Below are positions 1 through 64,000 of a DNA stretch of 64,000 nt, piece after piece. Source of the stretch: Actinobacteria bacterium IMCC26207. Lineage in GTDB: Bacteria > Actinomycetota > Acidimicrobiia > Acidimicrobiales > Microtrichaceae. The notes beneath the pieces are model-generated. The model worked only from the letters and a program-made list of their open reading frames with translations. It was not told the DNA's origin and searched no databases. The stretch lies in NCBI GenBank assembly GCA_001025035.1, contig LCZK01000009.1, positions 620,001 to 684,000 on the forward strand, read 5' to 3'. Position 1 is the stretch's first letter, and each line of letters starts with the position of its first letter. The position numbers were made by a program, and so were the translations under genes.

Positions 1-1381
1 CTAAGGCAACGGTGGCGCCACGCATCAGGAGCGGGGTAGCTAGGCGAGTCTCACCCTCTGAAGCAGCAAGACGCAGGGTCGGGTCCTCTGCTGTCCCAAG
101 GAACACGCCATTCCAAATCTTGATCATCGAGAACAAAGTGAGCAGGCTCACAACCAAACTCACACCAATAATTGCGTACTCGCCTGCACTCAACCCGGCT
201 TGGATGATTCCCAACTTGCCCACAAACCCCGACAGGGGAGGTATCCCAGCCAAGCTGAGCGCAGCGAGTAGGAACAATGCAGCTACGAGTGGGGTTCTGC
301 GAATCATGCCCCCAACTTTGCTCAACGCAGTTGACCCGGTGCTTTGTTCGACCAGTCCCGTAGCCAAAAACAGAGCTGTCTTCACGGGAATCTGATGAAA
401 GATAAAGAACACGGTTCCCGCTACTCCGGCCACGCTAAAGAGACCAAGGCCAAGAATCATGTACCCGATCTGGCTGACAATATGGAAGCTCAAAATTCGC
501 TTCATATCGTTCTGCGCTATGGCACCAAGTACCCCGATCACCATCGTAAGGCCCGCACAGACCAGGAGAATTGTTGACGGTCGGTGTTGTGGGAACAGCA
601 GAGTTTGGGTTCGGATAATTGAGTAGACGCCAACCTTTGTGAGCAGGCCTGCGAACACTGCAGTGACTGGCATACGAGCCGTTGGGTAAGAGTCGGGTAG
701 CCAGAAGAACAAGGGAAAGATTGCAGCCTTGATTCCAAACACCACCAACAAAAACATTGAGAGCGCTGTTTGTGTACCACTTGGGAGCTGCGCAATTTTG
801 ACTGCCAGATCGGCCATGTTGACGGTGCCAGTTGCGGCATAGACCCAAGCAATACCGACAACAAACAGCGTTGACGCCAACAAGTTGATGATGATGTAGG
901 TCATGCCAGAACGGATTTGCTCGCGCCTACCACCCAGGGTGATCAGCACATAGCTTGCTGCGAGCGTGATCTCATAAGCAACGAACAAGTTGAACAAGTC
1001 GCCCGTGGTGAACGACAGGGCGACCCCGGCTGTCATGACCAGATAGACCGGATGAAACACTGGTTGGTCCTGGTCGACACCAGGTTGGCCGATGGCGTAG
1101 ATCAGCACGCTGAGTACGGTCACCATGCTGATCACCAGCATGAGAGCGCTGAACATATCCACCACCAGCGTGATACCGAGCGGCGCTGGCCAGCCTCCCA
1201 TTTGCACTGACTGCACGCCATCTCGCTCAACTGCCAGCAGCAGAAATACGGAGTCAGCAACCACTGCAATCAGCGCCCCGACAGCCACGATGCGCTGAAG
1301 CGTTCGATGGTTATACGCAATGATCGCCAGTGCCGCAGCTAGGAGCGGGAGCACGATGGGAAGCACCAAGAGAACGCTCAC
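1..1381 (-). CDS. mrpD: Mrp-type Na+/H+ antiporter subunit D (partial, C-terminus off window)
   Basis: Membrane subunit of the multi-subunit Mrp cation/proton antiporter, homologous to the NuoN/NuoM proton-channel subunits of complex I. About 460 codons are present and the frame stays open to the left edge. The reverse translation contains FNLFVAYEITLAASYVLITLGG fragments in overlapping helices and the family hallmark FPLFFWLPDSYPTA, where the broken-helix and lysine region of these proton-translocating subunits lies. The start is GTG, overlapping the mrpC stop by 4 bp (GTGA), which implies translational coupling. mrpE, mrpF and mrpG would be expected further left, outside the window. Confidence 0.9.
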   Translation of the reverse strand, partial: MSVLLVLPIVLPLLAAALAIIAYNHRTLQRIVAVGALIAVVADSVFLLLAVERDGVQSVQMGGWPAPLGITLVVDMFSALMLVISMVTVLSVLIYAIGQPGVDQDQPVFHPVYLVMTAGVALSFTTGDLFNLFVAYEITLAASYVLITLGGRREQIRSGMTYIIINLLASTLFVVGIAWVYAATGTVNMADLAVKIAQLPSGTQTALSMFLLVVFGIKAAIFPLFFWLPDSYPTARMPVTAVFAGLLTKVGVYSIIRTQTLLFPQHRPSTILLVCAGLTMVIGVLGAIAQNDMKRILSFHIVSQIGYMILGLGLFSVAGVAGTVFFIFHQIPVKTALFLATGLVEQSTGSTALSKVGGMIRRTPLVAALFLLAALSLAGIPPLSGFVGKLGIIQAGLSAGEYAIIGVSLVVSLLTLFSMIKIWNGVFLGTAEDPTLRLAASEGETRLATPLLMRGATVAL

Positions 1382-1767
1382 TTTGGCCTACTCCACCAGC
1401 GACGCATCTCCGCCTCACCAAGCTGAGCGATTCTGGCATCCTCTACATCGTCCTCGACTTCATCGTCTTGAGTGAGTACCCAACTGCGATACGCAATTGC
1501 CAGCAAGAAGGAAATCACGCCAAAACTAATCACAATGGCGGTCAGTGCTAGAGCCTGCGGGAGCGGATCTGCAACGCTGTCCTCGGGGCCAAAGGCACCG
1601 AGGATGGGAGCTTTGCCAGCACGTCCCCCGACCACCATCAGCAGCAGGTTGGCCGAATGGGCCATCAGGGCTAAGCCCAAAATGATGCGCGAGAGCGTTC
1701 GCTGCAACAGCAGGTAGACACCGACAGAGAACAACACAGCGACGATCAGCGCAGAGAAAAAACTCAT
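1378..1767 (-). CDS. mrpC: Mrp-type antiporter subunit C (NuoK-like)
   Basis: A 129-residue protein with three hydrophobic helices, of the size and pattern of MrpC/MnhC, the homologue of complex I NuoK. The middle segment, with GLALMAHSANLLLM, matches the conserved glutamate/asparagine-bearing second helix of the family. The C-terminus is charged and acidic. It overlaps both neighbours by 4 bp, so it is translated within the mrpA-B-C-D operon. The functional assignment rests on family resemblance plus its fixed place between mrpB and mrpD. Confidence 0.9.
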   Translation of the reverse strand: MSFFSALIVAVLFSVGVYLLLQRTLSRIILGLALMAHSANLLLMVVGGRAGKAPILGAFGPEDSVADPLPQALALTAIVISFGVISFLLAIAYRSWVLTQDDEVEDDVEDARIAQLGEAEMRRWWSRPK

Positions 1768-2216
1768 GGCTGAACCTCATCGGGGTCTGTGCCGTCTGCT
1801 CCGCCAAGCTGTTGAAGTAACAACAGCGACATTCCCAGCACAACTAGGTACACGCCAATATCGAAGAACAGCACCGAAGAGGTTTTGACGGTACCGAGCA
1901 CCATCAGATCGGCAGAGAAGATGGCGCTCTCTAAAAACTCATGACCCGTGAGCAGGGAGACGCAGCCCGTCAGGATGGCAAATAACATGCCGACTCCCAA
2001 GAAGGTTGTGGCAGGTATTGAAATGCTTCGCGACAGTGCTGAACTACCACCCGCTACATATCGCAGGCCAAATGCGCAGGAGGCCACTAGACCGCCTGCG
2101 AAACCGCCGCCGGGTTGATTATGGCCGGCGAACAACAAGTAGAGCGAGAGAAGTAACAACGTATGGAACTCTGCTTGTACGCAGAGATCAAGAATCACCG
2201 ATCGTCGCTGAGTCAT
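1764..2216 (-). CDS. mrpB: Mrp-type antiporter subunit B (MnhB domain)
   Basis: A 150-residue membrane protein of the MnhB family. The motif LLLLSLYLLFAGHNQPGGGF near residues 20-40 is the diagnostic MrpB signature (GHNxPGGGF), and about four transmembrane helices follow. It overlaps mrpA and mrpC by 4 bp each. MrpB has no independent catalytic activity that can be read from the sequence. In the family it is required for assembly and activity of the antiporter complex. Confidence 0.92.
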   Translation of the reverse strand: MTQRRSVILDLCVQAEFHTLLLLSLYLLFAGHNQPGGGFAGGLVASCAFGLRYVAGGSSALSRSISIPATTFLGVGMLFAILTGCVSLLTGHEFLESAIFSADLMVLGTVKTSSVLFFDIGVYLVVLGMSLLLLQQLGGADGTDPDEVQP

Positions 2217-4537
2217 GGCTCAACCTCGGCAGGTGATCTCTTTGCACGAACGAGTGCTGCCACCCCAAGCACTGCTACGGCGAGCACCACGATTTCTCCC
2301 ATGGTGTCAAAGCCGCGGAAGTCCACCACGATCACGTTCACCACGTTGTTGCCACCGGCCTGTGAATGGGCTTTGTCGAGGTACTCGCCGGAAATACTCG
2401 GCTCGGTTCTTGCGCCAATTGCAAACAATGTGAAGAGAAAAACGAATACGCCGGCAAGCAGCGCTATTGCAATCTGAGCGCCTTGGCTTCTGCGGAACTT
2501 CGACCGAACAAAGTCAGCAGGAAGATGCCGAAAGGCCAGCACAAACACACCCACACCCAAGGTCTCGATCAGCAACTGGGTGATAGCTAGATCCGGTGCT
2601 CCTTGAATCACAAACAGAGCAGCCATTCCATAGCCCACTGCTCCAACTAGCAGCACGGCGGCAAAGCGTCGGCGCGCAACAGCGGCTGCACATGCGCAGA
2701 CAATCATGATGAGACCAACCACCACCTGCATTGGAGAGTCGGCGAACCAAAGATCCGGCATCACGCCGTCACGCAGCAAGGGAATCCCCGGAAGCACAAT
2801 CATCGTAAGCAAGATGACGCCTAAGTAGATTGGCAAAGACCCGTGCTGCACAAAGCCTGTTACTGCATCAGCACCCTCGAGCAGTCCCTTTACTGTGCGG
2901 TCGTAGCCTCGTTGGGCGCTAGGAACCTTGGGCATCTCGTCTTGCAGTTTCTCAACTCGTAACCGCCACCAGAACAAGGCAAATCCAGCACCGATTGCTA
3001 CTGCCGAGAGCGCAAGAGCCTGGGTAAACCCATGCCACAGTGCCAGGTGATGTTCAGCGCGAACTCCGACTAGTGATGCGTAGGCACGGGTGATGACGGG
3101 GTTTATGAGCGAGGGAACGAGGCCAAACAACAGCGTCAGCACAGCAAGAACAAAGACGGGTGCAAGAAATATCTTCGAGGGTTTTGGAACCTGCTGCCCC
3201 ACAGCTTCACTGCGCACGGAATCCTGATTCGGAATCATGCTGACTGGCCGAGGGCCAAACGCACCCCAGACAAATCGAGCGCTATACGCCACCGTAAAGG
3301 AAGAGCCAATGACGACTCCGATCAGAACTGGAACTCCCCAAGCGAATCCAGTTTCTCCGAGCGCGCCGAGAGCCTCTTCTTTTGCAAGAAATCCAAAGAG
3401 CGGTGGAATTCCTGCCATCGATGCAGCAACCACACCAGCAGCGGCTGCGACTACGGGCCACTGCGCTCCCAGCCTGTCGAGTTTCCGTAGGTCTCGGGTC
3501 TTGCTCTGATGGTCGATGATGCCGACCAACATGAACAGCGCAGCTTTAAAGATGCCGTGCGCGAGCAGCAAGGTGCAACCAGCAAAGATTGACTCCCTGG
3601 TACCTACGCCAAAGAGGAGCATCATCAGCCCTAGTTGGCTGATAGTCCCGTAGGCCAGCAGCAATTTCAGATCATGCTGGCGAAGTGATCGGTAGGCCCC
3701 GATCAACATGCTGGCAAGTCCAAAGCTGATGACTAGCGGACGCCAAACGCTGTAGTCTGCAAAGGCCGGTGTAAACCGAGCGACCAAGTAGACCCCGGCA
3801 GTCACCATGGTGGCCGAGTGCAAGTACGAACTCACCGGAGTAGGCGCATTCATGGCCCGAGGGAGCCAACTATGGAACGGTACTTGGGCCGACTTTGTAA
3901 ACGCTCCGATCAGAACGAGTACCAACGCAAAGTTGACCACCGAACCGGAGGGCGGTCGCGCTAGAAGCTCAGCCATTGAGTAGGTTCCGGCAGCCTCACC
4001 GAGCAGCACAAAGCCGCCCAACATGGCGAGTCCTCCCATGCCGGTAATGAGCAGCGCCTGCATAGCTCCTGATCGCGCAGCAGTCTTTTCATCCTCGATG
4101 CTGATCAACAAGTACGAGGTGATCGAGGTGAGTTCCCAGAACAAGAACAGTGCCAGCAAGTTGTCAGCAAGAACTAGGCCGACCATCGACCCAGAGAACA
4201 ACAGCAGAGTTGCGGCGAAGCGGCCGATGATGGGCTCTGTATGGAAATACGAGCCGGCATAGAGAAAGACCAAGACTCCAATTCCTGCCACAAGCGACAG
4301 CATGAGAAAGGCGAACCCGTCAAAGCGAAGCCCAAGTGTTAGGCCAAGCTGCGGCACCCAGGCTGCCTGCTCAATGAGCGGACCGGAATCAGAGATCTGG
4401 CCATAAGCCCAGATACCCCAGATGCAAGCTGCTGCGGGTACAGCCGCAGCTACATAAAACACTCTCCTGCCGATACGCGCAGCGAGGACGGGAAGAACGG
4501 CTGCTACGCACCCAAAGGCCAGGATCAGGACAAACAT
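2213..4537 (-). CDS. mrpA: Mrp-type antiporter subunit A (NuoL-like, with C-terminal MrpB-like domain)
   Basis: A 774-residue polytopic protein. The N-terminal ~500 residues are NuoL-like: ENKLALFLFWE-type segment (NLLALFLFWELTSITSYLLI), KSAQVPFHSWLPRAMNAPTPVSS and LHSATMVTAGVYL are the classic proton-channel motifs. The C-terminal part carries the DUF4040/MnhB-like region expected in full-length MrpA (GAPDLAITQLLIETLGVGVF). The gene is first of the mrp set and follows glnD by 9 bp on the same strand. Mrp complexes extrude Na+ in exchange for protons and support alkaline and salt tolerance. Length agrees with the family. Confidence 0.94.
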   Translation of the reverse strand: MFVLILAFGCVAAVLPVLAARIGRRVFYVAAAVPAAACIWGIWAYGQISDSGPLIEQAAWVPQLGLTLGLRFDGFAFLMLSLVAGIGVLVFLYAGSYFHTEPIIGRFAATLLLFSGSMVGLVLADNLLALFLFWELTSITSYLLISIEDEKTAARSGAMQALLITGMGGLAMLGGFVLLGEAAGTYSMAELLARPPSGSVVNFALVLVLIGAFTKSAQVPFHSWLPRAMNAPTPVSSYLHSATMVTAGVYLVARFTPAFADYSVWRPLVISFGLASMLIGAYRSLRQHDLKLLLAYGTISQLGLMMLLFGVGTRESIFAGCTLLLAHGIFKAALFMLVGIIDHQSKTRDLRKLDRLGAQWPVVAAAAGVVAASMAGIPPLFGFLAKEEALGALGETGFAWGVPVLIGVVIGSSFTVAYSARFVWGAFGPRPVSMIPNQDSVRSEAVGQQVPKPSKIFLAPVFVLAVLTLLFGLVPSLINPVITRAYASLVGVRAEHHLALWHGFTQALALSAVAIGAGFALFWWRLRVEKLQDEMPKVPSAQRGYDRTVKGLLEGADAVTGFVQHGSLPIYLGVILLTMIVLPGIPLLRDGVMPDLWFADSPMQVVVGLIMIVCACAAAVARRRFAAVLLVGAVGYGMAALFVIQGAPDLAITQLLIETLGVGVFVLAFRHLPADFVRSKFRRSQGAQIAIALLAGVFVFLFTLFAIGARTEPSISGEYLDKAHSQAGGNNVVNVIVVDFRGFDTMGEIVVLAVAVLGVAALVRAKRSPAEVEP

Positions 4538-4546
4538 GTGTAGCGC

Positions 4547-6850
4547 TTAGACCGAGGGCTCGAGCACATGCATGAGCGCCAGCCGAATCTCGTCTTGATG
4601 CTCAGGATCTTGCACTTGGCCGCCACCGGCCAGCGTTAAGTAGAAGGTGTCGATCACATCTTCACCCATGGTGTGGATTTTTGCCGAGGAGACGTTCAGG
4701 TCTAGGTCTGCGAGAGCGCGGGTAAGCCCGTACAGCAAACCGATGCGGTCTGGTCCTACTGCTTCAAGCACAGTCGCACCGGCAGTGGCGTCATTATCGA
4801 ATCTCACCCGAGAAGGGAACTGACTTGGCCCCCGGAGCGGTCTACGGCGGGCGCGCCGCACACGGTCCTCGAGGCGAGCTTGAACGGCAAGGCGGCCTTC
4901 TAATGACTTCAAAATATCGGCTCGGACGTCATCCCAAGGCAGCACTGCCGAGCCGCCGACTGTTACTTGGAATTCGTCTAGTGCTACTCCGTTCTCGGAA
5001 TAGACATTTGCTCCCACTACATCAAGATCATGAAGGGCTAAAGCGCCCGCCACCCGAAAGAAGGCGCCAAGGCGGTCCGGGCAGACCACTGTAATTCGCT
5101 CCCCTTGAACCGAAATATGAATCCCTGGGGTCTGCATGAGTAGTCGTTGCTCATCATTCGGAAAGCTTGACCGTTCAGAGTGCTCCTCGACCCCATTGAG
5201 CAGGTTGGCAACTCGACTCGAGAGCTGTTCTACGAGCTGTGCCTTCCATGGCCCCCAAGAGGTTTCCCCAGTAGAGACACCATCGGCTTCAGACAATGCC
5301 CGCAGCAAGGCCAGACGATCGGGCGTCTCAACTATTTTCGCCACTCCCTCGATGGTGGCGGGATCATCAAGGTCTCGACGAGTTGCGATTTCTGACAAGA
5401 GAAGGTGATTCAAGACCAAGAACTCGAGAGTTGCTTGGTCCTCGGAATTGAAGCCCATTCGGCCCGCAATAGTCGTGGTGAGTTGCATGCCCACCTTGCT
5501 GTGATCCCCGGGGTAGGCCTTGCCAATATCATGCAGAAGCGCAGCAATCACCAACAAGTCAGGCCGTGGCGTGCGATGAGCTAGCGAGGCCGCCTCGGCG
5601 CTGCACTCCAAGAGGTGCCGGTCAACGGTGTAGTGATGAAACACATTGCGTTGCGGCAGACTCCGGCAAGGTTCCCACTCGGGAATCAGTGGAGTCCAGA
5701 GCCCGAACTGGTCCAGAGTTTCAATCACAGGGATCGAAGCAGATCCATGGCGGAGTAGCTCAACAAATAACTTCTGTGCGCTCGCTGGCCACGGGTCCGA
5801 CAAGGCGGGAGCAAGCGCCAGCGCCTCAAGCGTACGGCCCTCGATTCGTGCCGAGTTCCGGGCCGCCGCAAGGGCCACCTGAAGCACGGCAAGAGGGTCA
5901 GTGACAGGTACTGCATTCTCTGCGAGGCAGACTCGCGCATTGCGCAGCACCAGAGAGTTGTCGAGTTGACGTTCCCTACGGAAGCGGTCCCGAAAAGGCC
6001 CGCCAAGGGACAGCTTGATCTCATGAAAGCACTCGTCCGTGGCCCACGCAATCGTTCTACCCGCTGCAGCAACTCGGGCCATGAGCAGGTCAGCGTCGGC
6101 ATCACCGACTGCAGCAGCAACAGCATCTTGCTCCTGCATCAGCAGTTGGTCACCTGGGCGCGCAGTGCATCTGTGCAGCTCGATTCGCACTGCCAGAAGT
6201 TCATCGTAAGCAGGGGCCAAAGAGTCCAGCACTGACTCGTCGATATCGGCGCCCGCCGCTCGTGCCCAACTCAACGCGTGAACATCTCGCAGGCCGCCAC
6301 GGCCCTCTTTGAGGTCGGGCTCCAAATCAAACGCGAGCTCTCCTGACACACGATGGCGCTCCTCAACTGAGCTGCTCAGTTCGCTCAGCCAACGCTTCCC
6401 GCGTTTACGCCAGTTCACCTTGGCTTTCTCTGCGAGTTCAGCAGTCAGGGCTGCGTCACCGGCTATGTGTCGGGCCGAGAGCAGCGCAGTAGCAGTAACA
6501 AGGTCCTCGTTCGCTAGGGCAAGCGTGTCCTTTGTATTACGCACTGCATGGCCAAGCTTGAGCCCAGCATCCCAGATTGGATACCAGAGAGCGTCAGCAA
6601 TCGCTGCTACCTGCTGCGCAGGAGCATCTCGAGCATGAAGCAGAAGCAGATCTAGGTCTGATTGAGGGGCGAGCTCGCAACGGCCTTGGCCACCCACGGC
6701 AACAAGAGCAACCCCAGTCGCCCCAGCATCGCTTGCCTCAAAGATTTCGACCAGCCAGGACTCAATCAACTCGGTATAGGCGACGCAAAAGTCTCGCCCT
6801 TGAAGTTGACGGTCGTCCAAGAAGTCGCTGCGTTGCAGGGCGTAGGACAT
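4547..6850 (-). CDS. glnD: [Protein-PII] nucleotidyltransferase/nucleotidyl-removing enzyme GlnD
   Basis: Bifunctional nitrogen sensor that modifies and demodifies the P-II protein according to glutamine. Domain order is complete. The nucleotidyltransferase motif GGQGRCELAPQSDLDLL lies at residues 53-69, with catalytic aspartates in SDLD. The HD domain has LLHDIGKAYPGDHSKVG near residue 440. Two C-terminal ACT domains sense glutamine (CPDRLGAFFRVAGAL and VGPDRIGLLYGLTRAL). At 767 residues it is within the family range. Actinobacterial homologues adenylylate rather than uridylylate P-II; which nucleotide is used here cannot be read from the sequence. It lies 90 bp downstream of glnB and 9 bp upstream of mrpA. 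Confidence 0.94.
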   Translation of the reverse strand: MSYALQRSDFLDDRQLQGRDFCVAYTELIESWLVEIFEASDAGATGVALVAVGGQGRCELAPQSDLDLLLLHARDAPAQQVAAIADALWYPIWDAGLKLGHAVRNTKDTLALANEDLVTATALLSARHIAGDAALTAELAEKAKVNWRKRGKRWLSELSSSVEERHRVSGELAFDLEPDLKEGRGGLRDVHALSWARAAGADIDESVLDSLAPAYDELLAVRIELHRCTARPGDQLLMQEQDAVAAAVGDADADLLMARVAAAGRTIAWATDECFHEIKLSLGGPFRDRFRRERQLDNSLVLRNARVCLAENAVPVTDPLAVLQVALAAARNSARIEGRTLEALALAPALSDPWPASAQKLFVELLRHGSASIPVIETLDQFGLWTPLIPEWEPCRSLPQRNVFHHYTVDRHLLECSAEAASLAHRTPRPDLLVIAALLHDIGKAYPGDHSKVGMQLTTTIAGRMGFNSEDQATLEFLVLNHLLLSEIATRRDLDDPATIEGVAKIVETPDRLALLRALSEADGVSTGETSWGPWKAQLVEQLSSRVANLLNGVEEHSERSSFPNDEQRLLMQTPGIHISVQGERITVVCPDRLGAFFRVAGALALHDLDVVGANVYSENGVALDEFQVTVGGSAVLPWDDVRADILKSLEGRLAVQARLEDRVRRARRRPLRGPSQFPSRVRFDNDATAGATVLEAVGPDRIGLLYGLTRALADLDLNVSSAKIHTMGEDVIDTFYLTLAGGGQVQDPEHQDEIRLALMHVLEPSV

Positions 6851-6939
6851 GTCTTCCTTAATCTACCGAACGCACTGCACCAAGGAGCGACCCCGTGGAT
6901 TCTTAGGGTTGCCGGAACAACATGCTGCTCGCAAACTGC

Positions 6940-7553
<614 letters not shown>

Positions 7554-7730
7554 ATGCCTGTTCGACATGACTGTCGCCACTACTCCAGTCGCTCTGTAAC
7601 CCCAACTGAACTCGTTCAACGCTGCCGACTAGGGGCTGCCGCAGAGACACCATTTGATTGCCCCGAGGATTGCCTGTTTTTTGAGAGACGGCCGATCGAT
7701 AGCAGCTGGACCCCCCCGCCCAAGAGCTAG
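7554..7730 (+). CDS. Small Cys/His-rich conserved protein (probable zinc-binding)
   Basis: A 58-residue ORF starting MPVRHDCRHYSSR and containing CRLGAAAETPFDCPEDCLFFERR. The HDCRH cluster, a single Cys and then CPEDC give five potential metal ligands, so a small zinc knuckle is likely. The pattern resembles a short conserved actinobacterial protein family known to me only as hypothetical. An earlier in-frame start at 7473 would add residues with no family look. No good ribosome site precedes the ATG, which weakens the case. The stop codon is followed directly by CAGC-rich degenerate repeats. Confidence 0.55.
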   Translation: MPVRHDCRHYSSRSVTPTELVQRCRLGAAAETPFDCPEDCLFFERRPIDSSWTPPPKS

Positions 7731-7800
7731 CTGCCCAGTAACTCAGCTACCCAGCAACTCAGCTGCCCGGCTGATCAGCTGCTCAGTAGGTCAGCTGCGC
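7728..7800 (+). repeat. CAGC-rich degenerate tandem repeats after a stop codon
   Basis: Starting at the TAG of the small Cys/His gene, variants of GCTGCCCAGTAACTCA recur about every 14-16 bases (CAGCTACCCAGCAACTCA, CAGCTGCCCGG, CAGCTGCTCAGTAGGTCAGCTG). The array runs into the 3' end of the convergent hypothetical gene, so it codes for that protein's last residues on the other strand. Confidence 0.6.
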
Positions 7801-8080
7801 GGCGAAAGAACTTGCTTCGCGGCAGTACCTCGGCCCCGAGGGCAAGTGCCCAGGCCATCGTTTCGTCCTCTACGTGAGGAGCAAAACCAATCACTCGGCC
7901 TGAGGCGCTCACCACAACCTCAAGGACTTCGGCTACGCCAGGCCGAGAGAGGTCAACAAACACCAGGTCAGCACCAGCGGCAACGATCGGAAGTAGCGCA
8001 GCGGCTCCCACAAACTCAATCTGATGCTGGCCGAGTCGAGATCGGTCCATGAGGTCGGGAATAAGCGCAACCACCTTCAT
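7775..8080 (-). CDS. Hypothetical protein with receiver-like fold pattern
   Basis: A 101-residue soluble protein beginning MKVVALIPDLMDRSRL. The alternation of hydrophobic strands (KVVALIP, ADLVFVDLSRPG, GRVIGFAPHV, GAEVLPRSKF) and helices resembles a truncated response-regulator receiver or Rossmann-like fold. DLSRPG sits where the phospho-acceptor aspartate would be and PRSKF where the conserved lysine would be. I do not recognise a named family. Its ATG overlaps the stop of the upstream gene by 4 bp, so it is probably translated with it. Confidence 0.65.
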   Translation of the reverse strand: MKVVALIPDLMDRSRLGQHQIEFVGAAALLPIVAAGADLVFVDLSRPGVAEVLEVVVSASGRVIGFAPHVEDETMAWALALGAEVLPRSKFFRRAADLLSS

Positions 8081-8574
8081 CGCTGACCCGCCTCTCGCCG
8101 ACGAAGCAAATGCAGGTGAGCCTTAGCTGCACCCCACTCCAACCCTGGATCACGAAGCCGCTCATCAACATCACTGAACGATGCTGGAGCTAAGCCGTAG
8201 ATGTCTTCGGGAAAGGCTCGCTGCTCAAACTCATCGCGCTGAACCTCGGGGACTCCCGCTGACTTCAGCACTGCGGTGGCATAGCCCGTCGAGGATCGAA
8301 GCAGCGAGAGCGGGCTGCCCTGTTGTGCATCTAGGTCTGTCTGCAGCAGGGCTCGCATTCTGGCGCTGACATCTGTTCTGCACTGCTCACCGGCATCTTG
8401 GGACCCCGCAAGCTGTGACTGGTCAAGGCTCATACCTGCCGAGGCTGCCCGGTTCTTGACGCAGTTGCATACCCAGTCGACCAGGACAGCGTCCACTGCT
8501 TCGGCTAACTGCGCCGAGTACTGAACAAACATCTGCTCCGCTGCCGAGAGCGGGGTTGACTCGTTAGCCTCCAT
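8077..8574 (-). CDS. Hypothetical protein, 165 residues
   Basis: Conserved-looking soluble protein with no family I can name. The frame could open at 8691, but that extension is only the antisense of the neighbour's repeat-coded tail (Gln/Pro/Leu-rich). The ATG at 8574 is preceded by AGGTGG and gives MEANESTPLSAAEQMFVQYSAQ. The protein is mostly helical and contains a CNCVKNRA segment and a C-terminal acidic/aromatic stretch, FPEDIYGLAPASFSDVDERL. It overlaps the DUF2993 gene by 11 bp and the receiver-like gene by 4 bp, placing all three in one transcript. Confidence 0.7.
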   Translation of the reverse strand: MEANESTPLSAAEQMFVQYSAQLAEAVDAVLVDWVCNCVKNRAASAGMSLDQSQLAGSQDAGEQCRTDVSARMRALLQTDLDAQQGSPLSLLRSSTGYATAVLKSAGVPEVQRDEFEQRAFPEDIYGLAPASFSDVDERLRDPGLEWGAAKAHLHLLRRREAGQR

Positions 8575-9373
8575 CGTTGCCACCTGTGGGAGTCGCTGTT
8601 GAGGGAGTTGATGTGGAGGGAGTCGCTGTAGAGGGAGTTGCTGGCTTTTCGAGTGTCGCTGGCGGCTCAAGCTGCGTGGGCTGTGCGTCAACTGGGATGG
8701 CAGGGGTGCCGACTCCGATCGAGTTGCGCAGTACTCCGGGAAGCGAATTCCCCGTGCAGGCCAATTCGACCATCTGGCCCAGAATTCGCACTTGAGGGTC
8801 GCAGGGCAAAAGTTCTGGGTCGGCCACTTGCAAGGAAGTCACTTGGCCGGCCGCGCGGAGTTGTGCAGAATCGATGATCAGGTCATTTCCCTGAAGAGAA
8901 AGCTCCGCAGGCTCGAGCGGCGAACCAAGGAGAAGTACCCCATCACGAATCTCGGCGGGAACACCAACGAGAGCGCCAATTTGGCTTGGGTCAATGAGTA
9001 CTCGGACCGAGCCTGAGCCAAGTGAAGAGGCCACCACCTTGGCAGTGCGCAGCGATAAGTCAATCTGCAGATCATTGAGGATGTAGTCGGCCTGGGTAAC
9101 GGGGAGCGAGTAGAGCTTGGCGTTCTGCAGGTCAATAGCGATGCGATCCACTTGGCCCGTGAAGATCGCTGACAGCACGGTTGGCCGCCACCAAGATTCT
9201 CCGACTGTGACCTCTACCCCGCCAGCTACCCCAGCAGAGCGGAGTTGATCCTCGGCAATCTTCTCCGTGGCAAGGCGGCCACCGATCTCTCCGCAGATTG
9301 CGACCACTACAACAAGCAGGGCCAACCCCATCAGCACCTTGCGGGCAGTCTTGGCCTTGGATTGTTTAGCCAT
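8564..9373 (-). CDS. DUF2993 (LmeA-like) membrane-anchored protein
   Basis: A 269-residue protein with one N-terminal membrane helix (KVLMGLALLVVVVAICGEIGG) followed by an extracytoplasmic DUF2993 domain: GVEVTVGESWWRPTVLSAIFTGQ, then VDRIAIDLQNAKL and DLSLRTAKVVASSL are characteristic. In mycobacteria LmeA of this family binds phosphoinositides and helps control lipomannan length; transfer of that role here is inference. The C-terminal tail is a Pro/Ala/Thr/Ser repeat (PSTATPSTSTPSTATPT) coded by an imperfect 15-bp repeat at 8577-8640 and is probably a flexible linker. Confidence 0.85.
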   Translation of the reverse strand: MAKQSKAKTARKVLMGLALLVVVVAICGEIGGRLATEKIAEDQLRSAGVAGGVEVTVGESWWRPTVLSAIFTGQVDRIAIDLQNAKLYSLPVTQADYILNDLQIDLSLRTAKVVASSLGSGSVRVLIDPSQIGALVGVPAEIRDGVLLLGSPLEPAELSLQGNDLIIDSAQLRAAGQVTSLQVADPELLPCDPQVRILGQMVELACTGNSLPGVLRNSIGVGTPAIPVDAQPTQLEPPATLEKPATPSTATPSTSTPSTATPTGGNDGG

Positions 9374-9382
9374 GGACTGTGC

Positions 9383-10063
9383 TCACACACCGACCTCGTC
9401 GAGGACTACATCGGGAGACTCCACCATGCCCACATAGAAGGGTCCGAACTCGCCGTACTGAGTCGAGGCCTGGTCGTAACGCATTGTGTAGACCACCTCT
9501 TTGATCGTGTCTGGGGTATCGCCGAAGAGCGTTACGCCCCACTCATATTCATCGAGTCCGGTTGATCCAGTAATGAGTTGCACGAGTCGGCCAGCAAACT
9601 TTCGTCCGGAAGCTCCGTGTTCGTACATCAGTTCTTTACGCCGCTCAAAGCTCAGTTCGTACCAGTTGGCTCCGACGTTGCGTGTTTTTGACATGGGGTA
9701 GAAACAAAATGCGGGCTTACCTTCTGGCGGCAAGACCGGGTAGAGCCGAGCTTGTTGCATCTCTTCAGGAACCCCCGCCGCATACTCGGAAAGTTCGGTC
9801 AACGACACGTAGGACTCGGTGAGATCCAACCCAGCTATCACCAGGTCTGTTTGTAAACGTCGAAGTCGCCACTGGTCGGTTGACAGCGCAAGCACTGCAA
9901 CATCGGACTTGTGTCCGAGCATGGCTGCGGTGACAACTTGGTCACCCTGTTCTTGCGCAGCCGAAATTGCGGCGAGAACGGCATCTCGGTCGGTGCGCGA
10001 ACTCACATGAAAGAACAAGTGCATCACGGCTAGGCCGACAGAGGGTGTTGCAGGCAGGGTCAT
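9383..10063 (-). CDS. hemQ: Coproheme decarboxylase HemQ (chlorite-dismutase family)
   Basis: A 226-residue member of the chlorite-dismutase-like fold that performs the last step of the coproporphyrin-dependent haem pathway, oxidatively removing two propionates of coproheme to make haem b. The pattern FCFYPMSKTR supplies the tyrosine that acts in actinobacterial enzymes, and MYEHGASGRKFAGRL holds the proximal haem-ligand histidine. The C-terminus DEYEWGVTLFGDTPDTIKEVVY is also typical. The gene lies alone between groEL and the DUF2993 operon on the same strand. No other haem genes are visible nearby. Confidence 0.9.
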   Translation of the reverse strand: MTLPATPSVGLAVMHLFFHVSSRTDRDAVLAAISAAQEQGDQVVTAAMLGHKSDVAVLALSTDQWRLRRLQTDLVIAGLDLTESYVSLTELSEYAAGVPEEMQQARLYPVLPPEGKPAFCFYPMSKTRNVGANWYELSFERRKELMYEHGASGRKFAGRLVQLITGSTGLDEYEWGVTLFGDTPDTIKEVVYTMRYDQASTQYGEFGPFYVGMVESPDVVLDEVGV

Positions 10064-10116
10064 GATCTCAGTCTGTCATGCGAGCAGTCAGCGGAACGAG
10101 CGCCGACATGAGCGTG

Positions 10117-11809
<1,693 letters not shown>

Positions 11810-11836
11810 TTAGCACTCATGCCCTCCGAGTGCTAA
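11810..11836 (-). promoter_or_regulatory. CIRCE operator, exact consensus
   Basis: TTAGCACTC-N9-GAGTGCTAA matches the CIRCE consensus at every position. Its centre is 33 bases from that of the second copy, about three helical turns, so two HrcA dimers could bind the same face of the DNA. It sits in the short spacer between groEL and the 3' end of the upstream exporter gene. Confidence 0.93.
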
Positions 11837-11841
11837 CCGCC

Positions 11842-12687
11842 CTAGAAGAAGGCCAGAGCCTCTGAGATCCCATAGACAAGGGCCAACACAATGATGAGTG
11901 CCCCAAAGAGCAGTCGGATGAGACGATCTGAGGAGCCGATCGTGATTCGAGCACCAATTTGTGCACCTGGGATTACTCCAAGCATGAGCGGTAGGGCGAA
12001 GCCCCAGTCGACGTGGCCCAGAATGATGTGCGTGATCAAGGCTGGGATACTGAAGATGGCCACCGCGACCAGGCTTGAGGCCACTGCCGACTTCATTGGG
12101 ATCTTGAGAGGCCCCGTGAGCACCGGCACCATGATGATGCCGCCGCCCAAGCCCAAAAGGCCGGCCACAAATCCAGAGGCTGCGCCAAGTGAGCCGATGA
12201 CCGGCAGCGAATGCTTTGGGACAAGGGCAGGGGCAAGGCTGTCCTCGGGGTCAGGGCTGGGATCAGATGCAGCGCTGGGGTCAGGGCTGGGGTCAGCGGA
12301 GCTTCGCCCGCCACGCACAACCGAGATTCCCGACCAGAACATCAAGAAGGCCGTCAATAACATCAGTATTCGGCCATCGATCAGGCTCGATGTCAGGGCT
12401 CCGCCTACGGCAAAGACTGCTCCCGATATTCCCAGGCCGAGTGCGGCCCGCCAATCAACTAGGCCGGCTTTGGCATAGCGCCAGGTTCCCGAGATGGCTG
12501 CTGGCAGGATTGCCGGCACGGTTGACCCGACCGCCAGAATCGGAGTGGCCCCAAGCACTCGAATGGCTGGGGTAGTAACCACGGCGCCGCCAACTCCGAG
12601 TAGCGCCGAGAGAACTCCAGCACCGACCCCAACCAAAAAGGTCAAAAGGTAGACCCACCAATCAGGGCCGCCAATCTGGCTCAACAC
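11842..12687 (-). CDS. TauE/SafE (TSUP) family anion exporter
   Basis: A 281-residue membrane protein with about eight helices in two homologous halves. The family motifs LLGVGGAVVTTPAI in the first half and LLGLGGGIIMVPVL with VASSLVAVAIFSIPAL in the second are clear. The family moves sulfite, sulfoacetate or similar anions; the substrate here is unknown. Between the halves is a soluble linker with the repeat SDPSPDPSAASDPSPDPEDS, coded by tandem GGTCAGGGCTGG units at 12253-12299, an expansion not typical for the family. Confidence 0.85.
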   Translation of the reverse strand: MLSQIGGPDWWVYLLTFLVGVGAGVLSALLGVGGAVVTTPAIRVLGATPILAVGSTVPAILPAAISGTWRYAKAGLVDWRAALGLGISGAVFAVGGALTSSLIDGRILMLLTAFLMFWSGISVVRGGRSSADPSPDPSAASDPSPDPEDSLAPALVPKHSLPVIGSLGAASGFVAGLLGLGGGIIMVPVLTGPLKIPMKSAVASSLVAVAIFSIPALITHIILGHVDWGFALPLMLGVIPGAQIGARITIGSSDRLIRLLFGALIIVLALVYGISEALAFF

Positions 12688-12798
12688 GATCTAGCCCAAC
12701 AAGAACGGGCCCGACGCGACTTGGCTCGGCAGGATGCAGTCGGCACGGTACCGGCCGGGGTCGGGGTGGTCACCCGAGAAGTCTGCCCGAGTTCCTAA

Positions 12799-12848
12799 AC
12801 AGATACGACCAACAGATACGACCAACACATACGAGCAGATACGACCAA
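12799..12848. repeat. Four tandem ACAGATACGACCA units
   Basis: Two exact 13-bp units, then ACACATACGAGC and AGATACGACCA. They lie beside the hairpin that follows the DUF222-HNH gene. Function unknown; may be slippage-generated. Confidence 0.7.
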
Positions 12849-12857
12849 CCGCGACGA

Positions 12858-12892
12858 CGAGCAGGACCGTGCCCCATTGACGGTCCTGCTCG
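12858..12892 (-). terminator. Long hairpin downstream of the DUF222-HNH gene
   Basis: Perfect 13-bp stem (CGAGCAGGACCGT pairing with ACGGTCCTGCTCG) around a 9-base loop. It lies 66 bases after the gene's stop on its strand. No poly-U tract follows on either strand, so termination is likely but not classical. Confidence 0.6.
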
Positions 12893-12957
12893 CGTTGTTG
12901 CCGCCTGTTATGACGGTGGTGATATTGGTTACGGCTGAGAGCTAGTTGTGGTTGTGG

Positions 12958-14358
12958 TTATGGGGGTGGTCTGGGTTGTTGTTTTTGGTGGCGTTGTGAG
13001 TTGAGGGTGTGGCCGTTGGGTGTGGTCCATGTGAAGTACTGCTCGGGGGTGATGGTCATGGTCCAACCGTTTCGGTGGGTGACCATGTGGTGGTAGCGGC
13101 ACAGTGATGCCAGGTTGGAAAGGTCTGTTGTTCCGCCGTTGTTCCAGTGTTCGACGTGGTGTGCGTCGGTCCATTGGGGTGGGTTGGTGCACCCAGGGAA
13201 CACACAGCCGCCGTCTCTGTGCGCGAGTGCTCTGCGTTGTGCTCTGTTGGCTAAGCGTTGAGTGCGGGTGAGGTGCAGTGTGGTTGCGTTGTTGGTCGTG
13301 AGGAGTGCGTAGATGGTCGGGTTGCAGGTGAGGGTGTTGGCGAGTTCGGCGCTGAGGGGTTGGTTGTTGTGATCGGTGAGTTTGCTGAAATCGAGTCGGG
13401 TATCGGTGTTGTTGATCGTGATAGCGAGTTCAATGCCTGATCCGTAGCTAGCAGTGCTGCTGCCAGTGGTGTTGCTGCTGTTGCTGGTGGTGCTGCCAGT
13501 GGTGTTGCTGTTGTTGCCGGTGTTGTTGTGGGCGAGGTTGCTGAGTGCGAGCGCGAGCAGGGTTTTGCGGTTAGGTGTTGGAAGATCGGTTGTGAGTTTG
13601 CTGTCTTTGTTGAGTTGGTTAAACAGTTGATCTGCGTGGGTATTGAGGGTGTGTTCAATGGTGAGTGCGTGACTACCGGTGAGTTGGGCGTTGATGAACA
13701 AGGTGTTGTTCAGACCCCGGTGCATACGGAGGGTGTTGTCCGCGATGTCGTCTCCTGGTCGGTGGCCGCCTTCTTGGTCGAGGAGTTCAGCTACTGCGCC
13801 GAGTTGTTGTTTCCATTTTTCATAGGTTGTTCCCGTGATGTTGTTCAGGATCTGATCGGAGATATCTGCAAGCTGGTTGGTGATGCGCGGGTTTGCTACA
13901 CCAGTGATCGCGGCGGCGTGTTCGTAGCTGATCAGCCCATCCCGAAGCGCTTCTGCAACTTTGGGGAAATGCATCCGAAGTTTGTTTGCTGTTCTGACAC
14001 GGTTCTTTGCACACGGGTTTGATAGAGCTGATTCTCTAGCGAGCCAAGCGCCAGTGCGCATGCCGTGTTCAGAATCGGTAAACCCACGGGAATCCAACTC
14101 GGCAAGAACCTGAACTGACGCAGCGTCAACAAACCTACGGGTCTGTTCAATCTGAGTCATAGCCAAACACAAGTCATCGCCCGAGAACATCGAAGTGTCC
14201 CACTGGGCCAGATCTGCGAGCGCAATGCTGGCACTATCAAGTTCAGCAAAGAAGACCGGCTCGGGCAGGTCAGGCCTGGCGGCAAGGCGATCGCGGAAGC
14301 CATCAAGCACAGCAAGTGCTGCGTCTGATTCATTCCGAGAAATAGCTTGACCGAACAT
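12958..14358 (-). CDS. DUF222 and HNH endonuclease domain protein
   Basis: A 466-residue protein of a family that is multicopy and patchily distributed in Actinobacteria (13E12-repeat type). The N-terminal DUF222 region (LAQWDTSMFSGDDL to about residue 380) is helical. The C-terminal HNH nuclease is intact: RDGGCVFPGCTNPPQWTDAHH, then HVEHWNNGGTTDLSNLASLC and YHHMVTHRNGW. Between them is an Asn/Thr/Ser-rich linker (NNTGNNSNTTGSTTSNSSNT) produced by GTTGCTGCTG-like repeats. The frame could begin with TTG at 14388; the ATG at 14358 fits the family better. Biological role is unsettled; a selfish or defence nuclease is possible. Confidence 0.88.
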   Translation of the reverse strand: MFGQAISRNESDAALAVLDGFRDRLAARPDLPEPVFFAELDSASIALADLAQWDTSMFSGDDLCLAMTQIEQTRRFVDAASVQVLAELDSRGFTDSEHGMRTGAWLARESALSNPCAKNRVRTANKLRMHFPKVAEALRDGLISYEHAAAITGVANPRITNQLADISDQILNNITGTTYEKWKQQLGAVAELLDQEGGHRPGDDIADNTLRMHRGLNNTLFINAQLTGSHALTIEHTLNTHADQLFNQLNKDSKLTTDLPTPNRKTLLALALSNLAHNNTGNNSNTTGSTTSNSSNTTGSSTASYGSGIELAITINNTDTRLDFSKLTDHNNQPLSAELANTLTCNPTIYALLTTNNATTLHLTRTQRLANRAQRRALAHRDGGCVFPGCTNPPQWTDAHHVEHWNNGGTTDLSNLASLCRYHHMVTHRNGWTMTITPEQYFTWTTPNGHTLNSQRHQKQQPRPPP

Positions 14359-14484
14359 GTGTACGACTCTAAATCGGGGGTGTGACAATAAGATATAAAC
14401 CCAAAAATCACCCGTTCAGTTCGGCATAAAACCGGCCAACGGGACGGTCCCACGCAGAACAGAAGGGGGTAATAGGGTTGAGGT

Positions 14485-15945
14485 ATGGCCAAGATTGCGG
14501 TGCTCGGAGCAGGGATCGCTGGCCTTGGTGTGGCGCTCGGTGCCGCAAGGGCCGGCCACGATGTGGTGCTGATCGAGCGCGATGACACTCCCCTAGCAGT
14601 CAGCCCAGCGGAGGCATTCGACTGGGACCGTCAGGGTGCACCGCAGGTTCGGCACTCACATGCGTTCTTGGCTCGGCTACGCAACCTTCTCCGGGACCGC
14701 TACCCCGATGTGCTAGCAGACTTGTACGCGGCCGGTGCGACGCCGATGGACTTCATCTCGATGCTGCCCGAAGGAATGGATCGAACACCTTTGCCGGGGG
14801 ACGAGGATTTAGTAGCGATTGCTTGCCGACGCACCACCTTTGAGTGGGTCCTACGGAGAACAATCCTGAACGAATCCTCGGTGAAACTTGTGCACGGCAT
14901 GGGAGTGACCGGGTTGCAAACCAATCCAGCGTCCGACAGGACTGCAGTTGCGCAGGTAACCGGGCTCACACTCGAAGACGGCACCGTGGTGCAGGCTGAT
15001 ATCACGGTGATTGCGGGCGGTCGCCGTCACGACCTGCCGGGGCTCTTATCAGCTAGCGGGGTGGCGATCAGAGAGACGATAGAAGACACGGGAATTGTGT
15101 ACTACTCCCGGTTCTTTCAACTTCGCGAGGGAGCAGAGTTCCCTGCGCAAACCGGGCCTATTGGCGGGGACTTGGGTTACCTCAAGTTTGGAGTGTTCCC
15201 TGGGGACAATCGCACTTTCTCAATCACCCTTGCTGCGGGAGTTGCTGATCGTCAGTTGCGCCGACAGCTGACTGATCCCGACCAATTCATCACCATTGCA
15301 GCGCAGATCCCAGCCACTGCAGCACACGTCGAAGTCGATCGCTCACAGCCAATCACTGGGGTGAACGTCATGGCTGGGCTGTTGAATCGTCGCAGAGGAT
15401 TCCTGGATGAGAGCGGCGAGCCAGTCGTGCTGGGCTTGCACGCAGTTGGGGATGCTCATACATGCACCAACCCGCTGTACGGCAGAGGATGCAGTCTGGC
15501 ACTCGTGCAGGCCGAACTTTTTGCGGATTCGCTCAAGGAACATGGCCTCAACCATCGGGATCGCGCTGTGGCATTCGAAGGGGCAACCCGAAAGGAGATC
15601 ACCCCGTGGTACCGGGCATCGGTTGCCCAAGATCGCCTCAACGCAGACTCACCGACAGCAGCCAACGGCACTGCGGACGCAGCCAACGGCACTGCGGACG
15701 CAGCAACCAGCACTGCGGGCGCGCGGGAGTTCATGCGGGATGGGCTGCTACCTGCCATGCGAACTGACCCCGTCGTAGTGCGCGCATTTTTGCGCATGTT
15801 CAATCTGCTTGAGGACCCAAACTCGCTGATGACAAACAGTGACGTTGTCGCTCGCGTGCTGACCGTTTTCAATGACCGCGAGGATCGCCCGGTAGAAGCA
15901 AGCATGGGTCCAGATCGAGTTTCGCTGCTAGGGGCAATCAGCTAG
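14485..15945 (+). CDS. FAD-dependent oxidoreductase/monooxygenase
   Basis: A 486-residue flavoprotein. The dinucleotide-binding motif is at the N-terminus (VLGAGIAGLGVALGAARAG, then ERD), and a second FAD motif appears as GLHAVGDAHTCTNPLYGRGCSLA. The N-terminal pattern QVRHSHAFLARLRNLLRDRYP occurs in actinobacterial hydroxylase-like flavoproteins of unknown substrate. Near residue 395 an in-frame 21-bp repeat codes AANGTADAANGTADAATSTAGA, a low-complexity insert. The gene is divergent from the HNH gene and convergent with the sulfur-carrier pair. Substrate not predictable. Confidence 0.82.
   Translation: MAKIAVLGAGIAGLGVALGAARAGHDVVLIERDDTPLAVSPAEAFDWDRQGAPQVRHSHAFLARLRNLLRDRYPDVLADLYAAGATPMDFISMLPEGMDRTPLPGDEDLVAIACRRTTFEWVLRRTILNESSVKLVHGMGVTGLQTNPASDRTAVAQVTGLTLEDGTVVQADITVIAGGRRHDLPGLLSASGVAIRETIEDTGIVYYSRFFQLREGAEFPAQTGPIGGDLGYLKFGVFPGDNRTFSITLAAGVADRQLRRQLTDPDQFITIAAQIPATAAHVEVDRSQPITGVNVMAGLLNRRRGFLDESGEPVVLGLHAVGDAHTCTNPLYGRGCSLALVQAELFADSLKEHGLNHRDRAVAFEGATRKEITPWYRASVAQDRLNADSPTAANGTADAANGTADAATSTAGAREFMRDGLLPAMRTDPVVVRAFLRMFNLLEDPNSLMTNSDVVARVLTVFNDREDRPVEASMGPDRVSLLGAIS
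15658..15720 (+). repeat. In-frame 21-bp tandem repeat inside the FAD oxidoreductase
   Basis: GCAGCCAACGGCACTGCGGAC occurs twice exactly and a third time with changes, coding Ala/Asn/Gly/Thr-rich residues. The length is a multiple of three, so the frame is kept. Confidence 0.85.
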
Positions 15946-15990
15946 ACCCGGCTAGTTAGTGGAGCGGGCCTAGTTAGCGGAGCAGGCCTA
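15946..15990. repeat. 18-bp tandem repeats between convergent stops
   Basis: GGCTAGTTAGTGGAGCG, GGCCTAGTTAGCGGAGCA and GGCCTAGTTG follow the FAD oxidoreductase stop and reach the stop of the opposing gene. The CTAG in each unit reads as TAG on both strands. Confidence 0.75.
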
Positions 15991-16293
15991 GTTGTTATCA
16001 GCCGGATCGCGAATCACGACCAGGCTCGCTGCAGGATTGTCCGGATCGAGGAACACCTCGATTGGCCGCTTGATATCGTCATCAGTGCTCTGCTGTTCAA
16101 TGACGCTGCGAGTGTCCTTCGGGGACTCAAGAATCTCTCGAAGCCCAATCATCCCGGCGGCAAGCATTGAGGCCGCTCCGGATTTGCGGTACTTATGCGG
16201 AACATGCCCGCGATGAATTGGCACTGCTTCAGGTTCGCTGTCAGCGCTTGATTCCGCTGCAGGAGACCCAAAAAAACTGGCTGGGTCAGCCAC
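15988..16293 (-). CDS. Hypothetical protein paired with the CysO-like carrier
   Basis: A 101-residue soluble protein, acidic N-terminus, then VPIHRGHVPHKYRKSGAASMLAAGMIGLREILESPK and a C-terminal segment KRPIEVFLDPDNPAASLVVI. I know no named domain. It overlaps the sulfur-carrier gene by 8 bp and follows it on the same strand, so the two are co-expressed; a helper or target of the carrier is possible but unproved. Confidence 0.7.
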   Translation of the reverse strand: MADPASFFGSPAAESSADSEPEAVPIHRGHVPHKYRKSGAASMLAAGMIGLREILESPKDTRSVIEQQSTDDDIKRPIEVFLDPDNPAASLVVIRDPADNN

Positions 16294-16561
16294 CGGCCAC
16301 TGCGGGAATAATGGCGATCGTCTCGCCGTCAGGCACAGGGGTGTTTACCCCGTCGAGGTAGCGGACGTCGTCATCGGCCACAAAGACGTTCACGAAGCGA
16401 CGCAGGCCGCCCTCGTCATCAAAGAGCCGCTCTTTAAATCCGGGATGAGCAGCCTCTAGTGACTCCAGGGCCTCACCGACTGTGGCTCCCTCTACCTGCA
16501 CCTCGGAGTTTCCACCGGTCAGGGTGCGGAGCGTGGTGGGAATACGAATGCTGACAGTCAT
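16286..16561 (-). CDS. cysO: Ubiquitin-like sulfur-carrier protein (CysO/MoaD/ThiS family)
   Basis: A 91-residue beta-grasp protein ending in the diagnostic AVAGG. The body (SIRIPTTLRTLTGG, LRRFVNVFVADDDVRYLDG, IAIIPAVAGG) closely follows mycobacterial CysO, which carries thiocarboxylate sulfur at its C-terminal glycine to O-phosphoserine for cysteine synthesis. The partner genes mec and cysM, adjacent in mycobacteria, are not in this window. The start has an AGGAGAACTCCC-like site before ATG. A MoaD role cannot be excluded, but the AVAGG ending and RFVN segment favour CysO. Confidence 0.85.
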   Translation of the reverse strand: MTVSIRIPTTLRTLTGGNSEVQVEGATVGEALESLEAAHPGFKERLFDDEGGLRRFVNVFVADDDVRYLDGVNTPVPDGETIAIIPAVAGG

Positions 16562-16775
16562 GGGAGTTCTCCTGGGATGAGCTGACTCACTGCGTGTTGG
16601 GTGCAGCAGAATCAGCTACTAGCTTGGTGTGCGACTACATCGTAGCTAATCAGGTGTAGGAGTGGGTTCGGGCTGCTGAAGCCCACAAAGCCGTTCAACC
16701 CGCTACGTTGAGGAAGCTGAAGTCATATCCCTGAGGCCATCTACGGCCATCTGCCTGCCGAGGAGGTGTGAGGAC
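16562..16775. other. Divergent spacer between cysO and gpgS
   Basis: Should hold both promoters. A small GGGCT-N5-AGCCC hairpin lies near 16668 and an AGGAGG ribosome site at 16761-16766 decides the gpgS start. Nothing else recognised. Confidence 0.4.
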
Positions 16776-17708
16776 TTGCCGGAAGACCGCAAACCCCCTG
16801 CCCAGATTCGTCAGTTCGACCACCGGGAGTTTGACGTTCCAAGACTCTTGGAACACAAAGAATCAAAGCTGGTGTCTGTCTGCCTTCCAGCGCGCAACGA
16901 AGGCCTCACGGTTGGCCCCATTGTGTCTACTCTGCGAACAGAACTGCTCCTGACCGGAGTAGTGGACGAGATTCTTGTGATCGACGATCACTCCGGTGAT
17001 AACACCGCGGCAGTTGCTCGCGAGGCAGGCGCACGTGTGGTTTCGGCGGCCGATATTCTGCCCGAGTACGGCGGCGGATTTGGCAAGGGCGAAGTGCTGT
17101 GGAAGTCGCTCTACGTTGCAGAGGGCGACGTGATTGTCTGGTGCGACGCCGATATTTCTCAGTTCGGTTCGCGATTCGTCTCTGGCATTCTTGGGCCGCT
17201 TCTGTGCGAATCTGACGTAGATCTTGCAAAGGGATTTTATCGCAGGCCGGAGCGGGACCGAGAAGGCGGAGGGCGAGTCACAGAACTGGTTGCCCGCCCG
17301 CTGCTATCACTGTTCTGCCCTGAGCTTGCCGAACTGCATCAGCCACTCTCGGGCGAATATGGAGGCAAGCGAGAAGTCCTCGAACAGCTTCCGTTTGTTC
17401 AGGGCTACGGAGTTGAGGTGGGCCTGCTGATTGACCTAGCCAAACAATTCGGCCTGAGTGGTCTGGTTCAGGTCGATCTTGATGTGCGGCATCATCGAAA
17501 CCGCAGCTTGGCTGAACTTGGACCTCAGGCCATGGCGATCGCGCAAACGATCATGCGGCATGTGGACTGGGATTTGGCTCCCGTATCATCGGAATTGATT
17601 CGACCGGGGTTGCCACCGGTCACGGTGGATGTGAGCGAGCGTCCGCCCATGGTTGAGGTCAGCTTGTATCTGGGTCGGGCATTGCAGCTCGCTACCCTGC
17701 ATCCCTAA
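16776..17708 (+). CDS. gpgS: Glucosyl-3-phosphoglycerate synthase
   Basis: A 310-residue GT81/GT-A retaining glycosyltransferase that transfers glucose from an NDP-glucose to 3-phosphoglycerate, the first step to glucosylglycerate or methylglucose lipopolysaccharide. Motifs present: VCLPARNEGLTVGPIV near residue 35, VIDDHSGDNTA, the metal-binding WCDADISQF, and LSGEYGGKREVLEQLPFVQGYGVE with catalytic-loop character. The acceptor-site DVRHHRNRSLAELG is also family-like. The start codon is TTG, fixed by the AGGAGG nine bases before it. The phosphatase that would complete the pathway is not seen here. A glycerate kinase and trehalose genes follow. Confidence 0.92.
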   Translation: MPEDRKPPAQIRQFDHREFDVPRLLEHKESKLVSVCLPARNEGLTVGPIVSTLRTELLLTGVVDEILVIDDHSGDNTAAVAREAGARVVSAADILPEYGGGFGKGEVLWKSLYVAEGDVIVWCDADISQFGSRFVSGILGPLLCESDVDLAKGFYRRPERDREGGGRVTELVARPLLSLFCPELAELHQPLSGEYGGKREVLEQLPFVQGYGVEVGLLIDLAKQFGLSGLVQVDLDVRHHRNRSLAELGPQAMAIAQTIMRHVDWDLAPVSSELIRPGLPPVTVDVSERPPMVEVSLYLGRALQLATLHP

Positions 17709-17775
17709 GCCCTCCAGCAGCCCAGCCCTGAGCCCGGCCCAAGCAGGCCCAGTCCAACTGAGCCCAGACCGGTCA
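17709..17775 (+). repeat. CAGC/CCCAG-rich degenerate repeats after the gpgS stop
   Basis: Immediately after the stop: CCAGCAGCCCAGCCC, GAGCCCGGCCCAAGCAGGCCCAG and similar, C-rich on the gpgS strand. It separates gpgS from the convergent glycerate kinase. Confidence 0.55.
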
Positions 17776-18765
17776 GCTGCGAGCGGTTTCTACTGCCAGT
17801 GCCGCTGCCTCTTGAAGACATGCCAAGGTGTCACCCATCGCCCGTTCGCGGCCGAACTGTTCAACTAGTGAAACCGTCGGGACCAGTGTTTGCGCCGCGT
17901 CAAATGCTTCGCCCACTACTGCGACTACTGGGACATCTAACTGATTGGCAAGATCGGTCACGCCGCCTACAACCTTTCCTTCGAATGACTCTGCGTCCAA
18001 GAATCCCTCGCCGGTGATCACAAGGTCGGCAGACTCAATCAGTTCATCAAGACCCAAGTAATCGGAAACAAGGTCAAAGCCAGAGAGCAGCGAGGCACCG
18101 AGGCAGGCCAACCCACCCGCAAGACCTCCGGCAGCGCCGCCGCCTACCAAGTCGCCAACCTGCACCCCGTAGTCATTTTCATAGACCTGCAGTAAGCGTT
18201 CGAGTCTGCGTTCCAAGAGCTTCACTTGGCTAGGAGTTGCACCCTTTTGCGGCCCAAAGATGTGCGCTGCCTGAACAAAGCGAACACCAACATCGCAGGC
18301 CACGTTGAGTTCAACACCACGCAGTCGATGCAGCGGTTCAAGGGCACGCAAAGCACCCAAGCCACCATCTGTGGTTGCTGATCCGCCAAGGCCAACCACA
18401 ATCTTTTTGGCACCGGCCTCGAGGGCAGCAGAGAGCAGTTCACCGGTTCCAAATGTGGAGGCTGCGACGGCATCGTTGTGTTCGGCCCCGCCAACGAGGC
18501 CAAGACCCGAGGCGAGCGCCATCTCGATCACTGCACTTCGCCCAACGAATCGCCAAGCCGCCTCGACTGGGTCCCCTAAGGGACCCGTGACTGTGGTGAT
18601 TCGGTTAGCGCCACCAAGCACCTCGAGGAGTCCCTCGCCACCGTCGGCGAGCGGGCAGGCAATTGCTTCGTGTCCGAGCGCCTGAAGCCCTGCTGTCAGT
18701 GCAGCTACAGCCTGAGATGCTGAGGCAGTCCCCCTGAACTTGTCTGGCGCCACTAGGACTCGCAC
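17773..18765 (-). CDS. Glycerate kinase (GarK/GlxK type)
   Basis: A 330-residue kinase of glycerate kinase family 1, which phosphorylates D-glycerate (2-phosphoglycerate in characterised members). It begins VLVAPDKFRGTASASQAV and contains CPLADGGEGLLEVL, then VVGLGGSATTDGGLGALRALE and ADLVITGEGFLDAES, all family landmarks. Start is GTG. It is convergent with gpgS and divergent from otsA. A role in recycling glycerate released from glucosylglycerate, or in feeding the phosphoglycerate pool used by GpgS, is inference from the neighbourhood. Confidence 0.9.
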   Translation of the reverse strand: MRVLVAPDKFRGTASASQAVAALTAGLQALGHEAIACPLADGGEGLLEVLGGANRITTVTGPLGDPVEAAWRFVGRSAVIEMALASGLGLVGGAEHNDAVAASTFGTGELLSAALEAGAKKIVVGLGGSATTDGGLGALRALEPLHRLRGVELNVACDVGVRFVQAAHIFGPQKGATPSQVKLLERRLERLLQVYENDYGVQVGDLVGGGAAGGLAGGLACLGASLLSGFDLVSDYLGLDELIESADLVITGEGFLDAESFEGKVVGGVTDLANQLDVPVVAVVGEAFDAAQTLVPTVSLVEQFGRERAMGDTLACLQEAAALAVETARS

Positions 18766-18836
18766 GAGTCAAAGCTTAGAACTCCTTGGTCTGGACACCT
18801 GCGCCAGACCCATCGTTTGCCGATCTAGGGTGAGCG

Positions 18837-20243
18837 GTGATGTCTGAGAGCAGAGAGCGCCCCGTCGTGATTGTGTCCAACCGGGGACCTGTCAGTTACC
18901 GAGTTGACCAAGGGGAGCTTGTCGGCATGCGCGGGGCGGGCGGATTGGTTTCTGGACTAGCACCGCTGCTCGAGAGCGGTCGGGCAAGTTGGATTGCTGC
19001 AGCGCTTAGTCCGGCCGACCGTTCCGCTGTTGCTGCAGGGACTGCTACCCCAGACGGACTAGCAGTTCGTCTGCTGAGTCTTGACCCCGTGGACCAGGCT
19101 CTGGCCTACGACCTGATCTCGAATCAGACACTTTGGTTTGTTCATCATGGACTGTTTGATCTGACGCGGTCACCCTCGTATACGGCGCAGTGGTACGAAG
19201 CTTGGAACGCGTATCGTCGAATCAATCAGGAATTCGCACGCGCAGTCTGCGAATCTGCTCCTGATGGTGCAGCCGTCTTGATCCAGGATTATCACCTGAC
19301 GCTGATGGCACCCATGCTGGCGGCCGAACGCCCGGACCTCTCTACTGTTCACTTCCATCACACGCCCTTTGCAGGCCCTGACATGCTGCGCGTACTACCA
19401 CCAGCCGTCAGAGATGAGATGCTGAATTCGCTCAATGCTCACCACGCATGCGGGTTTCATACCAGTGACTGGGCAGGGAATTTCAGCCAAGACCTGCTCC
19501 GCTGGCCAGCGGGTGGGAACGATCGAGCAGAGAGTTCACCGGCAAAGATTTTTGCCTCCTCGCTATCAACTGACGCTGCAGACCTTCGCTTTACGGCACA
19601 GTCCGAGCAGTGTGAGGAGAACCTTCGGGCACTGGAAGAAGCTCTCGGTGATTCGCAGTTGATCTTGCGAATCGACCGGATGGAATTGTCGAAAAACATT
19701 CTTCGCGGATTCCAGGCCTATGACCTGTTGCTGCAACAGCGCAGCGACCTGCATGGGCGTGTGGTCTTTCTGGCCTGCTGTTACCCATCACGAGAGAACG
19801 TGCCCGAGTATGCGCTGTACAAAGAACAGGTGGCTGCCGAGGTTGCACTGGTCAATGCCCGCTGGGGTACAGCAACTTGGCAACCAATCCAGTTCGCGAC
19901 TGATGACGATTATGTGCGCTCCGTTGCTGCACTGCGCCGCTACGACGTGCTGCTGGTGAACCCAATCCGTGATGGGCTCAACTTGGTTGCCAAAGAGGGT
20001 CCGCTCATTAACGAGCGCTCGGGCCAACTCGTGCTGTCCACCGAAGCTGGAGCTTGGGCTGAGCTTGGCTCAGCAGCGCTTGGGGTCAACCCATTTGACG
20101 TTGAGGAGACAGCACAGATGCTCGGAGTTGCCCTTGACCGAAGCCCCCAAGAGCGTTCCACCAGCGCCGCTGAACTGGCCCAACTAGTAGCCAAGCGCAC
20201 CCCGATGGACTGGCTACAAGACCAGCTAGCAGCGGCCGACTAA
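18837..20243 (+). CDS. otsA: Trehalose-6-phosphate synthase (GT20)
   Basis: A 468-residue GT-B enzyme forming trehalose 6-phosphate from NDP-glucose and glucose 6-phosphate. Recognisable: VSNRGPVSYR at the N-terminus, the GAGGLVSGL loop, FVHHGLFD, LIQDYHLTLMAPML, FHHTPFAG, RIDRMELSKNI and the C-terminal nucleotide site VNPIRDGLNLVAKEG. All key GT20 blocks are present; length is normal. It ends one base before the stop of the convergent otsB, so the stop codons abut. Confidence 0.94.
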   Translation: MMSESRERPVVIVSNRGPVSYRVDQGELVGMRGAGGLVSGLAPLLESGRASWIAAALSPADRSAVAAGTATPDGLAVRLLSLDPVDQALAYDLISNQTLWFVHHGLFDLTRSPSYTAQWYEAWNAYRRINQEFARAVCESAPDGAAVLIQDYHLTLMAPMLAAERPDLSTVHFHHTPFAGPDMLRVLPPAVRDEMLNSLNAHHACGFHTSDWAGNFSQDLLRWPAGGNDRAESSPAKIFASSLSTDAADLRFTAQSEQCEENLRALEEALGDSQLILRIDRMELSKNILRGFQAYDLLLQQRSDLHGRVVFLACCYPSRENVPEYALYKEQVAAEVALVNARWGTATWQPIQFATDDDYVRSVAALRRYDVLLVNPIRDGLNLVAKEGPLINERSGQLVLSTEAGAWAELGSAALGVNPFDVEETAQMLGVALDRSPQERSTSAAELAQLVAKRTPMDWLQDQLAAAD

Positions 20244-21179
20244 CTACCGATTTTTGCTGGCTTCCAGAATCGCAGCTTGGATCTGGAACAGCAGGGCGAC
20301 CATTGCCGGAGGTCCGTCAAGAATGAGATCAGCGCGACGAAGCAACTCGTCGTCGGACTCCTCGCTCAGAGCAAGAATTTTGAACACCTGCAACCCAGAC
20401 GCTGAAAGGGTGTCGAGTGCGTCGAAGGCAGGTAGATCACCCACGTCATCGCCAAGAAAAATCACAGGGCCCGCAAGTTGTTGGGCAAGGCTCAGTAGGA
20501 CAGTTCCCTTATCGACATCAATCGGTGGGTGAAGTTCCACGCTCATGCGGGCCGTTCTCGCAACAAGCCCCGAGGTAGCAGCAAGCTCTCGGGCATACTG
20601 CTCAACTTGGTCAAAAAGCTGGGGTTGGCCGCGGTAATGCAGTGTGATGGACAGGCCCTTCAGTTCAACACGCATGCCAGCCGGACCCTTGGTTTCTGCT
20701 GTTGCGGCAAGTGCTGCGACTCGCTCGGGCCAAGCCTCTGCCTCGGGGTGGTCACTGCGTACCCCGTGGCGGATCTGCTGCAGCCCGTAGAGTCCGACCA
20801 AGGTCAGGGACTCAGGCAGACCTGGCTTGTCGGCAATGGGCTGGTCAGCCGCGCCTTGGTCGGCAGCGCTCAGACCAGCAGTCCTCTGGTCAGCAGAGCT
20901 CAGCTGCCCAGAGAGTCGATCAACCAGAAACTCAACGGGACGGCCAGAAATTACCGCTAGCTCTCCCAGACTGCTTGCTAAAGATTGCAGGACCTGCGCC
21001 GCACCCGGGAGCGGTACTGCAGCATCAGGATCGTCAACAATGAGCGAGAGAGTGCCGTCAAAGTCGGTTGCCAGAAGAGTTGCAGCTGGGGAGGCTGCAA
21101 CGGCTGCTATGACTTGTTCGGCCGTAGCGCGATTCTCTTGGTTGGTCGGCATCGGTGACAGGACGGAGCCAGTCGGCAA
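20244..21179 (-). CDS. otsB: Trehalose-6-phosphate phosphatase
   Basis: A 311-residue HAD-superfamily phosphatase that finishes the OtsAB trehalose route. Motif I is LLATDFDGTLS, followed by LAVISGRPVEFL, the acceptor-sensing cap domain, and motif IV FLGDDVGDLPAFDAL. In the cap region lies a low-complexity insert, SAADQRTAGLSAADQGAADQPIADK, coded by repeated GGTCAGCAG-like units near 20836-20908. It follows the LytR_C gene by 11 bp on the same strand. Confidence 0.92.
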   Translation of the reverse strand: MPTGSVLSPMPTNQENRATAEQVIAAVAASPAATLLATDFDGTLSLIVDDPDAAVPLPGAAQVLQSLASSLGELAVISGRPVEFLVDRLSGQLSSADQRTAGLSAADQGAADQPIADKPGLPESLTLVGLYGLQQIRHGVRSDHPEAEAWPERVAALAATAETKGPAGMRVELKGLSITLHYRGQPQLFDQVEQYARELAATSGLVARTARMSVELHPPIDVDKGTVLLSLAQQLAGPVIFLGDDVGDLPAFDALDTLSASGLQVFKILALSEESDDELLRRADLILDGPPAMVALLFQIQAAILEASKNR

Positions 21180-21190
21180 AAACTGCCGGC

Positions 21191-21898
21191 TCAGCCTGTA
21201 GTCGTCGTGGTCTTGACAGTCGTGGTTGTGATTTTGGTTCCAGCCGATGGGATGGTGCTCGCTGCTGCGCTTCCAGCAGTGGTCGTCACTGTTGAGTTCC
21301 CCGGGGACGAGCTGCCAGCAACGGTGGTAGTACTCGCTCCAGCTGGGTTAATGATTCCCTCAACATCGGGGCCGAGCACGATCACCACGTTGGTATCTGT
21401 TGGAACATCGGTGGCGACTTTGCCGAGAACGGTTCCGGTAGGCAGCGGCTTTACTGCTCCGATGCTGAGCAACTTAGCGATCGCCTTTGCGTCACCCTCG
21501 TAACCGGGTGCGTAGTACACGGTGGTGGTCTGAACTTGAGCCGCTGCAGTCTTGGCTGCGATGTTTGGGTATCCGGCCAATCCCAGGAAGTTTGCTGCAG
21601 TGGCTGCGTAGCCGCTCAGACCCGCACCGTTCAGTACAACTACCTTGAGCGTGGCTGGGGCAACCGAGGTTGAGGGAGTGGTCGTGGTGGGTACTGCCGG
21701 CTCTGTAGTGGTTGTCTTGTTGCTACCTTCACCGATTTTCACATCCTGAGAATCAGTCTGAAAGCCCACACCTCCACCCTTGATGAGAAGAATGAATCCG
21801 AGCGCGACGGCAACTCCAACCAAGATGAGTCCTCGTGAAGCTGGATTCGGGCCTTGGGGTGTTGGTCGCGATGGACGCGGACGCTGCGTCGTAGTCAT
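21191..21898 (-). CDS. Membrane-anchored LytR C-terminal domain protein
   Basis: A 235-residue protein with a short cytoplasmic N-terminus, one membrane helix (GLILVGVAVALGFILLI), a Thr-rich linker, and a LytR_C domain (LKVVVLNGAGLSGYAATAANFLGLAGY to VVIVLGPD), then a Thr/Ser/Val-rich tail. LytR_C domains occur outside the cell with LCP-type wall-polymer ligases, but no LCP catalytic domain is present here. Probably a cell-envelope protein; precise role unknown. It is upstream of otsB in a likely operon. Confidence 0.82.
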   Translation of the reverse strand: MTTTQRPRPSRPTPQGPNPASRGLILVGVAVALGFILLIKGGGVGFQTDSQDVKIGEGSNKTTTTEPAVPTTTTPSTSVAPATLKVVVLNGAGLSGYAATAANFLGLAGYPNIAAKTAAAQVQTTTVYYAPGYEGDAKAIAKLLSIGAVKPLPTGTVLGKVATDVPTDTNVVIVLGPDVEGIINPAGASTTTVAGSSSPGNSTVTTTAGSAAASTIPSAGTKITTTTVKTTTTTG

Positions 21899-21950
21899 CC
21901 CATAACCTTAGTCCTGCGGCCCGCGCGGTACGCGGTGATCCTCATTTGAG

Positions 21951-21984
21951 GCTGGTCTTTAGGTAACGCTGATCTTCAGGTAAC
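21951..21984. repeat. 17-bp tandem duplication spanning the P450 stop codon
   Basis: GCTGGTCTTTAGGTAAC and GCTGATCTTCAGGTAAC are adjacent. On the P450 strand each unit reads GTTACCTgA/aA, i.e. the last two codons and the stop, so the end of the gene has been copied once. Confidence 0.8.
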
Positions 21985-23163
21985 AAGCTCAAAATCGACC
22001 AAAGCTGACTTCAGGCCAAAGACAAACGAGTTCGGCATCTCTACTACCGAATCAGGAACTACTCTGAGTTGGTCGACTCTCTTGAGGAGTTCCTCGAACA
22101 TGACCCGAATCTCTAGACGGGCTAACGAGGCGCCCAAACAGAAGTGGGTACCAAAGCCAAAGGCAATGTGATTGTTTGGGTTGCGGGTCACGTCTAGCTC
22201 TTCGGGGTGATCGAACTGCAAGGGATCACGATTCGCAGAGGAGTACATCAATACCAACTGGTCTCCAGCCTTGATCGCCTGACCTGCAATCTCGGTGTCC
22301 TCGACGGCGACTCGACACATGTTGTGAATTGGCGTCACAAATCGGATGAATTCCTCGACTGCGACTGTCAGGTTTGCACCCGACTTCAGCAGTTCCCATT
22401 GATCGGGACGGGCTGCCAACTCCAACAGGGTCCGAGCTATCACAGTTCTTGTGGTTTCTGCCCCACCGTCGAGTAGCAACAGCGAGTCAGAGATCACTTC
22501 CTCGACCCCAAACGGGCAACCAGGAACTTCGGCTGTGGTCCAAACCGTCATGACATCATCGCCAGGGTTGAGTTTTTTGGCCTCGTAGAGTTCGGCCGCT
22601 GCCGCTGCAAAGTCCATCACTGCAGCGATGTTGTCCTCTTGGTGATACCCGGGACCACCGCCAAGGGTGATTGTTCGCTCCGACCAATCCATCAGCTTGG
22701 GCCACATGTCTTCACTGAATCCCAGAAGCAGGCCAATCATCTCGGCTGGCAACGGGGCAGCAATCTCACTGATGATCTCGACCGAGCCACCATGAGCGAA
22801 TGCTTGGTCCAACAGGCTCGTCACGACTTCGCGAACATGGTCCTCCCAACTGGCAACTGCTCTGGGCGTGAAGCGACGAGCGACCAGACTGCGGCGCATC
22901 TGATGGACGGGATCGTCCAATCCGATGATGGCAGGATCGGCAGGAATATTGGGCCGATAGCCTCCCTTGTTCTGGTCGGAGTTGATGAAGAGAGCCTTCT
23001 GTTTCTCGATTTCGACGATGTCCGCATGTCGTGAAACACCCCAGAGTTCGTTGGTGGAGTCCCAATAAACGGGCGCCTGCTCACGCATCCACGCATAGGT
23101 GGAGTACGGATCGTTGACGTAGAAATCTCCGTCCAAAAGGTCAATTGATCGCGCTTCTGTCAT
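21976..23163 (-). CDS. Cytochrome P450
   Basis: A 395-residue soluble bacterial P450. The haem loop is FGFGTHFCLGASLARLE with the cysteine ligand, the I-helix oxygen-activating motif is LDGGAETTRT, the K-helix ExxR is in VEEFIRF-containing stretch and FTP-like PIHNMCR. The I-helix DGGAETT form and overall pattern resemble the CYP125/142/124-like actinobacterial group that act on sterol or fatty side chains; the substrate assignment is tentative. The start at 23163 (MTEARS) is preferred to a 17-codon upstream extension that enters the divergent promoter region. Confidence 0.9.
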   Translation of the reverse strand: MTEARSIDLLDGDFYVNDPYSTYAWMREQAPVYWDSTNELWGVSRHADIVEIEKQKALFINSDQNKGGYRPNIPADPAIIGLDDPVHQMRRSLVARRFTPRAVASWEDHVREVVTSLLDQAFAHGGSVEIISEIAAPLPAEMIGLLLGFSEDMWPKLMDWSERTITLGGGPGYHQEDNIAAVMDFAAAAAELYEAKKLNPGDDVMTVWTTAEVPGCPFGVEEVISDSLLLLDGGAETTRTVIARTLLELAARPDQWELLKSGANLTVAVEEFIRFVTPIHNMCRVAVEDTEIAGQAIKAGDQLVLMYSSANRDPLQFDHPEELDVTRNPNNHIAFGFGTHFCLGASLARLEIRVMFEELLKRVDQLRVVPDSVVEMPNSFVFGLKSALVDFELVT

Positions 23164-23287
23164 GGCAACAGATTGGCATAAAAGCCAGGTGGGAATATCT
23201 AGAGTCAGCTTCACTCTGCAGCGATCCGCTCTACAGTATTTGGTATTGAGTTCTTCCCTTCGTACAGCTCAAAAGAGGAGCCTAGAA

Positions 23288-23827
23288 ATGTCTATGTCAT
23301 TGAACAAGCGTGCGGTAATTGTCCTCTCATCACTAGCTCTGCTTGCGGGCATGAATGGCCTTGCCGGATGCAGCAAATCTGATGAGGACTCGACCACCTC
23401 GAGCACTGCCGCCGAGACTCCTTCGACTACTGCCAAGAGCGGCGAAACAACTAGTACCACCGAGGCCGCTGTTGACGTGGGGGTAAACGTAAAGATCGTT
23501 TCCTCTGGAATGGGCGATGTGCTCTCGGATGGTCAGGGCCACGTGTTTTACATCTACACACCGGACGGTACGGGTGCAGCTACCTGCATAGATGCCTGTG
23601 CAGCAGCGTGGCCTCCTGTGCTCACCGAGGGTGGGGTGGTTGCTGATGCTGCAGTGTCAAAGCTCAAGCTGGGAAGCACGGGGCAGGGAGCCTCGGAGCA
23701 ACTCACCATCGAAGGCCAGCCTGTGTATTTCTTTGCAAGTGATACCGAGCCTGGTTCAGCATCCGGTCAGGCCGCCGGCGGCAAGTGGTTTGTGCTCAAT
23801 ACCGATGGTGTCGCAGTTCAGTCTTAA
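23288..23827 (+). CDS. Lipoprotein with secreted-repeat (Lipoprotein_15-type) domain
   Basis: A 180-residue lipoprotein: signal MSMSLNKRAVIVLSSLALLAG, lipobox LAGC, a Ser/Thr-rich linker, then a domain with DVLSDGQGHVFYIYTPDG, CIDACAAAWPPVLTEG and GQPVYFFASDTEPGSASGQ. This pattern (paired cysteines, AWPP, W near the end) is that of the uncharacterised secreted repeat family common in Actinobacteria; full family members usually carry two repeats and here two halves fit one tandem pair. The ATG is chosen for its AAGAGGAG site. It is divergent from the P450. Confidence 0.85.
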   Translation: MSMSLNKRAVIVLSSLALLAGMNGLAGCSKSDEDSTTSSTAAETPSTTAKSGETTSTTEAAVDVGVNVKIVSSGMGDVLSDGQGHVFYIYTPDGTGAATCIDACAAAWPPVLTEGGVVADAAVSKLKLGSTGQGASEQLTIEGQPVYFFASDTEPGSASGQAAGGKWFVLNTDGVAVQS

Positions 23828-23830
23828 ATC

Positions 23831-23880
23831 AACACAGCAACACAGCAACACAGCAACACAGCAACCCAGCAACCCAGCAA
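23831..23880 (+). repeat. Six 8-bp tandem repeats (AACACAGC) after a stop codon
   Basis: Four exact AACACAGC units then two AACCCAGC, beginning four bases after the lipoprotein stop. On the coding strand it is C-rich and almost G-free with no pairing, a composition like Rho-utilisation sites. Confidence 0.9.
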
Positions 23881-23906
23881 TATCCAACGATTAGATCGGA
23901 ACACGC

Positions 23907-25562
23907 ATGACACGTACTTCTATGGTCTGGCGATCTGCCGTAGTCCTCGCAGGAATGGCTGTTATCGCAGCGGGGTGTTCGAGCGACAACAAATCTGAGA
24001 GCTCTGACTCAGGAGCCACCTTTACTGACGGCGCTCAACTCATCGCAGAGAATCTGACGAGTTACGACCCAGGCTTGGTGCAGACTCTCGATGAGTCACA
24101 GGTCACGACGGCACTCTACGACGGGCTCACCGACTTTGATTGGTCAAACCCCGAGGCGCCGGAACTCAAAGGTCTCGCCGCCGACTCTTGGACAGCAAAC
24201 GCCGATTCCAGTGAATTCACTTTCAAAATAAAGGACGGTCTGGAGTTCTCAAACGGAGACCCAGTACTTCCGTCCAGCTTTGCGTATGCCTGGGTGCGCA
24301 ACGGGCAGTCCGAGTTTGCTTCTCCTTACGGATACCTCATCGATTACGTCAAGGGTGGGACTGCTCTTCAGGACGGAACCGTTACCAACCTGGATTCCGC
24401 GATCGTTGCTGATGACAGCGCTATGACCTTGAAGGTCACGCTTGAAGCACCTCAAGCAGACTTTCCGGCCATCGTGTCACATCCGTTCTTTGGACCACTC
24501 CCTGAGAAAGAGGTCTCAAAGCTGAAAGATCAGAATGATTGGGGGTCCGGAATCATGATTGGCAACGGGCCGTTCAAGATGGACGCCGCGGCAAATGACC
24601 AGCAGGTGGTGCTGGTGCGTAATGACTCGTGGGCCGGGAACGTCAGCGGAGATACGAGAGCAGTTCTCGACAAACTCGTGTTCAAGATTTCACAATCTCA
24701 GGACTCGGCCTATACCGACTTTGAGGCAGGAAACACGCAGTCAGCTTCCATCCCATCGGGGCAATTCACCGCAGCGACAGAGACCTACAAGAACACCACA
24801 AGTCAGCCGCAGTTGGGCTCGTATCACTTCGACTTTGGCTTCACCGATCCGCAACTCGGCGGGGTTGACAACACACTGCTGAGGCAAGCGATCTCGCTGG
24901 CGATTGACCGTGATGAAATCAATCAGAAGGTCTACGAGGGCTTTCGGACTACCTCGACTGGCATCACCCCCAACGGAATCCCAGGCTTTGAGCCCGGCTT
25001 GTGCAAGTTCTGCACCTTCGACCCAACTGCAGCGAAAGCACTAATTACCCAGTGGAAAGAGGCTGGAGGCCAACTCACCGGACCGATCACTTTGGACTTC
25101 AATACCGACTCGGGCAACGAGCCTGTGGTGGCAATCATTCAACAAAACCTGAAGGCGGTTGGCATCGACTCCGAGCTAAATGGCATCTCGGAGAAGTACT
25201 TCGGCACCATGGCTGAAGGCGGCTGCCACTTCTGTCGTGCAGGTTGGTATGCCGATTACCCGACCTATGGAAACTTCATGTTTGACCTGTACAGCACTGC
25301 TTCGGTGGGCGGAAACAACATGGGCTCATTTAGCGATCCCGTATTCGACGACCTGGTCAATACAGCTCAGTCAGAGCCAGACAGCGCCAAGCGGTCGCAG
25401 CTCTATCGAGACGCAGAGACCTACCTGCTGAACGACTCCACCGGTACCGTCCCGATCAACTGGTACAACGGAGATCAGGTCTACGCCGACAATGTCGTGG
25501 GCTACACGCAACCACCTCTGGGCATCATCGCTTGGGAAAACGTCGGCATCAAACCATCCTGA
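23907..25562 (+). CDS. dppA: ABC transporter substrate-binding lipoprotein (family 5, peptide type)
   Basis: A 551-residue exported receptor. Signal peptide with lipobox (MAVIAAGCSS), then the family-5 signature region: LIAENLTSYDPGL, LYDGLTDFD, FTFKIKDGLEFSNGDPV and LLRQAISLAIDRDEI. C-terminus VPINWYNGDQVYADNVVGY is typical of OppA/DppA proteins. It opens a five-gene operon with two permeases and two ATPases that together form a complete oligopeptide/dipeptide importer; the actual ligand cannot be told from sequence. Confidence 0.92.
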   Translation: MTRTSMVWRSAVVLAGMAVIAAGCSSDNKSESSDSGATFTDGAQLIAENLTSYDPGLVQTLDESQVTTALYDGLTDFDWSNPEAPELKGLAADSWTANADSSEFTFKIKDGLEFSNGDPVLPSSFAYAWVRNGQSEFASPYGYLIDYVKGGTALQDGTVTNLDSAIVADDSAMTLKVTLEAPQADFPAIVSHPFFGPLPEKEVSKLKDQNDWGSGIMIGNGPFKMDAAANDQQVVLVRNDSWAGNVSGDTRAVLDKLVFKISQSQDSAYTDFEAGNTQSASIPSGQFTAATETYKNTTSQPQLGSYHFDFGFTDPQLGGVDNTLLRQAISLAIDRDEINQKVYEGFRTTSTGITPNGIPGFEPGLCKFCTFDPTAAKALITQWKEAGGQLTGPITLDFNTDSGNEPVVAIIQQNLKAVGIDSELNGISEKYFGTMAEGGCHFCRAGWYADYPTYGNFMFDLYSTASVGGNNMGSFSDPVFDDLVNTAQSEPDSAKRSQLYRDAETYLLNDSTGTVPINWYNGDQVYADNVVGYTQPPLGIIAWENVGIKPS

Positions 25563-25590
25563 TCTCTCTGGATTTTGAGATTCGCCCCCA

Positions 25591-26598
25591 TTGAACGCCT
25601 TCGTCCTTCGACGCTTAGCCCAGCTGCTGTTGGTGCTGTGGGGCGCGGTCACGCTGCTGTTCTTCTTGTTCTTCCTGTTACCCGATAACCCGGCCGAACT
25701 GATCGCTGGCGGAAAGGGAAAAACGCCTGACCCGCAGGTGGTGAAGAACATCGAAAAGAAGTACGGCCTGGATGAACCCATCGTGGTGCAATACGTCAAG
25801 TACCTCGGTCGCATTGTGACGCTGGACTTTGGAGAGTCCTATGCCGACGGGCAGCCAGTTACGCAGATCATCAAAGAGCGCGCTCCTGCAAGCCTGCGCC
25901 TAGCAACCTGGGCGATCTTGGTAGAAGCGTTCGTAGGTATTGGTGCAGGGGTGCTGTCAGCAGTGCGGAAGTACTCCGTTGCGGACACCCTCACCACCCT
26001 TCTAGCGGCCTTACTCAGCGCAATTCCTGTGTTCGTTTTGGGCTACCTCTTGCAGCAGGTGTTCGGTGTGCATGCTTTCAAAGCGGGCTGGCCGGAGTGG
26101 GCGCAACTTCCGGTTCAGGGGATAGGACCAAACACGTGGGTGGCTTGGATTTTCCCGACAGTTGAGGAGTTTCCCTACTTGATTCTTCCAGTAGTGGTGC
26201 TGGCATCGGTCTCGGCGATCATCGTGGCCCGACTCGCAAGAAGTTCCATGCTTGAGGTGGGAAAATCAGACTTCATTCGTACGGCTCGAGCAAAGGGTCT
26301 GAAAGAAGGGCAGATTACGAGTCGCCATGTGCTGCGAAACGCAATGATCCCCGTTGTTACCTTTATCGGGATTGATTTTGGGGTACTAGTTGGCTCGGCA
26401 ATTCTGACTGAGACCGTGTTCAACTGGCCAGGTCTGGGATCGAAGATCGCACAGGCTGCCAGCGCAAGGGACCTACCCGTTTTGCTCGGACTAACGGTGG
26501 TAGTGGTCGTCGTGTTCGGTCTCGTGAACCTATGCGTAGACATCAGCTACGCATGGTTCGATCCGCGGGTTCGCTTTGATGAAGGGGGCGGACAATGA
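25591..26598 (+). CDS. dppB: ABC transporter permease (DppB type)
   Basis: A 335-residue inner-membrane permease with six helices. It begins FVLRRLAQLLLVLWGAVTLLF, has the periplasmic-loop pattern GKGKTPDPQVVKNIEKKYGLDEP and the EAA motif RTARAKGLKEGQITSRHVLRNAMIP that contacts the ATPases. The start is TTG, 28 bp after dppA, with weak ribosome-site resemblance. The stop overlaps dppC by 4 bp. Confidence 0.92.
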   Translation: MNAFVLRRLAQLLLVLWGAVTLLFFLFFLLPDNPAELIAGGKGKTPDPQVVKNIEKKYGLDEPIVVQYVKYLGRIVTLDFGESYADGQPVTQIIKERAPASLRLATWAILVEAFVGIGAGVLSAVRKYSVADTLTTLLAALLSAIPVFVLGYLLQQVFGVHAFKAGWPEWAQLPVQGIGPNTWVAWIFPTVEEFPYLILPVVVLASVSAIIVARLARSSMLEVGKSDFIRTARAKGLKEGQITSRHVLRNAMIPVVTFIGIDFGVLVGSAILTETVFNWPGLGSKIAQAASARDLPVLLGLTVVVVVVFGLVNLCVDISYAWFDPRVRFDEGGGQ

Positions 26599-27539
26599 GC
26601 GATTCACAAAAACCTCACTCTCGGCCCTCAGAGATCCCCGGGTCTCGGTTTAGGTCAGAGGATGCCCCATCAGGGATGAGCGACGGACTGAACGAGGTGC
26701 TTTTCGTACGCTCGTTCCGTCAGGACTCTTGGCGGAGATTCAGCAAGAACAAGCTGGCGATTTTTGGTTTAGTCCTCGTGATCTTTCTGCTCCTTGTCGG
26801 TTTGATCGGGCCGTTCTTGGTTCAAGATCCGCTAGCCCAAGAGCGCCTGATCTTTAAAAGCACCCCTGATGCACAGCATTGGTTTGGTACCGACAACTTG
26901 GGACGAGACCTGTTTGCGAGAGTGATCTATGGAATCAGGCTCTCGTTGCTAATTGGCTGCGCGGTGGTATTTCTTGAAACGACGATTGGCATCGCGCTCG
27001 GTGCGCTAGCAGGTTGGAAAGGCCGCCACACCGACAGCATCATCATGCGGATCATCGATGTGTTCCTAGGAATCCCCTACCTGATTCTTGCCTTTGCCTT
27101 TATTGCAGCCATCGGTGAAGGAGTGGGTGCCGTGATCATCACTCTTGCATTTACCTCTTGGCTCACAACTGCACGAGTGGTTCGAGCCGGTTTCTTGCAG
27201 GCCAAGCAGTACGACTACGTCGAGGCTGCGCGTGCTGTTGGGGTACCTGCCCCTCGCATTATCTGGCGACATATTCTGCCGAATGTGATCCAGCCGATCA
27301 TTGTCTTGGTGGCTGTTGGAATCGGGGCTGCTGTGCTGGCCGAGGCGGCGCTGTCCTTTCTTGGCGTGGGAGTTCAGGAACCAACTCCGTCGCTCGGACT
27401 CATGATCTCAACGGCACAGAACTTCTTCTCAACTGCGCCGCACCTGCTGATCTTCCCCGCGCTCGCGATTGTGCTGACGGTGCTCGGATTTCTGCTTGTT
27501 GGTGACGGCCTTCGCGACGCACTCGACGTGAAGGAGTAA
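26595..27539 (+). CDS. dppC: ABC transporter permease (DppC type)
   Basis: A 314-residue permease with an extended polar N-terminus (~50 residues), then SWRRFSKNKLAIFGLVLVIFL, the family motif HWFGTDNLGRDLFARVIYGIRLSLLIG, and an EAA loop VEAARAVGVPAPRIIWRHILPN. Partner of DppB in the membrane channel. Its ATG overlaps dppB (ATGA). Confidence 0.93.
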   Translation: MSDSQKPHSRPSEIPGSRFRSEDAPSGMSDGLNEVLFVRSFRQDSWRRFSKNKLAIFGLVLVIFLLLVGLIGPFLVQDPLAQERLIFKSTPDAQHWFGTDNLGRDLFARVIYGIRLSLLIGCAVVFLETTIGIALGALAGWKGRHTDSIIMRIIDVFLGIPYLILAFAFIAAIGEGVGAVIITLAFTSWLTTARVVRAGFLQAKQYDYVEAARAVGVPAPRIIWRHILPNVIQPIIVLVAVGIGAAVLAEAALSFLGVGVQEPTPSLGLMISTAQNFFSTAPHLLIFPALAIVLTVLGFLLVGDGLRDALDVKE

Positions 27540-27541
27540 AG

Positions 27542-28585
27542 GTGGCTAGCAACACGAGCAGTGAGCGGCTGTTATCTGTGCAGGACTTACACGTGCGATT
27601 TGAGACTGAAGATGGCGTGGTTCAAGCCGTCAACGGGTTGAGTTTTGACATTCATCGCGGCGAGGTTTTTGCCATTGTGGGCGAGTCCGGATCTGGAAAG
27701 TCCGTCACGGCCATGAGCATCCTCGGACTGCTACCGAGTCCACCCGCTGTGGTGGAAGGTGGAGCGATTCTGTGGAGGGAAGATGATCTGCTGAGCGTGA
27801 ATCAGCAACGCTTGCGCCAGATTCGAGGCGGCGAGATTGCGATGATCTTTCAGGATCCACTGACTGCGCTCAATCCGGTTCATAGCATCGGTCGTCAGAT
27901 CGGCGAAGTCATGCGTATTCATCGCGGTATGTCTAAGAAACAGGCGCGAGCGCATGCAATTGAGATGTTGGAGTTGGTCGGGATCCCTCAGGCTGCAACA
28001 CGAGTAGACATGCATCCGCATGAGTTCTCTGGCGGAATGCGGCAACGTGCCGTAATTGCCATGGCGATTGCCTGCAAGCCTGATCTTCTGATCGCTGACG
28101 AACCAACCACGGCCCTTGATGTGACTATCCAGGCACAGGTGCTCGATGTCTTGAATGACATAAAGGAAGAGATTGACTCGGCGATCCTGCTCATCACCCA
28201 TGACCTTGGGGTAGTTGCGGGGATGGCAGATGAGGTGCTCGTTATGTATGCAGGCTCAGAGGTAGAGCGAGGCAGCGTGGACGAGATTTTCTATGAATCC
28301 GCTCACCCTTATACAACTGGCCTGTTGGGCTCGTTGCCCAAGATGAATGACCCTGACAGCGAACTTCGTCCCATTGGGGGGCAGCCGCCGTCACTAATCA
28401 ACCTGCCAACAGGTTGTGCCTTTCACCCCCGTTGCCCTGTCGCGCAGATTCCCTCGCCATGCAGCGAGATTGTTCCTGTCTCGCAGAAGCTCACCGCCAA
28501 GACAGAGGCACCCGAGAGTGAGCATCGCGCTGCATGCCATTTCGCCCAGGACCTTGTAGATCACGCTCGAGCAGCTGCCCTATGA
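27542..28585 (+). CDS. dppD: ABC transporter ATP-binding protein (DppD type)
   Basis: A 347-residue ATPase. Walker [12 protein letters not shown]-loop [11 protein letters not shown], signature [15 protein letters not shown], Walker [15 protein letters not shown] and H-loop THDLG are all present, and the C-terminal oligopeptide extension has [17 protein letters not shown] with the iron-sulfur-type cysteines seen in some family members. GTG start, 2 bp after dppC. Overlaps dppF by 4 bp. Confidence 0.94.
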
Positions 28586-29649
28586 CCGAAGAATCTGATC
28601 TGGCGAAAACAAGCGCAGGAACGAGTCCTGAAAGAGTTGACAAGCCGATTCTGCAGGCTCATCAACTCGTGAAGGAGTTCCCCGTGCGTAGCGGCCTTCT
28701 GAGTCGAAAAGTGGGACGCGTCCACGCTGTGGCTGGGGTCGACCTTGAGGTCTTCGTAGGTGAGACCCTTGGCGTGGTTGGGGAATCCGGCTGTGGCAAA
28801 TCAACTCTCGGGCGACTGTTACTCAACCTGATCCCCGTAACTTCGGGGACGGTGAGCTTTGAAGGAACAGAGATTCAGGGTTTGAACGATCGACAGATGC
28901 GCCCCCTGCGCAAGCAATTGCAGCTGGTGTTTCAAGATCCGTACGCGTCTCTCAATCCGAGGATGACAGTGGGCGAGGCGTTAGCTGAGCCGTTTCTGGT
29001 TCACGAAGGCCGAAGCACCAAGGACTGCGAATCACAGATCCAAGAACTACTGAAGACAGTTGGCCTTTCGCCCGAACACCGCAGTAGGTACCCGCACGAG
29101 TTCTCGGGAGGCCAGCGTCAGCGAATTGGGATTGCTCGCGCCCTGGCGTTAAACCCCAAAATGATTGTGTTGGACGAGCCCGTTTCAGCACTTGATGTCT
29201 CGATACAGGCAGGCATCGTGAACCTGCTTCGCCAGCTACAACGAGACCGAGAATTGTCCTATGTCTTTATTGCGCATGACCTGTCGGTAGTCCGGCATAT
29301 CTCACATCGAATTGCCGTGATGTACTTGGGTCGAGTGGTCGAGACAGGACCGAGCGAACAGATCTATACCTCGCCGGCCCATCCGTACACACAAGCACTG
29401 CTGTCTGCGATTCCCGAGCCCGACCCCATCCGGGAGCGCACCCGTCAGCGCATCATTCTGACCGGAGATGTGCCAAGCCCAATTGACCCACCCTCTGGAT
29501 GCAGGTTTAGGACGCGGTGCTGGAAGGCAACTGATCTGTGTGCAAGCACCGAGCCAGAACTGCTCCCCTTTGATCCTGCAGGAACGGTTGCCGGTGTAAG
29601 TATCAGCGCTACTGAGCACACAGTGGCATGTCACTTTCCTGGCCTTTAG
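28582..29649 (+). CDS. dppF: ABC transporter ATP-binding protein (DppF type)
   Basis: A 355-residue ATPase, second nucleotide-binding subunit of the importer. Walker [39 protein letters not shown], Walker [14 protein letters not shown] and HDLSVV. The C-terminal [15 protein letters not shown] extension matches the partner protein. The ATG at 28582 overlaps dppD as ATGA; a longer frame from 28534 is only the shifted dppD end. Confidence 0.94.
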
Positions 29650-29661
29650 GCAGGCGCCTAT

Positions 29662-30333
29662 TTACGCAGGCACGGCCCGGATAACGATGTTGTCTGCATA
29701 ACTCCGGCGACTCTTACTGAATGATCCACCGCAGGTCACCAGCGTGAGCACAGGGTCTCCGTCTGGCCTAAACAACTCTGCGGCCGGCAGTTCGCCTTTT
29801 TCGACTTGGAAGCGTTCAGTCACGATAAAGCGATGTGCCGCGCCGGCATCATCAGTGACAAGCACCTCGGCACCGATAGGCAAGGAGTTCAGCTTGAGAA
29901 ACACGCCAGGTTTTTTGTTGTAGTCAACATGCGCAGCAATCACTGCTGAGCCTTGGGGTTGGCCCGGGCGTTGACCATACTGATACCAGCCCGCCTCGGA
30001 GGCACCGGGAAGCCCCATTGAGCCGTCATCCTCGAGGCCGACCTGCACCACCGGGGAGTCAACCCCTAGCTCTGGAATCGCAATCTGAATCGGTACCCCG
30101 ACCTCGGCTACTGCTACTGGGGCAGGTGCCGCAGGCAGTGCGCTGAGATCTGCCGCAGAGTCGCCCGCCTCTTGGGCTGCGGCCAACGCCCGAGAAGTTG
30201 ACGCAGAGATTACTGATTTGCCTTCTAGATCAACTCGTGGCTCGCCAGCTTCGCCCAGAAACCACGCAGGCCCAACCAACAACAGAACTGCAAAGGACAA
30301 CACCAGGAGCACTCGAGCCTGACGGACTTTCAT
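29662..30333 (-). CDS. Sortase (class E/F-like)
   Basis: A 223-residue membrane-anchored transpeptidase. One N-terminal helix (VLLVLSFAVLLLVGPAWFL), an Ala/Pro-rich stalk, then the sortase barrel with IPELGVDSPVVQVG, the catalytic histidine in AAHVDY, cysteine in TLVTCGG and arginine in SKSRRSYADN. Short domain size and sequence fit the class F or E sortases of Actinobacteria. ATG at 30333 is preceded by AGGAGG; the GTG two codons earlier overlaps that site. A fasciclin protein gene lies upstream on the same strand and may encode a substrate or partner. Confidence 0.88.
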   Translation of the reverse strand: MKVRQARVLLVLSFAVLLLVGPAWFLGEAGEPRVDLEGKSVISASTSRALAAAQEAGDSAADLSALPAAPAPVAVAEVGVPIQIAIPELGVDSPVVQVGLEDDGSMGLPGASEAGWYQYGQRPGQPQGSAVIAAHVDYNKKPGVFLKLNSLPIGAEVLVTDDAGAAHRFIVTERFQVEKGELPAAELFRPDGDPVLTLVTCGGSFSKSRRSYADNIVIRAVPA

Positions 30334-30353
30334 GAGCACCTCCTGGAATGAGT

Positions 30354-30381
30354 TGGGGGAGGGGCAAGCGCCCCTCCCCCA
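30354..30381 (-). terminator. Strong GC-rich hairpin between fasciclin and sortase genes
   Basis: GGGGGAGGGGC-AAGC-GCCCCTCCCCC, 11-12 bp perfect stem with a 4-base loop. It lies just before the sortase ribosome site, in a gap of 94 bases. No U-run follows, so it could act as partial terminator, processing barrier or attenuator lowering sortase expression relative to the fasciclin protein. Confidence 0.65.
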
Positions 30382-30427
30382 CTACAGGTCATCTGATTCG
30401 AAGCGGATTCAGAAACGATTGGTTCGG

Positions 30428-31072
30428 TCAGTCGTTGCGTCGTGAGCGGGCGAGCACAACCGAGGAGGTTCCGATGCCCAAGATGGCAATGCCTGCAACA
30501 AGGGCCAACAGGAGTCCTGTTGTTCCAGAGCTTGCAGCGATGCCTGAGTTGCCGGCGCTGACGCCATTTGGCGAAGCTGGCTTGGTGATGACTGCATCAA
30601 TGACATGTACCACGCCATTTGAAGCCACGATGTCGGCAGTCACCACGGTTGCGCCGCCGATGACCAACTTCTCGCCGACGAGTTCAACGCTCACTGGTCC
30701 GCCAAGTGTGTCTACGGTGCCACCAGCGGCTGCGATTGCAGCCTTTGAGTCAACTGCGCCAGACATCACGTGAAGCTTCAGGATCTTCGCAAGGTCTCCC
30801 TTGGGATCTGCCAGCAAGGTATCAAGCGTCCCGGCAGGCAGTGCTGCAAAGGCTGCGTTTGTCGGCGCAAACACCGTAAACGGACCTGGACCAGAGAGTG
30901 TCTCTACAAGACCAGCAGCAGTTACTGCTGTGACGAGCGTTGACAGCTCAGGGTTGCCCTGAGCAATCTGCACGATATTTTCGGTGGCATCGCTTTGAGC
31001 TCCAGCAGTGCTGCTGAAGCCCCCGAGGACTACGGCCACTGCCGCAAGAGTGACGAACAACGATTTACGCAT
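30428..31072 (-). CDS. Secreted fasciclin (FAS1) domain protein
   Basis: A 214-residue protein: signal peptide ending near STAGAQS, one FAS1 domain (NIVQIAQGNPELSTLVTAVTAAGLVETL, GPFTVFAPTNAAFAALP, LKLHVMSGAVDS, ASNGVVHVIDAVI), a Ser/Gly linker and a C-terminal membrane helix with RSRR tail (SGTTGLLLALVAGIAILGI). FAS1 proteins act in adhesion. The C-terminal layout looks like a cell-wall sorting signal, but no LPXTG or LAXTG motif is clear. Ribosome site TTGGAGA precedes the ATG. Confidence 0.88.
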   Translation of the reverse strand: MRKSLFVTLAAVAVVLGGFSSTAGAQSDATENIVQIAQGNPELSTLVTAVTAAGLVETLSGPGPFTVFAPTNAAFAALPAGTLDTLLADPKGDLAKILKLHVMSGAVDSKAAIAAAGGTVDTLGGPVSVELVGEKLVIGGATVVTADIVASNGVVHVIDAVITKPASPNGVSAGNSGIAASSGTTGLLLALVAGIAILGIGTSSVVLARSRRND

Positions 31073-31312
31073 GATTCTCCAATGATGATTGGGGATCGCA
31101 GTTGGCCCCCAGGGGATGGACTTACAAGTATCTACGGGAGTGTTTCGCCTTGAGAGGCGCTCACGGATGCAGATAGCTGTAGGAGTTTCGCAAATTCCTA
31201 CAGAAAATCAACCTCACCAAAGGTGAAAATCTGGTTTGAGTTACTCCGTATTGGTGTCCGGACTGAGGAAATGCCCGTACCTTTGGGAAGAATCCCAACT
31301 AGGAGCCTGCTC

Positions 31313-32083
31313 GTGAGTCCCAAACAATCTGCATCGAGTTCAGCGGAATCAGCTCGAATTTTGGTGGCTGATGACGATCGCGCCATTCGCGAGTCCCTCG
31401 AGCGCGTCCTCGGCCTTGAGCACTATCAGGTCACCACCGTGGCAGATGGAGCAGCGGCGCTTGAGTCTGCTCGCTCAGCACCAGTTGACTTGATTGTTCT
31501 GGACCTGATGATGCCCTCGGTAGACGGGCTGACAGTGTGTCGAGTACTCCGCAGCGAAAAGGACCGCACGCCGATTCTGATGCTGACTGCCCGAACAGAG
31601 ACCTCGGATCGGGTTGCCGGGTTGGATGCTGGGGCCGATGATTATCTTGCGAAACCGTTTGATCCGGCCGAACTGATGGCCAGAGTTCGCGCCCTACTCC
31701 GAAGATCTCTCCCGGTAGAAGAAAGCCCAGACAACTCAGGCGGCACGAACGGCAACTCCGGTGGCAGTGGACGCAACTCTGCAACGGTGTTGAACGTCGA
31801 GGACTTACGGCTGGATTCAGCAGCGCGAAGATGCTGGCGAGGCGAGACCGAACTCGAACTCTCGAAGACCGAGTTTGACCTTCTCGAACTACTGATGTTC
31901 AACACTGGCATCGTGCTGTCTCGCTCACATATTTACGAAGAGATCTGGGATTATGACTTTGGCCCAGACTCCAAAAACTTGGCGGTGTACATCAGTTACT
32001 TACGGCGCAAGGTGGATGACGGCCAAGAGGTCGCACTGATTCAGACCGTTCGCGGGGTCGGCTACACGCTGCGCCGACCATGA
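31313..32083 (+). CDS. OmpR-family response regulator (MprA-like)
   Basis: A 256-residue regulator: receiver domain with acidic pocket VADDDRA, phospho-acceptor in LIVLDLMMPSVDG, switch threonine MLTART and lysine AKPFDP; a Gly/Asn/Ser linker; then a winged-helix DNA-binding domain (TEFDLLELLMFNTGIVLSRSHI, SKNLAVYISYLRRKV, RGVGYTLR). GTG at 31313 is preferred because TAGGAG precedes it; an upstream ATG at 31271 has its GAGG too close. The histidine kinase overlaps its stop by 4 bp. Its targets may include the secreted protein two genes on. Confidence 0.92.
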   Translation: MSPKQSASSSAESARILVADDDRAIRESLERVLGLEHYQVTTVADGAAALESARSAPVDLIVLDLMMPSVDGLTVCRVLRSEKDRTPILMLTARTETSDRVAGLDAGADDYLAKPFDPAELMARVRALLRRSLPVEESPDNSGGTNGNSGGSGRNSATVLNVEDLRLDSAARRCWRGETELELSKTEFDLLELLMFNTGIVLSRSHIYEEIWDYDFGPDSKNLAVYISYLRRKVDDGQEVALIQTVRGVGYTLRRP

Positions 32084-33495
32084 GCTTGCGAATCAAGATT
32101 GTTCTGGCGCTTGTGGCCCTGTCCGCCACTGCCACCATGGCCATTGGGTTCTTCAGTTACCGGACCACGGCCAAAGTCCTGAGTGAGCAAATCGATCAGT
32201 CGCTAGTGGCAACTGCAAACCGACTGTCACAGCCTCGCAATGACCGCAACCGGCCAGGCGACAGGCCCGGTCAACCTTCTAGTCGGGGCGATCTGCCGAT
32301 CGAGACAATTCAGGGCAGGTCCCTAGACCAGGTCGCTGGCAACATCGATTCCGCTGCTCAACTCATCCGTAGCGATGGTGTTGTACTTGGCACCCAAGGA
32401 CTGTCTGGATCGGTCACCCTTCCGGTGGATGACACTGATCTAGCAATCGCATCCTCGAGTAGTGCCGAGTCCGCATTCCGCACCGTGACCATCGAGCCTG
32501 GCAACTACCGAATGCTCACAGCTGGCAATGGCAAGGGTCGGGGTGCGCTTCAAGTAGCAAGATCGCTAGCCGAGAATGAGGCACTGCTAGCCACGCTGCG
32601 CGCTCGCATTGTGCTTGCAGCTGCGTTTGTCATGGCGATTGCTGCGGCGCTCGGGTGGATCATTGCTCGTCAAGTGACTCTTCGGTTAGTGCGACTGACC
32701 TCGGCTGCGGAACGCGTGACAGAAACGGGTTCGCTCGAAGTCCAGGTCCCGGTCAGTGGCTCGGATGAAACAGGCAGGCTGGGAACCGCATTCAACGAGA
32801 TGCTCGCAGCGCTGTCTCGCTCGAAGGGAGATCAACAACGACTCGTTCAGGACGCAGGCCATGAGTTGCGCACGCCACTAACGAGTCTGCGAACCAACGT
32901 GTTTACGTTGCGACGCTCAGAGGAACTCAGCGCCGATCAGCGCTCGCAGCTACTCACCGACCTAGAAGGCGAGACCGAGGAACTCACTCGCCTGATCAAC
33001 GAAGTCGTTGAGCTTGCGACGGATCAGCGAAACGATGAGCCCCTACAAGAGGTCGTCGTGGCCGACCTCCTCAGCCGTGTGGCTACCAAGGCAACTCAGC
33101 GATCAGGGCGAGAGGTCATCGTGCAAAGCGACGCAACTAAGTTGTCGCTGCAGCCGCGAGGGATGGAGCGAGCCGTGGGCAACCTGATCGAAAACGCACT
33201 GAAGTTTGATCAGACGGAAGGGCCGATCTACGTCAACTGCGTTGTAGGCCGAATTGAGGTTTGCGACTCGGGGCCAGGCTTTACTGATGCGGATCTGCCA
33301 CACGTGTTTGATCGCTTCTACCGGTCTACTGAAGCTCGCAGCCAACCCGGCTCTGGTCTGGGTCTAGCGATTGTTGCCGATTTTGTGCAGCGCCAAGGTG
33401 GAACTGTTTTTGCTGAAAATCGCCTAGATGGCGGGGCTGTCGTCGGATTTCAGCTGCAACTGGATGGCGAAAAAGCCACTCATACCATTTCTTAA
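32080..33495 (+). CDS. Sensor histidine kinase (MprB-like)
   Basis: A 471-residue two-helix membrane kinase. Helix at residues 5-25, extracytoplasmic sensor of about 150 residues with an Arg/Pro-rich part, second helix (RIVLAAAFVMAIAAALGWIIA), HAMP linker, H-box QDAGHELRTPLTSLRTNVF, N-box NLIENALKF, G-boxes EVCDSGPGFTD and GSGLGLAIV. Catalytically complete. Forms the pair with the preceding regulator; stimulus unknown, probably envelope related given MprAB resemblance. Confidence 0.93.
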   Translation: MSLRIKIVLALVALSATATMAIGFFSYRTTAKVLSEQIDQSLVATANRLSQPRNDRNRPGDRPGQPSSRGDLPIETIQGRSLDQVAGNIDSAAQLIRSDGVVLGTQGLSGSVTLPVDDTDLAIASSSSAESAFRTVTIEPGNYRMLTAGNGKGRGALQVARSLAENEALLATLRARIVLAAAFVMAIAAALGWIIARQVTLRLVRLTSAAERVTETGSLEVQVPVSGSDETGRLGTAFNEMLAALSRSKGDQQRLVQDAGHELRTPLTSLRTNVFTLRRSEELSADQRSQLLTDLEGETEELTRLINEVVELATDQRNDEPLQEVVVADLLSRVATKATQRSGREVIVQSDATKLSLQPRGMERAVGNLIENALKFDQTEGPIYVNCVVGRIEVCDSGPGFTDADLPHVFDRFYRSTEARSQPGSGLGLAIVADFVQRQGGTVFAENRLDGGAVVGFQLQLDGEKATHTIS

Positions 33496-33588
33496 CCTTT
33501 ACCCAATACGGTTCTCAACTGCGGGTTCGATACTGATCCTCGTCAACCTGACACAGCGTCGAACTGACAGAACCAAGGAGCACAGAAC

Positions 33589-34272
33589 ATGAACAAGATG
33601 AAGAAGTCAATCGTGGCAGCAAGTGTGGCAGTGGGTCTCTTCGCAGGTGGCTCCGCAGGTGCGATCTTGAGCAGCAGCGGAATCTCTGGAGCACAAGAAA
33701 CCACCACAACTGTGGCTGAACAAGCAGCCCCGGATGCACCTGATGCACCCAATGCCGATCGTCCGGATCCTGCAGCTCGGATCGGTTCCGTGTTGGCGCC
33801 TCTAGTTGAGGCTGGAACCATCAATCAGGCACAGGCCGATGCGGTGACCGAGGCACTGATTGCCGCACGCAAGGCAGAAGGCCCTCGTGGTGAGCAGGGC
33901 GGACCTGGCCGAGGCCACCGTGGACCCGGACTTGAAGCAGCCGCCACAGCACTTGGCATGACCAAGGACGAACTGCGCACTGCAGTGCAGAGCGGTCAAA
34001 CCCTGGCCCAGATTGCTGCAGACAAGGGAGTCGATGTGCAGGTTGTCATTAACGCACTCAAGACTGAGCTTGCTGAGCACCTTGCCGAAAAGGTCACCTC
34101 TGGCGAGATCACTCAGGAGCAGGCTGACCAGAAGCTGGCAACTGCTACCGAGCGCATCACCGACATGGTGAACAACGGTCGTCCGGAGCGCGGTCCTAAA
34201 GGCGAGCAGGGACCTCAGGGTCCTCAGGGCGAGCAGGCACCTCAGGGCGAGCAAGCTCCAGGCGGCAACTAA
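33589..34272 (+). CDS. Secreted helical protein with collagen-like tail
   Basis: A 227-residue exported protein: signal peptide (MNKMKKSIVAASVAVGLFAGGSAGAIL), a low-complexity Asp/Ala/Pro segment, then two helical units beginning LVEAGTINQAQADAVTEAL and LGMTKDELRTAVQSGQTLAQIAADKGVD, with VTSGEITQEQADQKLATATERI. The repeated GxITQEQAD pattern recurs in uncharacterised secreted actinobacterial proteins. The tail GPKGEQGPQGPQGEQAPQ is collagen-like GXY repeat. Ribosome site CAAGGAGC. It directly follows the two-component genes and precedes a clear terminator, suggesting it belongs to that regulon. Confidence 0.8.
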   Translation: MNKMKKSIVAASVAVGLFAGGSAGAILSSSGISGAQETTTTVAEQAAPDAPDAPNADRPDPAARIGSVLAPLVEAGTINQAQADAVTEALIAARKAEGPRGEQGGPGRGHRGPGLEAAATALGMTKDELRTAVQSGQTLAQIAADKGVDVQVVINALKTELAEHLAEKVTSGEITQEQADQKLATATERITDMVNNGRPERGPKGEQGPQGPQGEQAPQGEQAPGGN

Positions 34273-34318
34273 GCCCGTCAGCAGTTCAGCAATACAGCAC
34301 TACAGCACTACAGCAATA
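34273..34318 (+). repeat. 8-bp tandem repeats (TACAGCAM) after a stop codon
   Basis: TTCAGCAA, TACAGCAC, TACAGCAC, TACAGCAA follow the stop of the collagen-tail protein. Same period and ACAGCA core as the array at 23831. Confidence 0.85.
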
Positions 34319-34329
34319 CATCTCACCGG

Positions 34330-34358
34330 AAAGGCTCGACCAGATTGGTCGAGCCTTT
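34330..34358 (+). terminator. Intrinsic terminator
   Basis: AAAGGCTCGACC-AGATT-GGTCGAGCCTTT, perfect 12-bp stem, 5-base loop, then the T-rich CTGCTTTCCT. It ends the two-component/secreted-protein transcript and insulates the zinc operon. Confidence 0.88.
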
Positions 34359-34391
34359 CTGCTTTCCTCAGATCATTTGCAATTGCTAATG

Positions 34392-34408
34392 GGAATGATT
34401 ATCATTCC
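34392..34408 (+). promoter_or_regulatory. Zur/Fur-type operator before znuA
   Basis: GGAATGATTATCATTCC, a perfect 8-1-8 palindrome of the Zur/Fur box form (AATGATnATCATT core). It ends five bases before the znuA ATG, so bound repressor would cover the transcription start. The position before a zinc importer argues for Zur. Confidence 0.85.
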
Positions 34409-34412
34409 GAAT

Positions 34413-35345
34413 ATGAAAAACCCACAGGTTCGCACATCTTTTGTAGTTGGAGTACTCGTCACCTGCGTGATCGCAGTCGGTTGTAGTTCCGATTCGGAGT
34501 CCGCTAACAGCACAGTCCCTGCCGGCGATTGCCCAACAGAAGCAATTCAGGTGGTGGTGAGCGTGGACCAATGGGGAGACATCGTCGAGCAACTCGCTGG
34601 AGATTGTGCGACCGTCACCACTGTCATCGAATCCTCCAAAGTTGACCCTCATGACTACGAGCCAACGACTGGCGATGCCGCCAAGTTCACTGATGCAGAA
34701 CTCGTCGTAGTCAACGGTATGGACTACGACCCTTGGGCCACAAAGATTGTGGCCACGCTCAACCCCGAGCCGCCTGTAGTAGATGCAGGCAAAGTTGCAG
34801 GTTTGAGCGATGGCGAGAACCCACACGTTTGGTACGGACCTGACTACGTGTTCGAGTTTGCATCCGCAGTCACCGCAGAGCTTTCTAAGCTCTCACCGAA
34901 AGCAGCTGAGTACTTCACTGCGCAGTCCGACTCTTGGAACACCAGCATGCAGCCGTACCGGGATCAAATTGCTCTCATCAAAGCCTCTTATAGCGGGAGC
35001 ACCTATGCCGCTACAGAGTCGGTGTTCGACTACATGGCAGTAGCCCTTGGACTAAAAGATGTCACTCCAACCGGGTTCGCAGCAGCGGCAGCAAATGAAA
35101 CTGACCCTTCCCCGGGCGACATTGCCAGCTTCGACAAACTGATCAAAACCCAAGATGCAGACGTCTTGATCTACAACATTCAGACTGAAGGCGCTATACC
35201 CGAGCAAATTCGAGCCACAGCCGAACAAGCCGAGGTTCCCGTAGTTGCTGTGACCGAAAGCGTCGCTCCCAATGCATCGAGTTTTGAGCAATGGCAGGTC
35301 GATCAACTGAAGGCGCTCATGTCTGCGCTAAAAACTACGCGGTGA
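34413..35345 (+). CDS. znuA: Zinc ABC transporter substrate-binding lipoprotein
   Basis: A 310-residue cluster A-I metal receptor. Signal peptide with lipobox (CVIAVGCSS), then VDQWGDIVEQLAGD, metal-ligand blocks DPHDYEPTTGDAA, GENPHVWYGPDYV and ATESVFDYMAVALGL, where a glutamate stands at the place of the usual third histidine, as in other actinobacterial members. The His-rich loop of enterobacterial ZnuA is absent. An upstream frame extension to 34377 would read through the operator; the ATG at 34413 has no ribosome site, so the mRNA may be leaderless. Starts the znuACB operon. Confidence 0.9.
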   Translation: MKNPQVRTSFVVGVLVTCVIAVGCSSDSESANSTVPAGDCPTEAIQVVVSVDQWGDIVEQLAGDCATVTTVIESSKVDPHDYEPTTGDAAKFTDAELVVVNGMDYDPWATKIVATLNPEPPVVDAGKVAGLSDGENPHVWYGPDYVFEFASAVTAELSKLSPKAAEYFTAQSDSWNTSMQPYRDQIALIKASYSGSTYAATESVFDYMAVALGLKDVTPTGFAAAAANETDPSPGDIASFDKLIKTQDADVLIYNIQTEGAIPEQIRATAEQAEVPVVAVTESVAPNASSFEQWQVDQLKALMSALKTTR

Positions 35346-36127
35346 GCAATGAGCCGGGGGAGACAATCACGGATCCAGTAATTTCGCTGCGCTCAGCTTC
35401 CGTTGCTCGCGGAGGGCGAACGATCTGGTCGGATGGAACCTTTGATATTCCCCGGGGTCAGATTGTTGCCGTGATCGGACCAAATGGTTCAGGAAAGACC
35501 ACCATGCTGCAGGTGTTACTGGGTCTTATTCCGCCCTCTGTTGGCACGGTGACGGTGTTTGGGCAAACTCCCGAACGGGGGAACCCTCGAATTGGTTATG
35601 TCCCCCAGCACTATTCCGAGGCTGTTGGGCAAGCAGTGCGCTGCAAAGACTTGGTATCACTCAGTGTGACTGGAACCCGTTGGGGGATGCGTCGAAGCGC
35701 TTCAGACGCTGACGAAGTTGAGGCAGCACTTCAAGCTGTTGGAGCAGCCGATTATGCAGACTCGCGAATGTCGGTGCTTTCCGGCGGACAACAACAGCGC
35801 GTTGCGATAGCCCAAGCCCTTGTGGGCAGCCCCGAGCTGTTGCTGCTGGACGAGCCGCTAGCAAATCTTGACCTTCGAAACCAACGAGAGATTGTTGATC
35901 TGCTTGCCGAGTTGCAGCGGAGCCGAGCCATCACCATTTTGGTGGTCGTGCACGATATGAATCCGCTCCTTGCACACCTAGGTGGCTCGGTGTACTTGCT
36001 TGATGGTCACGCTCATTACGGCAGCGTCGGTGAGGTTGTGGATTCGGATTTGTTGTCGCACCTCTATGGCACTCAGATCAAAGTTGTTCGCACTGCTCAG
36101 GGTGACTTGTACACGAGGAGCAACTAG
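35342..36127 (+). CDS. znuC: Zinc ABC transporter ATP-binding protein
   Basis: A 261-residue ATPase. Walker A GPNGSGKTTM, Q-loop YVPQHY, signature LSGGQQQRVAIAQAL, Walker B LLLLDEPLANLD and switch VVHDMN. It starts at GTG overlapping the znuA stop (GTGA); the longer frame at 35291 is inside znuA. Pairs with the permease that follows without gap. Confidence 0.92.
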   Translation: MSNEPGETITDPVISLRSASVARGGRTIWSDGTFDIPRGQIVAVIGPNGSGKTTMLQVLLGLIPPSVGTVTVFGQTPERGNPRIGYVPQHYSEAVGQAVRCKDLVSLSVTGTRWGMRRSASDADEVEAALQAVGAADYADSRMSVLSGGQQQRVAIAQALVGSPELLLLDEPLANLDLRNQREIVDLLAELQRSRAITILVVVHDMNPLLAHLGGSVYLLDGHAHYGSVGEVVDSDLLSHLYGTQIKVVRTAQGDLYTRSN

Positions 36128-37003
36128 GTGTTGCACGCGTTCATGATTAAGCCTGGGCTTCTTCTTGCTAACGCCGGATACCAGAGCAATTGGGTAGAGG
36201 TTCTGAGTCAGCCCTTTATGCGCAATGCCTTTATTGCAGGATCGCTCGTTGCGATTGCATCCGGAATGCTCGGCTATTTCGTAGTAGTCCGTGAAGGCGA
36301 GTTTGCAGCGCATGCCCTTGGCCATATTGGGTTCCCCGGCGCAACCGGAGCAGTCCTGCTCGGCTTGTCCCCCACTCTGGGCCTCGCAGTTTTTTGTGTA
36401 GGGGGTGCGCTCGTGATTGGTGCCCTAGGGAAGCGGGCCTCGGAGCGGGCTACAGCCACTGGCACAGTGCTTGCCTTTGCAACCGGCTTAGGGATTCTGT
36501 TTGCTTCGCTTGCAACAGAGTCGAGTACCACGGTCACCAACGTGTTGTTCGGCAACTTGTTGGCAGTTTCAACGGGGCAGATCAAGGTGTTTGCCTTGTT
36601 CACGATCGCCCTTGCTCTGGTGCTTGCAGCCATTGCGCGGCCACTGATGTTTGCATCAGTCAACCCAGACGTGGCCGAAGCAAAAGGTGTTGCCGTGAAA
36701 GCCCTTGGCATCGTGTTTTTGGTGTTGATGGGCTTGGTCGTGACGATGGCAGTGCAAGTTGTGGGAACACTGTTGCTCTTTGCGCTGGTGGTTACCCCGC
36801 CAGCAACTGCGCTCAAGCTGACTGCTAGGCCAATCCGAGTGGTTCTTCTGGGCACCGCTATTGGCTTAGCAGCTGTGATTTTGGGTCTGATTACGGCAAC
36901 GATCCTGAACCTTCCCCCAAGTTTCTTTATCGTCTCGTACTCCTTCCTCACGTGGCTCATTGTGCTGGGGGCGACCCGCGAACAACACCGCTCGGATCAC
37001 TGA
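36128..37003 (+). CDS. znuB: Zinc ABC transporter permease (ABC-3 family)
   Basis: A 291-residue membrane protein with 8-9 helices of the ABC-3 metal permease family: AFIAGSLVAIASGMLGYFVVVREGEFAAHALGHIG near residue 35, GTVLAFATGLGILFASL, NVLFGNLLAVS and the coupling EAKGVAVKALGIVFLVLMGLVV. GTG start directly after the znuC stop. The C-terminus is overlapped by an orphan sorting-signal reading frame. Confidence 0.92.
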   Translation: MLHAFMIKPGLLLANAGYQSNWVEVLSQPFMRNAFIAGSLVAIASGMLGYFVVVREGEFAAHALGHIGFPGATGAVLLGLSPTLGLAVFCVGGALVIGALGKRASERATATGTVLAFATGLGILFASLATESSTTVTNVLFGNLLAVSTGQIKVFALFTIALALVLAAIARPLMFASVNPDVAEAKGVAVKALGIVFLVLMGLVVTMAVQVVGTLLLFALVVTPPATALKLTARPIRVVLLGTAIGLAAVILGLITATILNLPPSFFIVSYSFLTWLIVLGATREQHRSDH

Positions 37004-37184
37004 CCTTTGGCCGGCCCAAGTCACCGTGCCTGGAACGGCAAGCCCACTTGCACTCACCGGATCGACAATCTTCGGATTGTTACTACTCGCACTTGGCTTG
37101 ATGAGCGCAGGTGCTTGGGTTGTGTGGGGTTCCGCGGAGTCAAATCCCATTCGCCGCAGATTGCCACGGGGTTGGCGGGGCTAG
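36960..37184 (+). pseudogene. Orphan LALTG cell-wall sorting signal (truncated surface protein?)
   Basis: A reading frame that overlaps the end of znuB ends with LALTGSTIFGLLLLALGLM, further hydrophobic residues, and a RRRLPRGWRG basic tail, i.e. a complete sortase signal (LAXTG motif, membrane helix, positive tail) of the class E type. Only about 20 residues precede it, with no signal peptide and no good start (TTG). The likeliest reading is the 3' remnant of a surface-anchored protein that once followed the zinc genes, as in actinobacterial anchored metal-uptake loci. A very small expressed protein cannot be excluded. Confidence 0.6.
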
Positions 37185-37252
37185 ATCTATACCGGTGGAT
37201 GCCAAGGGTGAAGTTTGGCGCGTAAACATCGAGATGATTCGCTAGCCTAAAA

Positions 37253-37278
37253 GGGGTAACGCCTTAAAGAGTTACCCC
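37253..37278 (+). promoter_or_regulatory. Inverted repeat upstream of a lipoprotein gene
   Basis: GGGGTAAC-N10-GTTACCCC, perfect 8-bp arms, 20 bases before the next start codon. It may be an operator for an unknown regulator or a weak terminator of the zinc operon. Confidence 0.5.
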
Positions 37279-37298
37279 GCCGAATGAATTGAGGAATT

Positions 37299-37916
37299 AT
37301 GCGCACCAAGCTTGTTGTCACTGCCGGTTTTGCAGCTGTGCTGCTCTTCGCTGGATGCAGTAGTTCAGACAGTTCAACTGATTCCTCACCGAGCAGCACG
37401 ACCGCTACGGATTCGGACAACTCAGATTCAGGTAGCTCCGATTCGGACTCAAGCGATTCTGCTAGCTCAGGCCCCGAGAGCGTCGATGCCTGCGCACTTG
37501 CTGACCCCGCACTGCTTCAAGCCTTGGGTGTTACAGGTGAAGGCGAAGAGCTCGACCGTGCCGGAGAAGATGGCCCACCTGATATCGCTTGGAACGTTTG
37601 CACTTGGAACTCGCCGATTGTGACGGCCGATGACCCCATCAACATCGTCACCGTGCAAGTGGTAACCGAGGGACCCGACGCGGTGATCAACCCCCTTGAG
37701 ATGCTCCTGAGTGCACTTGATTCGCCAACTCCGGTTGATGTTGGAACTAACGGCAAGATCTACGAAGGCGGCCTGATTGCAGGCGGAGGCGGCATCGGTC
37801 GCACCATCGTATTTGAGGCAGATCAGGGCAAGCTGATTACGGTTTCGCAAACTGCCGAGGATGTAGACGTTGCTGCCCTCACAGCTCTGGCCCAGGGCGT
37901 AGAGGCGAACCTGTAG
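37299..37916 (+). CDS. DUF3558-like lipoprotein
   Basis: A 205-residue lipoprotein: signal with lipobox LLFAGCSS, a ~40-residue Ser/Asp/Thr linker, and a compact domain with VDACALADPALLQALGV, CTWNSP (Cys pair) and DVDVAALTALAQGVEANL at the C-terminus. The spaced cysteines and layout match the actinobacterial DUF3558 family, of unknown function. Ribosome site GAGGAATT before the ATG. A partial copy of its C-terminus lies further on. Confidence 0.8.
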   Translation: MRTKLVVTAGFAAVLLFAGCSSSDSSTDSSPSSTTATDSDNSDSGSSDSDSSDSASSGPESVDACALADPALLQALGVTGEGEELDRAGEDGPPDIAWNVCTWNSPIVTADDPINIVTVQVVTEGPDAVINPLEMLLSALDSPTPVDVGTNGKIYEGGLIAGGGGIGRTIVFEADQGKLITVSQTAEDVDVAALTALAQGVEANL

Positions 37917-37949
37917 CTGCTCTGCGCAATCTGCTGATCCGGCTCTACC

Positions 37950-38023
37950 CATTCCCTGCCCAGCACAGCCCTGACCAGACAGCTATCCCAGACAGCCCTG
38001 CCCAGCCCAGCCCAGCCCAGAGC
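37950..38023 (+). repeat. CCCAG/CAGACAGC-rich degenerate repeats
   Basis: CCCAGCACAGCCCTGACCAG, CAGCTATCCCAGACAGCCC and CCCAG repeated five times; C-rich on the coding strand, starting about 35 bases after the lipoprotein stop. Confidence 0.6.
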
Positions 38024-38032
38024 CTTATTCGG

Positions 38033-38081
38033 CTATTGGGTTGCAACCGGGTCACGTATCGACCGCTGTGCAACCCAATAG
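38033..38081 (+). terminator. Terminator-like hairpin with trailing TTTT
   Basis: CTATTGGGTTGCA pairs with TGCAACCCAATAG over 13 bp around a 23-base loop, followed by CGGTTTTGTG. Position after the lipoprotein gene fits transcription termination. Confidence 0.65.
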
Positions 38082-38134
38082 CGGTTTTGTGCTGATTGTG
38101 TGTCGCAGATGCCCGTAACTGCCACCTCGGCGCG

Positions 38135-38224
38135 GTGACACGTGCTGGTAACGCAGTCGAGGTTGCTGCCCTAACAGGTCTGGCCCACGACTTAGTCGAC
38201 AACCCCGGAATCGTTCCTGAGTGA
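38135..38224 (+). pseudogene. Remnant of a second DUF3558-like lipoprotein (C-terminus only)
   Basis: A short frame reads AVEVAALTGLAHDLVDNPGIVPE and stop, matching DVDVAALTALAQGVEANL at the end of the preceding lipoprotein. The rest of the domain and the signal peptide are missing. This suggests a tandem paralogue that has been deleted, leaving about 30 codons. Confidence 0.6.
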
Positions 38225-38279
38225 GGTACCCTGACTTCGTCAGAGCAACTTCGCACTGGCGGACCACTGAGGAGCACCT

Positions 38280-38612
38280 ATGACATCTACTCGCTACGGC
38301 AAAGCGGCAGCCCTAATCGTCCCGCTCTTTGTAGTTGCTGCACTTGCGGGTGGCTGCTCTGGAAAAGTAGGCGTCGGTGAGAACGTGGTTGATCAGGCAG
38401 ACCTAGAAACTGGTGTGGCAACTCAGCTTGAAGAAACTGTCGGTCAGGCGCCTGCCTCGGTGTCCTGCGAGGACGACTTGGTCGCCGAGGTTGACGCAGA
38501 GGTCCGGTGCACAGTCACATCTGATGATGGCTCGGAAATCGGCGCAACGGTGACTGTGGACAGTGTCGATGACACAGACGTTCAGTACTCCATTCAGGTA
38601 GACGAGTCCTAG
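38280..38612 (+). CDS. DUF4333 lipoprotein
   Basis: A 110-residue lipoprotein with lipobox ALAGGCSG and a small domain containing VSCEDDLVAEVDAEVRCTVTSDDGSEIGATVTV. The paired cysteines and ATVTV ending match DUF4333, a small actinobacterial exported domain of unknown function. Good ribosome site GAGGAGCACC before the ATG. Single gene, convergent with the carboxylesterase. Confidence 0.82.
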   Translation: MTSTRYGKAAALIVPLFVVAALAGGCSGKVGVGENVVDQADLETGVATQLEETVGQAPASVSCEDDLVAEVDAEVRCTVTSDDGSEIGATVTVDSVDDTDVQYSIQVDES

Positions 38613-38657
38613 AAGATTCCTTGCCGGGGCTAAGCGCCTTTCGCGTCAGGCGCTAGC

Positions 38658-40223
38658 TCAGGCCTCGGCAAGGTGAGCGGACTCCCAGAACTGAGTAGTC
38701 AGCGGTTCAGGATCAAGCGCAACCTGCGACACTGCCTCGAGAAGCATCACCGGTCGACCAGAAACATCGGCTAGGGGCCAGTCCGGCAGTTGTGGCGCAG
38801 CGGGGACTCCCGCCCGGGCAAACTCGATCCAAGCAAGGTGCATCGCGGAAGCCAACTCCGCCGGCGCTTCTGGGCCTACGAGCACGTGCAGACGGTGATC
38901 ATGCACAAGGTCAAATACAAACGGAATTTCTACTGCGTGCGCTGCACCGATCATTCCGTTCCAAGCTGGGCTTCGCCAGTCAAACCGGTATTGCCAGACT
39001 GGTGCGTGAGCTGCCTGAGCATGCGCCAGGCGAGTGGCCGGAATGCGAAACACAAAGTCCGTCAGCACGGCACCTTCAAGGTCTGCAAGCGAAGCACCCG
39101 GGTGCTCGCTTCGGTAGGCCTCTAGCGCCTGAGCAGGATTCTCCGATACCAAACCAAAGCGAGCAAGTAAGCCCTCCTCGGTGGTGGCTGGAGGAGTCAT
39201 CAGGGCAAAGAGTTTCCATTCCTCGAGATTGGTTCCGATCAGCAGCGGGATGCCTGCGGCAGTTCCCTCTTGTACCGCGCCGAGAGGATCGGCCGGAACT
39301 TCTTGCCCATCGGTCACCGGGCGAAATGGCAAGAATGCGAGCGGACTGCGGTGCTTCTCGACAATCCCCTGTGGGTCGGCCATACGTGCAGCGCCCATCG
39401 CAGCATGCGCCGCTAGAAGTTCTTGGACAGACGCTTCCTTCAATTGCTCGATCGTAGAGAGACCCGCCAATCCTAAAAATTCGGCGGTATCTACGGATGC
39501 CTGTTCGGGCGACCGCGATGCAGAGGCTGCACCTGACTGAGCAATGGCTTTGTGAAACAAACCTTTGGCCCGCGGCATGGTGAGCAGAGTCGAGACACTC
39601 ATCGCCCCAGCAGACTCGCCAAAGATGGTCACGTTGCTGGCATCGCCACCAAATTGCGAAATGTTCTGCTGTACCCATTGCAGCGCCGCCACCTGATCAA
39701 GCAGGCCGAGGTTTCCAGATCCGGCGTACGCAGGATCCATGTTCCCGAGTTCAAGAAAACCGAGGGCGCCGAGTCGGTAGTTGAGCGTGACTAGGACAAC
39801 GCCATCACGCGCAAATGACTCGCCGTGATAGAGCGGAGATGAACCCGAACCCATCTCGAATCCGCCGCCATGAATCCACACCATGACCGCAAGGCCAGAA
39901 CCAGACGCAGGCTGATCCTGGATTGGGAGTTGCGGAGTCCAGACGTTGAGGTACAAGCAATCCTCTGACCACTCCTCAGACTCGCCACCAAAGAGTGAGT
40001 CCATGAGCGAGGGATTCTGCGCAGAAACCGGCCCGAAGCCGGTTGCATCACGCTCACCTTCCCATGGTTCGGCTGCAACAGGTGGCCGAAACCTGAGCTC
40101 ACCTATCGGCGGCTGCGCAAAGGGCACCCCGCTAAAGCGGGCAATCTGGTCATTCCATACACCCCGAAGGGCGCCCTGAGCAGTAGAAACAGAAACCGTG
40201 GTGCCGTCAGCAGAGGTCTTCAT
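38658..40223 (-). CDS. Type-B carboxylesterase/lipase
   Basis: A 521-residue alpha/beta hydrolase. Oxyanion-hole region VMVWIHGGGFEMGSGSSPLY, nucleophile elbow TIFGESAGAMSV, and C-terminal histidine in GAAHAVEIPFVF. No signal peptide, so cytoplasmic. Begins with the family-typical TVSVSTAQGALRGVWNDQIARFSGVPFAQPP. Acts on carboxylic esters; physiological substrate unknown. It precedes no clear partner, and the desaturase gene starts 35 bp upstream on the same strand. Confidence 0.93.
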   Translation of the reverse strand: MKTSADGTTVSVSTAQGALRGVWNDQIARFSGVPFAQPPIGELRFRPPVAAEPWEGERDATGFGPVSAQNPSLMDSLFGGESEEWSEDCLYLNVWTPQLPIQDQPASGSGLAVMVWIHGGGFEMGSGSSPLYHGESFARDGVVLVTLNYRLGALGFLELGNMDPAYAGSGNLGLLDQVAALQWVQQNISQFGGDASNVTIFGESAGAMSVSTLLTMPRAKGLFHKAIAQSGAASASRSPEQASVDTAEFLGLAGLSTIEQLKEASVQELLAAHAAMGAARMADPQGIVEKHRSPLAFLPFRPVTDGQEVPADPLGAVQEGTAAGIPLLIGTNLEEWKLFALMTPPATTEEGLLARFGLVSENPAQALEAYRSEHPGASLADLEGAVLTDFVFRIPATRLAHAQAAHAPVWQYRFDWRSPAWNGMIGAAHAVEIPFVFDLVHDHRLHVLVGPEAPAELASAMHLAWIEFARAGVPAAPQLPDWPLADVSGRPVMLLEAVSQVALDPEPLTTQFWESAHLAEA

Positions 40224-40257
40224 CTCCCTTTACTAGCAGCATCGGACAGGGCTGTGC

Positions 40258-41361
40258 TCAGCGGGGATCGCGAAAATACCAGCCACCATCAGTGTCCGCT
40301 ACGTTCACGCAGTCTCTTCCCACGCGCCAGAGCGCAGCTGGTACCGGAGTCGGATCGAAGCGGTACCACTCAGGAAACGCAGCGGCAATAGCTTCTGTTG
40401 CCGCCTGTGCGTGATAGTGAGGGATGCGGTGATCGATGTGATGAGCAACATGCGTGCTGCCGATGCGATGGTGCAGAAGATCAATCAGCTTGCCGTAAGG
40501 GCGATCGACGGTCTGAAACGCACCCAGCATCCAAGACCAATCCGGGTCTGCAAAGTGGGGGATTTTGACATCGGTATGTTGCAGCCAGGTGTAGGTCACG
40601 AGCCACGCGTTGACCACCAAATAGGGCCCCACGTAGAGCAGCAACACGGGTACCGCAGAGCCCACTGCAACCGACAATGCCACAAGGGCCGCTAGTACCA
40701 GAAGGACTCCAACAGTTGATGCCCACACTCGACGGTGCCAGCGTGGAGGGAACAACTCAGTAGAGAACGGCCGGATCGGCCAGAAGTGATTGGTCTTGCC
40801 CCGGCTCGGTCCACCAGAGGCTCCAGCAAGAAGATACGCAGGCCAACCAATGAGCAGCGCCTGCGAAATTGCGATTACGGCTGCAAGGTTTGGATGCTTA
40901 GGCAAGGAGCGTTCGGAACTTGAATGGCTATGGAACGTTGCCCGGCCGGGGACATGGGTTTCGCCCTCGTCAAGATGGTTGGTCTTGGCGTGATGAAGGC
41001 TATGACTCCGCTGCCAAGAAAAATATGGAACCAACAGCACCGAGTGGAGGACATATCCAATGCTGTCTTGCAACCACACTCGCTCTGAGAATGCGCCGTG
41101 GCCGCACTCATGCGCAATGACCCACAACCCCACTGCTGCTGTTCCTGTGACCACCGCATAGAGCGCCCAGACCGGTAGCCAGGCCCAAGTCATGGGTAAC
41201 CAGACAGCCGCAGCAATCACCAGGCTTGCTACTAGGGCAAAGGAGCCTGCCAGATAGGCCAAGGAACGCGCTGTGCTTCGGTGAAAGCACTCCTCGGGAA
41301 TCACCTCTCGGACTTGAGCGCGCGTAGGAAGAATCTTCTGTTCAAGTGTGGGGGAATGCAT
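40258..41361 (-). CDS. Membrane fatty-acid desaturase (delta-12/omega-3 type)
   Basis: A 367-residue membrane di-iron desaturase with all three histidine boxes: HECGH near residue 85, HSLHHAKTNH near 121 and HVAHHIDHRIPHYH near 310. Hydrophobic helices flank them. The box pattern and RVWLQDSIGYVLHSVLLVPYFSWQ resemble plant and cyanobacterial FAD2/DesA-type acyl-lipid desaturases. It would introduce double bonds in membrane lipids, perhaps for cold adaptation; regiospecificity is not predictable. Confidence 0.92.
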   Translation of the reverse strand: MHSPTLEQKILPTRAQVREVIPEECFHRSTARSLAYLAGSFALVASLVIAAAVWLPMTWAWLPVWALYAVVTGTAAVGLWVIAHECGHGAFSERVWLQDSIGYVLHSVLLVPYFSWQRSHSLHHAKTNHLDEGETHVPGRATFHSHSSSERSLPKHPNLAAVIAISQALLIGWPAYLLAGASGGPSRGKTNHFWPIRPFSTELFPPRWHRRVWASTVGVLLVLAALVALSVAVGSAVPVLLLYVGPYLVVNAWLVTYTWLQHTDVKIPHFADPDWSWMLGAFQTVDRPYGKLIDLLHHRIGSTHVAHHIDHRIPHYHAQAATEAIAAAFPEWYRFDPTPVPAALWRVGRDCVNVADTDGGWYFRDPR

Positions 41362-41449
41362 ATGGGTTAATAGTGGCGCGCCGGAACATTTGTGAACAAT
41401 CGGCCCCAGATTTCAGATTCGATGCCCAAAAAGCAGCCATACTTATTAC

Positions 41450-42007
41450 ATGGCTTCAACATTTACACGCATGGACGAGTCCACCGCCGAGCAGTGGGCG
41501 GTCATCGGCGCCGAGACGTCAAAGAACCAGGTTCGAGTCGCAGACCGTGTGCTTGATCTGCTGCGCTCGTTGTCAAGCATCACCGACGGGTTTGGCACCG
41601 ACCAACTGACTCATTGCTTGCAAACCGCGACGCTGGCCGAGCAGTCAGGCGCTGACGATCAGGTGGTCGTAGCCGCCCTGTGTCATGACATCGGTAAGGC
41701 AATCTCTGTGCCGAATCACCCGAAGATCGCAGCCGAGATTCTGAGGCCCTATGTGCGGCCAGAGGTGTTCAACATGATTCTCGTGCATCAGGACTTTCAG
41801 GGTCGGCATTATTACGCGCATTTCGGCGGCAACCCCGATGCGCGCGAAGAGCACCGAGCCACACTTTCCGAAAGCGAGTTTGCGCTAGCTGCCAAGTTTG
41901 CCGACGAGTGGGATCAGATTGCCTTTGACCCGGAGCGTGAAACCCTGCCGCTTGAGCACTTCGAGCCGAAGGTGCGGTCAGTGTTCGCAGCAGCACAGAT
42001 GATGTGA
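41450..42007 (+). CDS. HD-domain protein, PhnZ-like
   Basis: A 185-residue single-domain HD protein. Metal ligands: THCLQTATLAEQSGAD, ALCHDIGKAISVPNHPKIAAEIL and VHQDFQGRHYYAHFGG, then a later Asp in KFADEWDQ. The HCLQTA-AEQSGAD-LCHDIG pattern is close to the mixed-valence di-iron oxygenase PhnZ rather than to ordinary HD hydrolases. A C-P bond cleaving or inositol-oxygenase-like oxidation is thus possible. No phosphonate genes are nearby. Divergent from the desaturase. Confidence 0.78.
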   Translation: MASTFTRMDESTAEQWAVIGAETSKNQVRVADRVLDLLRSLSSITDGFGTDQLTHCLQTATLAEQSGADDQVVVAALCHDIGKAISVPNHPKIAAEILRPYVRPEVFNMILVHQDFQGRHYYAHFGGNPDAREEHRATLSESEFALAAKFADEWDQIAFDPERETLPLEHFEPKVRSVFAAAQMM

Positions 42008-42039
42008 TCAACAGTTCTGAGCTAGCAAGCCCAGAACAG

Positions 42040-43638
42040 CTACATCCCCGGCATGGATTCAGACATTGAGGTAGTGCTCTCTTCAGAGCCTGCCGGTGGG
42101 GGTCCACCGTTTTCTGTCACGTCGACAACGGCCATCATCCCGTGGTCCTCATGGGCCAAAATATGGCAGTGGAACACGAACTTTCCGACGTAGTCGGTAA
42201 AGGCCATACGAATAACGACTTCCCCTTTAGCGGGTAATCGAACAACGTCTTGCAGGCTGAGCGGCGGTATCGCCACGCCATTCACGGACATCACTTGGAA
42301 GTCATTGACATGAATGTGGAAGGGGTGTTCCTCGTTCGTGACGTTCTTAATGGTCCACTCCTCAGTGGTGCCGAGTTTGGGATAAAAGGCAACGCTCCCC
42401 ATCTCGAACTGCTTGCCGTTGATAAAGAACTTGGACTCGGATTCCTTCTCGCTAAAGACCACTTCGCGGCGCTGCGCAATCTCTGCGTTCTCAAGGTCAG
42501 GAGTCGGTGCGAGTGAGGTTGGCAGTGCCTTAGCCGGCACTGGGTCACCCTCGACCTTGACTGTGGCAAGGGTGCGAAGCGGGTAGCTATCACCATCTGG
42601 CCCTGTTTGATACGGAAGCGTGACCAACTTGAATGACCCGGGCTCGTCCCAGCGCATGAGCACGTCATAGCGCTTACCCGGAGGCAACAGCAGAGTGTCT
42701 TTGGACCAGACAGTGCCAACAGGATTGGAATCCTCGACAACAACGTTGAACGAAGCTCCCTCCATCTTCAGCTTGTACCAAATGTCTGCGCTCATATTGC
42801 CCAGTCGCAGAAGCTGGGTTTCGCCAGGCTGGGCTGTGAGTACCGGGTTCACTAATCCATTGACGGTGCGCGTTGTGGGTGCGCCGCTGTCGATGTCTTT
42901 GGTCTGAATGGCTGTGCCGCTTTCATCAAGTTGCAGATCTCTGAGGGCAAGAAGATGCTCAGGAGCCGAGCGCAGATCCTCTGGCAGAAGCTCAGTCAGT
43001 CCGGTCACAACAAGGGCACCTACTAGCCCCGAGAACACTTGCGCCTCGGTGTCTCCGTGCATGTGAGCGTGGTACCAGTAAGTCCCCGGACTAATCGTTG
43101 TTGGTACTTGGATTTCGACCAGATTCTCAGTCCCAGGAGCCATGACCCGAAGGACATTGTCCGAGATTCCAATCGGAGAGACGTGCATCCCGTGAGTGTG
43201 AAAGTTGGTTGCGTCGTTCAGGCCGTTATTTAGGTTGATCCGAATCAGGTCGCCAGGGTTAACCAACAAAGTTGGCCCCGTGAACTCCCCGGCATAACTC
43301 ATGCCTTTGACTTGTTTGCCTGCTACATCAAAGACGGTTGGCTTGGTATCAAACGTGGTCTCGAGCACTCCAGCGCTGCTCTTGATGACCGGCGGTTCGC
43401 TAAAGGGAAGGCCCTGAGTTGTAGCAAACGTTGTCTCGACAATTTCGCCACCGTCGGCAGTGGTTGTGGAACCTGCGCCAGGGTCAACGGTTGTGGTCGA
43501 GGCAGTGCTCGCCGTAGTTGAGGAACTGTCAGAGCCGCTAGAACACCCAGGCAGGACGGTGCCTGCGATAGCAGCGCAGGCAAGCGTGGCTGCAATTACG
43601 AAACTGGTTCGAGGTGTCCTACTTTGGGAACGAATCAT
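42040..43638 (-). CDS. Multicopper oxidase lipoprotein
   Basis: A 532-residue exported oxidase. Signal with lipobox TVLPGCSS, Thr/Ser linker, three cupredoxin domains. All copper sites are present: NFHTHGMHVS, YWYHAHMHG, HPFHIHVNDFQV and HCHILAHEDHGMM, so it should be active. The ATG at 43638 gives a normal signal peptide; the longer frame adds unrelated residues. Related to CueO/SufI-like laccases; substrate (copper, manganese or organic) unknown. C-terminus is Met/Ser-rich (TTSMSESMPGM). Confidence 0.93.
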   Translation of the reverse strand: MIRSQSRTPRTSFVIAATLACAAIAGTVLPGCSSGSDSSSTTASTASTTTVDPGAGSTTTADGGEIVETTFATTQGLPFSEPPVIKSSAGVLETTFDTKPTVFDVAGKQVKGMSYAGEFTGPTLLVNPGDLIRINLNNGLNDATNFHTHGMHVSPIGISDNVLRVMAPGTENLVEIQVPTTISPGTYWYHAHMHGDTEAQVFSGLVGALVVTGLTELLPEDLRSAPEHLLALRDLQLDESGTAIQTKDIDSGAPTTRTVNGLVNPVLTAQPGETQLLRLGNMSADIWYKLKMEGASFNVVVEDSNPVGTVWSKDTLLLPPGKRYDVLMRWDEPGSFKLVTLPYQTGPDGDSYPLRTLATVKVEGDPVPAKALPTSLAPTPDLENAEIAQRREVVFSEKESESKFFINGKQFEMGSVAFYPKLGTTEEWTIKNVTNEEHPFHIHVNDFQVMSVNGVAIPPLSLQDVVRLPAKGEVVIRMAFTDYVGKFVFHCHILAHEDHGMMAVVDVTENGGPPPAGSEESTTSMSESMPGM

Positions 43639-43688
43639 GGCGATATGGTACTCAACCCAGGCAGGCAGACCGAGCACCCGCTGCCCGG

Positions 43689-46271
43689 CTACGTGGCCAC
43701 CGGCCTAGCAGTGGGAACCCTGCTGAGCTGAGTTGACCACCAAGATTCGACCCGCTCAGCAACGGCGTCGAGTTCGCTCTGCTCAAGCCAAGAGCGGACC
43801 TGATCAAGGCGTGCTGCGATTTCTGGAGCCGTTGCATCTGCCGCAATGCTCATGCTTCCTGGGAACCCCGCTAAGGCCGACAAACCCTCGGCTTTGAGTC
43901 GGTAATACTCTGAGTCAACGACCAGCAATGCCGGCGTGTTGGCCTGCAACGCCCAAAGCGCTAAGTGATACGAGTGCGTGACCACGAATGATGCTCGCGA
44001 CAGCAGACCAATGGTCAGCTCAACGGATTGGCCGGTATCGATCACTCTCCAAGGGGCAGCAAGATTCGCAGTCCTAGCAATGCCCGCAAGTAGTTCCGCT
44101 TCTGCTGGCGGATTGTTGTTGACTGCAAGCCCGAGCACACTCAAGTTGGATTCAACCCCAAGTTGGTCCACCGCCGCTGCCAGGTCGCCTAGTTGGGTGC
44201 TACCAACATAGGAAGCCTCGCGAGCATGGAACACCAAGAATTCCCCGTCTGGAACTAGAGCCGACCGAAGCACCTGATCTAGCAGTTGCGAGTCGGCTTC
44301 CGCAGGAGGATTAGCTGTGACTGCAGACCTATCTCTTACTGCAGACGCATCCCTGACTGCAGACGCATCCCTGACTGCAGACGCATCCCTGACTGCAGAC
44401 ATAGCATCGTCGCCAACTAACTCAACCTTGCCGGGCTGCTGGGACTCGATCAGTTTCGTCGAGCCTGCATCCCGACAGCCGAATGCTTGGGCCTGGCTAG
44501 CCATCAACTGAACAAGCAGGAGTTCCTGTGCGTCGCAGGGTCCGACCCCCTGACCAGATACAACCACCGGAACCCCAGCAGCCGACAAACACAGCGAGAG
44601 TGCGACCCGCGGCCGCAGCAGATTCTGAGCAAAGGCAGAGGCGAGGTTGCCGCCGCCAAGAAAAAATGCGCCTTGGTAACTACCCAAATTCAGCAATGGC
44701 GGGGTGGCCTGCGCAGCAGAAATCTGTTCGGCAGTTACCTGCCCTTGGCTCAGATCAGCACCTCTGCTGAGTTCCTCTGGGCGCAACCCAGTCCAAGCCT
44801 GGAGTACGGTCCCAATCCAAGCCACGGGTTGTCCGCCCATTTGTGGAAGAGCCCGATCTGAAATCATCTCGATTCGACAGTCTGGGAATGCCCGGCGAAT
44901 CCGCTGCACAGCACACGCGCTGATTGCATCATCGCCAATGTTGCCGACCCCACCTGGAGCAACCACCAAGATTCGGGGCCCGCTTGGAGATGGCGCAACG
45001 GGCTGAGCCGCAGTAGTCAGAGGAACGCCAACTCGGGCTTCGGCGCTAGCAGATGCCCACAGAATACCAGTGGCGGGATGTGCGCCGAACAACAGGAACT
45101 GCTCAAAATCTGGGTCGTCATACAAGTAGCGGCGGGCGATCCGATTCTCGACACTTTTGTGATCGGCTGCAGTTGTGCTGTGACGCAGCAACGTCTTGCG
45201 GTAGTAGCCCAGCACGGCCGGAACAAACGCCACTGGCTTTCCTTGTCGAAGCGTTCGTAGGAGCAGTTCAAGATCATCGGCAACCCCGGCGAGTTGCGGG
45301 TCGGTTGAGTAACCACCGGCATTCAACACACTCTCAACATCGATGATGGCCATCGAATCGAAGCAGTACCCATTGCGAAGGCTCCACGGAGATGGTGCAT
45401 AGGCGAAGGCATCCCACTCGGCCCGAATCCCAGCTTCAGACTCGGTCGAGGCCAAGACATGCCCAAAGGTGATAGCGGCTCGGTGTGTCGCAGCCACTTC
45501 GTAGACCTGGGCCACACCTGCGGGAGACAACCGATTATCCGCATCAAGAATGACGGCATGAGTGGTAGGGCATGCGGCGAGTAGGGCATTTCGCGCCCGG
45601 GTCAGACTGAGGTTTACCTTGGAGCGAATGACAAGAATCCTGGAATCCTCATTCAGGGATTCAAGCAGCATCGCAGTCTCGTCGTTCGACGCATCGTCGA
45701 AGATCAGGATCTTCCCCGCAAGATGATCTGGTAGTAACTCGAGTGACTGCAGCGCCGAGTCGATTGCCCTTCGCAGCCATGCCCCATGGTTCCAGGTAAT
45801 GATCATCACGCTCAGGCCTTCGACTCTGAGTGTTGGTGCGGGTAGCCCTGCAATCAACTCGGCCAGGGCAGCATCCCGACTCGGGGCGAGCGTTGCTTCA
45901 AGGTCTACCCCAGCTGCGTGAATTGCCTGAGAAACCAAGCTGGAAAGTTCGCTGTGTCTTCTCTGAGCTAGCGAGTCAGAACTCACCTGCAAGGAATGCA
46001 ACTGCGCAAGCAATTCGGACTGCTGTTCGATGTGTTGCAAGAGCGGCTGCAACTGCGCCGTTTGGCTCTCTCGCGCCCAGGCAATCTCGGATTCGATGCG
46101 CTGCAAGCGAGCATGAAGCGACTCGATGAGCGCAGTCGTTTCTCCGGCTGTGGCCAAAAGAGAATGACTCGCTGAATCGAGATGCTGCGAGACCCGGTCG
46201 ATGCGTTCAGTGCGCGCAGGGATTCCCCGCAGTCGCGACAGCCAACCTCTCAGACCGCCCTGGCCGCTCAA
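43689..46271 (-). CDS. Fusion: coiled coil, GT2 glycosyltransferase and polysaccharide pyruvyl transferase
   Basis: An 860-residue protein of three parts. Residues 1-130 are helical/coiled coil. Residues ~153-400 are a GT-A glycosyltransferase (LSVMIITWNHGAWLRRAIDSAL, LIFDDASNDET, VILDADNRLSP with the DxD-like metal site, DDLELLLRTLRQG). Residues ~430-860 are a CsaB/WcaK-type pyruvyl transferase (RILVVAPGGVGNIGDDAI, FFLGGGNLASAF, VSGQGVGPCDAQE, FGCRDAGSTKLI, THSYHLALWALQ). A four-fold SAVRDA repeat interrupts the third part. The enzyme likely adds a sugar and pyruvyl group to a wall or capsular glycan. It overlaps the upstream PP-loop gene by 4 bp. Confidence 0.85.
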   Translation of the reverse strand: MSGQGGLRGWLSRLRGIPARTERIDRVSQHLDSASHSLLATAGETTALIESLHARLQRIESEIAWARESQTAQLQPLLQHIEQQSELLAQLHSLQVSSDSLAQRRHSELSSLVSQAIHAAGVDLEATLAPSRDAALAELIAGLPAPTLRVEGLSVMIITWNHGAWLRRAIDSALQSLELLPDHLAGKILIFDDASNDETAMLLESLNEDSRILVIRSKVNLSLTRARNALLAACPTTHAVILDADNRLSPAGVAQVYEVAATHRAAITFGHVLASTESEAGIRAEWDAFAYAPSPWSLRNGYCFDSMAIIDVESVLNAGGYSTDPQLAGVADDLELLLRTLRQGKPVAFVPAVLGYYRKTLLRHSTTAADHKSVENRIARRYLYDDPDFEQFLLFGAHPATGILWASASAEARVGVPLTTAAQPVAPSPSGPRILVVAPGGVGNIGDDAISACAVQRIRRAFPDCRIEMISDRALPQMGGQPVAWIGTVLQAWTGLRPEELSRGADLSQGQVTAEQISAAQATPPLLNLGSYQGAFFLGGGNLASAFAQNLLRPRVALSLCLSAAGVPVVVSGQGVGPCDAQELLLVQLMASQAQAFGCRDAGSTKLIESQQPGKVELVGDDAMSAVRDASAVRDASAVRDASAVRDRSAVTANPPAEADSQLLDQVLRSALVPDGEFLVFHAREASYVGSTQLGDLAAAVDQLGVESNLSVLGLAVNNNPPAEAELLAGIARTANLAAPWRVIDTGQSVELTIGLLSRASFVVTHSYHLALWALQANTPALLVVDSEYYRLKAEGLSALAGFPGSMSIAADATAPEIAARLDQVRSWLEQSELDAVAERVESWWSTQLSRVPTARPVAT
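44317..44401 (-). repeat. In-frame 18-bp repeats coding SAVRDA
   Basis: Four near-exact 18-bp units (CTGACTGCAGACGCATCC on the plus strand) inside the pyruvyl-transferase domain, coding SAVRDA on the gene strand. Length is a multiple of three. Confidence 0.92.
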
Positions 46272-47947
46272 GACGCTGCGGTCTTCGCTAGATACTCAGA
46301 GGTAACCGGCGGGCCGAGTACAGCGAGTTGAACCGCTGCCCGAAAGATCTGTTGGAGCTCTTCATCAGTCGGAATTCCCTGCTCAATCTGCTGCGTGCCA
46401 CGCAGGAGTGGCCAAGCCCAGACGGGAAGCTCAGATCTCACAAGTTTCAGCTGTTCCTCGTGCATCAATTGAATGGGCGCACACCCATGCTCAATTGCCT
46501 CGGTCAAACGAATGCCATCGAGAAACGCGTCCTCGCTGAACCAACAGCGCAATTTGGATGCCCTCAAGAGCCTAGAAACCGCACCCGGTGGAACACCAGA
46601 AATCTCTGCGTCAACAATGAGGACTGCACCCGGTAGCCAGTGATCCGTCAGCTCAGCAGCTAACTCAACTGACCCTGAACCCTTGCGATCAGTCAGACAC
46701 CAGTCAATCGGTCGTTGAACGTCCACACTCAGCGCGCATAACGCATGACGATGTTCGAGCGGCAGCGGGATACTGCGAGCGTTGCTACCCCAACCAACTA
46801 ACTCCTGGGGGCTAACTGAACCCCCGGCCGTAGCAAATCTGGCAGCAGGGTCAAGCCCTGCGAGGCCACGTCGGTCTCCGTTTGCGATCCGGGAGAGGTA
46901 ATCCTCCCAGGCCTGTCGAAGGACAACGTGATCCTCGCCAATTGCGTCGACGACTTGCGCCAAGGCCACTGCCGGACTGGGTCCGCCAAGCTGACGAATC
47001 GCCTCGGGGTTGAACGGTTCATCAAAAGCAGACTCAACAAGGTCAGCCGCGCCAACCAACTCAAAACAAGTCATGGTGTGTAGGCACTTCAGACACCTTC
47101 CGCAGTTCCTGCGTGTATTGCCCTGCCAACACACTTTGAGCGCCACTGCTAGATCTGGTCGAGTTGCGACAACAGCGGCCTTTTGCACACGACCCATATC
47201 TGGGTGAACGGCAACTACTTGAGTGGTAGCGGTTGACCACATCGGATCAAGGCGGGCGCTACTGCCATGCGGGCCATCGTGCGCAGCGTCAACAGTCTGA
47301 GAAATGCTGAGTCTGTCCAACATGGGACCCAGAACAAGTGCGGTCCCTAGTAGCACTGCCCCGTGCGTCTCCCCCCACGGAAGAAACCTGTCGGCCTCGT
47401 CCCGGAGATTTGTCCTGAGTCGAATCAACGGCAGACCCACCGAGTCAGCCACTGCTTGCGTGTCGGCCCAAATTTGAGCACCGAGCCGCGGCGAGTGATT
47501 CGGCTCGAGGCCATCGACACCAATGAGCTGCGTGACTGCTGGCGCAGACCCATCAAGCGCAGCAACTAGCGATGCAGTTGAATCAACGCCGCGGGTAAAG
47601 AGCAGCCCTGACTGCCCATGTTCCCCAGTGGGCACCTCGGCTGTCTCGACAGCTACCTGAATGTTTGGAACAGACCAGCCCCACCACTCGGCAAAGAGTT
47701 CTGCCGCCGAGCGCAGGCCATCAAGCTGTGCTGGCGAAATAGCTTGGTCGATCTGAAGGTCTTCGCCCAGAAATGAGCAGAGCACCGTGGCGAGGGGTAA
47801 AAAAGGAACCACGCTTGGAGCTACAAACCGAACGAACTCCGAGGGCGCACCAATTTGCCAGGACCGCTCTTTGCCAGAAATCACCACACCACAAACGAGC
47901 CGAACCTGATCCTGATCAAGAGAGAGACTTGGCTCAAAGACCCGCAC
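46268..47947 (-). CDS. PP-loop ATPase-like protein with Cys cluster (MurL/QueC-like architecture)
   Basis: A 559-residue protein I cannot name with certainty. Around residue 112 is LLFTRGVDSTASLVAAL, a variant of the SGGxDS PP-loop of ATP-pyrophosphatases, with the pyrophosphate-binding Ser-Gly replaced by Thr-Arg. Near residue 290 is CWQGNTRRNCGRCLKC, a zinc-type cysteine cluster as in QueC and MurL-like proteins. The C-terminal third (VELAAELTDHW, RCWFSEDAFLDGIRLTEAIEHGCAPIQLM) resembles the donor half of a glycosyltransferase. It is coupled (4 bp) to the GT2-pyruvyltransferase fusion, so a joint role in a cell-surface glycan is likely. GTG start. Confidence 0.7.
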   Translation of the reverse strand: MRVFEPSLSLDQDQVRLVCGVVISGKERSWQIGAPSEFVRFVAPSVVPFLPLATVLCSFLGEDLQIDQAISPAQLDGLRSAAELFAEWWGWSVPNIQVAVETAEVPTGEHGQSGLLFTRGVDSTASLVAALDGSAPAVTQLIGVDGLEPNHSPRLGAQIWADTQAVADSVGLPLIRLRTNLRDEADRFLPWGETHGAVLLGTALVLGPMLDRLSISQTVDAAHDGPHGSSARLDPMWSTATTQVVAVHPDMGRVQKAAVVATRPDLAVALKVCWQGNTRRNCGRCLKCLHTMTCFELVGAADLVESAFDEPFNPEAIRQLGGPSPAVALAQVVDAIGEDHVVLRQAWEDYLSRIANGDRRGLAGLDPAARFATAGGSVSPQELVGWGSNARSIPLPLEHRHALCALSVDVQRPIDWCLTDRKGSGSVELAAELTDHWLPGAVLIVDAEISGVPPGAVSRLLRASKLRCWFSEDAFLDGIRLTEAIEHGCAPIQLMHEEQLKLVRSELPVWAWPLLRGTQQIEQGIPTDEELQQIFRAAVQLAVLGPPVTSEYLAKTAAS

Positions 47948-47977
47948 GGTCGAAAGCTAGCAGCGCTCCGTCAACAA

Positions 47978-48352
47978 TCAGTCAGCGATCACCGTGCGAC
48001 CGAAGGGCCACAGGGCAAGCACACCAATCTTGAATGACTGAACTGCAAACGGGATTCCGATGATGGTGATGCACAACAGAACCGCTGTCGCCATTGAGGC
48101 AAGAAACAATCCCCATCCAAAAAGTAAGAGCCATATCACGTTGAACACTGTTTCCAGCACGGTTGAACCCTCATCAGTGGCGACCACAGTCCGCCCAAAC
48201 GGCCACAAGGAAAAACCCGCCAGCTTGAAGGCCTGAATACCAAATGGAATCCCAACGATGGTGATGCAGCAGACAACCCCTGCAAATGCCCACCCCAAGG
48301 CCAACCAAAACCCAGCAAGAACAAACCACAAGATGTTTCCGATTGTCTTCAC
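47978..48352 (-). CDS. YccF-family membrane protein
   Basis: A 124-residue protein made of two similar halves, each with a pair of helices and the phrase CITIVGIPFGIQAFKLAGFSLWPFGRTV (first) or CITIIGIPFAVQSFKIGVLALWPFGRTV (second). This duplicated GIPF-WPFGR pattern is the YccF (DUF307) family. Function unknown. It is 30 bp upstream of the PP-loop gene on the same strand. Start GTG. Confidence 0.9.
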   Translation of the reverse strand: MKTIGNILWFVLAGFWLALGWAFAGVVCCITIVGIPFGIQAFKLAGFSLWPFGRTVVATDEGSTVLETVFNVIWLLLFGWGLFLASMATAVLLCITIIGIPFAVQSFKIGVLALWPFGRTVIAD

Positions 48353-48481
48353 CGCTGGAGGCTAGCCCCAACCATGCGATCTCTGGCTTTGAAAGCCGCC
48401 GAAAGAGAATCCGCCCACCTTCAGGGGGTCTGACACAGGAAGAAAGGGGAACTTCAGAGGCACTCCTGACAGACTGAGCAC

Positions 48482-49171
48482 GTGCCACACCGCCACCATC
48501 AACACCCCTCGGCGAGAGTTTCGGCTCGTACTTGGTGGATTGCCTCGCTCTTCTCATTGGGTTCGCTCTGCTTTGCGCTTGGCCCCCTACCTCCGGTGGC
48601 TGTCTGGCTTGGCGATCGCAACGACGCGCTTGTCTTTGTATTCGGTGCAATCTGCTTTACTAGCGCTGCATCACTGTCGTTTCTGCAAGTTGTGGGTGAG
48701 GGACAAGGCAGCGGTGTTGCGGGCAGCGGGTCGACCGTTCGACGCTGGCGACAGCCCGAATCCTCTGACTGGTGGGCGGACGGCATTCAGTTGATCGGCA
48801 CCCTTGCGTTCAACGTGACCACCGTGATGGCGTTGGCCGTGGGATGGTCGGCTCGGCAGGAGAACGTCAGGGTCTGGGCACCCGACATGATCGGGTCGGT
48901 CTGCTTCTTGCTCTCGAGCTTTGTAGCACTGTCGGCAGCGGCCGCCGCTGGGCGTCAACTCCGCGCAGCCGATACGGGCTGGTGGATTGCTGTGCTGAAT
49001 CTTTGCGGGTCGGCAGCCTTTGGTCTTGCAGCCGTCGCAGCGCTGGTACTGCCAGCATCCGGCGGCCTTGCTGCACCACGGATGGACAACCTAGGAACCT
49101 CCGTCGGCGGCTTCTTCTTCCTTGTGGCCTCGCTACTTCTGGTCACTGAGGCGAAGGAAGCCGGCACCTGA
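48482..49171 (+). CDS. Multi-pass membrane protein, hypothetical
   Basis: A 229-residue protein with about six helices in two halves, His-rich N-terminus (PHRHHQHP), motifs WWIASLFSLGSLCFALGP, DWWADGIQLIGTLAFNVTTV, GSVCFLLSSFVAL and GWWIAVLNLCGSAAFGLAAV. The repeated W-x3-G/N-x2-GS pattern recalls YrhK-like proteins. GTG start. Divergent from yccF and followed by palindromic repeat copy 1. Confidence 0.7.
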   Translation: MPHRHHQHPSARVSARTWWIASLFSLGSLCFALGPLPPVAVWLGDRNDALVFVFGAICFTSAASLSFLQVVGEGQGSGVAGSGSTVRRWRQPESSDWWADGIQLIGTLAFNVTTVMALAVGWSARQENVRVWAPDMIGSVCFLLSSFVALSAAAAAGRQLRAADTGWWIAVLNLCGSAAFGLAAVAALVLPASGGLAAPRMDNLGTSVGGFFFLVASLLLVTEAKEAGT

Positions 49172-49187
49172 CTACTGGCGCTACCCA

Positions 49188-49245
49188 CTCTCGTTTCGTA
49201 ATGCGCCTGACCCCCTATAGGGGGTCAGGCGCAAGACAGAGCGAG
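49188..49245. repeat. Palindromic repeat, copy 1
   Basis: Centre TGCGCCTGACCCCC/TATA axis gives a perfect 32-bp palindrome (49202-49233); outer arms CTCGTTTCGTAA and GACAGAGCGAG pair imperfectly. Lies between two convergent genes, 16 and 63 bases from their stops. A further ~20 bp on the right is shared with copy 2 only. Confidence 0.95.
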
Positions 49246-49308
49246 GGAATTTGAGTTGTCAGCCGTTGATTAGATCTCATTTCAAATCCAGAGGTCTTGC
49301 CAACTCGC

Positions 49309-50079
49309 CTATTTCGGTGGAAACCGCAGCGCTCCGTCGAGCCGAATGTTCTCGCCGTTGAGGTAATCGTTGCGGAGAATTGACTCGACGAGCAGCGCGA
49401 ACTCCTCGGGTCGTCCAAGTCTCTTAGGGTTGACGATGCTGGCAACTAGATCCTGCTTCATTGCTTCTGGGGCCATCTCCATGAGCGGCGTACCCATCGT
49501 GCCGGGTGCAATGGCACAGACCCGGATTCCTAGAGGAGCCATGTCACGGGCCATCGGCAACGTCATGCCCAGAATCGCAGCTTTGGCCGAGGCGTAGGCC
49601 AGTTGTCCGGTCTGGCCTTCCATACCTGCGATCGACGCAGTGTTCACCACAACTCCTCGCTGGCCATCCTCATTGGGCTCGTTTACAGACATCGCAGCGG
49701 CCACGAGGCGCGTGACGTTAAAAGTGCCCAAGGCATTCATTGTCATGGTGTCGATGAAGCTCTGTTTGTCATGGGGCACTCCCCCACGTCCAACTAAGCG
49801 CCCGGCACCTGCTGCGCCGCCAGCAACATTCACGAGGAACGCCAAGGTGCCCATACTTTGGGCGGCGGTAATCGCTTCGGTCACAGCGGAATCATCGTTG
49901 ATGTCTCCGCCGACACCGGCGACACCCGAACCAAGTTCCTCTGCGAGCGCTTCAGCGCGATCCGAAGCCTGATCGAAGACAACGACCGAGACTCCAAGTT
50001 CATGCAGGTGGCGAACAGTTGCCGCTCCCAGTCCTCCGGCGCCGCCGGTAACGATTGCCGACTTACCTTCGAGTTGCAT
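49309..50079 (-). CDS. SDR oxidoreductase (HSD10/3-hydroxyacyl-CoA dehydrogenase type II-like)
   Basis: A 256-residue classical short-chain dehydrogenase. NAD-binding GGAGGLGAATVRHLHELG, NVAGG, catalytic Ser in VVVNTASIAGMEGQTGQ and YASAKAAILGMT (YxxxK). The long insert around AGAGRLVGRGGVPHDKQSF and the end AIAPGTMGTPLMEMAPEAMKQDL match human HSD10-like enzymes of fatty and branched acyl-CoA or steroid oxidation. AGGAG site before the ATG. Second gene of a two-SDR operon (gap 42 bp). Confidence 0.9.
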   Translation of the reverse strand: MQLEGKSAIVTGGAGGLGAATVRHLHELGVSVVVFDQASDRAEALAEELGSGVAGVGGDINDDSAVTEAITAAQSMGTLAFLVNVAGGAAGAGRLVGRGGVPHDKQSFIDTMTMNALGTFNVTRLVAAAMSVNEPNEDGQRGVVVNTASIAGMEGQTGQLAYASAKAAILGMTLPMARDMAPLGIRVCAIAPGTMGTPLMEMAPEAMKQDLVASIVNPKRLGRPEEFALLVESILRNDYLNGENIRLDGALRFPPK

Positions 50080-50121
50080 AGTGAACTCCTGCTGCGAATG
50101 CCCTGACCCTGTTCACGGAAC

Positions 50122-50955
50122 TCAACCAAACCGTCCGTACAGGAACTCGGCCACAGGAGTTGCCGGTTCGAATGAATGCGCCAGACCAGAGGCCAGATAG
50201 CCCGAATCAGAGACAATCGTCTGACCGGTTACTGCTGCTGCGGCCCTGCTACACAAGAACACCAGCACGGCCGCTTGCTCCTCTGGGCTAGACGCTGAGA
50301 TGCCGATCTCTTCTCGGTAGTCCGAGCCAAAGTCCAGCCATGTCTCGGCGTTTGCTTGTGCCAGCGGGGTGAGAGTGGGGCCAGGGCAGACAGCGTTAAT
50401 TCGGATTCCACGCGCAAGCAGCGGCGCACCTTGAGCTGCGACGTACGCGCACATCGCACGCTTCATCGACAGGTAGTCGGCCTTTCCGTGTTCGACCACC
50501 CAAGCAACAGAATCATCCCAGTCACTGATTGCTAAGAACTCCAGCAGCGGCTCAAGCTCTGCCTCCCAGCCAAGGCCCGCAGCAGAGGAGATCATCCCAA
50601 TAGCACTGCCTCGGGGCAACCACTCGTTCTCCAAAAGACCGTCGATCAGGTAGCGATGCCCGATGAAGTTGATGCGCTCAATCCCCGGCGTGCCATCGGC
50701 TACCCCCGCGCAGGAGAAAACCACGTCGACTGGACTGCCAAGTTCCTCAAGTGCCTCATCGATCGATGAGCGCTCAGACAGGTTGAGACGAATCGACTTC
50801 CTGTCGGGGTGATCAACCGGCACGATGTCCATGACAGTGACCTTGGCGCCCGCATCAGCGGCAAGGTCGGCCACTGCTGCGCCCATACCGCTAGCACCGC
50901 CGACTACTAACGCCCGAAGACCGTCATACCTGAATGCATCGAAGGCACTATCCAT
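50122..50955 (-). CDS. SDR family oxidoreductase
   Basis: A 277-residue short-chain dehydrogenase with VVGGASGMGAAVADLAADAG, CAGVADGTPG, active-site Ser in MISSAAGLGWE and YLSMKRAMCAYV (YxxxK). The variants of the C-terminal segment (NAVCPGPTLTPLAQ) fit a classical SDR that acts on alcohols such as steroid or terpenoid hydroxyls (3-alpha-HSD-like). First gene of the SDR pair. GGGGGA site before the ATG. Confidence 0.88.
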   Translation of the reverse strand: MDSAFDAFRYDGLRALVVGGASGMGAAVADLAADAGAKVTVMDIVPVDHPDRKSIRLNLSERSSIDEALEELGSPVDVVFSCAGVADGTPGIERINFIGHRYLIDGLLENEWLPRGSAIGMISSAAGLGWEAELEPLLEFLAISDWDDSVAWVVEHGKADYLSMKRAMCAYVAAQGAPLLARGIRINAVCPGPTLTPLAQANAETWLDFGSDYREEIGISASSPEEQAAVLVFLCSRAAAAVTGQTIVSDSGYLASGLAHSFEPATPVAEFLYGRFG

Positions 50956-51070
50956 GTGATCCCCCTTGATTTGGCGGTTGCTCGAAAGCTGGCAAACCCT
51001 AGTGGAACCTCATGCTGACAGGCCGTGGAAAGGTGAGTACATCAATTTCCCGCGGGCCAGTTGCCCCACC

Positions 51071-51128
51071 AACTCGTTTCGTAATGCGCCTGACCTCCTA
51101 TAGGGGGTCAGGAGCAAGACAGAGCGAG
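51071..51128. repeat. Palindromic repeat, copy 2
   Basis: Left arm CTCGTTTCGTAATGCGCCTG, core GACCTCCTATAGGGGGTC, right arm GGAGCAAGACAGAGCGAG. Same orientation as copy 1, with shared flank to about 51148 that includes the stop codon of the next gene. Confidence 0.95.
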
Positions 51129-51141
51129 GAGATTTGGGTTG

Positions 51142-53436
51142 TCAGCCGCCGTTGGCGAGTGGCTGATAGGTGCGGCAGGGCTGCCCAAATGATGGGCAGG
51201 ACCCGATCGGGCTCGGTGGCTCCACGCCTGTAGCTAGTGGCAAAGAAATCGAGGATGGCATTGCGCTGCCAAAGAACAATGAGTTGGTCGGAGCCACGCC
51301 ATCGTCCACCGAGTTGTAGCGCCACACTCGGCGATCGCCACCGACGGGTGCAACCACAATTCGGATCCGACTACCGGTCCGGAACGCGTGCACCACAGGC
51401 AGCACTTGCACCCGCACCCGATTGGCACCGGGCTGCAGCGGTGAGGAAGTGGTGAAGTCGATCTTTGGCCTGACTGGGTCGGTTCCTGTGACCTGTCGGA
51501 ACGATGCGCGTTGCACGCCGTTAGTTACGAACAGTTCTTTACCATCAGGCCGCACCTCGGTCACGGTCACCTGCACATCAGTGGTTGTTGCTGTCGAGGA
51601 CAACCACAGGTCAGCACCGATCGGGCCGGCCACTACGGCATCGGCGGCCATCGGTGGCGACACAAATCCAAGGCCGTTGTTGGATGGAACCTGAGTCCAA
51701 CCCGAACTGCTCGATGCCGGTCGACGCGACGGATCAGAGACATACGCAGCAGATCCATCGGTGCCGACTGATGGGGCTGTCGGGGCTAGCGCCCCGTCAG
51801 CAGAGAGGTACCAAGTGCTTGTGGTGGCTCCTGCTGGTGGGAACGAAGACGAGTTGAACTTCCAGCGAGTGCCGCTCGCACCGTTCCCGCTGTCCGTGTC
51901 ACGCTCAACCCCAAATGAATACTGCGGACGCAACTCCCAGCGACGCAAGGCGTCGCCAAATCTCAGCCCTGCAAGTGAGGGGAACGGCAAGCCTGCTCCC
52001 CCGGAACCGAAGATGATCGAAGTGGTCAGATACAGACCAACCTTTAGGTCAGGAGTCTTACGGGCCACGTACAAGTCGAGGAACTGAAACAGGTCCACGA
52101 TGGTGTCGGGACTTATCGAATCGTTGTGCTCGCCGCTGCTGAGCGTCATCCAGGCCCGGGGGTTGCGCTCAGTGAGTTTGTTCAGGTTGAGCATGGCGTA
52201 ACCACTCGTCTGCTCATCTTGGAACTGCAGCGAACCAAACACGGGCACATCTATTTGATCGAGTCGCTGTTCAAGGTCACGGCGCTGATAGTCCTCGAGG
52301 TTGAGCACCGTGTTGCGGAAGATTCCGTCCCCGTCACGAGTCTGTAAGCGCAGGCGTTGATTCTCTTTGCAGTTAGCGTCGGTGGCTACCAAAACGTTCG
52401 CGTAGTCCATCGCCCCATCAGACGGTGCCGGACGCGCAGTGGCAACACGGTCTGCAAGCCAGGTCTCGGCGAACCCGGTGTTGAAGATCCCGCCCGGTCG
52501 CCCCACGTCCCACACACGACCCAGAAATGACAGCGGAACAATTGCTGCAAGGTGCGGTGGCCGAGTAGCAGCAGTAGCAATCTGTGAGAACCCCGAGAAC
52601 GAAATCCCGATCATTCCGGGGCGGCCGTTGAGCACCCATGGCTGACGAGCGAGAGTTTCAACAACGTCGTAGCCGTCATACGAACTCGGAAGATCAAACA
52701 GGTCGGACTCTCCGCCGGAACATCCTGTGCCTCGCAACTGAACTGACACCGTTGCGTAGCCAGCCAACCGAGCCAGAACGCCGCCAACAAAAGTCTCGCC
52801 GCCCGGAGTGAGCGGGTCACCCGGCAGCGACGGGTCAAGCAGTCGGGCCACCTTGTCGGCAAGCGGATCTTGAGGGCCGCTCACGGCGTAGCCGGAATAT
52901 TCAATCAGCGTTGGGAAGGGACCATCAGAGACGGAAAGGCCCACTGGTGGCCGCACCACTATGGCGAGCAGCGTGCCATCACGCATGGGGATGTAATTGA
53001 GCCCTGCCTGCATGAGTGGCGCTCGATAGAACGCATCCGAGGGCGGCTCGTCAACATCAAGAACGCGAACCGTTTGGGATGCAGCCGCTGACTCATCGGT
53101 AGCCGACTCATCGGTAACGGTCACGGTGCTTCCCTGGGTGAGCCCGCGGAAAACCACGCTTCCAAATGTGTCGGCGACTTTGGATTGTGTGGGGGTTCCC
53201 GGCCCGGTGAGCCTGACCGTGCCGCCGATCGTCGCGTCGGTTACATAGACCTGCTCGATCCCTGCCCGTACCAAATAGGTGCGCTCCCCAATTGCTGGGC
53301 CTTGGCCTGGCCGCGGCGGCAATGGCCGCGGTGGCGGCGAACCCGCACAGGCAGAGGCCAGAACAGCAACTGCTGCCAAAACCGCGATTAAGGCCGCTGA
53401 CTTTCGAATCCCCCGCATGAGTAGATGACGGTACAT
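51142..53436 (-). CDS. Secreted CocE/NonD (S15-like) hydrolase lipoprotein
   Basis: A 764-residue exported alpha/beta hydrolase. Signal with lipobox VLASACAGS, Pro-rich linker, N-terminal beta domain, then MRDGTLLAIVVRPPVG, CSGGESDLFDLPSSYDGYDVVE, nucleophile elbow GMIGISFSGFSQIATA (GxSxxG) and the C-terminal jelly-roll (X-Pro dipeptidyl-peptidase C) with LWLSSTATTTDVQVTVTEVRPDG. Family includes cocaine esterases and X-Pro dipeptidases. Its own stop codon falls inside the flank shared by repeat copies 1 and 2. Strong candidate for extracellular ester or peptide hydrolysis. Confidence 0.9.
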   Translation of the reverse strand: MYRHLLMRGIRKSAALIAVLAAVAVLASACAGSPPPRPLPPRPGQGPAIGERTYLVRAGIEQVYVTDATIGGTVRLTGPGTPTQSKVADTFGSVVFRGLTQGSTVTVTDESATDESAAASQTVRVLDVDEPPSDAFYRAPLMQAGLNYIPMRDGTLLAIVVRPPVGLSVSDGPFPTLIEYSGYAVSGPQDPLADKVARLLDPSLPGDPLTPGGETFVGGVLARLAGYATVSVQLRGTGCSGGESDLFDLPSSYDGYDVVETLARQPWVLNGRPGMIGISFSGFSQIATAATRPPHLAAIVPLSFLGRVWDVGRPGGIFNTGFAETWLADRVATARPAPSDGAMDYANVLVATDANCKENQRLRLQTRDGDGIFRNTVLNLEDYQRRDLEQRLDQIDVPVFGSLQFQDEQTSGYAMLNLNKLTERNPRAWMTLSSGEHNDSISPDTIVDLFQFLDLYVARKTPDLKVGLYLTTSIIFGSGGAGLPFPSLAGLRFGDALRRWELRPQYSFGVERDTDSGNGASGTRWKFNSSSFPPAGATTSTWYLSADGALAPTAPSVGTDGSAAYVSDPSRRPASSSSGWTQVPSNNGLGFVSPPMAADAVVAGPIGADLWLSSTATTTDVQVTVTEVRPDGKELFVTNGVQRASFRQVTGTDPVRPKIDFTTSSPLQPGANRVRVQVLPVVHAFRTGSRIRIVVAPVGGDRRVWRYNSVDDGVAPTNSLFFGSAMPSSISLPLATGVEPPSPIGSCPSFGQPCRTYQPLANGG

Positions 53437-53565
53437 CTCGGAGGGCCCTGATGAAAGCCCTCAAGAGATCAATCGGGTTCATCAGCGGCGGCGCTGGCCT
53501 GAACGATGGGGTCGAGGAGCATTGGCCCAGCCACGTAACCCCAACCAAATAACCAACTCGCAACC

Positions 53566-53622
53566 AACTCGCTCTGTCTTGCGCCTGACCCCCTATAGAG
53601 GGTCACTCGCATAACAGAGCGG
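53566..53622. repeat. Palindromic repeat, copy 3
   Basis: AACTCGCTCTGTCTTGCG left arm, core GACCCCCTATAGAGGGTC, right arm CTCGCATAACAGAGCGG. Its first ~39 bases are identical to copy 5. Downstream of the RCC1 gene, upstream of the S15-like gene. Confidence 0.95.
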
Positions 53623-53644
53623 AGCAACAGGAACAGAGCATTAC

Positions 53645-53681
53645 AACGCGAAACCACTGTTTTTGGAACGCGAAAACCGCT
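53645..53681. repeat. Dispersed ACGCGAAA repeat, copy 1
   Basis: A 37-bp sequence AACGCGAAACCACTGTTTTT followed by GGAACGCGAAAACCGCT; 36 of 37 bases match the copy at 61743. Internally two AACGCGAAA units. Confidence 0.9.
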
Positions 53682-53750
53682 CTGGGAAACGCAGATACGG
53701 CACGCATAAACGCCCCTGGCAAGAAGCGTGTAGCAAACCAGGGTGCGGGT

Positions 53751-54905
53751 TTATGTGCCGGCTAGCACAACAACCGGCACATTCGAATCGGTGTTGGTTC
53801 CGTCGCCCAACTGCCCGGAGGCGTTGACCCCCCAACACTTCATCGCGCCACCAGCAACCAACGCACACACGTGGTAAGCACCGGCTGTGATTTTGGTAGC
53901 GCCCGACACACCAACCACACCAACCGGCACACTCGAATCGGTGTAGGTTCCGTCGCCCAACATCCCGTTACCGTTGGACCCCCAACACTTCACCGCGCCA
54001 CCAGCAACCACAGCACACGAATTGAACTCACCGGCTGCGATTTTGGTAGCACCCGACACACCAACCACACCAACCGGCACACTCGAACTGGTGGTGGTTC
54101 CGTCACCCAACCCCCCGTAGTAGTTGTCCCCCCAACACTTCACCGCACCACCAGCAACCAACGCACACGTATGGTTGTAACCGGCTGAGATTTGGGTTGC
54201 ACCCGACACACCAACCACACCAACCGGCACACTCGAATCGGTGGTGGTTCCGTCACCCAACTGCCCGGAGTTGTTGTCCCCCCAACACTTCACCGCGCCA
54301 CCAGCAACCAACGCACACGCAAGGTTTCTGCCGGCTGAGATTTGGGTTGCACCCGACACACCTACCACACCAACCGGCACACTCGAATCGGTGGTAGTTC
54401 CGTCACCCAACCCCCCGTAGCTGTTGTCCCCCCAACACTTCACCGCGCCACCAGCAACCAACGCACACGAACGGTTGCCACCGGCTGAGATCGTGGTAGC
54501 ACCCGTAACACCAACCACACCAACCGGCACACTCGAACTGGTGGTGGTTCCGTCACCCAACTGCCCGTAGTTGTTGTCCCCCCAACACTTCACCGCGCCA
54601 CCAGCAACCAACGCACACGAATGGTTGTAGCCGGCTGAGATTTGGGTTGCACCCGACACACCAACCACACCAACCGGCACACTCGAATCGGTGTAGGTTC
54701 CGTCACCCAACTGCCCGGAGTAGTCGTCCCCCCAACACTTCTCCGCGCCGCCAGCAACCAACGCACACGAATAGGAGCCAGCGGCTGAGATTTGGGTAGC
54801 ACCCGACAGAGTTGGCCCCGGTGGAGGTACCACGGGTGCGCATGCAACAACTGCAAGTAAGCAAGCAAAAACAACAACAGCGAACAGCGTACGGAACTTG
54901 ACCAT
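53751..54905 (-). CDS. Seven-repeat RCC1-type beta-propeller lipoprotein
   Basis: A 384-residue exported protein: signal with lipobox LLAVVACAP, then seven 50-residue RCC1-like repeats (consensus [20 protein letters not shown], [17 protein letters not shown], [13 protein letters not shown]). Seven repeats make a full propeller. Repeats are nearly identical, also at DNA level, and differ mainly at five positions around AGxxxxC and WGxxxxG. Each has two cysteines. The ATG at 54905 follows GGAGGGG. Function unknown; surface binding or adhesion is plausible. Confidence 0.88.
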
Positions 54906-55248
54906 CTCCGATACCCCTCCCAAACCTTAGAGAACAGCACATCCAGCGAACCAGAAACATCGTCCTAGCCCATACCCCGGTTTCGGTTTAGCACTCACAG
55001 CTTCAAACCACAACCCCCATCAACTCATTTCGTCTTGCGCCTGACCCCTTATAGGGGGTCGCTCGCATAACAGAGCGGGGTAATGGGTGGAGGGCGAGCG
55101 AAAGCCCCTCTGGAATCAGCTGGGTCAGTATCCGGCAGAGTTTGCAGCCCGAAGGATGAGGTCGCCGAGCGCCTCTAAGTCCATGTCAGCGGTAGGAACT
55201 TCGGGTAGGGGTGAAGCTCTTTATAACTACTGGGGCCTAGGGGTGCTG
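54906..55248. other. Intergenic region with repeat copy 4 and a short fragment
   Basis: Holds palindromic repeat copy 4. On the minus strand, 55125-55220 reads an in-frame 31-codon tail ending MDLEALGDLILRAANSAGY then stop, with no start or family; possibly the end of a lost gene. Nothing else seen. Confidence 0.4.
55022..55080. repeat. Palindromic repeat, copy 4
   Basis: AACTCATTTCGTCTTGCG left arm, core GACCCCTTATAGGGGGTC, right arm GCTCGCATAACAGAGCGGGG. Downstream of the PIN toxin gene and upstream of the RCC1 gene. Confidence 0.95.
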
Positions 55249-55635
55249 CTACCGACCGGGGGCCGTAACGACCAGACCGGTAGTCCTTGCGGCATCGGCA
55301 AGCTCACTGTCGTAGGTCACTATCTCGTCCACGCCGAGCCTGATCGCGACTGCCAAGTGGATGGCGTCGTTCGACCTGAGCGGTGAGTGCGTCCCGGCAG
55401 CGATCATGTCGCCGCGCGTCAGGTCGACAAGGTTCAACGTGTCGAGCACCTCGCGCACCGCTGTGATGTCGACGTCATCGGCATGTCGACCTGCAGCGCA
55501 GTACATCTCTGTATGGAGGAGCCAGGACGCGATCAGGCGGCGATCGGCAGATAGAAATTCGGCGAGAGCGGCTGACTCCTCTTCGGCGACCACGAGCTTC
55601 ATCGCAGCTGAGGTGTCCACATAGGACAGCTTCAC
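55249..55635 (-). CDS. PIN-domain ribonuclease toxin (VapC-like)
   Basis: A 128-residue PIN domain. Acidic residues fit the active site: YVDTSAAMKLVVAEEES near the N-terminus, LLHTEMYCAA, LRSNDAIHLAVAIRLG and VTYDSELADAA. Overlaps the antitoxin stop by 4 bp (ATGA). Such toxins cleave specific RNAs; the target is unknown. Confidence 0.93.
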   Translation of the reverse strand: MKLSYVDTSAAMKLVVAEEESAALAEFLSADRRLIASWLLHTEMYCAAGRHADDVDITAVREVLDTLNLVDLTRGDMIAAGTHSPLRSNDAIHLAVAIRLGVDEIVTYDSELADAARTTGLVVTAPGR

Positions 55636-55898
55636 CCGTGGCCACGGACTTCTGCGATGATCTCTGCCGTAGTCCTAGTCGTCTTTCTCCGCGTGATTGC
55701 TAGAAGAGTCGTCGGGGACTTGAGGGCCCTGCGTACTTGGCCTTGGGCCGACAGGAGCGAGAACACGTCCTCGGGCGGTGGGCCGATCACAGCCGCTGGC
55801 TGACCGCTGTTGGTGACCAAGATCGTCTCGCCTGCGCCAACCCGCCGGAGCACCTCGCCGCTGTCGTTTCGCATCTGACGGTGCGTGATCTCCTTCAT
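55632..55898 (-). CDS. Phd/YefM-type antitoxin
   Basis: An 88-residue protein with the Phd/YefM N-terminal fold (ITHRQMRNDSGEVLRRVGAGETILVTNSGQPAAVIGPPP) and a basic C-terminal toxin-wrapping tail. First gene of the toxin-antitoxin pair. TGCTAC occurs twice just upstream (TGCTACGCTATGCTAC), a possible autoregulatory operator; the ATG has no ribosome site. Pairing of a Phd-like antitoxin with a PIN toxin is common. Confidence 0.92.
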   Translation of the reverse strand: MKEITHRQMRNDSGEVLRRVGAGETILVTNSGQPAAVIGPPPEDVFSLLSAQGQVRRALKSPTTLLAITRRKTTRTTAEIIAEVRGHG

Positions 55899-56065
55899 GT
55901 AGCATAGCGTAGCACGCTGCGGCTCGGGTGCGGAGCACAGAGCGGGGAAACCCCCTAGGGATCCCCCAGCTCACAATAGGGGCAACACCCGATTTCGCTT
56001 TGAACTCAAACCGTGGAAAGTGGACGCAGTGGTAGCCAAGTGTGCAGCCACTAAGGAGCGTTTCC

Positions 56066-56725
56066 ATGTTGACTGAACAGACCACTGCAACCCATTCAGA
56101 TCCACCTAGGCAGACCGAGCCAGCACCAAACCTTGAGGCTTGGCTTGTGACTTGCCGTAACGCTGGTGCCACCCCTCCAGAAATCGCCGACACTCTTATC
56201 TCCGCCGGCTGGAGCGCCGATCACGCCGCAACTGCATCACTAGGATCCCTTCGCTCAACGGACCAGCAGCAGTTGCTCTGGTTCTCCCTGTGCTGGTCGG
56301 CTGGTCTCGCCGCCGTTGGGCTCACCACGACGCTTCACCAGATGCTTTCGGAGTATCCGAATCCTCAGTTAGCAGCTCTCACTCTGACCGTCTCGCTGGT
56401 GATGGCGCCGATCGCATTCCTGAGCAATTGGCAGGCAGGTCGCACCGAAGAATCTTCGATGTTTGCAGTCTGGTCGCCAAGCCGACGATTGTGGTTTGGA
56501 ACTCTTGCTTCTTGCACAGCAATCGTTGGTCTCGTAAGGCTCATCAGCTACTTGTATACGGTCATGTTCTCGTTGCTTTCACCAAGAGGCCAAATCCCTC
56601 TTGACGGCCGCGACTTCGCCCAAGTGATGGTCTCGCTTGCAGTTGCAATCCCCATGTTCACCTGGAGCTTCACCCAATGGCGACGCTCGAACGTAGCAAT
56701 CTCAGGTCTCCGGCGAACTGCCTAG
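56066..56725 (+). CDS. Hypothetical membrane protein
   Basis: A 219-residue protein with a soluble N-terminal ~75 residues (containing NAGATPPEIADTLISAGWSADHA, which looks like a small helical UBA-like or DUF-type domain) followed by four helices. The ATG at 56066 has AAGGAGCG upstream. Not recognised. It lies just before the NarL-type kinase pair on the same strand and could be part of that signalling group. Confidence 0.65.
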   Translation: MLTEQTTATHSDPPRQTEPAPNLEAWLVTCRNAGATPPEIADTLISAGWSADHAATASLGSLRSTDQQQLLWFSLCWSAGLAAVGLTTTLHQMLSEYPNPQLAALTLTVSLVMAPIAFLSNWQAGRTEESSMFAVWSPSRRLWFGTLASCTAIVGLVRLISYLYTVMFSLLSPRGQIPLDGRDFAQVMVSLAVAIPMFTWSFTQWRRSNVAISGLRRTA

Positions 56726-56780
56726 TCATCTCAGCCACCAAGTCAGGACAAACGTCAAGAACCTGAGCTACTTTGGACTC

Positions 56781-57893
56781 ATGCCTGGAGCGTCGATGAC
56801 CTCCACGTCGCACGCACTGCAACGAAGACTGCAACTTGGTCTCGGAGCAGTGCGTGCTGTGACGTTGGTGTGGGCGTTTTTCGTGGTTTGCATCGATACC
56901 AACTCGGGTGTTCTGGTCCGTCCGGTACCTGCGTTCGGGTTGCTCGGAGTCTTGGTTCTCTGGTCAACAGCTTGGACCGTAGCCGTCTCAAAAAACGACT
57001 CATGGGTACTGCGGGTCGGAGCTGTGATTGACATCTTTCTTGCGATGACCGTGGTCGCTCTAGATTCCGCTTTTTACTCTGGTGATCGGCCGCAGTCATT
57101 CGGCTCAGCCTGGCCGCTCGCCGCCGTCCTAGCAACGGGTGTGGCAGCGGGTTCAACCTGGGGGTTAGTAGGCGGCCTTGCTGTTGGAGTAGCTGGCGTG
57201 GCCAGCGCACTTGTTCAGGGCGCAGTCGTGGGAAATGTGCTGGCCCTAACTGGCGCGATGGTGCTGTATGCAGCCGGAGGGTGGTTGGCCGGGTGGGTTT
57301 CGGAACAGCTTCAACGAACTGCTCAAGTCGCAGCGGCTGCTGAAGCACGAGCCGAAGTCGGACGAACTCTCCACGACGGTGTCTTACAAACTCTTGCTGT
57401 GGTGCAACGCCGATCCGATGACCCCGAACTAGTCGAGCTCGCTCGCACCCAAGACGCCGAACTTCGTGCCTTCTTGCGAGGTGGCAATTCTTCCAAGCTG
57501 GCCGAGAAAGAGTCTTCGGTTGCTGAGTTGCTCGGCCCTGCCCTGGCGTTAGTTGAGTCACGCTTTGGTGTACCCGTGCAGCTCGTCGTGGTCGACCCGG
57601 GAACTGCTTGCGGTGAATCAGCCCTAGCGCTCGCGGGTGCTGCTGCCGAAGCAGCAACAAATGCTTCTAAGCACTCAGGGGCAGATGAAGTTTGGGTGTC
57701 AGTGGACCGGACTGAGCAGTTTGGAACGCGAGTTGTGGTGCACGACGAAGGCTGCGGCTTCAACGGAGATACCACGAAAGAGGGGGACGGACTCAGAGCA
57801 TCAGTCAGGGGCCGACTTGACACGGTGGGCGGCACCGTGGCTGTGCGATCCTCGCCTGGAACTGGGTGTGACGTCACCCTGTGGGCACCATGA
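56781..57893 (+). CDS. Sensor histidine kinase (NarL-type, HisKA_3)
   Basis: A 370-residue kinase. About six N-terminal helices (membrane sensor), a dimerisation/phospho-acceptor segment GRTLHDGVLQTLAVVQRR (His in HDGVLQ), and an HATPase domain with AEAATNASKHSGADEVWVSV, VHDEGCGFNGD and GLRASVRGRLDTVGGTVAVRSSPGTG. Form of DesK/LiaS-type kinases. Coupled to the response regulator by an ATGA overlap. Confidence 0.9.
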   Translation: MPGASMTSTSHALQRRLQLGLGAVRAVTLVWAFFVVCIDTNSGVLVRPVPAFGLLGVLVLWSTAWTVAVSKNDSWVLRVGAVIDIFLAMTVVALDSAFYSGDRPQSFGSAWPLAAVLATGVAAGSTWGLVGGLAVGVAGVASALVQGAVVGNVLALTGAMVLYAAGGWLAGWVSEQLQRTAQVAAAAEARAEVGRTLHDGVLQTLAVVQRRSDDPELVELARTQDAELRAFLRGGNSSKLAEKESSVAELLGPALALVESRFGVPVQLVVVDPGTACGESALALAGAAAEAATNASKHSGADEVWVSVDRTEQFGTRVVVHDEGCGFNGDTTKEGDGLRASVRGRLDTVGGTVAVRSSPGTGCDVTLWAP

Positions 57894-58519
57894 GTCCGCC
57901 TATTCGAGTTGTCGTGGCAGATGATCACCCCATCTGGCGGTCAGGCATTCGCGCAGATCTTGGAGACGATTTTGAGGTTGTGGCAGAGGCCGAGGACACC
58001 AATTCAGCAGTTGCTGCAGTCAGGTCTGTGGTGGCCGACGTGTTGCTCTGCGACCTTCACATGCCCGGTGGTGGAGGGATTGCAGTAGCCCAACAAGTTG
58101 GCAGCGAAGTCCCGGTGGTCATCCTGACAGTGTCTGAAGCGGAACGCGATGTTCTTGACGCCGTGGCAGCCGGAGCAGTGGGCTACTTGTTGAAGTCGGC
58201 CCGACCGGAGGAGCTTCGCAACTCGCTCAAACGCGCGGCCGTAGGAGAGCCGGTCTTCTCCCCACAGCTCGCTGCGCTACTGATTGGCGAATACCGTCGA
58301 CTCGCCGGTAGCGGCTCTGATGATGCACTGCCGCTCACGGAGCGCGAACGCGAGGTGCTGGCACACGTTGCCAGAGGACAGTCCTACCGCGTTGTTGGCG
58401 AGGAACTCTTCATCTCACCAAAAACTGTAGAGAACCACGTGCGAAATATCATGGCAAAACTCCACCTGAGCCGCCGCCATGAACTTGTTAGGTGGGCAGT
58501 AGATCACGGCATCACATGA
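57890..58519 (+). CDS. NarL/FixJ-family response regulator
   Basis: A 209-residue regulator: receiver with VVADDHPIWRSGI, phospho-acceptor in DVLLCDLHMPGGG, TVSEAERD and LLKSARPEEL; then a LuxR-type HTH (LTEREREVLAHVARGQSYRVVGEELFISPKTVENHVRNIMAKL). The ATG at 57890 overlaps the kinase stop. Controlled genes unknown. Palindromic repeat copy 5 follows. Confidence 0.94.
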   Translation: MSPPIRVVVADDHPIWRSGIRADLGDDFEVVAEAEDTNSAVAAVRSVVADVLLCDLHMPGGGGIAVAQQVGSEVPVVILTVSEAERDVLDAVAAGAVGYLLKSARPEELRNSLKRAAVGEPVFSPQLAALLIGEYRRLAGSGSDDALPLTEREREVLAHVARGQSYRVVGEELFISPKTVENHVRNIMAKLHLSRRHELVRWAVDHGIT

Positions 58520-58567
58520 ACCGGCCCGAGGACCTGACTCGGTCCCGGCCCCAACCGACTCCCAGCC

Positions 58568-58626
58568 AACTCGCTCTGTCTTGCGCCTGACCCCCTATAG
58601 AGGGTCCCTGGCATAACAGAGCGGGG
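58568..58626. repeat. Palindromic repeat, copy 5
   Basis: AACTCGCTCTGTCTTGCG left arm, core GACCCCCTATAGAGGGTC, right arm CCTGGCATAACAGAGCGGGG. Downstream of the response-regulator gene by about 50 bases. Confidence 0.95.
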
Positions 58627-58670
58627 AACGCCCAAGCCCGCAGCCCCGCCCACGAATCGGCGCATCGGCG

Positions 58671-58730
58671 CTTTAATTAAGTATTTGTTGCTCAGTTATA
58701 GCTTTTATCGGGTAGTATGTTGCTAATTGG
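58671..58730 (+). promoter_or_regulatory. AT-rich promoter region of the Fic gene
   Basis: A strongly AT-rich stretch (CTTTAATTAAGTATTTGTTG onwards) in otherwise GC-rich DNA. A -10-like TAGTAT at 58713-58718 with TTGCTC 19 bases upstream is the likely promoter; TAGTATGT is also found before the ATPase at 63003. Confidence 0.5.
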
Positions 58731-58754
58731 TGTCACAAGGGGAGGTTTACACGC

Positions 58755-60269
58755 ATGGATGTTGCCCGACCGCCTTACGGTTCACTGGAATTCCCCTCTA
58801 CGACGAACCGAGCGCGCTACAGCCGTATGGCCGCGGCAGGCACGGCCATGCGAATAGCGCCGGGAGTGTATGTCGTCGGCTCCCAACTGCCGCCGGCCGA
58901 GACCGGCCGCCACCATCTGCTCGCCGTGGTCGCCCACGTACTCCCCGGCGGCGTCCTCTGTGGCCGCTCCGCCCTGACCGGCGGGCTACCCAATGACGGT
59001 CGCCTGTACGTCGCAGCACCGCCGGGAGCTCGAAAGGCACCGCTGCGGATGCCCGGGGTTACCGTCGAACCAGTGGTCGGACCAGGTCCCCTGCCAGGTG
59101 ACCTGCAGATGCCCCACGGGCTGTGGCTCTCGGGCACCGCCCGCAAGCTCGTCGAGAACATCGACGTGCGGGGACGGCGCCCGAGGCACCGAGCGGGAAC
59201 GGAAGTCACCGAGGATCACGTCGACTCGATCGCCCGCACCGGCGGTGCTGGTGCCATCGAGCGGGTACTGCGCGAGCTCGACGTCATCGCAGGGTCTTTC
59301 GACCCTCAAGCAGTCGACGCAGTCCGCAGCCGCCTTGTAGCGGTGCTGGGTACCGCGACCGGAGTGGTCCGCTTACGGCGGTTGCGGGCACGCCTGACGG
59401 GTGCCCCATTCGACGCGTCGCGCATCGACTCTCTGCGCCGCGTTGTGGCCGAACTGCAGGACATCGCACCCCAGCCCCTCCTCGGTGGTGACGAAAGCCG
59501 GCAACGGTGGCTAGCGTTCTACGAGGCCTACTTCTCGAACTTCATCGAGGGAACCGAGTTCGACCTTGACGAAGCACGCGCCATCGCCATCAACGGCGCC
59601 GAAGCCGTCGAACGACCCGCTGACGCCCACGACGTCGCCGCGACGTATCGTCTCGCGACCGATGCGGTGGACCGCTGCCGTGTGCCCGCGGACGGCGGCG
59701 AGCTGATCGAGCTGCTCCGGGACCGCCACGCCTTGCTCATGGCGGCCCGGCCCGAACGACGGCCAGGTATGTTCAAGGAGCGGCTCAACTTTGCGGGCGG
59801 CTACCAGTTCGTCGAACCAGCGCTGGTGCCCGGGACCCTCACCGCTGGCTTCGACGTACTCGCCGAGATCGTCGACCCGCTGCGTCGAGCAGTGGCAATG
59901 ATGGTACTCGTCACCGAGGTCCACCCCTTCGACGACGGCAATGGCCGTGTCGCCCGCCTCGCCGCCAACGCAGAGCTCACCCGAGGGGGTCAGGTGCGGC
60001 TGATCATCCCGACGGTGTACCGCAACAACTACCTGTCGGGGCTCACCGCGGTCTCTCTCGGCCGGCCGGGTGCCACGAGGAGCCTGTGGTCGATCCTCGA
60101 GTTCGCGCAACGCTGGACCGCAGCGGTCGACTGGGGCGACTACGACGACACCCGCGCACAGCTCACCGGCTGTCACGCTTTCCTTGACGCCCGCTACGCC
60201 GAGTCCCAAGCGGTCCGTCTCGAGCTGCCAAGTCACCGGCCCGATACACCGCCGCCTTTTTCAACCTGA
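58755..60269 (+). CDS. Fic-domain protein with AbiEi-like N-terminal region
   Basis: A 504-residue protein. Residues ~1-100 resemble an AbiEi/type IV antitoxin-like winged region (SRMAAAGTAMRIAPGVYVVG, LLAVVAHVLPGGVLCGRSALTGG). The C-terminal half is a Fic AMP-transferase: active-site HPFDDGNGRVARL near residue 390, with an inhibitory motif SNFIEGTE near residue 260 (S-x3-E-G), so activity is auto-inhibited. GC and codon use look higher than in the left half of the window, suggesting acquisition. RBS GGGGAGG. Targets and triggers unknown; a regulated toxin or abortive-infection factor is possible. Confidence 0.88.
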   Translation: MDVARPPYGSLEFPSTTNRARYSRMAAAGTAMRIAPGVYVVGSQLPPAETGRHHLLAVVAHVLPGGVLCGRSALTGGLPNDGRLYVAAPPGARKAPLRMPGVTVEPVVGPGPLPGDLQMPHGLWLSGTARKLVENIDVRGRRPRHRAGTEVTEDHVDSIARTGGAGAIERVLRELDVIAGSFDPQAVDAVRSRLVAVLGTATGVVRLRRLRARLTGAPFDASRIDSLRRVVAELQDIAPQPLLGGDESRQRWLAFYEAYFSNFIEGTEFDLDEARAIAINGAEAVERPADAHDVAATYRLATDAVDRCRVPADGGELIELLRDRHALLMAARPERRPGMFKERLNFAGGYQFVEPALVPGTLTAGFDVLAEIVDPLRRAVAMMVLVTEVHPFDDGNGRVARLAANAELTRGGQVRLIIPTVYRNNYLSGLTAVSLGRPGATRSLWSILEFAQRWTAAVDWGDYDDTRAQLTGCHAFLDARYAESQAVRLELPSHRPDTPPPFST

Positions 60270-60408
60270 CCGCTTTGCGTTGAGCTCGCTGATAACTGCA
60301 TGGGTCAGGCAACGCGCTAGGACCCCATTGGTCGCTTCGAAGCTAGGCTTGCTTCGTGATCCGTGAGTAAAACTGTTGCATCCGGAACACCCGCCGCACT
60401 GCTACGTC

Positions 60409-61710
60409 ATGACTCGACCACGACTGAGCATTATTTGCCTCGCTTTCATCACAGCAGTGATCACTCTGAGCGCTTGCAGTGAGTCAACCACTGCAACCTC
60501 AAATCCTCCGATCGTCTTCGTCCCGGGTTTGGGCATGAGTGCGCTTTCTGTCAGCGTGAGTACTACGAGTTCATTCAGCTTTCTCGTCCCCGAGATGACC
60601 GAACCCGAGTTGCTGCCACCGCCTGCAAAGAGCGCTCTGGAGTATTCGCTGATGAGTGGACTTGCCGAAAGCGATGTGGACAAGGTGCACGCCTGGCTTG
60701 CATTGAGTATCGACGACCAAGGGACTGCAACCAATGCGCCGGGAGTGACCGTCAAGCCGATATCGGTGGGCAAGAACTTCCTCGCAGAGTGCCCGCAGTA
60801 CGGTCCGCTCGCCGACATGCTCAGCAGTCAAGATTGGCGCACGAACACATCTCTTCGCTGCCTTCCCTACGACTACCGCTTTGGGCCGGGAGAAAACTCC
60901 TTTGCTGATGATCTGAAGCGCGTCGTCGAGAAGTCAGTTTCTAAGGCCGATGGAACGAAGGTCGTTATTGCCTGCCACAGTCAGGGCTGTCTCATGGCCG
61001 ACTACGCACTTCGCACTCTCGATGTCACCTGGGTGAATGCTCACGTGTCATCGCTCTTCGGGTTTGCCGGTCAGTTCTCTGGATGCAGCGACTGCATGCG
61101 ATGGGCATTTAGCGATCCTTGGTCCTGGGATCCCAATGATCCGAACGCGTCACCAGTCGACCAAACATGGGTGGGTCAGTTGGGGCTCGACCTCCAACCG
61201 TCGGTCTACGGCGAGAACCTGCTCTACATGGTGGGTGACCGCGAGTTCCGAGCGAAGGACAACAAAGCGTTGTTAGAAGCCGGCGGAGCAGTATCGATGG
61301 CGCGTGCTTCGCAGCGATACGGGCTGCAGCAGCAAGAATGGTTTGTGGCCGGAGACGAGCGTGGCGTGCCCCTGCCAGTGCCAGGCAGATTTGTCTATGG
61401 CACCAACCTGCCGACAACTGCCGGCTACGTCTTCAGCGCTGCGAAGGCACCCGTTGCTTGCACAACACCGCAGTGTGCGGGACTTCTTGATCAGGCTGGG
61501 GCGACCGAGATCCAAACCGACGGTGACAGTGGCGACAGCACATGGATGAACGAGGCGCCCGCTCGATGGACCAACGATGCACGTTGCGACCTACGAGGTT
61601 TGCCGGGGATTACCCACATGGGGATTGTTACAAACTCCGATGCAGTAGACCTGCTCATCCGCGTAGCGCGGGAGGGGGCGAGTGGCGATGTCCCTTGCGT
61701 TTCGGGTTAG
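60409..61710 (+). CDS. Secreted LCAT-like lipase lipoprotein
   Basis: A 434-residue exported alpha/beta hydrolase. Signal with lipobox VITLSACSE, then PIVFVPGLGMSALS, LPYDYRFGPGENSFADDL and nucleophile elbow IACHSQGCLMADYAL (HSxG), DGDSGDSTW as likely acid residue and THMGIVTN with the catalytic histidine. The order is that of lecithin:cholesterol acyltransferase-type lipases. Several cysteine pairs (CSDC, CTTPQC) fit an extracellular protein. The ATG at 60409 is chosen for the signal peptide. Convergent with the broken methyltransferase. Confidence 0.85.
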   Translation: MTRPRLSIICLAFITAVITLSACSESTTATSNPPIVFVPGLGMSALSVSVSTTSSFSFLVPEMTEPELLPPPAKSALEYSLMSGLAESDVDKVHAWLALSIDDQGTATNAPGVTVKPISVGKNFLAECPQYGPLADMLSSQDWRTNTSLRCLPYDYRFGPGENSFADDLKRVVEKSVSKADGTKVVIACHSQGCLMADYALRTLDVTWVNAHVSSLFGFAGQFSGCSDCMRWAFSDPWSWDPNDPNASPVDQTWVGQLGLDLQPSVYGENLLYMVGDREFRAKDNKALLEAGGAVSMARASQRYGLQQQEWFVAGDERGVPLPVPGRFVYGTNLPTTAGYVFSAAKAPVACTTPQCAGLLDQAGATEIQTDGDSGDSTWMNEAPARWTNDARCDLRGLPGITHMGIVTNSDAVDLLIRVAREGASGDVPCVSG

Positions 61711-61742
61711 TACATGCTCCACCCCAACCACTGTGTTTTTGA

Positions 61743-61779
61743 AACGCGAAACCACTTTTTTTGGAACGCGAAAACCGCT
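61743..61779. repeat. Dispersed ACGCGAAA repeat, copy 2
   Basis: Matches 36 of 37 bases of the copy at 53645. It lies just after the lipase gene, in the gap before the methyltransferase. Confidence 0.9.
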
Positions 61780-61903
61780 TTACTAGCCGGGTTGGTGCCC
61801 TAGAGCCCGGCTCTGTGTTGCGGTCAGAAAGCACATCGGAGTGTCTGCGTTCGCTGAAAGCTCTCGGAGGAATCGGGGCAGACGAGTGCTGTTTGCAGCG
61901 CTG

Positions 61904-62674
61904 TCATGTGCCGGCCGGTCGACAAAGCCAGAATCGGTCGTCGTCACCGTCGAGAGCGCAGCGCCGGAACTCATCGGGCGAGAACAGATCGCTCCAGAGG
62001 ACCTCCTCGACTTCGAGCCCACCGGCCCGGAACCGGTCGGTTACATCCCTGCCATACATGCGCACGTGGTCGCTCTGTCCGAACCTGCGCTCGCGCTCCT
62101 CAGGACCGGCGTTGAAGTCCTCCTCAGTGTTCGCTGCGGTGCGATCCCACGGGACGATGATCACTGCTGTCCCGTCTGAGCGCAGCACCCGAGCGATCTG
62201 CTCTGCTGCGGCGACATCAGCCGGGACGTGCTCAAGCACATGGAAACATGCAACGACATCAAAGGACTGGTCGGCGAACGCCAGGTCACAGAGGTCGGCG
62301 CGCACTTCGGCCCTGTCCGATTGAAGATCGATACTGGTGTAGCCGAACCCCAGGTCAGCAGCGACCGGCTCCACTAGGCCGAGCGGCGCGACCTCGAGCA
62401 GCCGGGCGTGTTCGCGGGCCGACTGTCGCATCAACCACAACTGCAGCGCTCGGTCGCGCTCGCTCGACTTGCACTCCGGGCAGAGGCGGTTCAGCCGCCG
62501 CGGCTAGCGAGACGCAGCGAAGCTCAGTCCGCTCCACCCACAGATCGGGCACTCCACTCGATTCCCTTTGGAGAAGAAGCGGCGATGTGCTGCTCGCTCC
62601 CAACGGGTGCTGCGGATCTCTAACGTCCGGGCCACACGGCGAGCGGCGCTGGTGGCTCGATTCAAGGTACTCAT
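61904..62674 (-). pseudogene. Zinc-ribbon SAM methyltransferase interrupted by an in-frame TAG
   Basis: One frame of 257 codons: N-terminal helix region, zinc knuckle CPICGWSG, then TAG at 62504-62506, then RLNRLCPECKSSERDRALQLWL (second knuckle) and a class I methyltransferase (LLEVAPLG, DLCDLAFADQSFDVVACFHVLEHVP, AVIIVPWD, HVRMYG). The two parts share the frame and fit together, so a single base change made the stop. Either a recent pseudogene or a readthrough gene. The ATG at 62674 overlaps the stop of a small upstream ORF as ATGA. Family acts on sugars or small metabolites; substrate unknown. Confidence 0.8.
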
Positions 62675-62838
62675 GCCAGTGACTCCACTGACAACACCAC
62701 AGGTCTTGTCCCTAGCAAAGCGAGCAGCACCGTATGCCAGCGCGGTCCGAGCACCGTTGCACCAGCCGTGCAAACCGCAGCGGCAGCAACCTCAAGTACC
62801 GCGACCAAGTCGCGCTTCTTCAACTGTTTCAAAATCAT
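62671..62838 (-). CDS. Small hydrophobic ORF coupled to the methyltransferase
   Basis: A 55-residue ORF, MILKQLKKRDLVAVLEVAAAAVCTAGATVLGP and further hydrophobic residues, with a GGAAGGG site before ATG and a 4-bp ATGA overlap with the methyltransferase. The N-terminal pattern (basic start, DL..LE, A-rich helix, P, LLG) faintly resembles the start of lasso-peptide B2 proteins, but no catalytic domain follows. Could be a truncated relic. Confidence 0.45.
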   Translation of the reverse strand: MILKQLKKRDLVAVLEVAAAAVCTAGATVLGPRWHTVLLALLGTRPVVLSVESLA

Positions 62839-62894
62839 CGTGCCCTTCCACAAGCCCACGGCGAATTTAGCACGCCTCAGTACCGACCCCACCC

Positions 62895-62953
62895 AACTTG
62901 TTTCGTCTTGCGAGCGACCCCCTATAGGGGGTCGCTCGCATAACAGAGCGGGG
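62895..62953. repeat. Palindromic repeat, copy 6
   Basis: AACTTGTTTCGTCTTGCGAG left arm, core GACCCCCTATAGGGGGTC, right arm GCTCGCATAACAGAGCGGGG; the inner palindrome GCGAGCGACCCCC/GGGGGTCGCTCGC is perfect. Upstream of the ATPase gene. Confidence 0.95.
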
Positions 62954-62970
62954 TACTGGGGCCGGGCCGA

Positions 62971-63041
62971 TTCTATCTGATACAAAAGCTATGACTAACT
63001 GATAGTATGTGCTTCCCAGAGTATGTGAAGAAGGAGGTTCC
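62971..63041 (+). promoter_or_regulatory. Promoter and ribosome site of the ATPase gene
   Basis: AT-rich segment with two CTGATA direct repeats (62977 and 63000 areas), a -10-like TAGTAT at 63003-63008 and the ribosome site AAGGAGGT at 63031 that fixes the ATG. CAGTTA and ATAGCTTTT motifs here occur in reverse in the Fic promoter. Confidence 0.5.
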
Positions 63042-64000
63042 ATGTATCGCGAGGTCGTCTCTAGCTTCATCGACACCCCTGCTGCTCGGCCGCTACTCGG
63101 CATGCTCTACGGCCGTCGCCGCATTGGTAAGTCGACGCTGCTCGTCAACGAGGTCGAGACGCGTAACGGGTTCTACTTCGAGGCGACCCGGGTCTCTACC
63201 AGAGTGCAACTCGACCGGCTCGGCACCAAACTCGGTGATCACCTCGGAGTCGGACGCATCGCTCTCGACACCTGGGAACAGGCACTCCAGTCGCTTCTTG
63301 CTCTCGGGGCGAAGGGCCCGGTTCCGATCGTCATCGACGAGTTCGGTCACGTCCTCGAAGCCGACCGGTCAGTCGACTCCACGATCGCCGCAGCGTTCGG
63401 CCCCGGAGGCCGCCGAGGTAAGGCGAGTCAAGCACGCCTAGTCCTGTGCGGATCGGCAATCTCGGTGATGAGCGCCCTGACCGCAGGAGAGGCACCCCTG
63501 CGAGGACGCGCCGGCATGGAACTCATCATGCACGCCGATGACTACCGCGCCGCAACCGCACACCTCACCGACTCGGCTGACCTGCGCTGCGCTGTGCAGG
63601 TGTACGCCGTAATCGGAGGAGTCGTCGGCTACGCCACCGACATGGTCAATTTTGACCTTCCCGATGGCGCTCGCGACGTAGACCGTTGGATCGTCCAGCG
63701 AATCCTCTCGCCCGGCGCGACCATGCGAAACGAGGCGACCACGTTGCTCGCCGAAGATCCGGTCATGGCCGGAGCCGGTTCGCTGCTTCACCACAGCATC
63801 CTCGCTGCGATAGCCAACGGGTCCGTCACAGCAGGGTCGATAGCTAACCAAGTAGGCAAGACCGTCTCGAACCTCGCCCCAGCGCTGAACCGACTCGTCG
63901 ACGCTGGCTTCGTCATCCGCCTAGAGGACCCGATCCGCGACCAGCGCCCCTTGTACGCCCTTGACGACCCGTTCTTACAATTCCACTTCGCCGTCCTAGA
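63042..64000 (+). CDS. AAA-type ATPase (archaeal ATPase-like), partial
   Basis: About 319 codons, open at the right edge. Walker A MLYGRRRIGKST near residue 22, Walker B VPIVIDEFGHVLE, sensor segment VLCGSAISVM, then a winged-helix part (AGSIANQVGKTVSNLAPALNRLVDAGFVIRLED) and FQFHF-like start of the C-terminal region. This arrangement is that of the ATP-binding proteins related to archaeal ATPases, whose C-terminus often carries a DUF234 nuclease-like domain; here it lies outside the window. GC looks high, like the Fic gene. Confidence 0.85.
   Translation, partial: MYREVVSSFIDTPAARPLLGMLYGRRRIGKSTLLVNEVETRNGFYFEATRVSTRVQLDRLGTKLGDHLGVGRIALDTWEQALQSLLALGAKGPVPIVIDEFGHVLEADRSVDSTIAAAFGPGGRRGKASQARLVLCGSAISVMSALTAGEAPLRGRAGMELIMHADDYRAATAHLTDSADLRCAVQVYAVIGGVVGYATDMVNFDLPDGARDVDRWIVQRILSPGATMRNEATTLLAEDPVMAGAGSLLHHSILAAIANGSVTAGSIANQVGKTVSNLAPALNRLVDAGFVIRLEDPIRDQRPLYALDDPFLQFHFAVL

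Follow-up and report, generated by a model that had tools for sequence, protein, structure and literature searches.

Two overlapping genes of Actinobacteria bacterium IMCC26207 encode a predicted glycosyltransferase-pyruvyl transferase fusion (P1) and a predicted PP-loop ATPase of the QueC/QatC type (P2). They are located in the window, which is the whole stretch of 64,000 nucleotides that was analysed. It is possible, rather than probable, that the two genes form one functional unit for surface-glycan modification, in which P2 would adenylate a carboxylate on the glycan of P1 and lead to an amide-type product. A literature search, with most subscription journals outside it, returned no paper that joins a pyruvyl transferase (PST) with a PP-loop protein and none that mentions DUF6395. 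The accessible part of a 2026 survey of the QueC superfamily, which covers QueC, QatC, Cap9, LarE, WbpG, GMPS, and a purine-salvage cluster, also mentions no link to a pyruvyl transferase. The pairing of P2 with a PST appears to be undescribed in the literature that was found.

A first-pass annotation of the window had suggested an undescribed surface-polymer modification with a possible link to S-layer-type anchoring. The first part is in keeping with the glycan context and the pairing of an ATPase with a pyruvyl transferase. The S-layer link was dropped, as no PF00395 (SLH) match was found in the organism’s own genome, which is 92.7% complete.

Layout and surroundings of the gene pair

Both open reading frames were confirmed on the minus strand at the positions claimed earlier (Table 1), and they have 4 bp in common. 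At the same overlap, GTGA is present in three congeneric relatives and in two more, and ATGA is present in one relative from another genus. Since the 4-bp overlap is kept in relatives with GTG or ATG starts, the TTG start of P1 is supported. The kept overlap also implies that P2 and P1 are probably translationally coupled.

According to a Pfam scan of the neighbours, the pair is flanked by genes for YccF, a multicopper oxidase, an HD protein, and a desaturase. It stands outside any larger glycan cluster in the window. The multicopper oxidase gene (42040-43677) follows P1 and is also found in the congeneric genome G008 (92% over 51 aa). A pair of PST and PP-loop genes in Azospirillum is likewise flanked by a multicopper oxidase, possibly by chance. 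Elsewhere in the window, 53751-54923 encodes a protein with repeated units that by eye resembles an RCC1-like repeat lipoprotein.

Table 1. Positions of the two genes and their features in the window
Feature	Position	Strand	Remark
P1: coiled coil, GT2 glycosyltransferase, and polysaccharide (ketal) pyruvyl transferase	43689..46271	-	860 aa, TTG start
P2: QueC/QatC-like PP-loop ATPase	46268..47947	-	559 aa, GTG start
TTGA overlap	46268..46271	-	P2 stop TGA, P1 start TTG; GTGA or ATGA in most relatives
P2 N-terminal extension, residues 1-105	47633..47947	-	within structural match to QatC
P2 PP-loop, T118-R-G-V-D-S123	47579..47596	-	
P2 four-Cys (predicted Zn) site, C273-x8-C282-x2-C285-x2-C288	47084..47131	-	
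P2 C-terminal domain, residues 331-559	46271..46957	-	unknown fold
P1 heptad-rich (coiled-coil) N-terminus, residues 1-145	45837..46271	-	from sequence; no enzymatic family matched
P1 GT2 (GT-A) domain, PF00535, residues 154-284	45420..45812	-	DXD is D243-A-D245
P1 pyruvyl transferase domain, PF04230, residues 444-784	43920..44942	-	
18-bp tandem repeat in P1 (4.6 copies)	44318..44400	-	encodes SAVRDA repeats; absent from G008 relative

Predicted folds and motifs of the two proteins

The earlier claim that P1 joins a coiled coil, a GT-A transferase, and a CsaB-type pyruvyl transferase in one chain was borne out, and all three domains were found. The match to PF00535 (GT2) has an E-value of 1e-17. 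The match to PF04230 (PS_pyruv_trans) has an E-value of 6e-22 and a score of 79.2 bits against a cut-off of 25.3. Bacterial pyruvyl transferases carry a signature of NxGD, RxxxS/T, and H motifs. In P1, these are N444xGD447, R600xxxS604, and H769, and K793 is located just past the PF04230 match. CsaB requires R148, H308, and K328 as critical residues for PEP, and its R306 is a predicted PEP contact. R600, H769, and K793 of P1 correspond to the three critical residues, and the PEP-binding R, H, and K are thus kept. Ser767 takes the place of R306, as it does in the PSTs of the other class I pairs described below.

A PST profile matches Pvg1p (5ax7, E-value of 3.5e-42) and WbbZ (6x1l, E-value of 1.7e-15). 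P1 scores below the cut-off of the CsaB equivalog TIGR03609 (32 bits vs 213.1). The C-terminal part of P1 is a predicted ketal-pyruvyl transferase of the CsaB/Pvg1p/WbbZ type, as the first-pass annotation had it. It is like these enzymes in the NxGD, RxxxS, H, and K residues of the domain and unlike them in its fusion to a GT2 domain and coiled coil, in the Ser at the R306 position, and in having a PP-loop protein as partner. The 18-bp repeat in P1 is in frame and is likely variable in length.

Pfam matches of P2 are weak, with DUF6395 (PF19932) just below its cut-off (E-value of 5e-5) and QueC at an E-value of about 1. The AF2 model of P2 has pLDDT values of mostly 75-95 over residues 1-320 and is of low confidence beyond 358. 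A strand (112-116), a loop (117-120), and a helix (121-132) place the PP-loop after the first strand of the core sheet. When the model was compared with VIA-align, QatC was the best match (Z 15.1 over 290 residues, model 1-389), followed by QueC (13.5) and Cap9 (13.3), and then LarE, TilS, and MnmA. NAD synthetase, GMPS, and ArtA were also matched, and these are PP-loop enzymes that form amides or nitriles. Plain Foldseek found nothing with an E-value below 0.001 for the model, the best being MnmA, and the structural claim therefore rests on VIA-align together with the profile.

A profile of the trimmed P2 core was in register at the PP-loop with QatC, GMPS, MnmA, QueC, LarE, and TilS from the PDB. 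QatC and QueC were also in register at the Cys cluster. The single E-values of this profile are weak (0.007 to 3.5), and most of the matches point to one superfamily. The full-length P2 profile brought up pyridoxal-phosphate homeostasis proteins. These were rejected as an artefact of the C-terminal tail, and they disappeared with the trimmed core. From the model and the profile, the N-terminal 320 or so residues of P2 are predicted to adopt the QueC/QatC fold of PP-loop ATP pyrophosphatases and to retain the full four-Cys site. This agrees with the QueC-type ATPase claimed earlier, and a PP-loop fold is indeed present in the modelled structure.

Cys273, 282, 285, and 288 are present in the cluster CWQGNTRRNCGRCLKC. 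G120, D122, S123, R253, C273, N281, C282, C285, K287, and C288 are invariant across 22 relatives of P2, so the PP-loop and Cys motifs are not due to chance. The NCGRCLKC cluster, which had been called QueC/MurL-like, has four invariant cysteines and the spacing of QueC. The loop itself was described as degenerate. TRGVDS does differ from SGGxDS in having T for S and R for the first G, with D and S kept; the relatives of class II have the canonical SGGVDS. However, the first Gly varies among P2 relatives (G, R, A, S, L, or C): class I and the Q paralogues described below have Arg, and some others have A, S, L, or C. The loop is thus variable at this position and not broken, and the RG-type loop appears as a conserved mark of its class instead of a sign of decay. 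In QatC, the side chains of S156, D160, and S161 hold the ATP phosphates, and T118, D122, and S123 of P2 correspond to these. The change from Gly to Arg could lower the ATPase activity of P2.

The C-terminal domain of P2 matched no Pfam family and no PDB chain. It gave an hhalign probability of 0.35% against a GT4 profile and 0.1% against a PST profile, and the isolated domain was modelled by AF2 with a mean pLDDT of 38. A glycosyltransferase-like C-terminus, as had been suggested, was rejected on the missing Pfam and PDB matches, the GT4 value, and the low-confidence model. Among the loci compared, these 230 residues are found exactly in the genomes with a GT2-PST partner and only in the class with an RG-type PP-loop.

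P2 shares with QatC (qatABCD anti-phage defence; PDB 9y02/9y01) the PP-loop fold, the Cys cluster, and the N-terminal extension. Unlike QatC, it has an RG-type loop, the extra 230-aa C-terminal domain, and a GT2-pyruvyl transferase partner. There are no qatA, qatB, or qatD genes beside P2, where the neighbours are P1, the multicopper oxidase, and YccF. A role in anti-phage defence was rejected, as there was no PADLOC match for P2.

With QueC (PF06508; PDB 3bl5/2pg3), P2 has in common the PP-loop ATPase core and the C-x8-C-x2-C-x2-C cluster, and it scores below the PF06508 cut-off (9.3 bits vs 22). QueC binds 7-deazaguanine with a YPDC motif. P2 is without YPDC and has in its place a family-specific motif of the GSxPxLDPxWS type around residues 228-238, and so its substrate is probably not 7-carboxy-7-deazaguanine. 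Its partner, in addition, is a glycan enzyme. P2 was rejected as the genome’s own QueC. The other PF06508 matches in the genome resemble TilS, MnmA, NadE, AsnB, GuaA, LarE, ArgG, and CysH by sequence.

WbpG/NASAT enzymes are PP-loop N-acetyl sugar amidotransferases with a four-Cys Zn site, and their tetracysteine motif is CxxCxn[GN]xCxxC. P2 is like WbpG and LpNASAT in its PP-loop, four-Cys site, and glycan setting. It differs in the spacing of the Cys residues, WbpG is not among the matches of the P2 family, and the accessible portion of the literature on WbpG and LpNASAT contains no pyruvyl transferase link. DUF6395 aligned with the P2 family at an hhalign probability of 95.6% and has PP-loop and CxxCxKC motifs. 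DUF6395 itself turns out to be a PP-loop family, and it is a sister subfamily of P2, which falls below its threshold. In G361, four DUF6395 genes in tandem adjoin genes for an NAD epimerase and a glycosyltransferase (L112:2065-7686).

Distribution of the pair and its relatives

P2 was found in 9 of 33 genomes of the family, with key genes anchored by tblastn or HMM matches. P1 adjoins P2 wherever the contig is long enough, which is the case in the congeneric G008, G009, and G010 and in G004, G026, G030, and G031. In G029, the pair is split, with one half at the end of each of two contigs. A genome of a second family (G404) has the pair as well, and profile searches and Pfam scans throughout the taxonomic class bring in G515 and G727, likewise with a GT2-PST partner. 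Class I pairs occur in four families of the taxonomic class. The gene pair of the first-pass annotation is thus conserved in other genomes of the genus and family and in other families.

In one genus, a second and shorter RG-type PP-loop paralogue (Q) is located a few kb from the pair (L030, L032, L033, and L034). The Q paralogue of G026 overlaps a GNAT gene (Acetyltransf_6) in a divergent GT4 cluster. Two congeneric MAG records (L015 and L016) are titled ‘Bifidobacterium breve’ though they are nearly of the lineage of the window genome, and these titles look wrong.

A PST is present within 5 kb of a PP-loop relative in 11 of 22 Actinomycetota loci, against 0.086 expected with PSTs placed at random, a null that overstates the significance since glycan genes cluster. 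For this reason, fusions and isolated units carry more weight. The Actinomycetota with a PST adjacent or within 5 kb are G361 (with a PHP-domain gene), G490, G515, G596, G605, G620, and G727. A PP-loop-PST fusion is found in G293 (L040), and a PST-PP-loop fusion of the opposite order is found in L047. The association extends to plasmids of three further phyla, where a gene annotated as a polysaccharide pyruvyl transferase accompanies the PP-loop gene, either directly beside it or close by. These are plasmids of Gemmobacter (two separate loci), Gloeothece (two species), Azospirillum, and Priestia, and the Azospirillum genes form an isolated two-gene unit in two records. About half of the PP-loop relatives, including several from Actinomycetota, are without a PST nearby, and the same is true of those of Nostoc and Halorientalis. 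Many clusters possess two or more PP-loop paralogues for a single PST.

A T4-like viral contig (L050:1518-4608) contains genes for a PP-loop protein, an FkbM methyltransferase, a PST-like protein, and a nucleotidyltransferase. UvsX/UvsY-like genes, named by eye from sequence, are upstream. This gene group is a phage glycan-modification cassette. Two queries against the phage GenBank collection gave no match.

The RG-type loop, the C-terminal domain, the GT2 fusion, and the PST of Ser767 type go together in the 8 class I pairs. Other pairs combine non-RG loops with PSTs that have Arg at the R306 position, with G293 as the exception. The PST of the Gemmobacter locus L052, which was outside the test, also has Ser at this position. 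A Mantel test of the PP-loop and PST distance matrices gave r 0.79 and p 2e-4, values in which shared ancestry is still included.

Proposed function and competing readings

The two proteins could act in sequence. P1 would add a sugar and then put a pyruvate ketal on that sugar or on its neighbour. P2 would spend ATP, releasing AMP and PPi, on the adenylation of a carboxylate of this glycan, and the simplest candidate is that of the new pyruvate ketal. Ammonia or another amine would capture the adenylate, giving an amide-type (possibly nitrile) decoration and removing the charge. In characterised enzymes of the QueC fold, adenylation of a carboxylate or amide is followed by the addition of ammonia or an amine. 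QueC takes a carboxylate to an amide and then to a nitrile, and sugars are the substrates of PP-loop enzymes of the WbpG/NASAT type. Because the PST is the recurring partner and brings one new carboxylate, it is this carboxylate that P2 is proposed to activate. No ammonia-supplying glutaminase was identified. The several PP-loop paralogues per PST count against the pyruvate-ketal step, as a single step does not need them, and so does the missing R306 equivalent of P1.

The more specific reading is that a QueC-fold enzyme derivatises the pyruvate-ketal carboxylate of a glycan, as an amide, nitrile, or amine conjugate. The two enzymes would then be a module that neutralises or caps pyruvylated surface sugars in several phyla and a phage. 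This is rated as doubtful. QueC-family enzymes are already seen to act far beyond queuosine, in protein deazaguanylation in CBASS and in qat defence. If the reading is true, a branch tied to glycan pyruvylation would bring carboxylate-activating chemistry into surface polysaccharides, and there would be a concrete and testable substrate for DUF6395 and for many genes annotated as hypothetical proteins. Because pyruvate ketals determine how surface glycans are charged and recognised, an editing enzyme would have consequences for phage receptors, immune epitopes, and protein anchoring. The unit, with its two genes, is of a size that permits reconstitution in vitro.

The main rival substrate is a uronic acid or an acetamido group of the same glycan. 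P2 would then amidate the uronic acid or turn the acetamido group to acetamidino, as WbpG/NASAT does. Such a target is somewhat doubtful as well. The relatives without a PST, which are in glycan clusters or elsewhere, suggest that the substrate of P2 may be another carboxylate, and the tandem DUF6395 paralogues of G361 beside a glycosyltransferase and an epimerase fit this, as does the sugar amidotransferase activity of four-Cys PP-loop enzymes of the WbpG type. However, the Cys motif of P2 fits QueC and differs from that of NASAT. PST fusions in both orders and the stand-alone units of Azospirillum, G361, and the window favor a chemistry tied to the PST.

It is unlikely that P2 of the RG class is catalytically dead and assists the GT2-PST protein as a scaffold or an allosteric subunit, with the C-terminal domain doing the work. 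The change of G to R in the loop, correlated with the altered PST site and the extra C-terminal domain, could be taken in this way. T118, D122, S123, and all four Cys are nevertheless kept, and RG-type loops persist across deep divergence and also occur in Q paralogues, which have no C-terminal domain.

It is quite improbable that glycan genes merely cluster here and that nothing specific ties the PP-loop protein to the PST. Large glycan clusters do house many of the relatives, and roughly half of all relatives lack a PST in the vicinity. Against this reading stand two independent fusions of opposite order, two-gene units that occur in isolation, overlaps of 4 bp, and the correlation among class features.

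There is only a slim chance that P2 modifies a protein, possibly the N-terminus of P1, as Cap9 and probably QatC modify theirs. QatC is the best structural match, its N-terminal extension included, and it complexes with its partner QatB. The partners of P2 and its relatives are instead glycan enzymes, often stand-alone PSTs without the N-terminal coil of P1. P1 homologues start with MS- and not with the N-terminal Gly motif required in Cap9/QatC substrates, and the PADLOC result is also against a protein target.

Least likely, and very improbable, is a role of P2 in peptidoglycan synthesis, where it would stand in for glutamate racemase as an ATP-dependent epimerase like MurL. The first-pass annotation had raised altered muropeptide stereochemistry, and the case for this is weak. 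In its favor, MurL converts ATP to AMP, and MurI (TIGR00067) is absent from 6 of 6 genomes of the genus (G000 and G007-G011), while 22 of 33 family genomes have it. Against it, P2 is patchy in the family and several MurI-less genomes are without it. The partner of P2 is a PST and not MurD2, its relatives travel with PSTs and not with MurD, and no MurD-like gene is among the scanned neighbours of P2. Of the five carriers outside the genus, four have MurI alongside P2, so P2 is unlikely to be the D-Glu enzyme.
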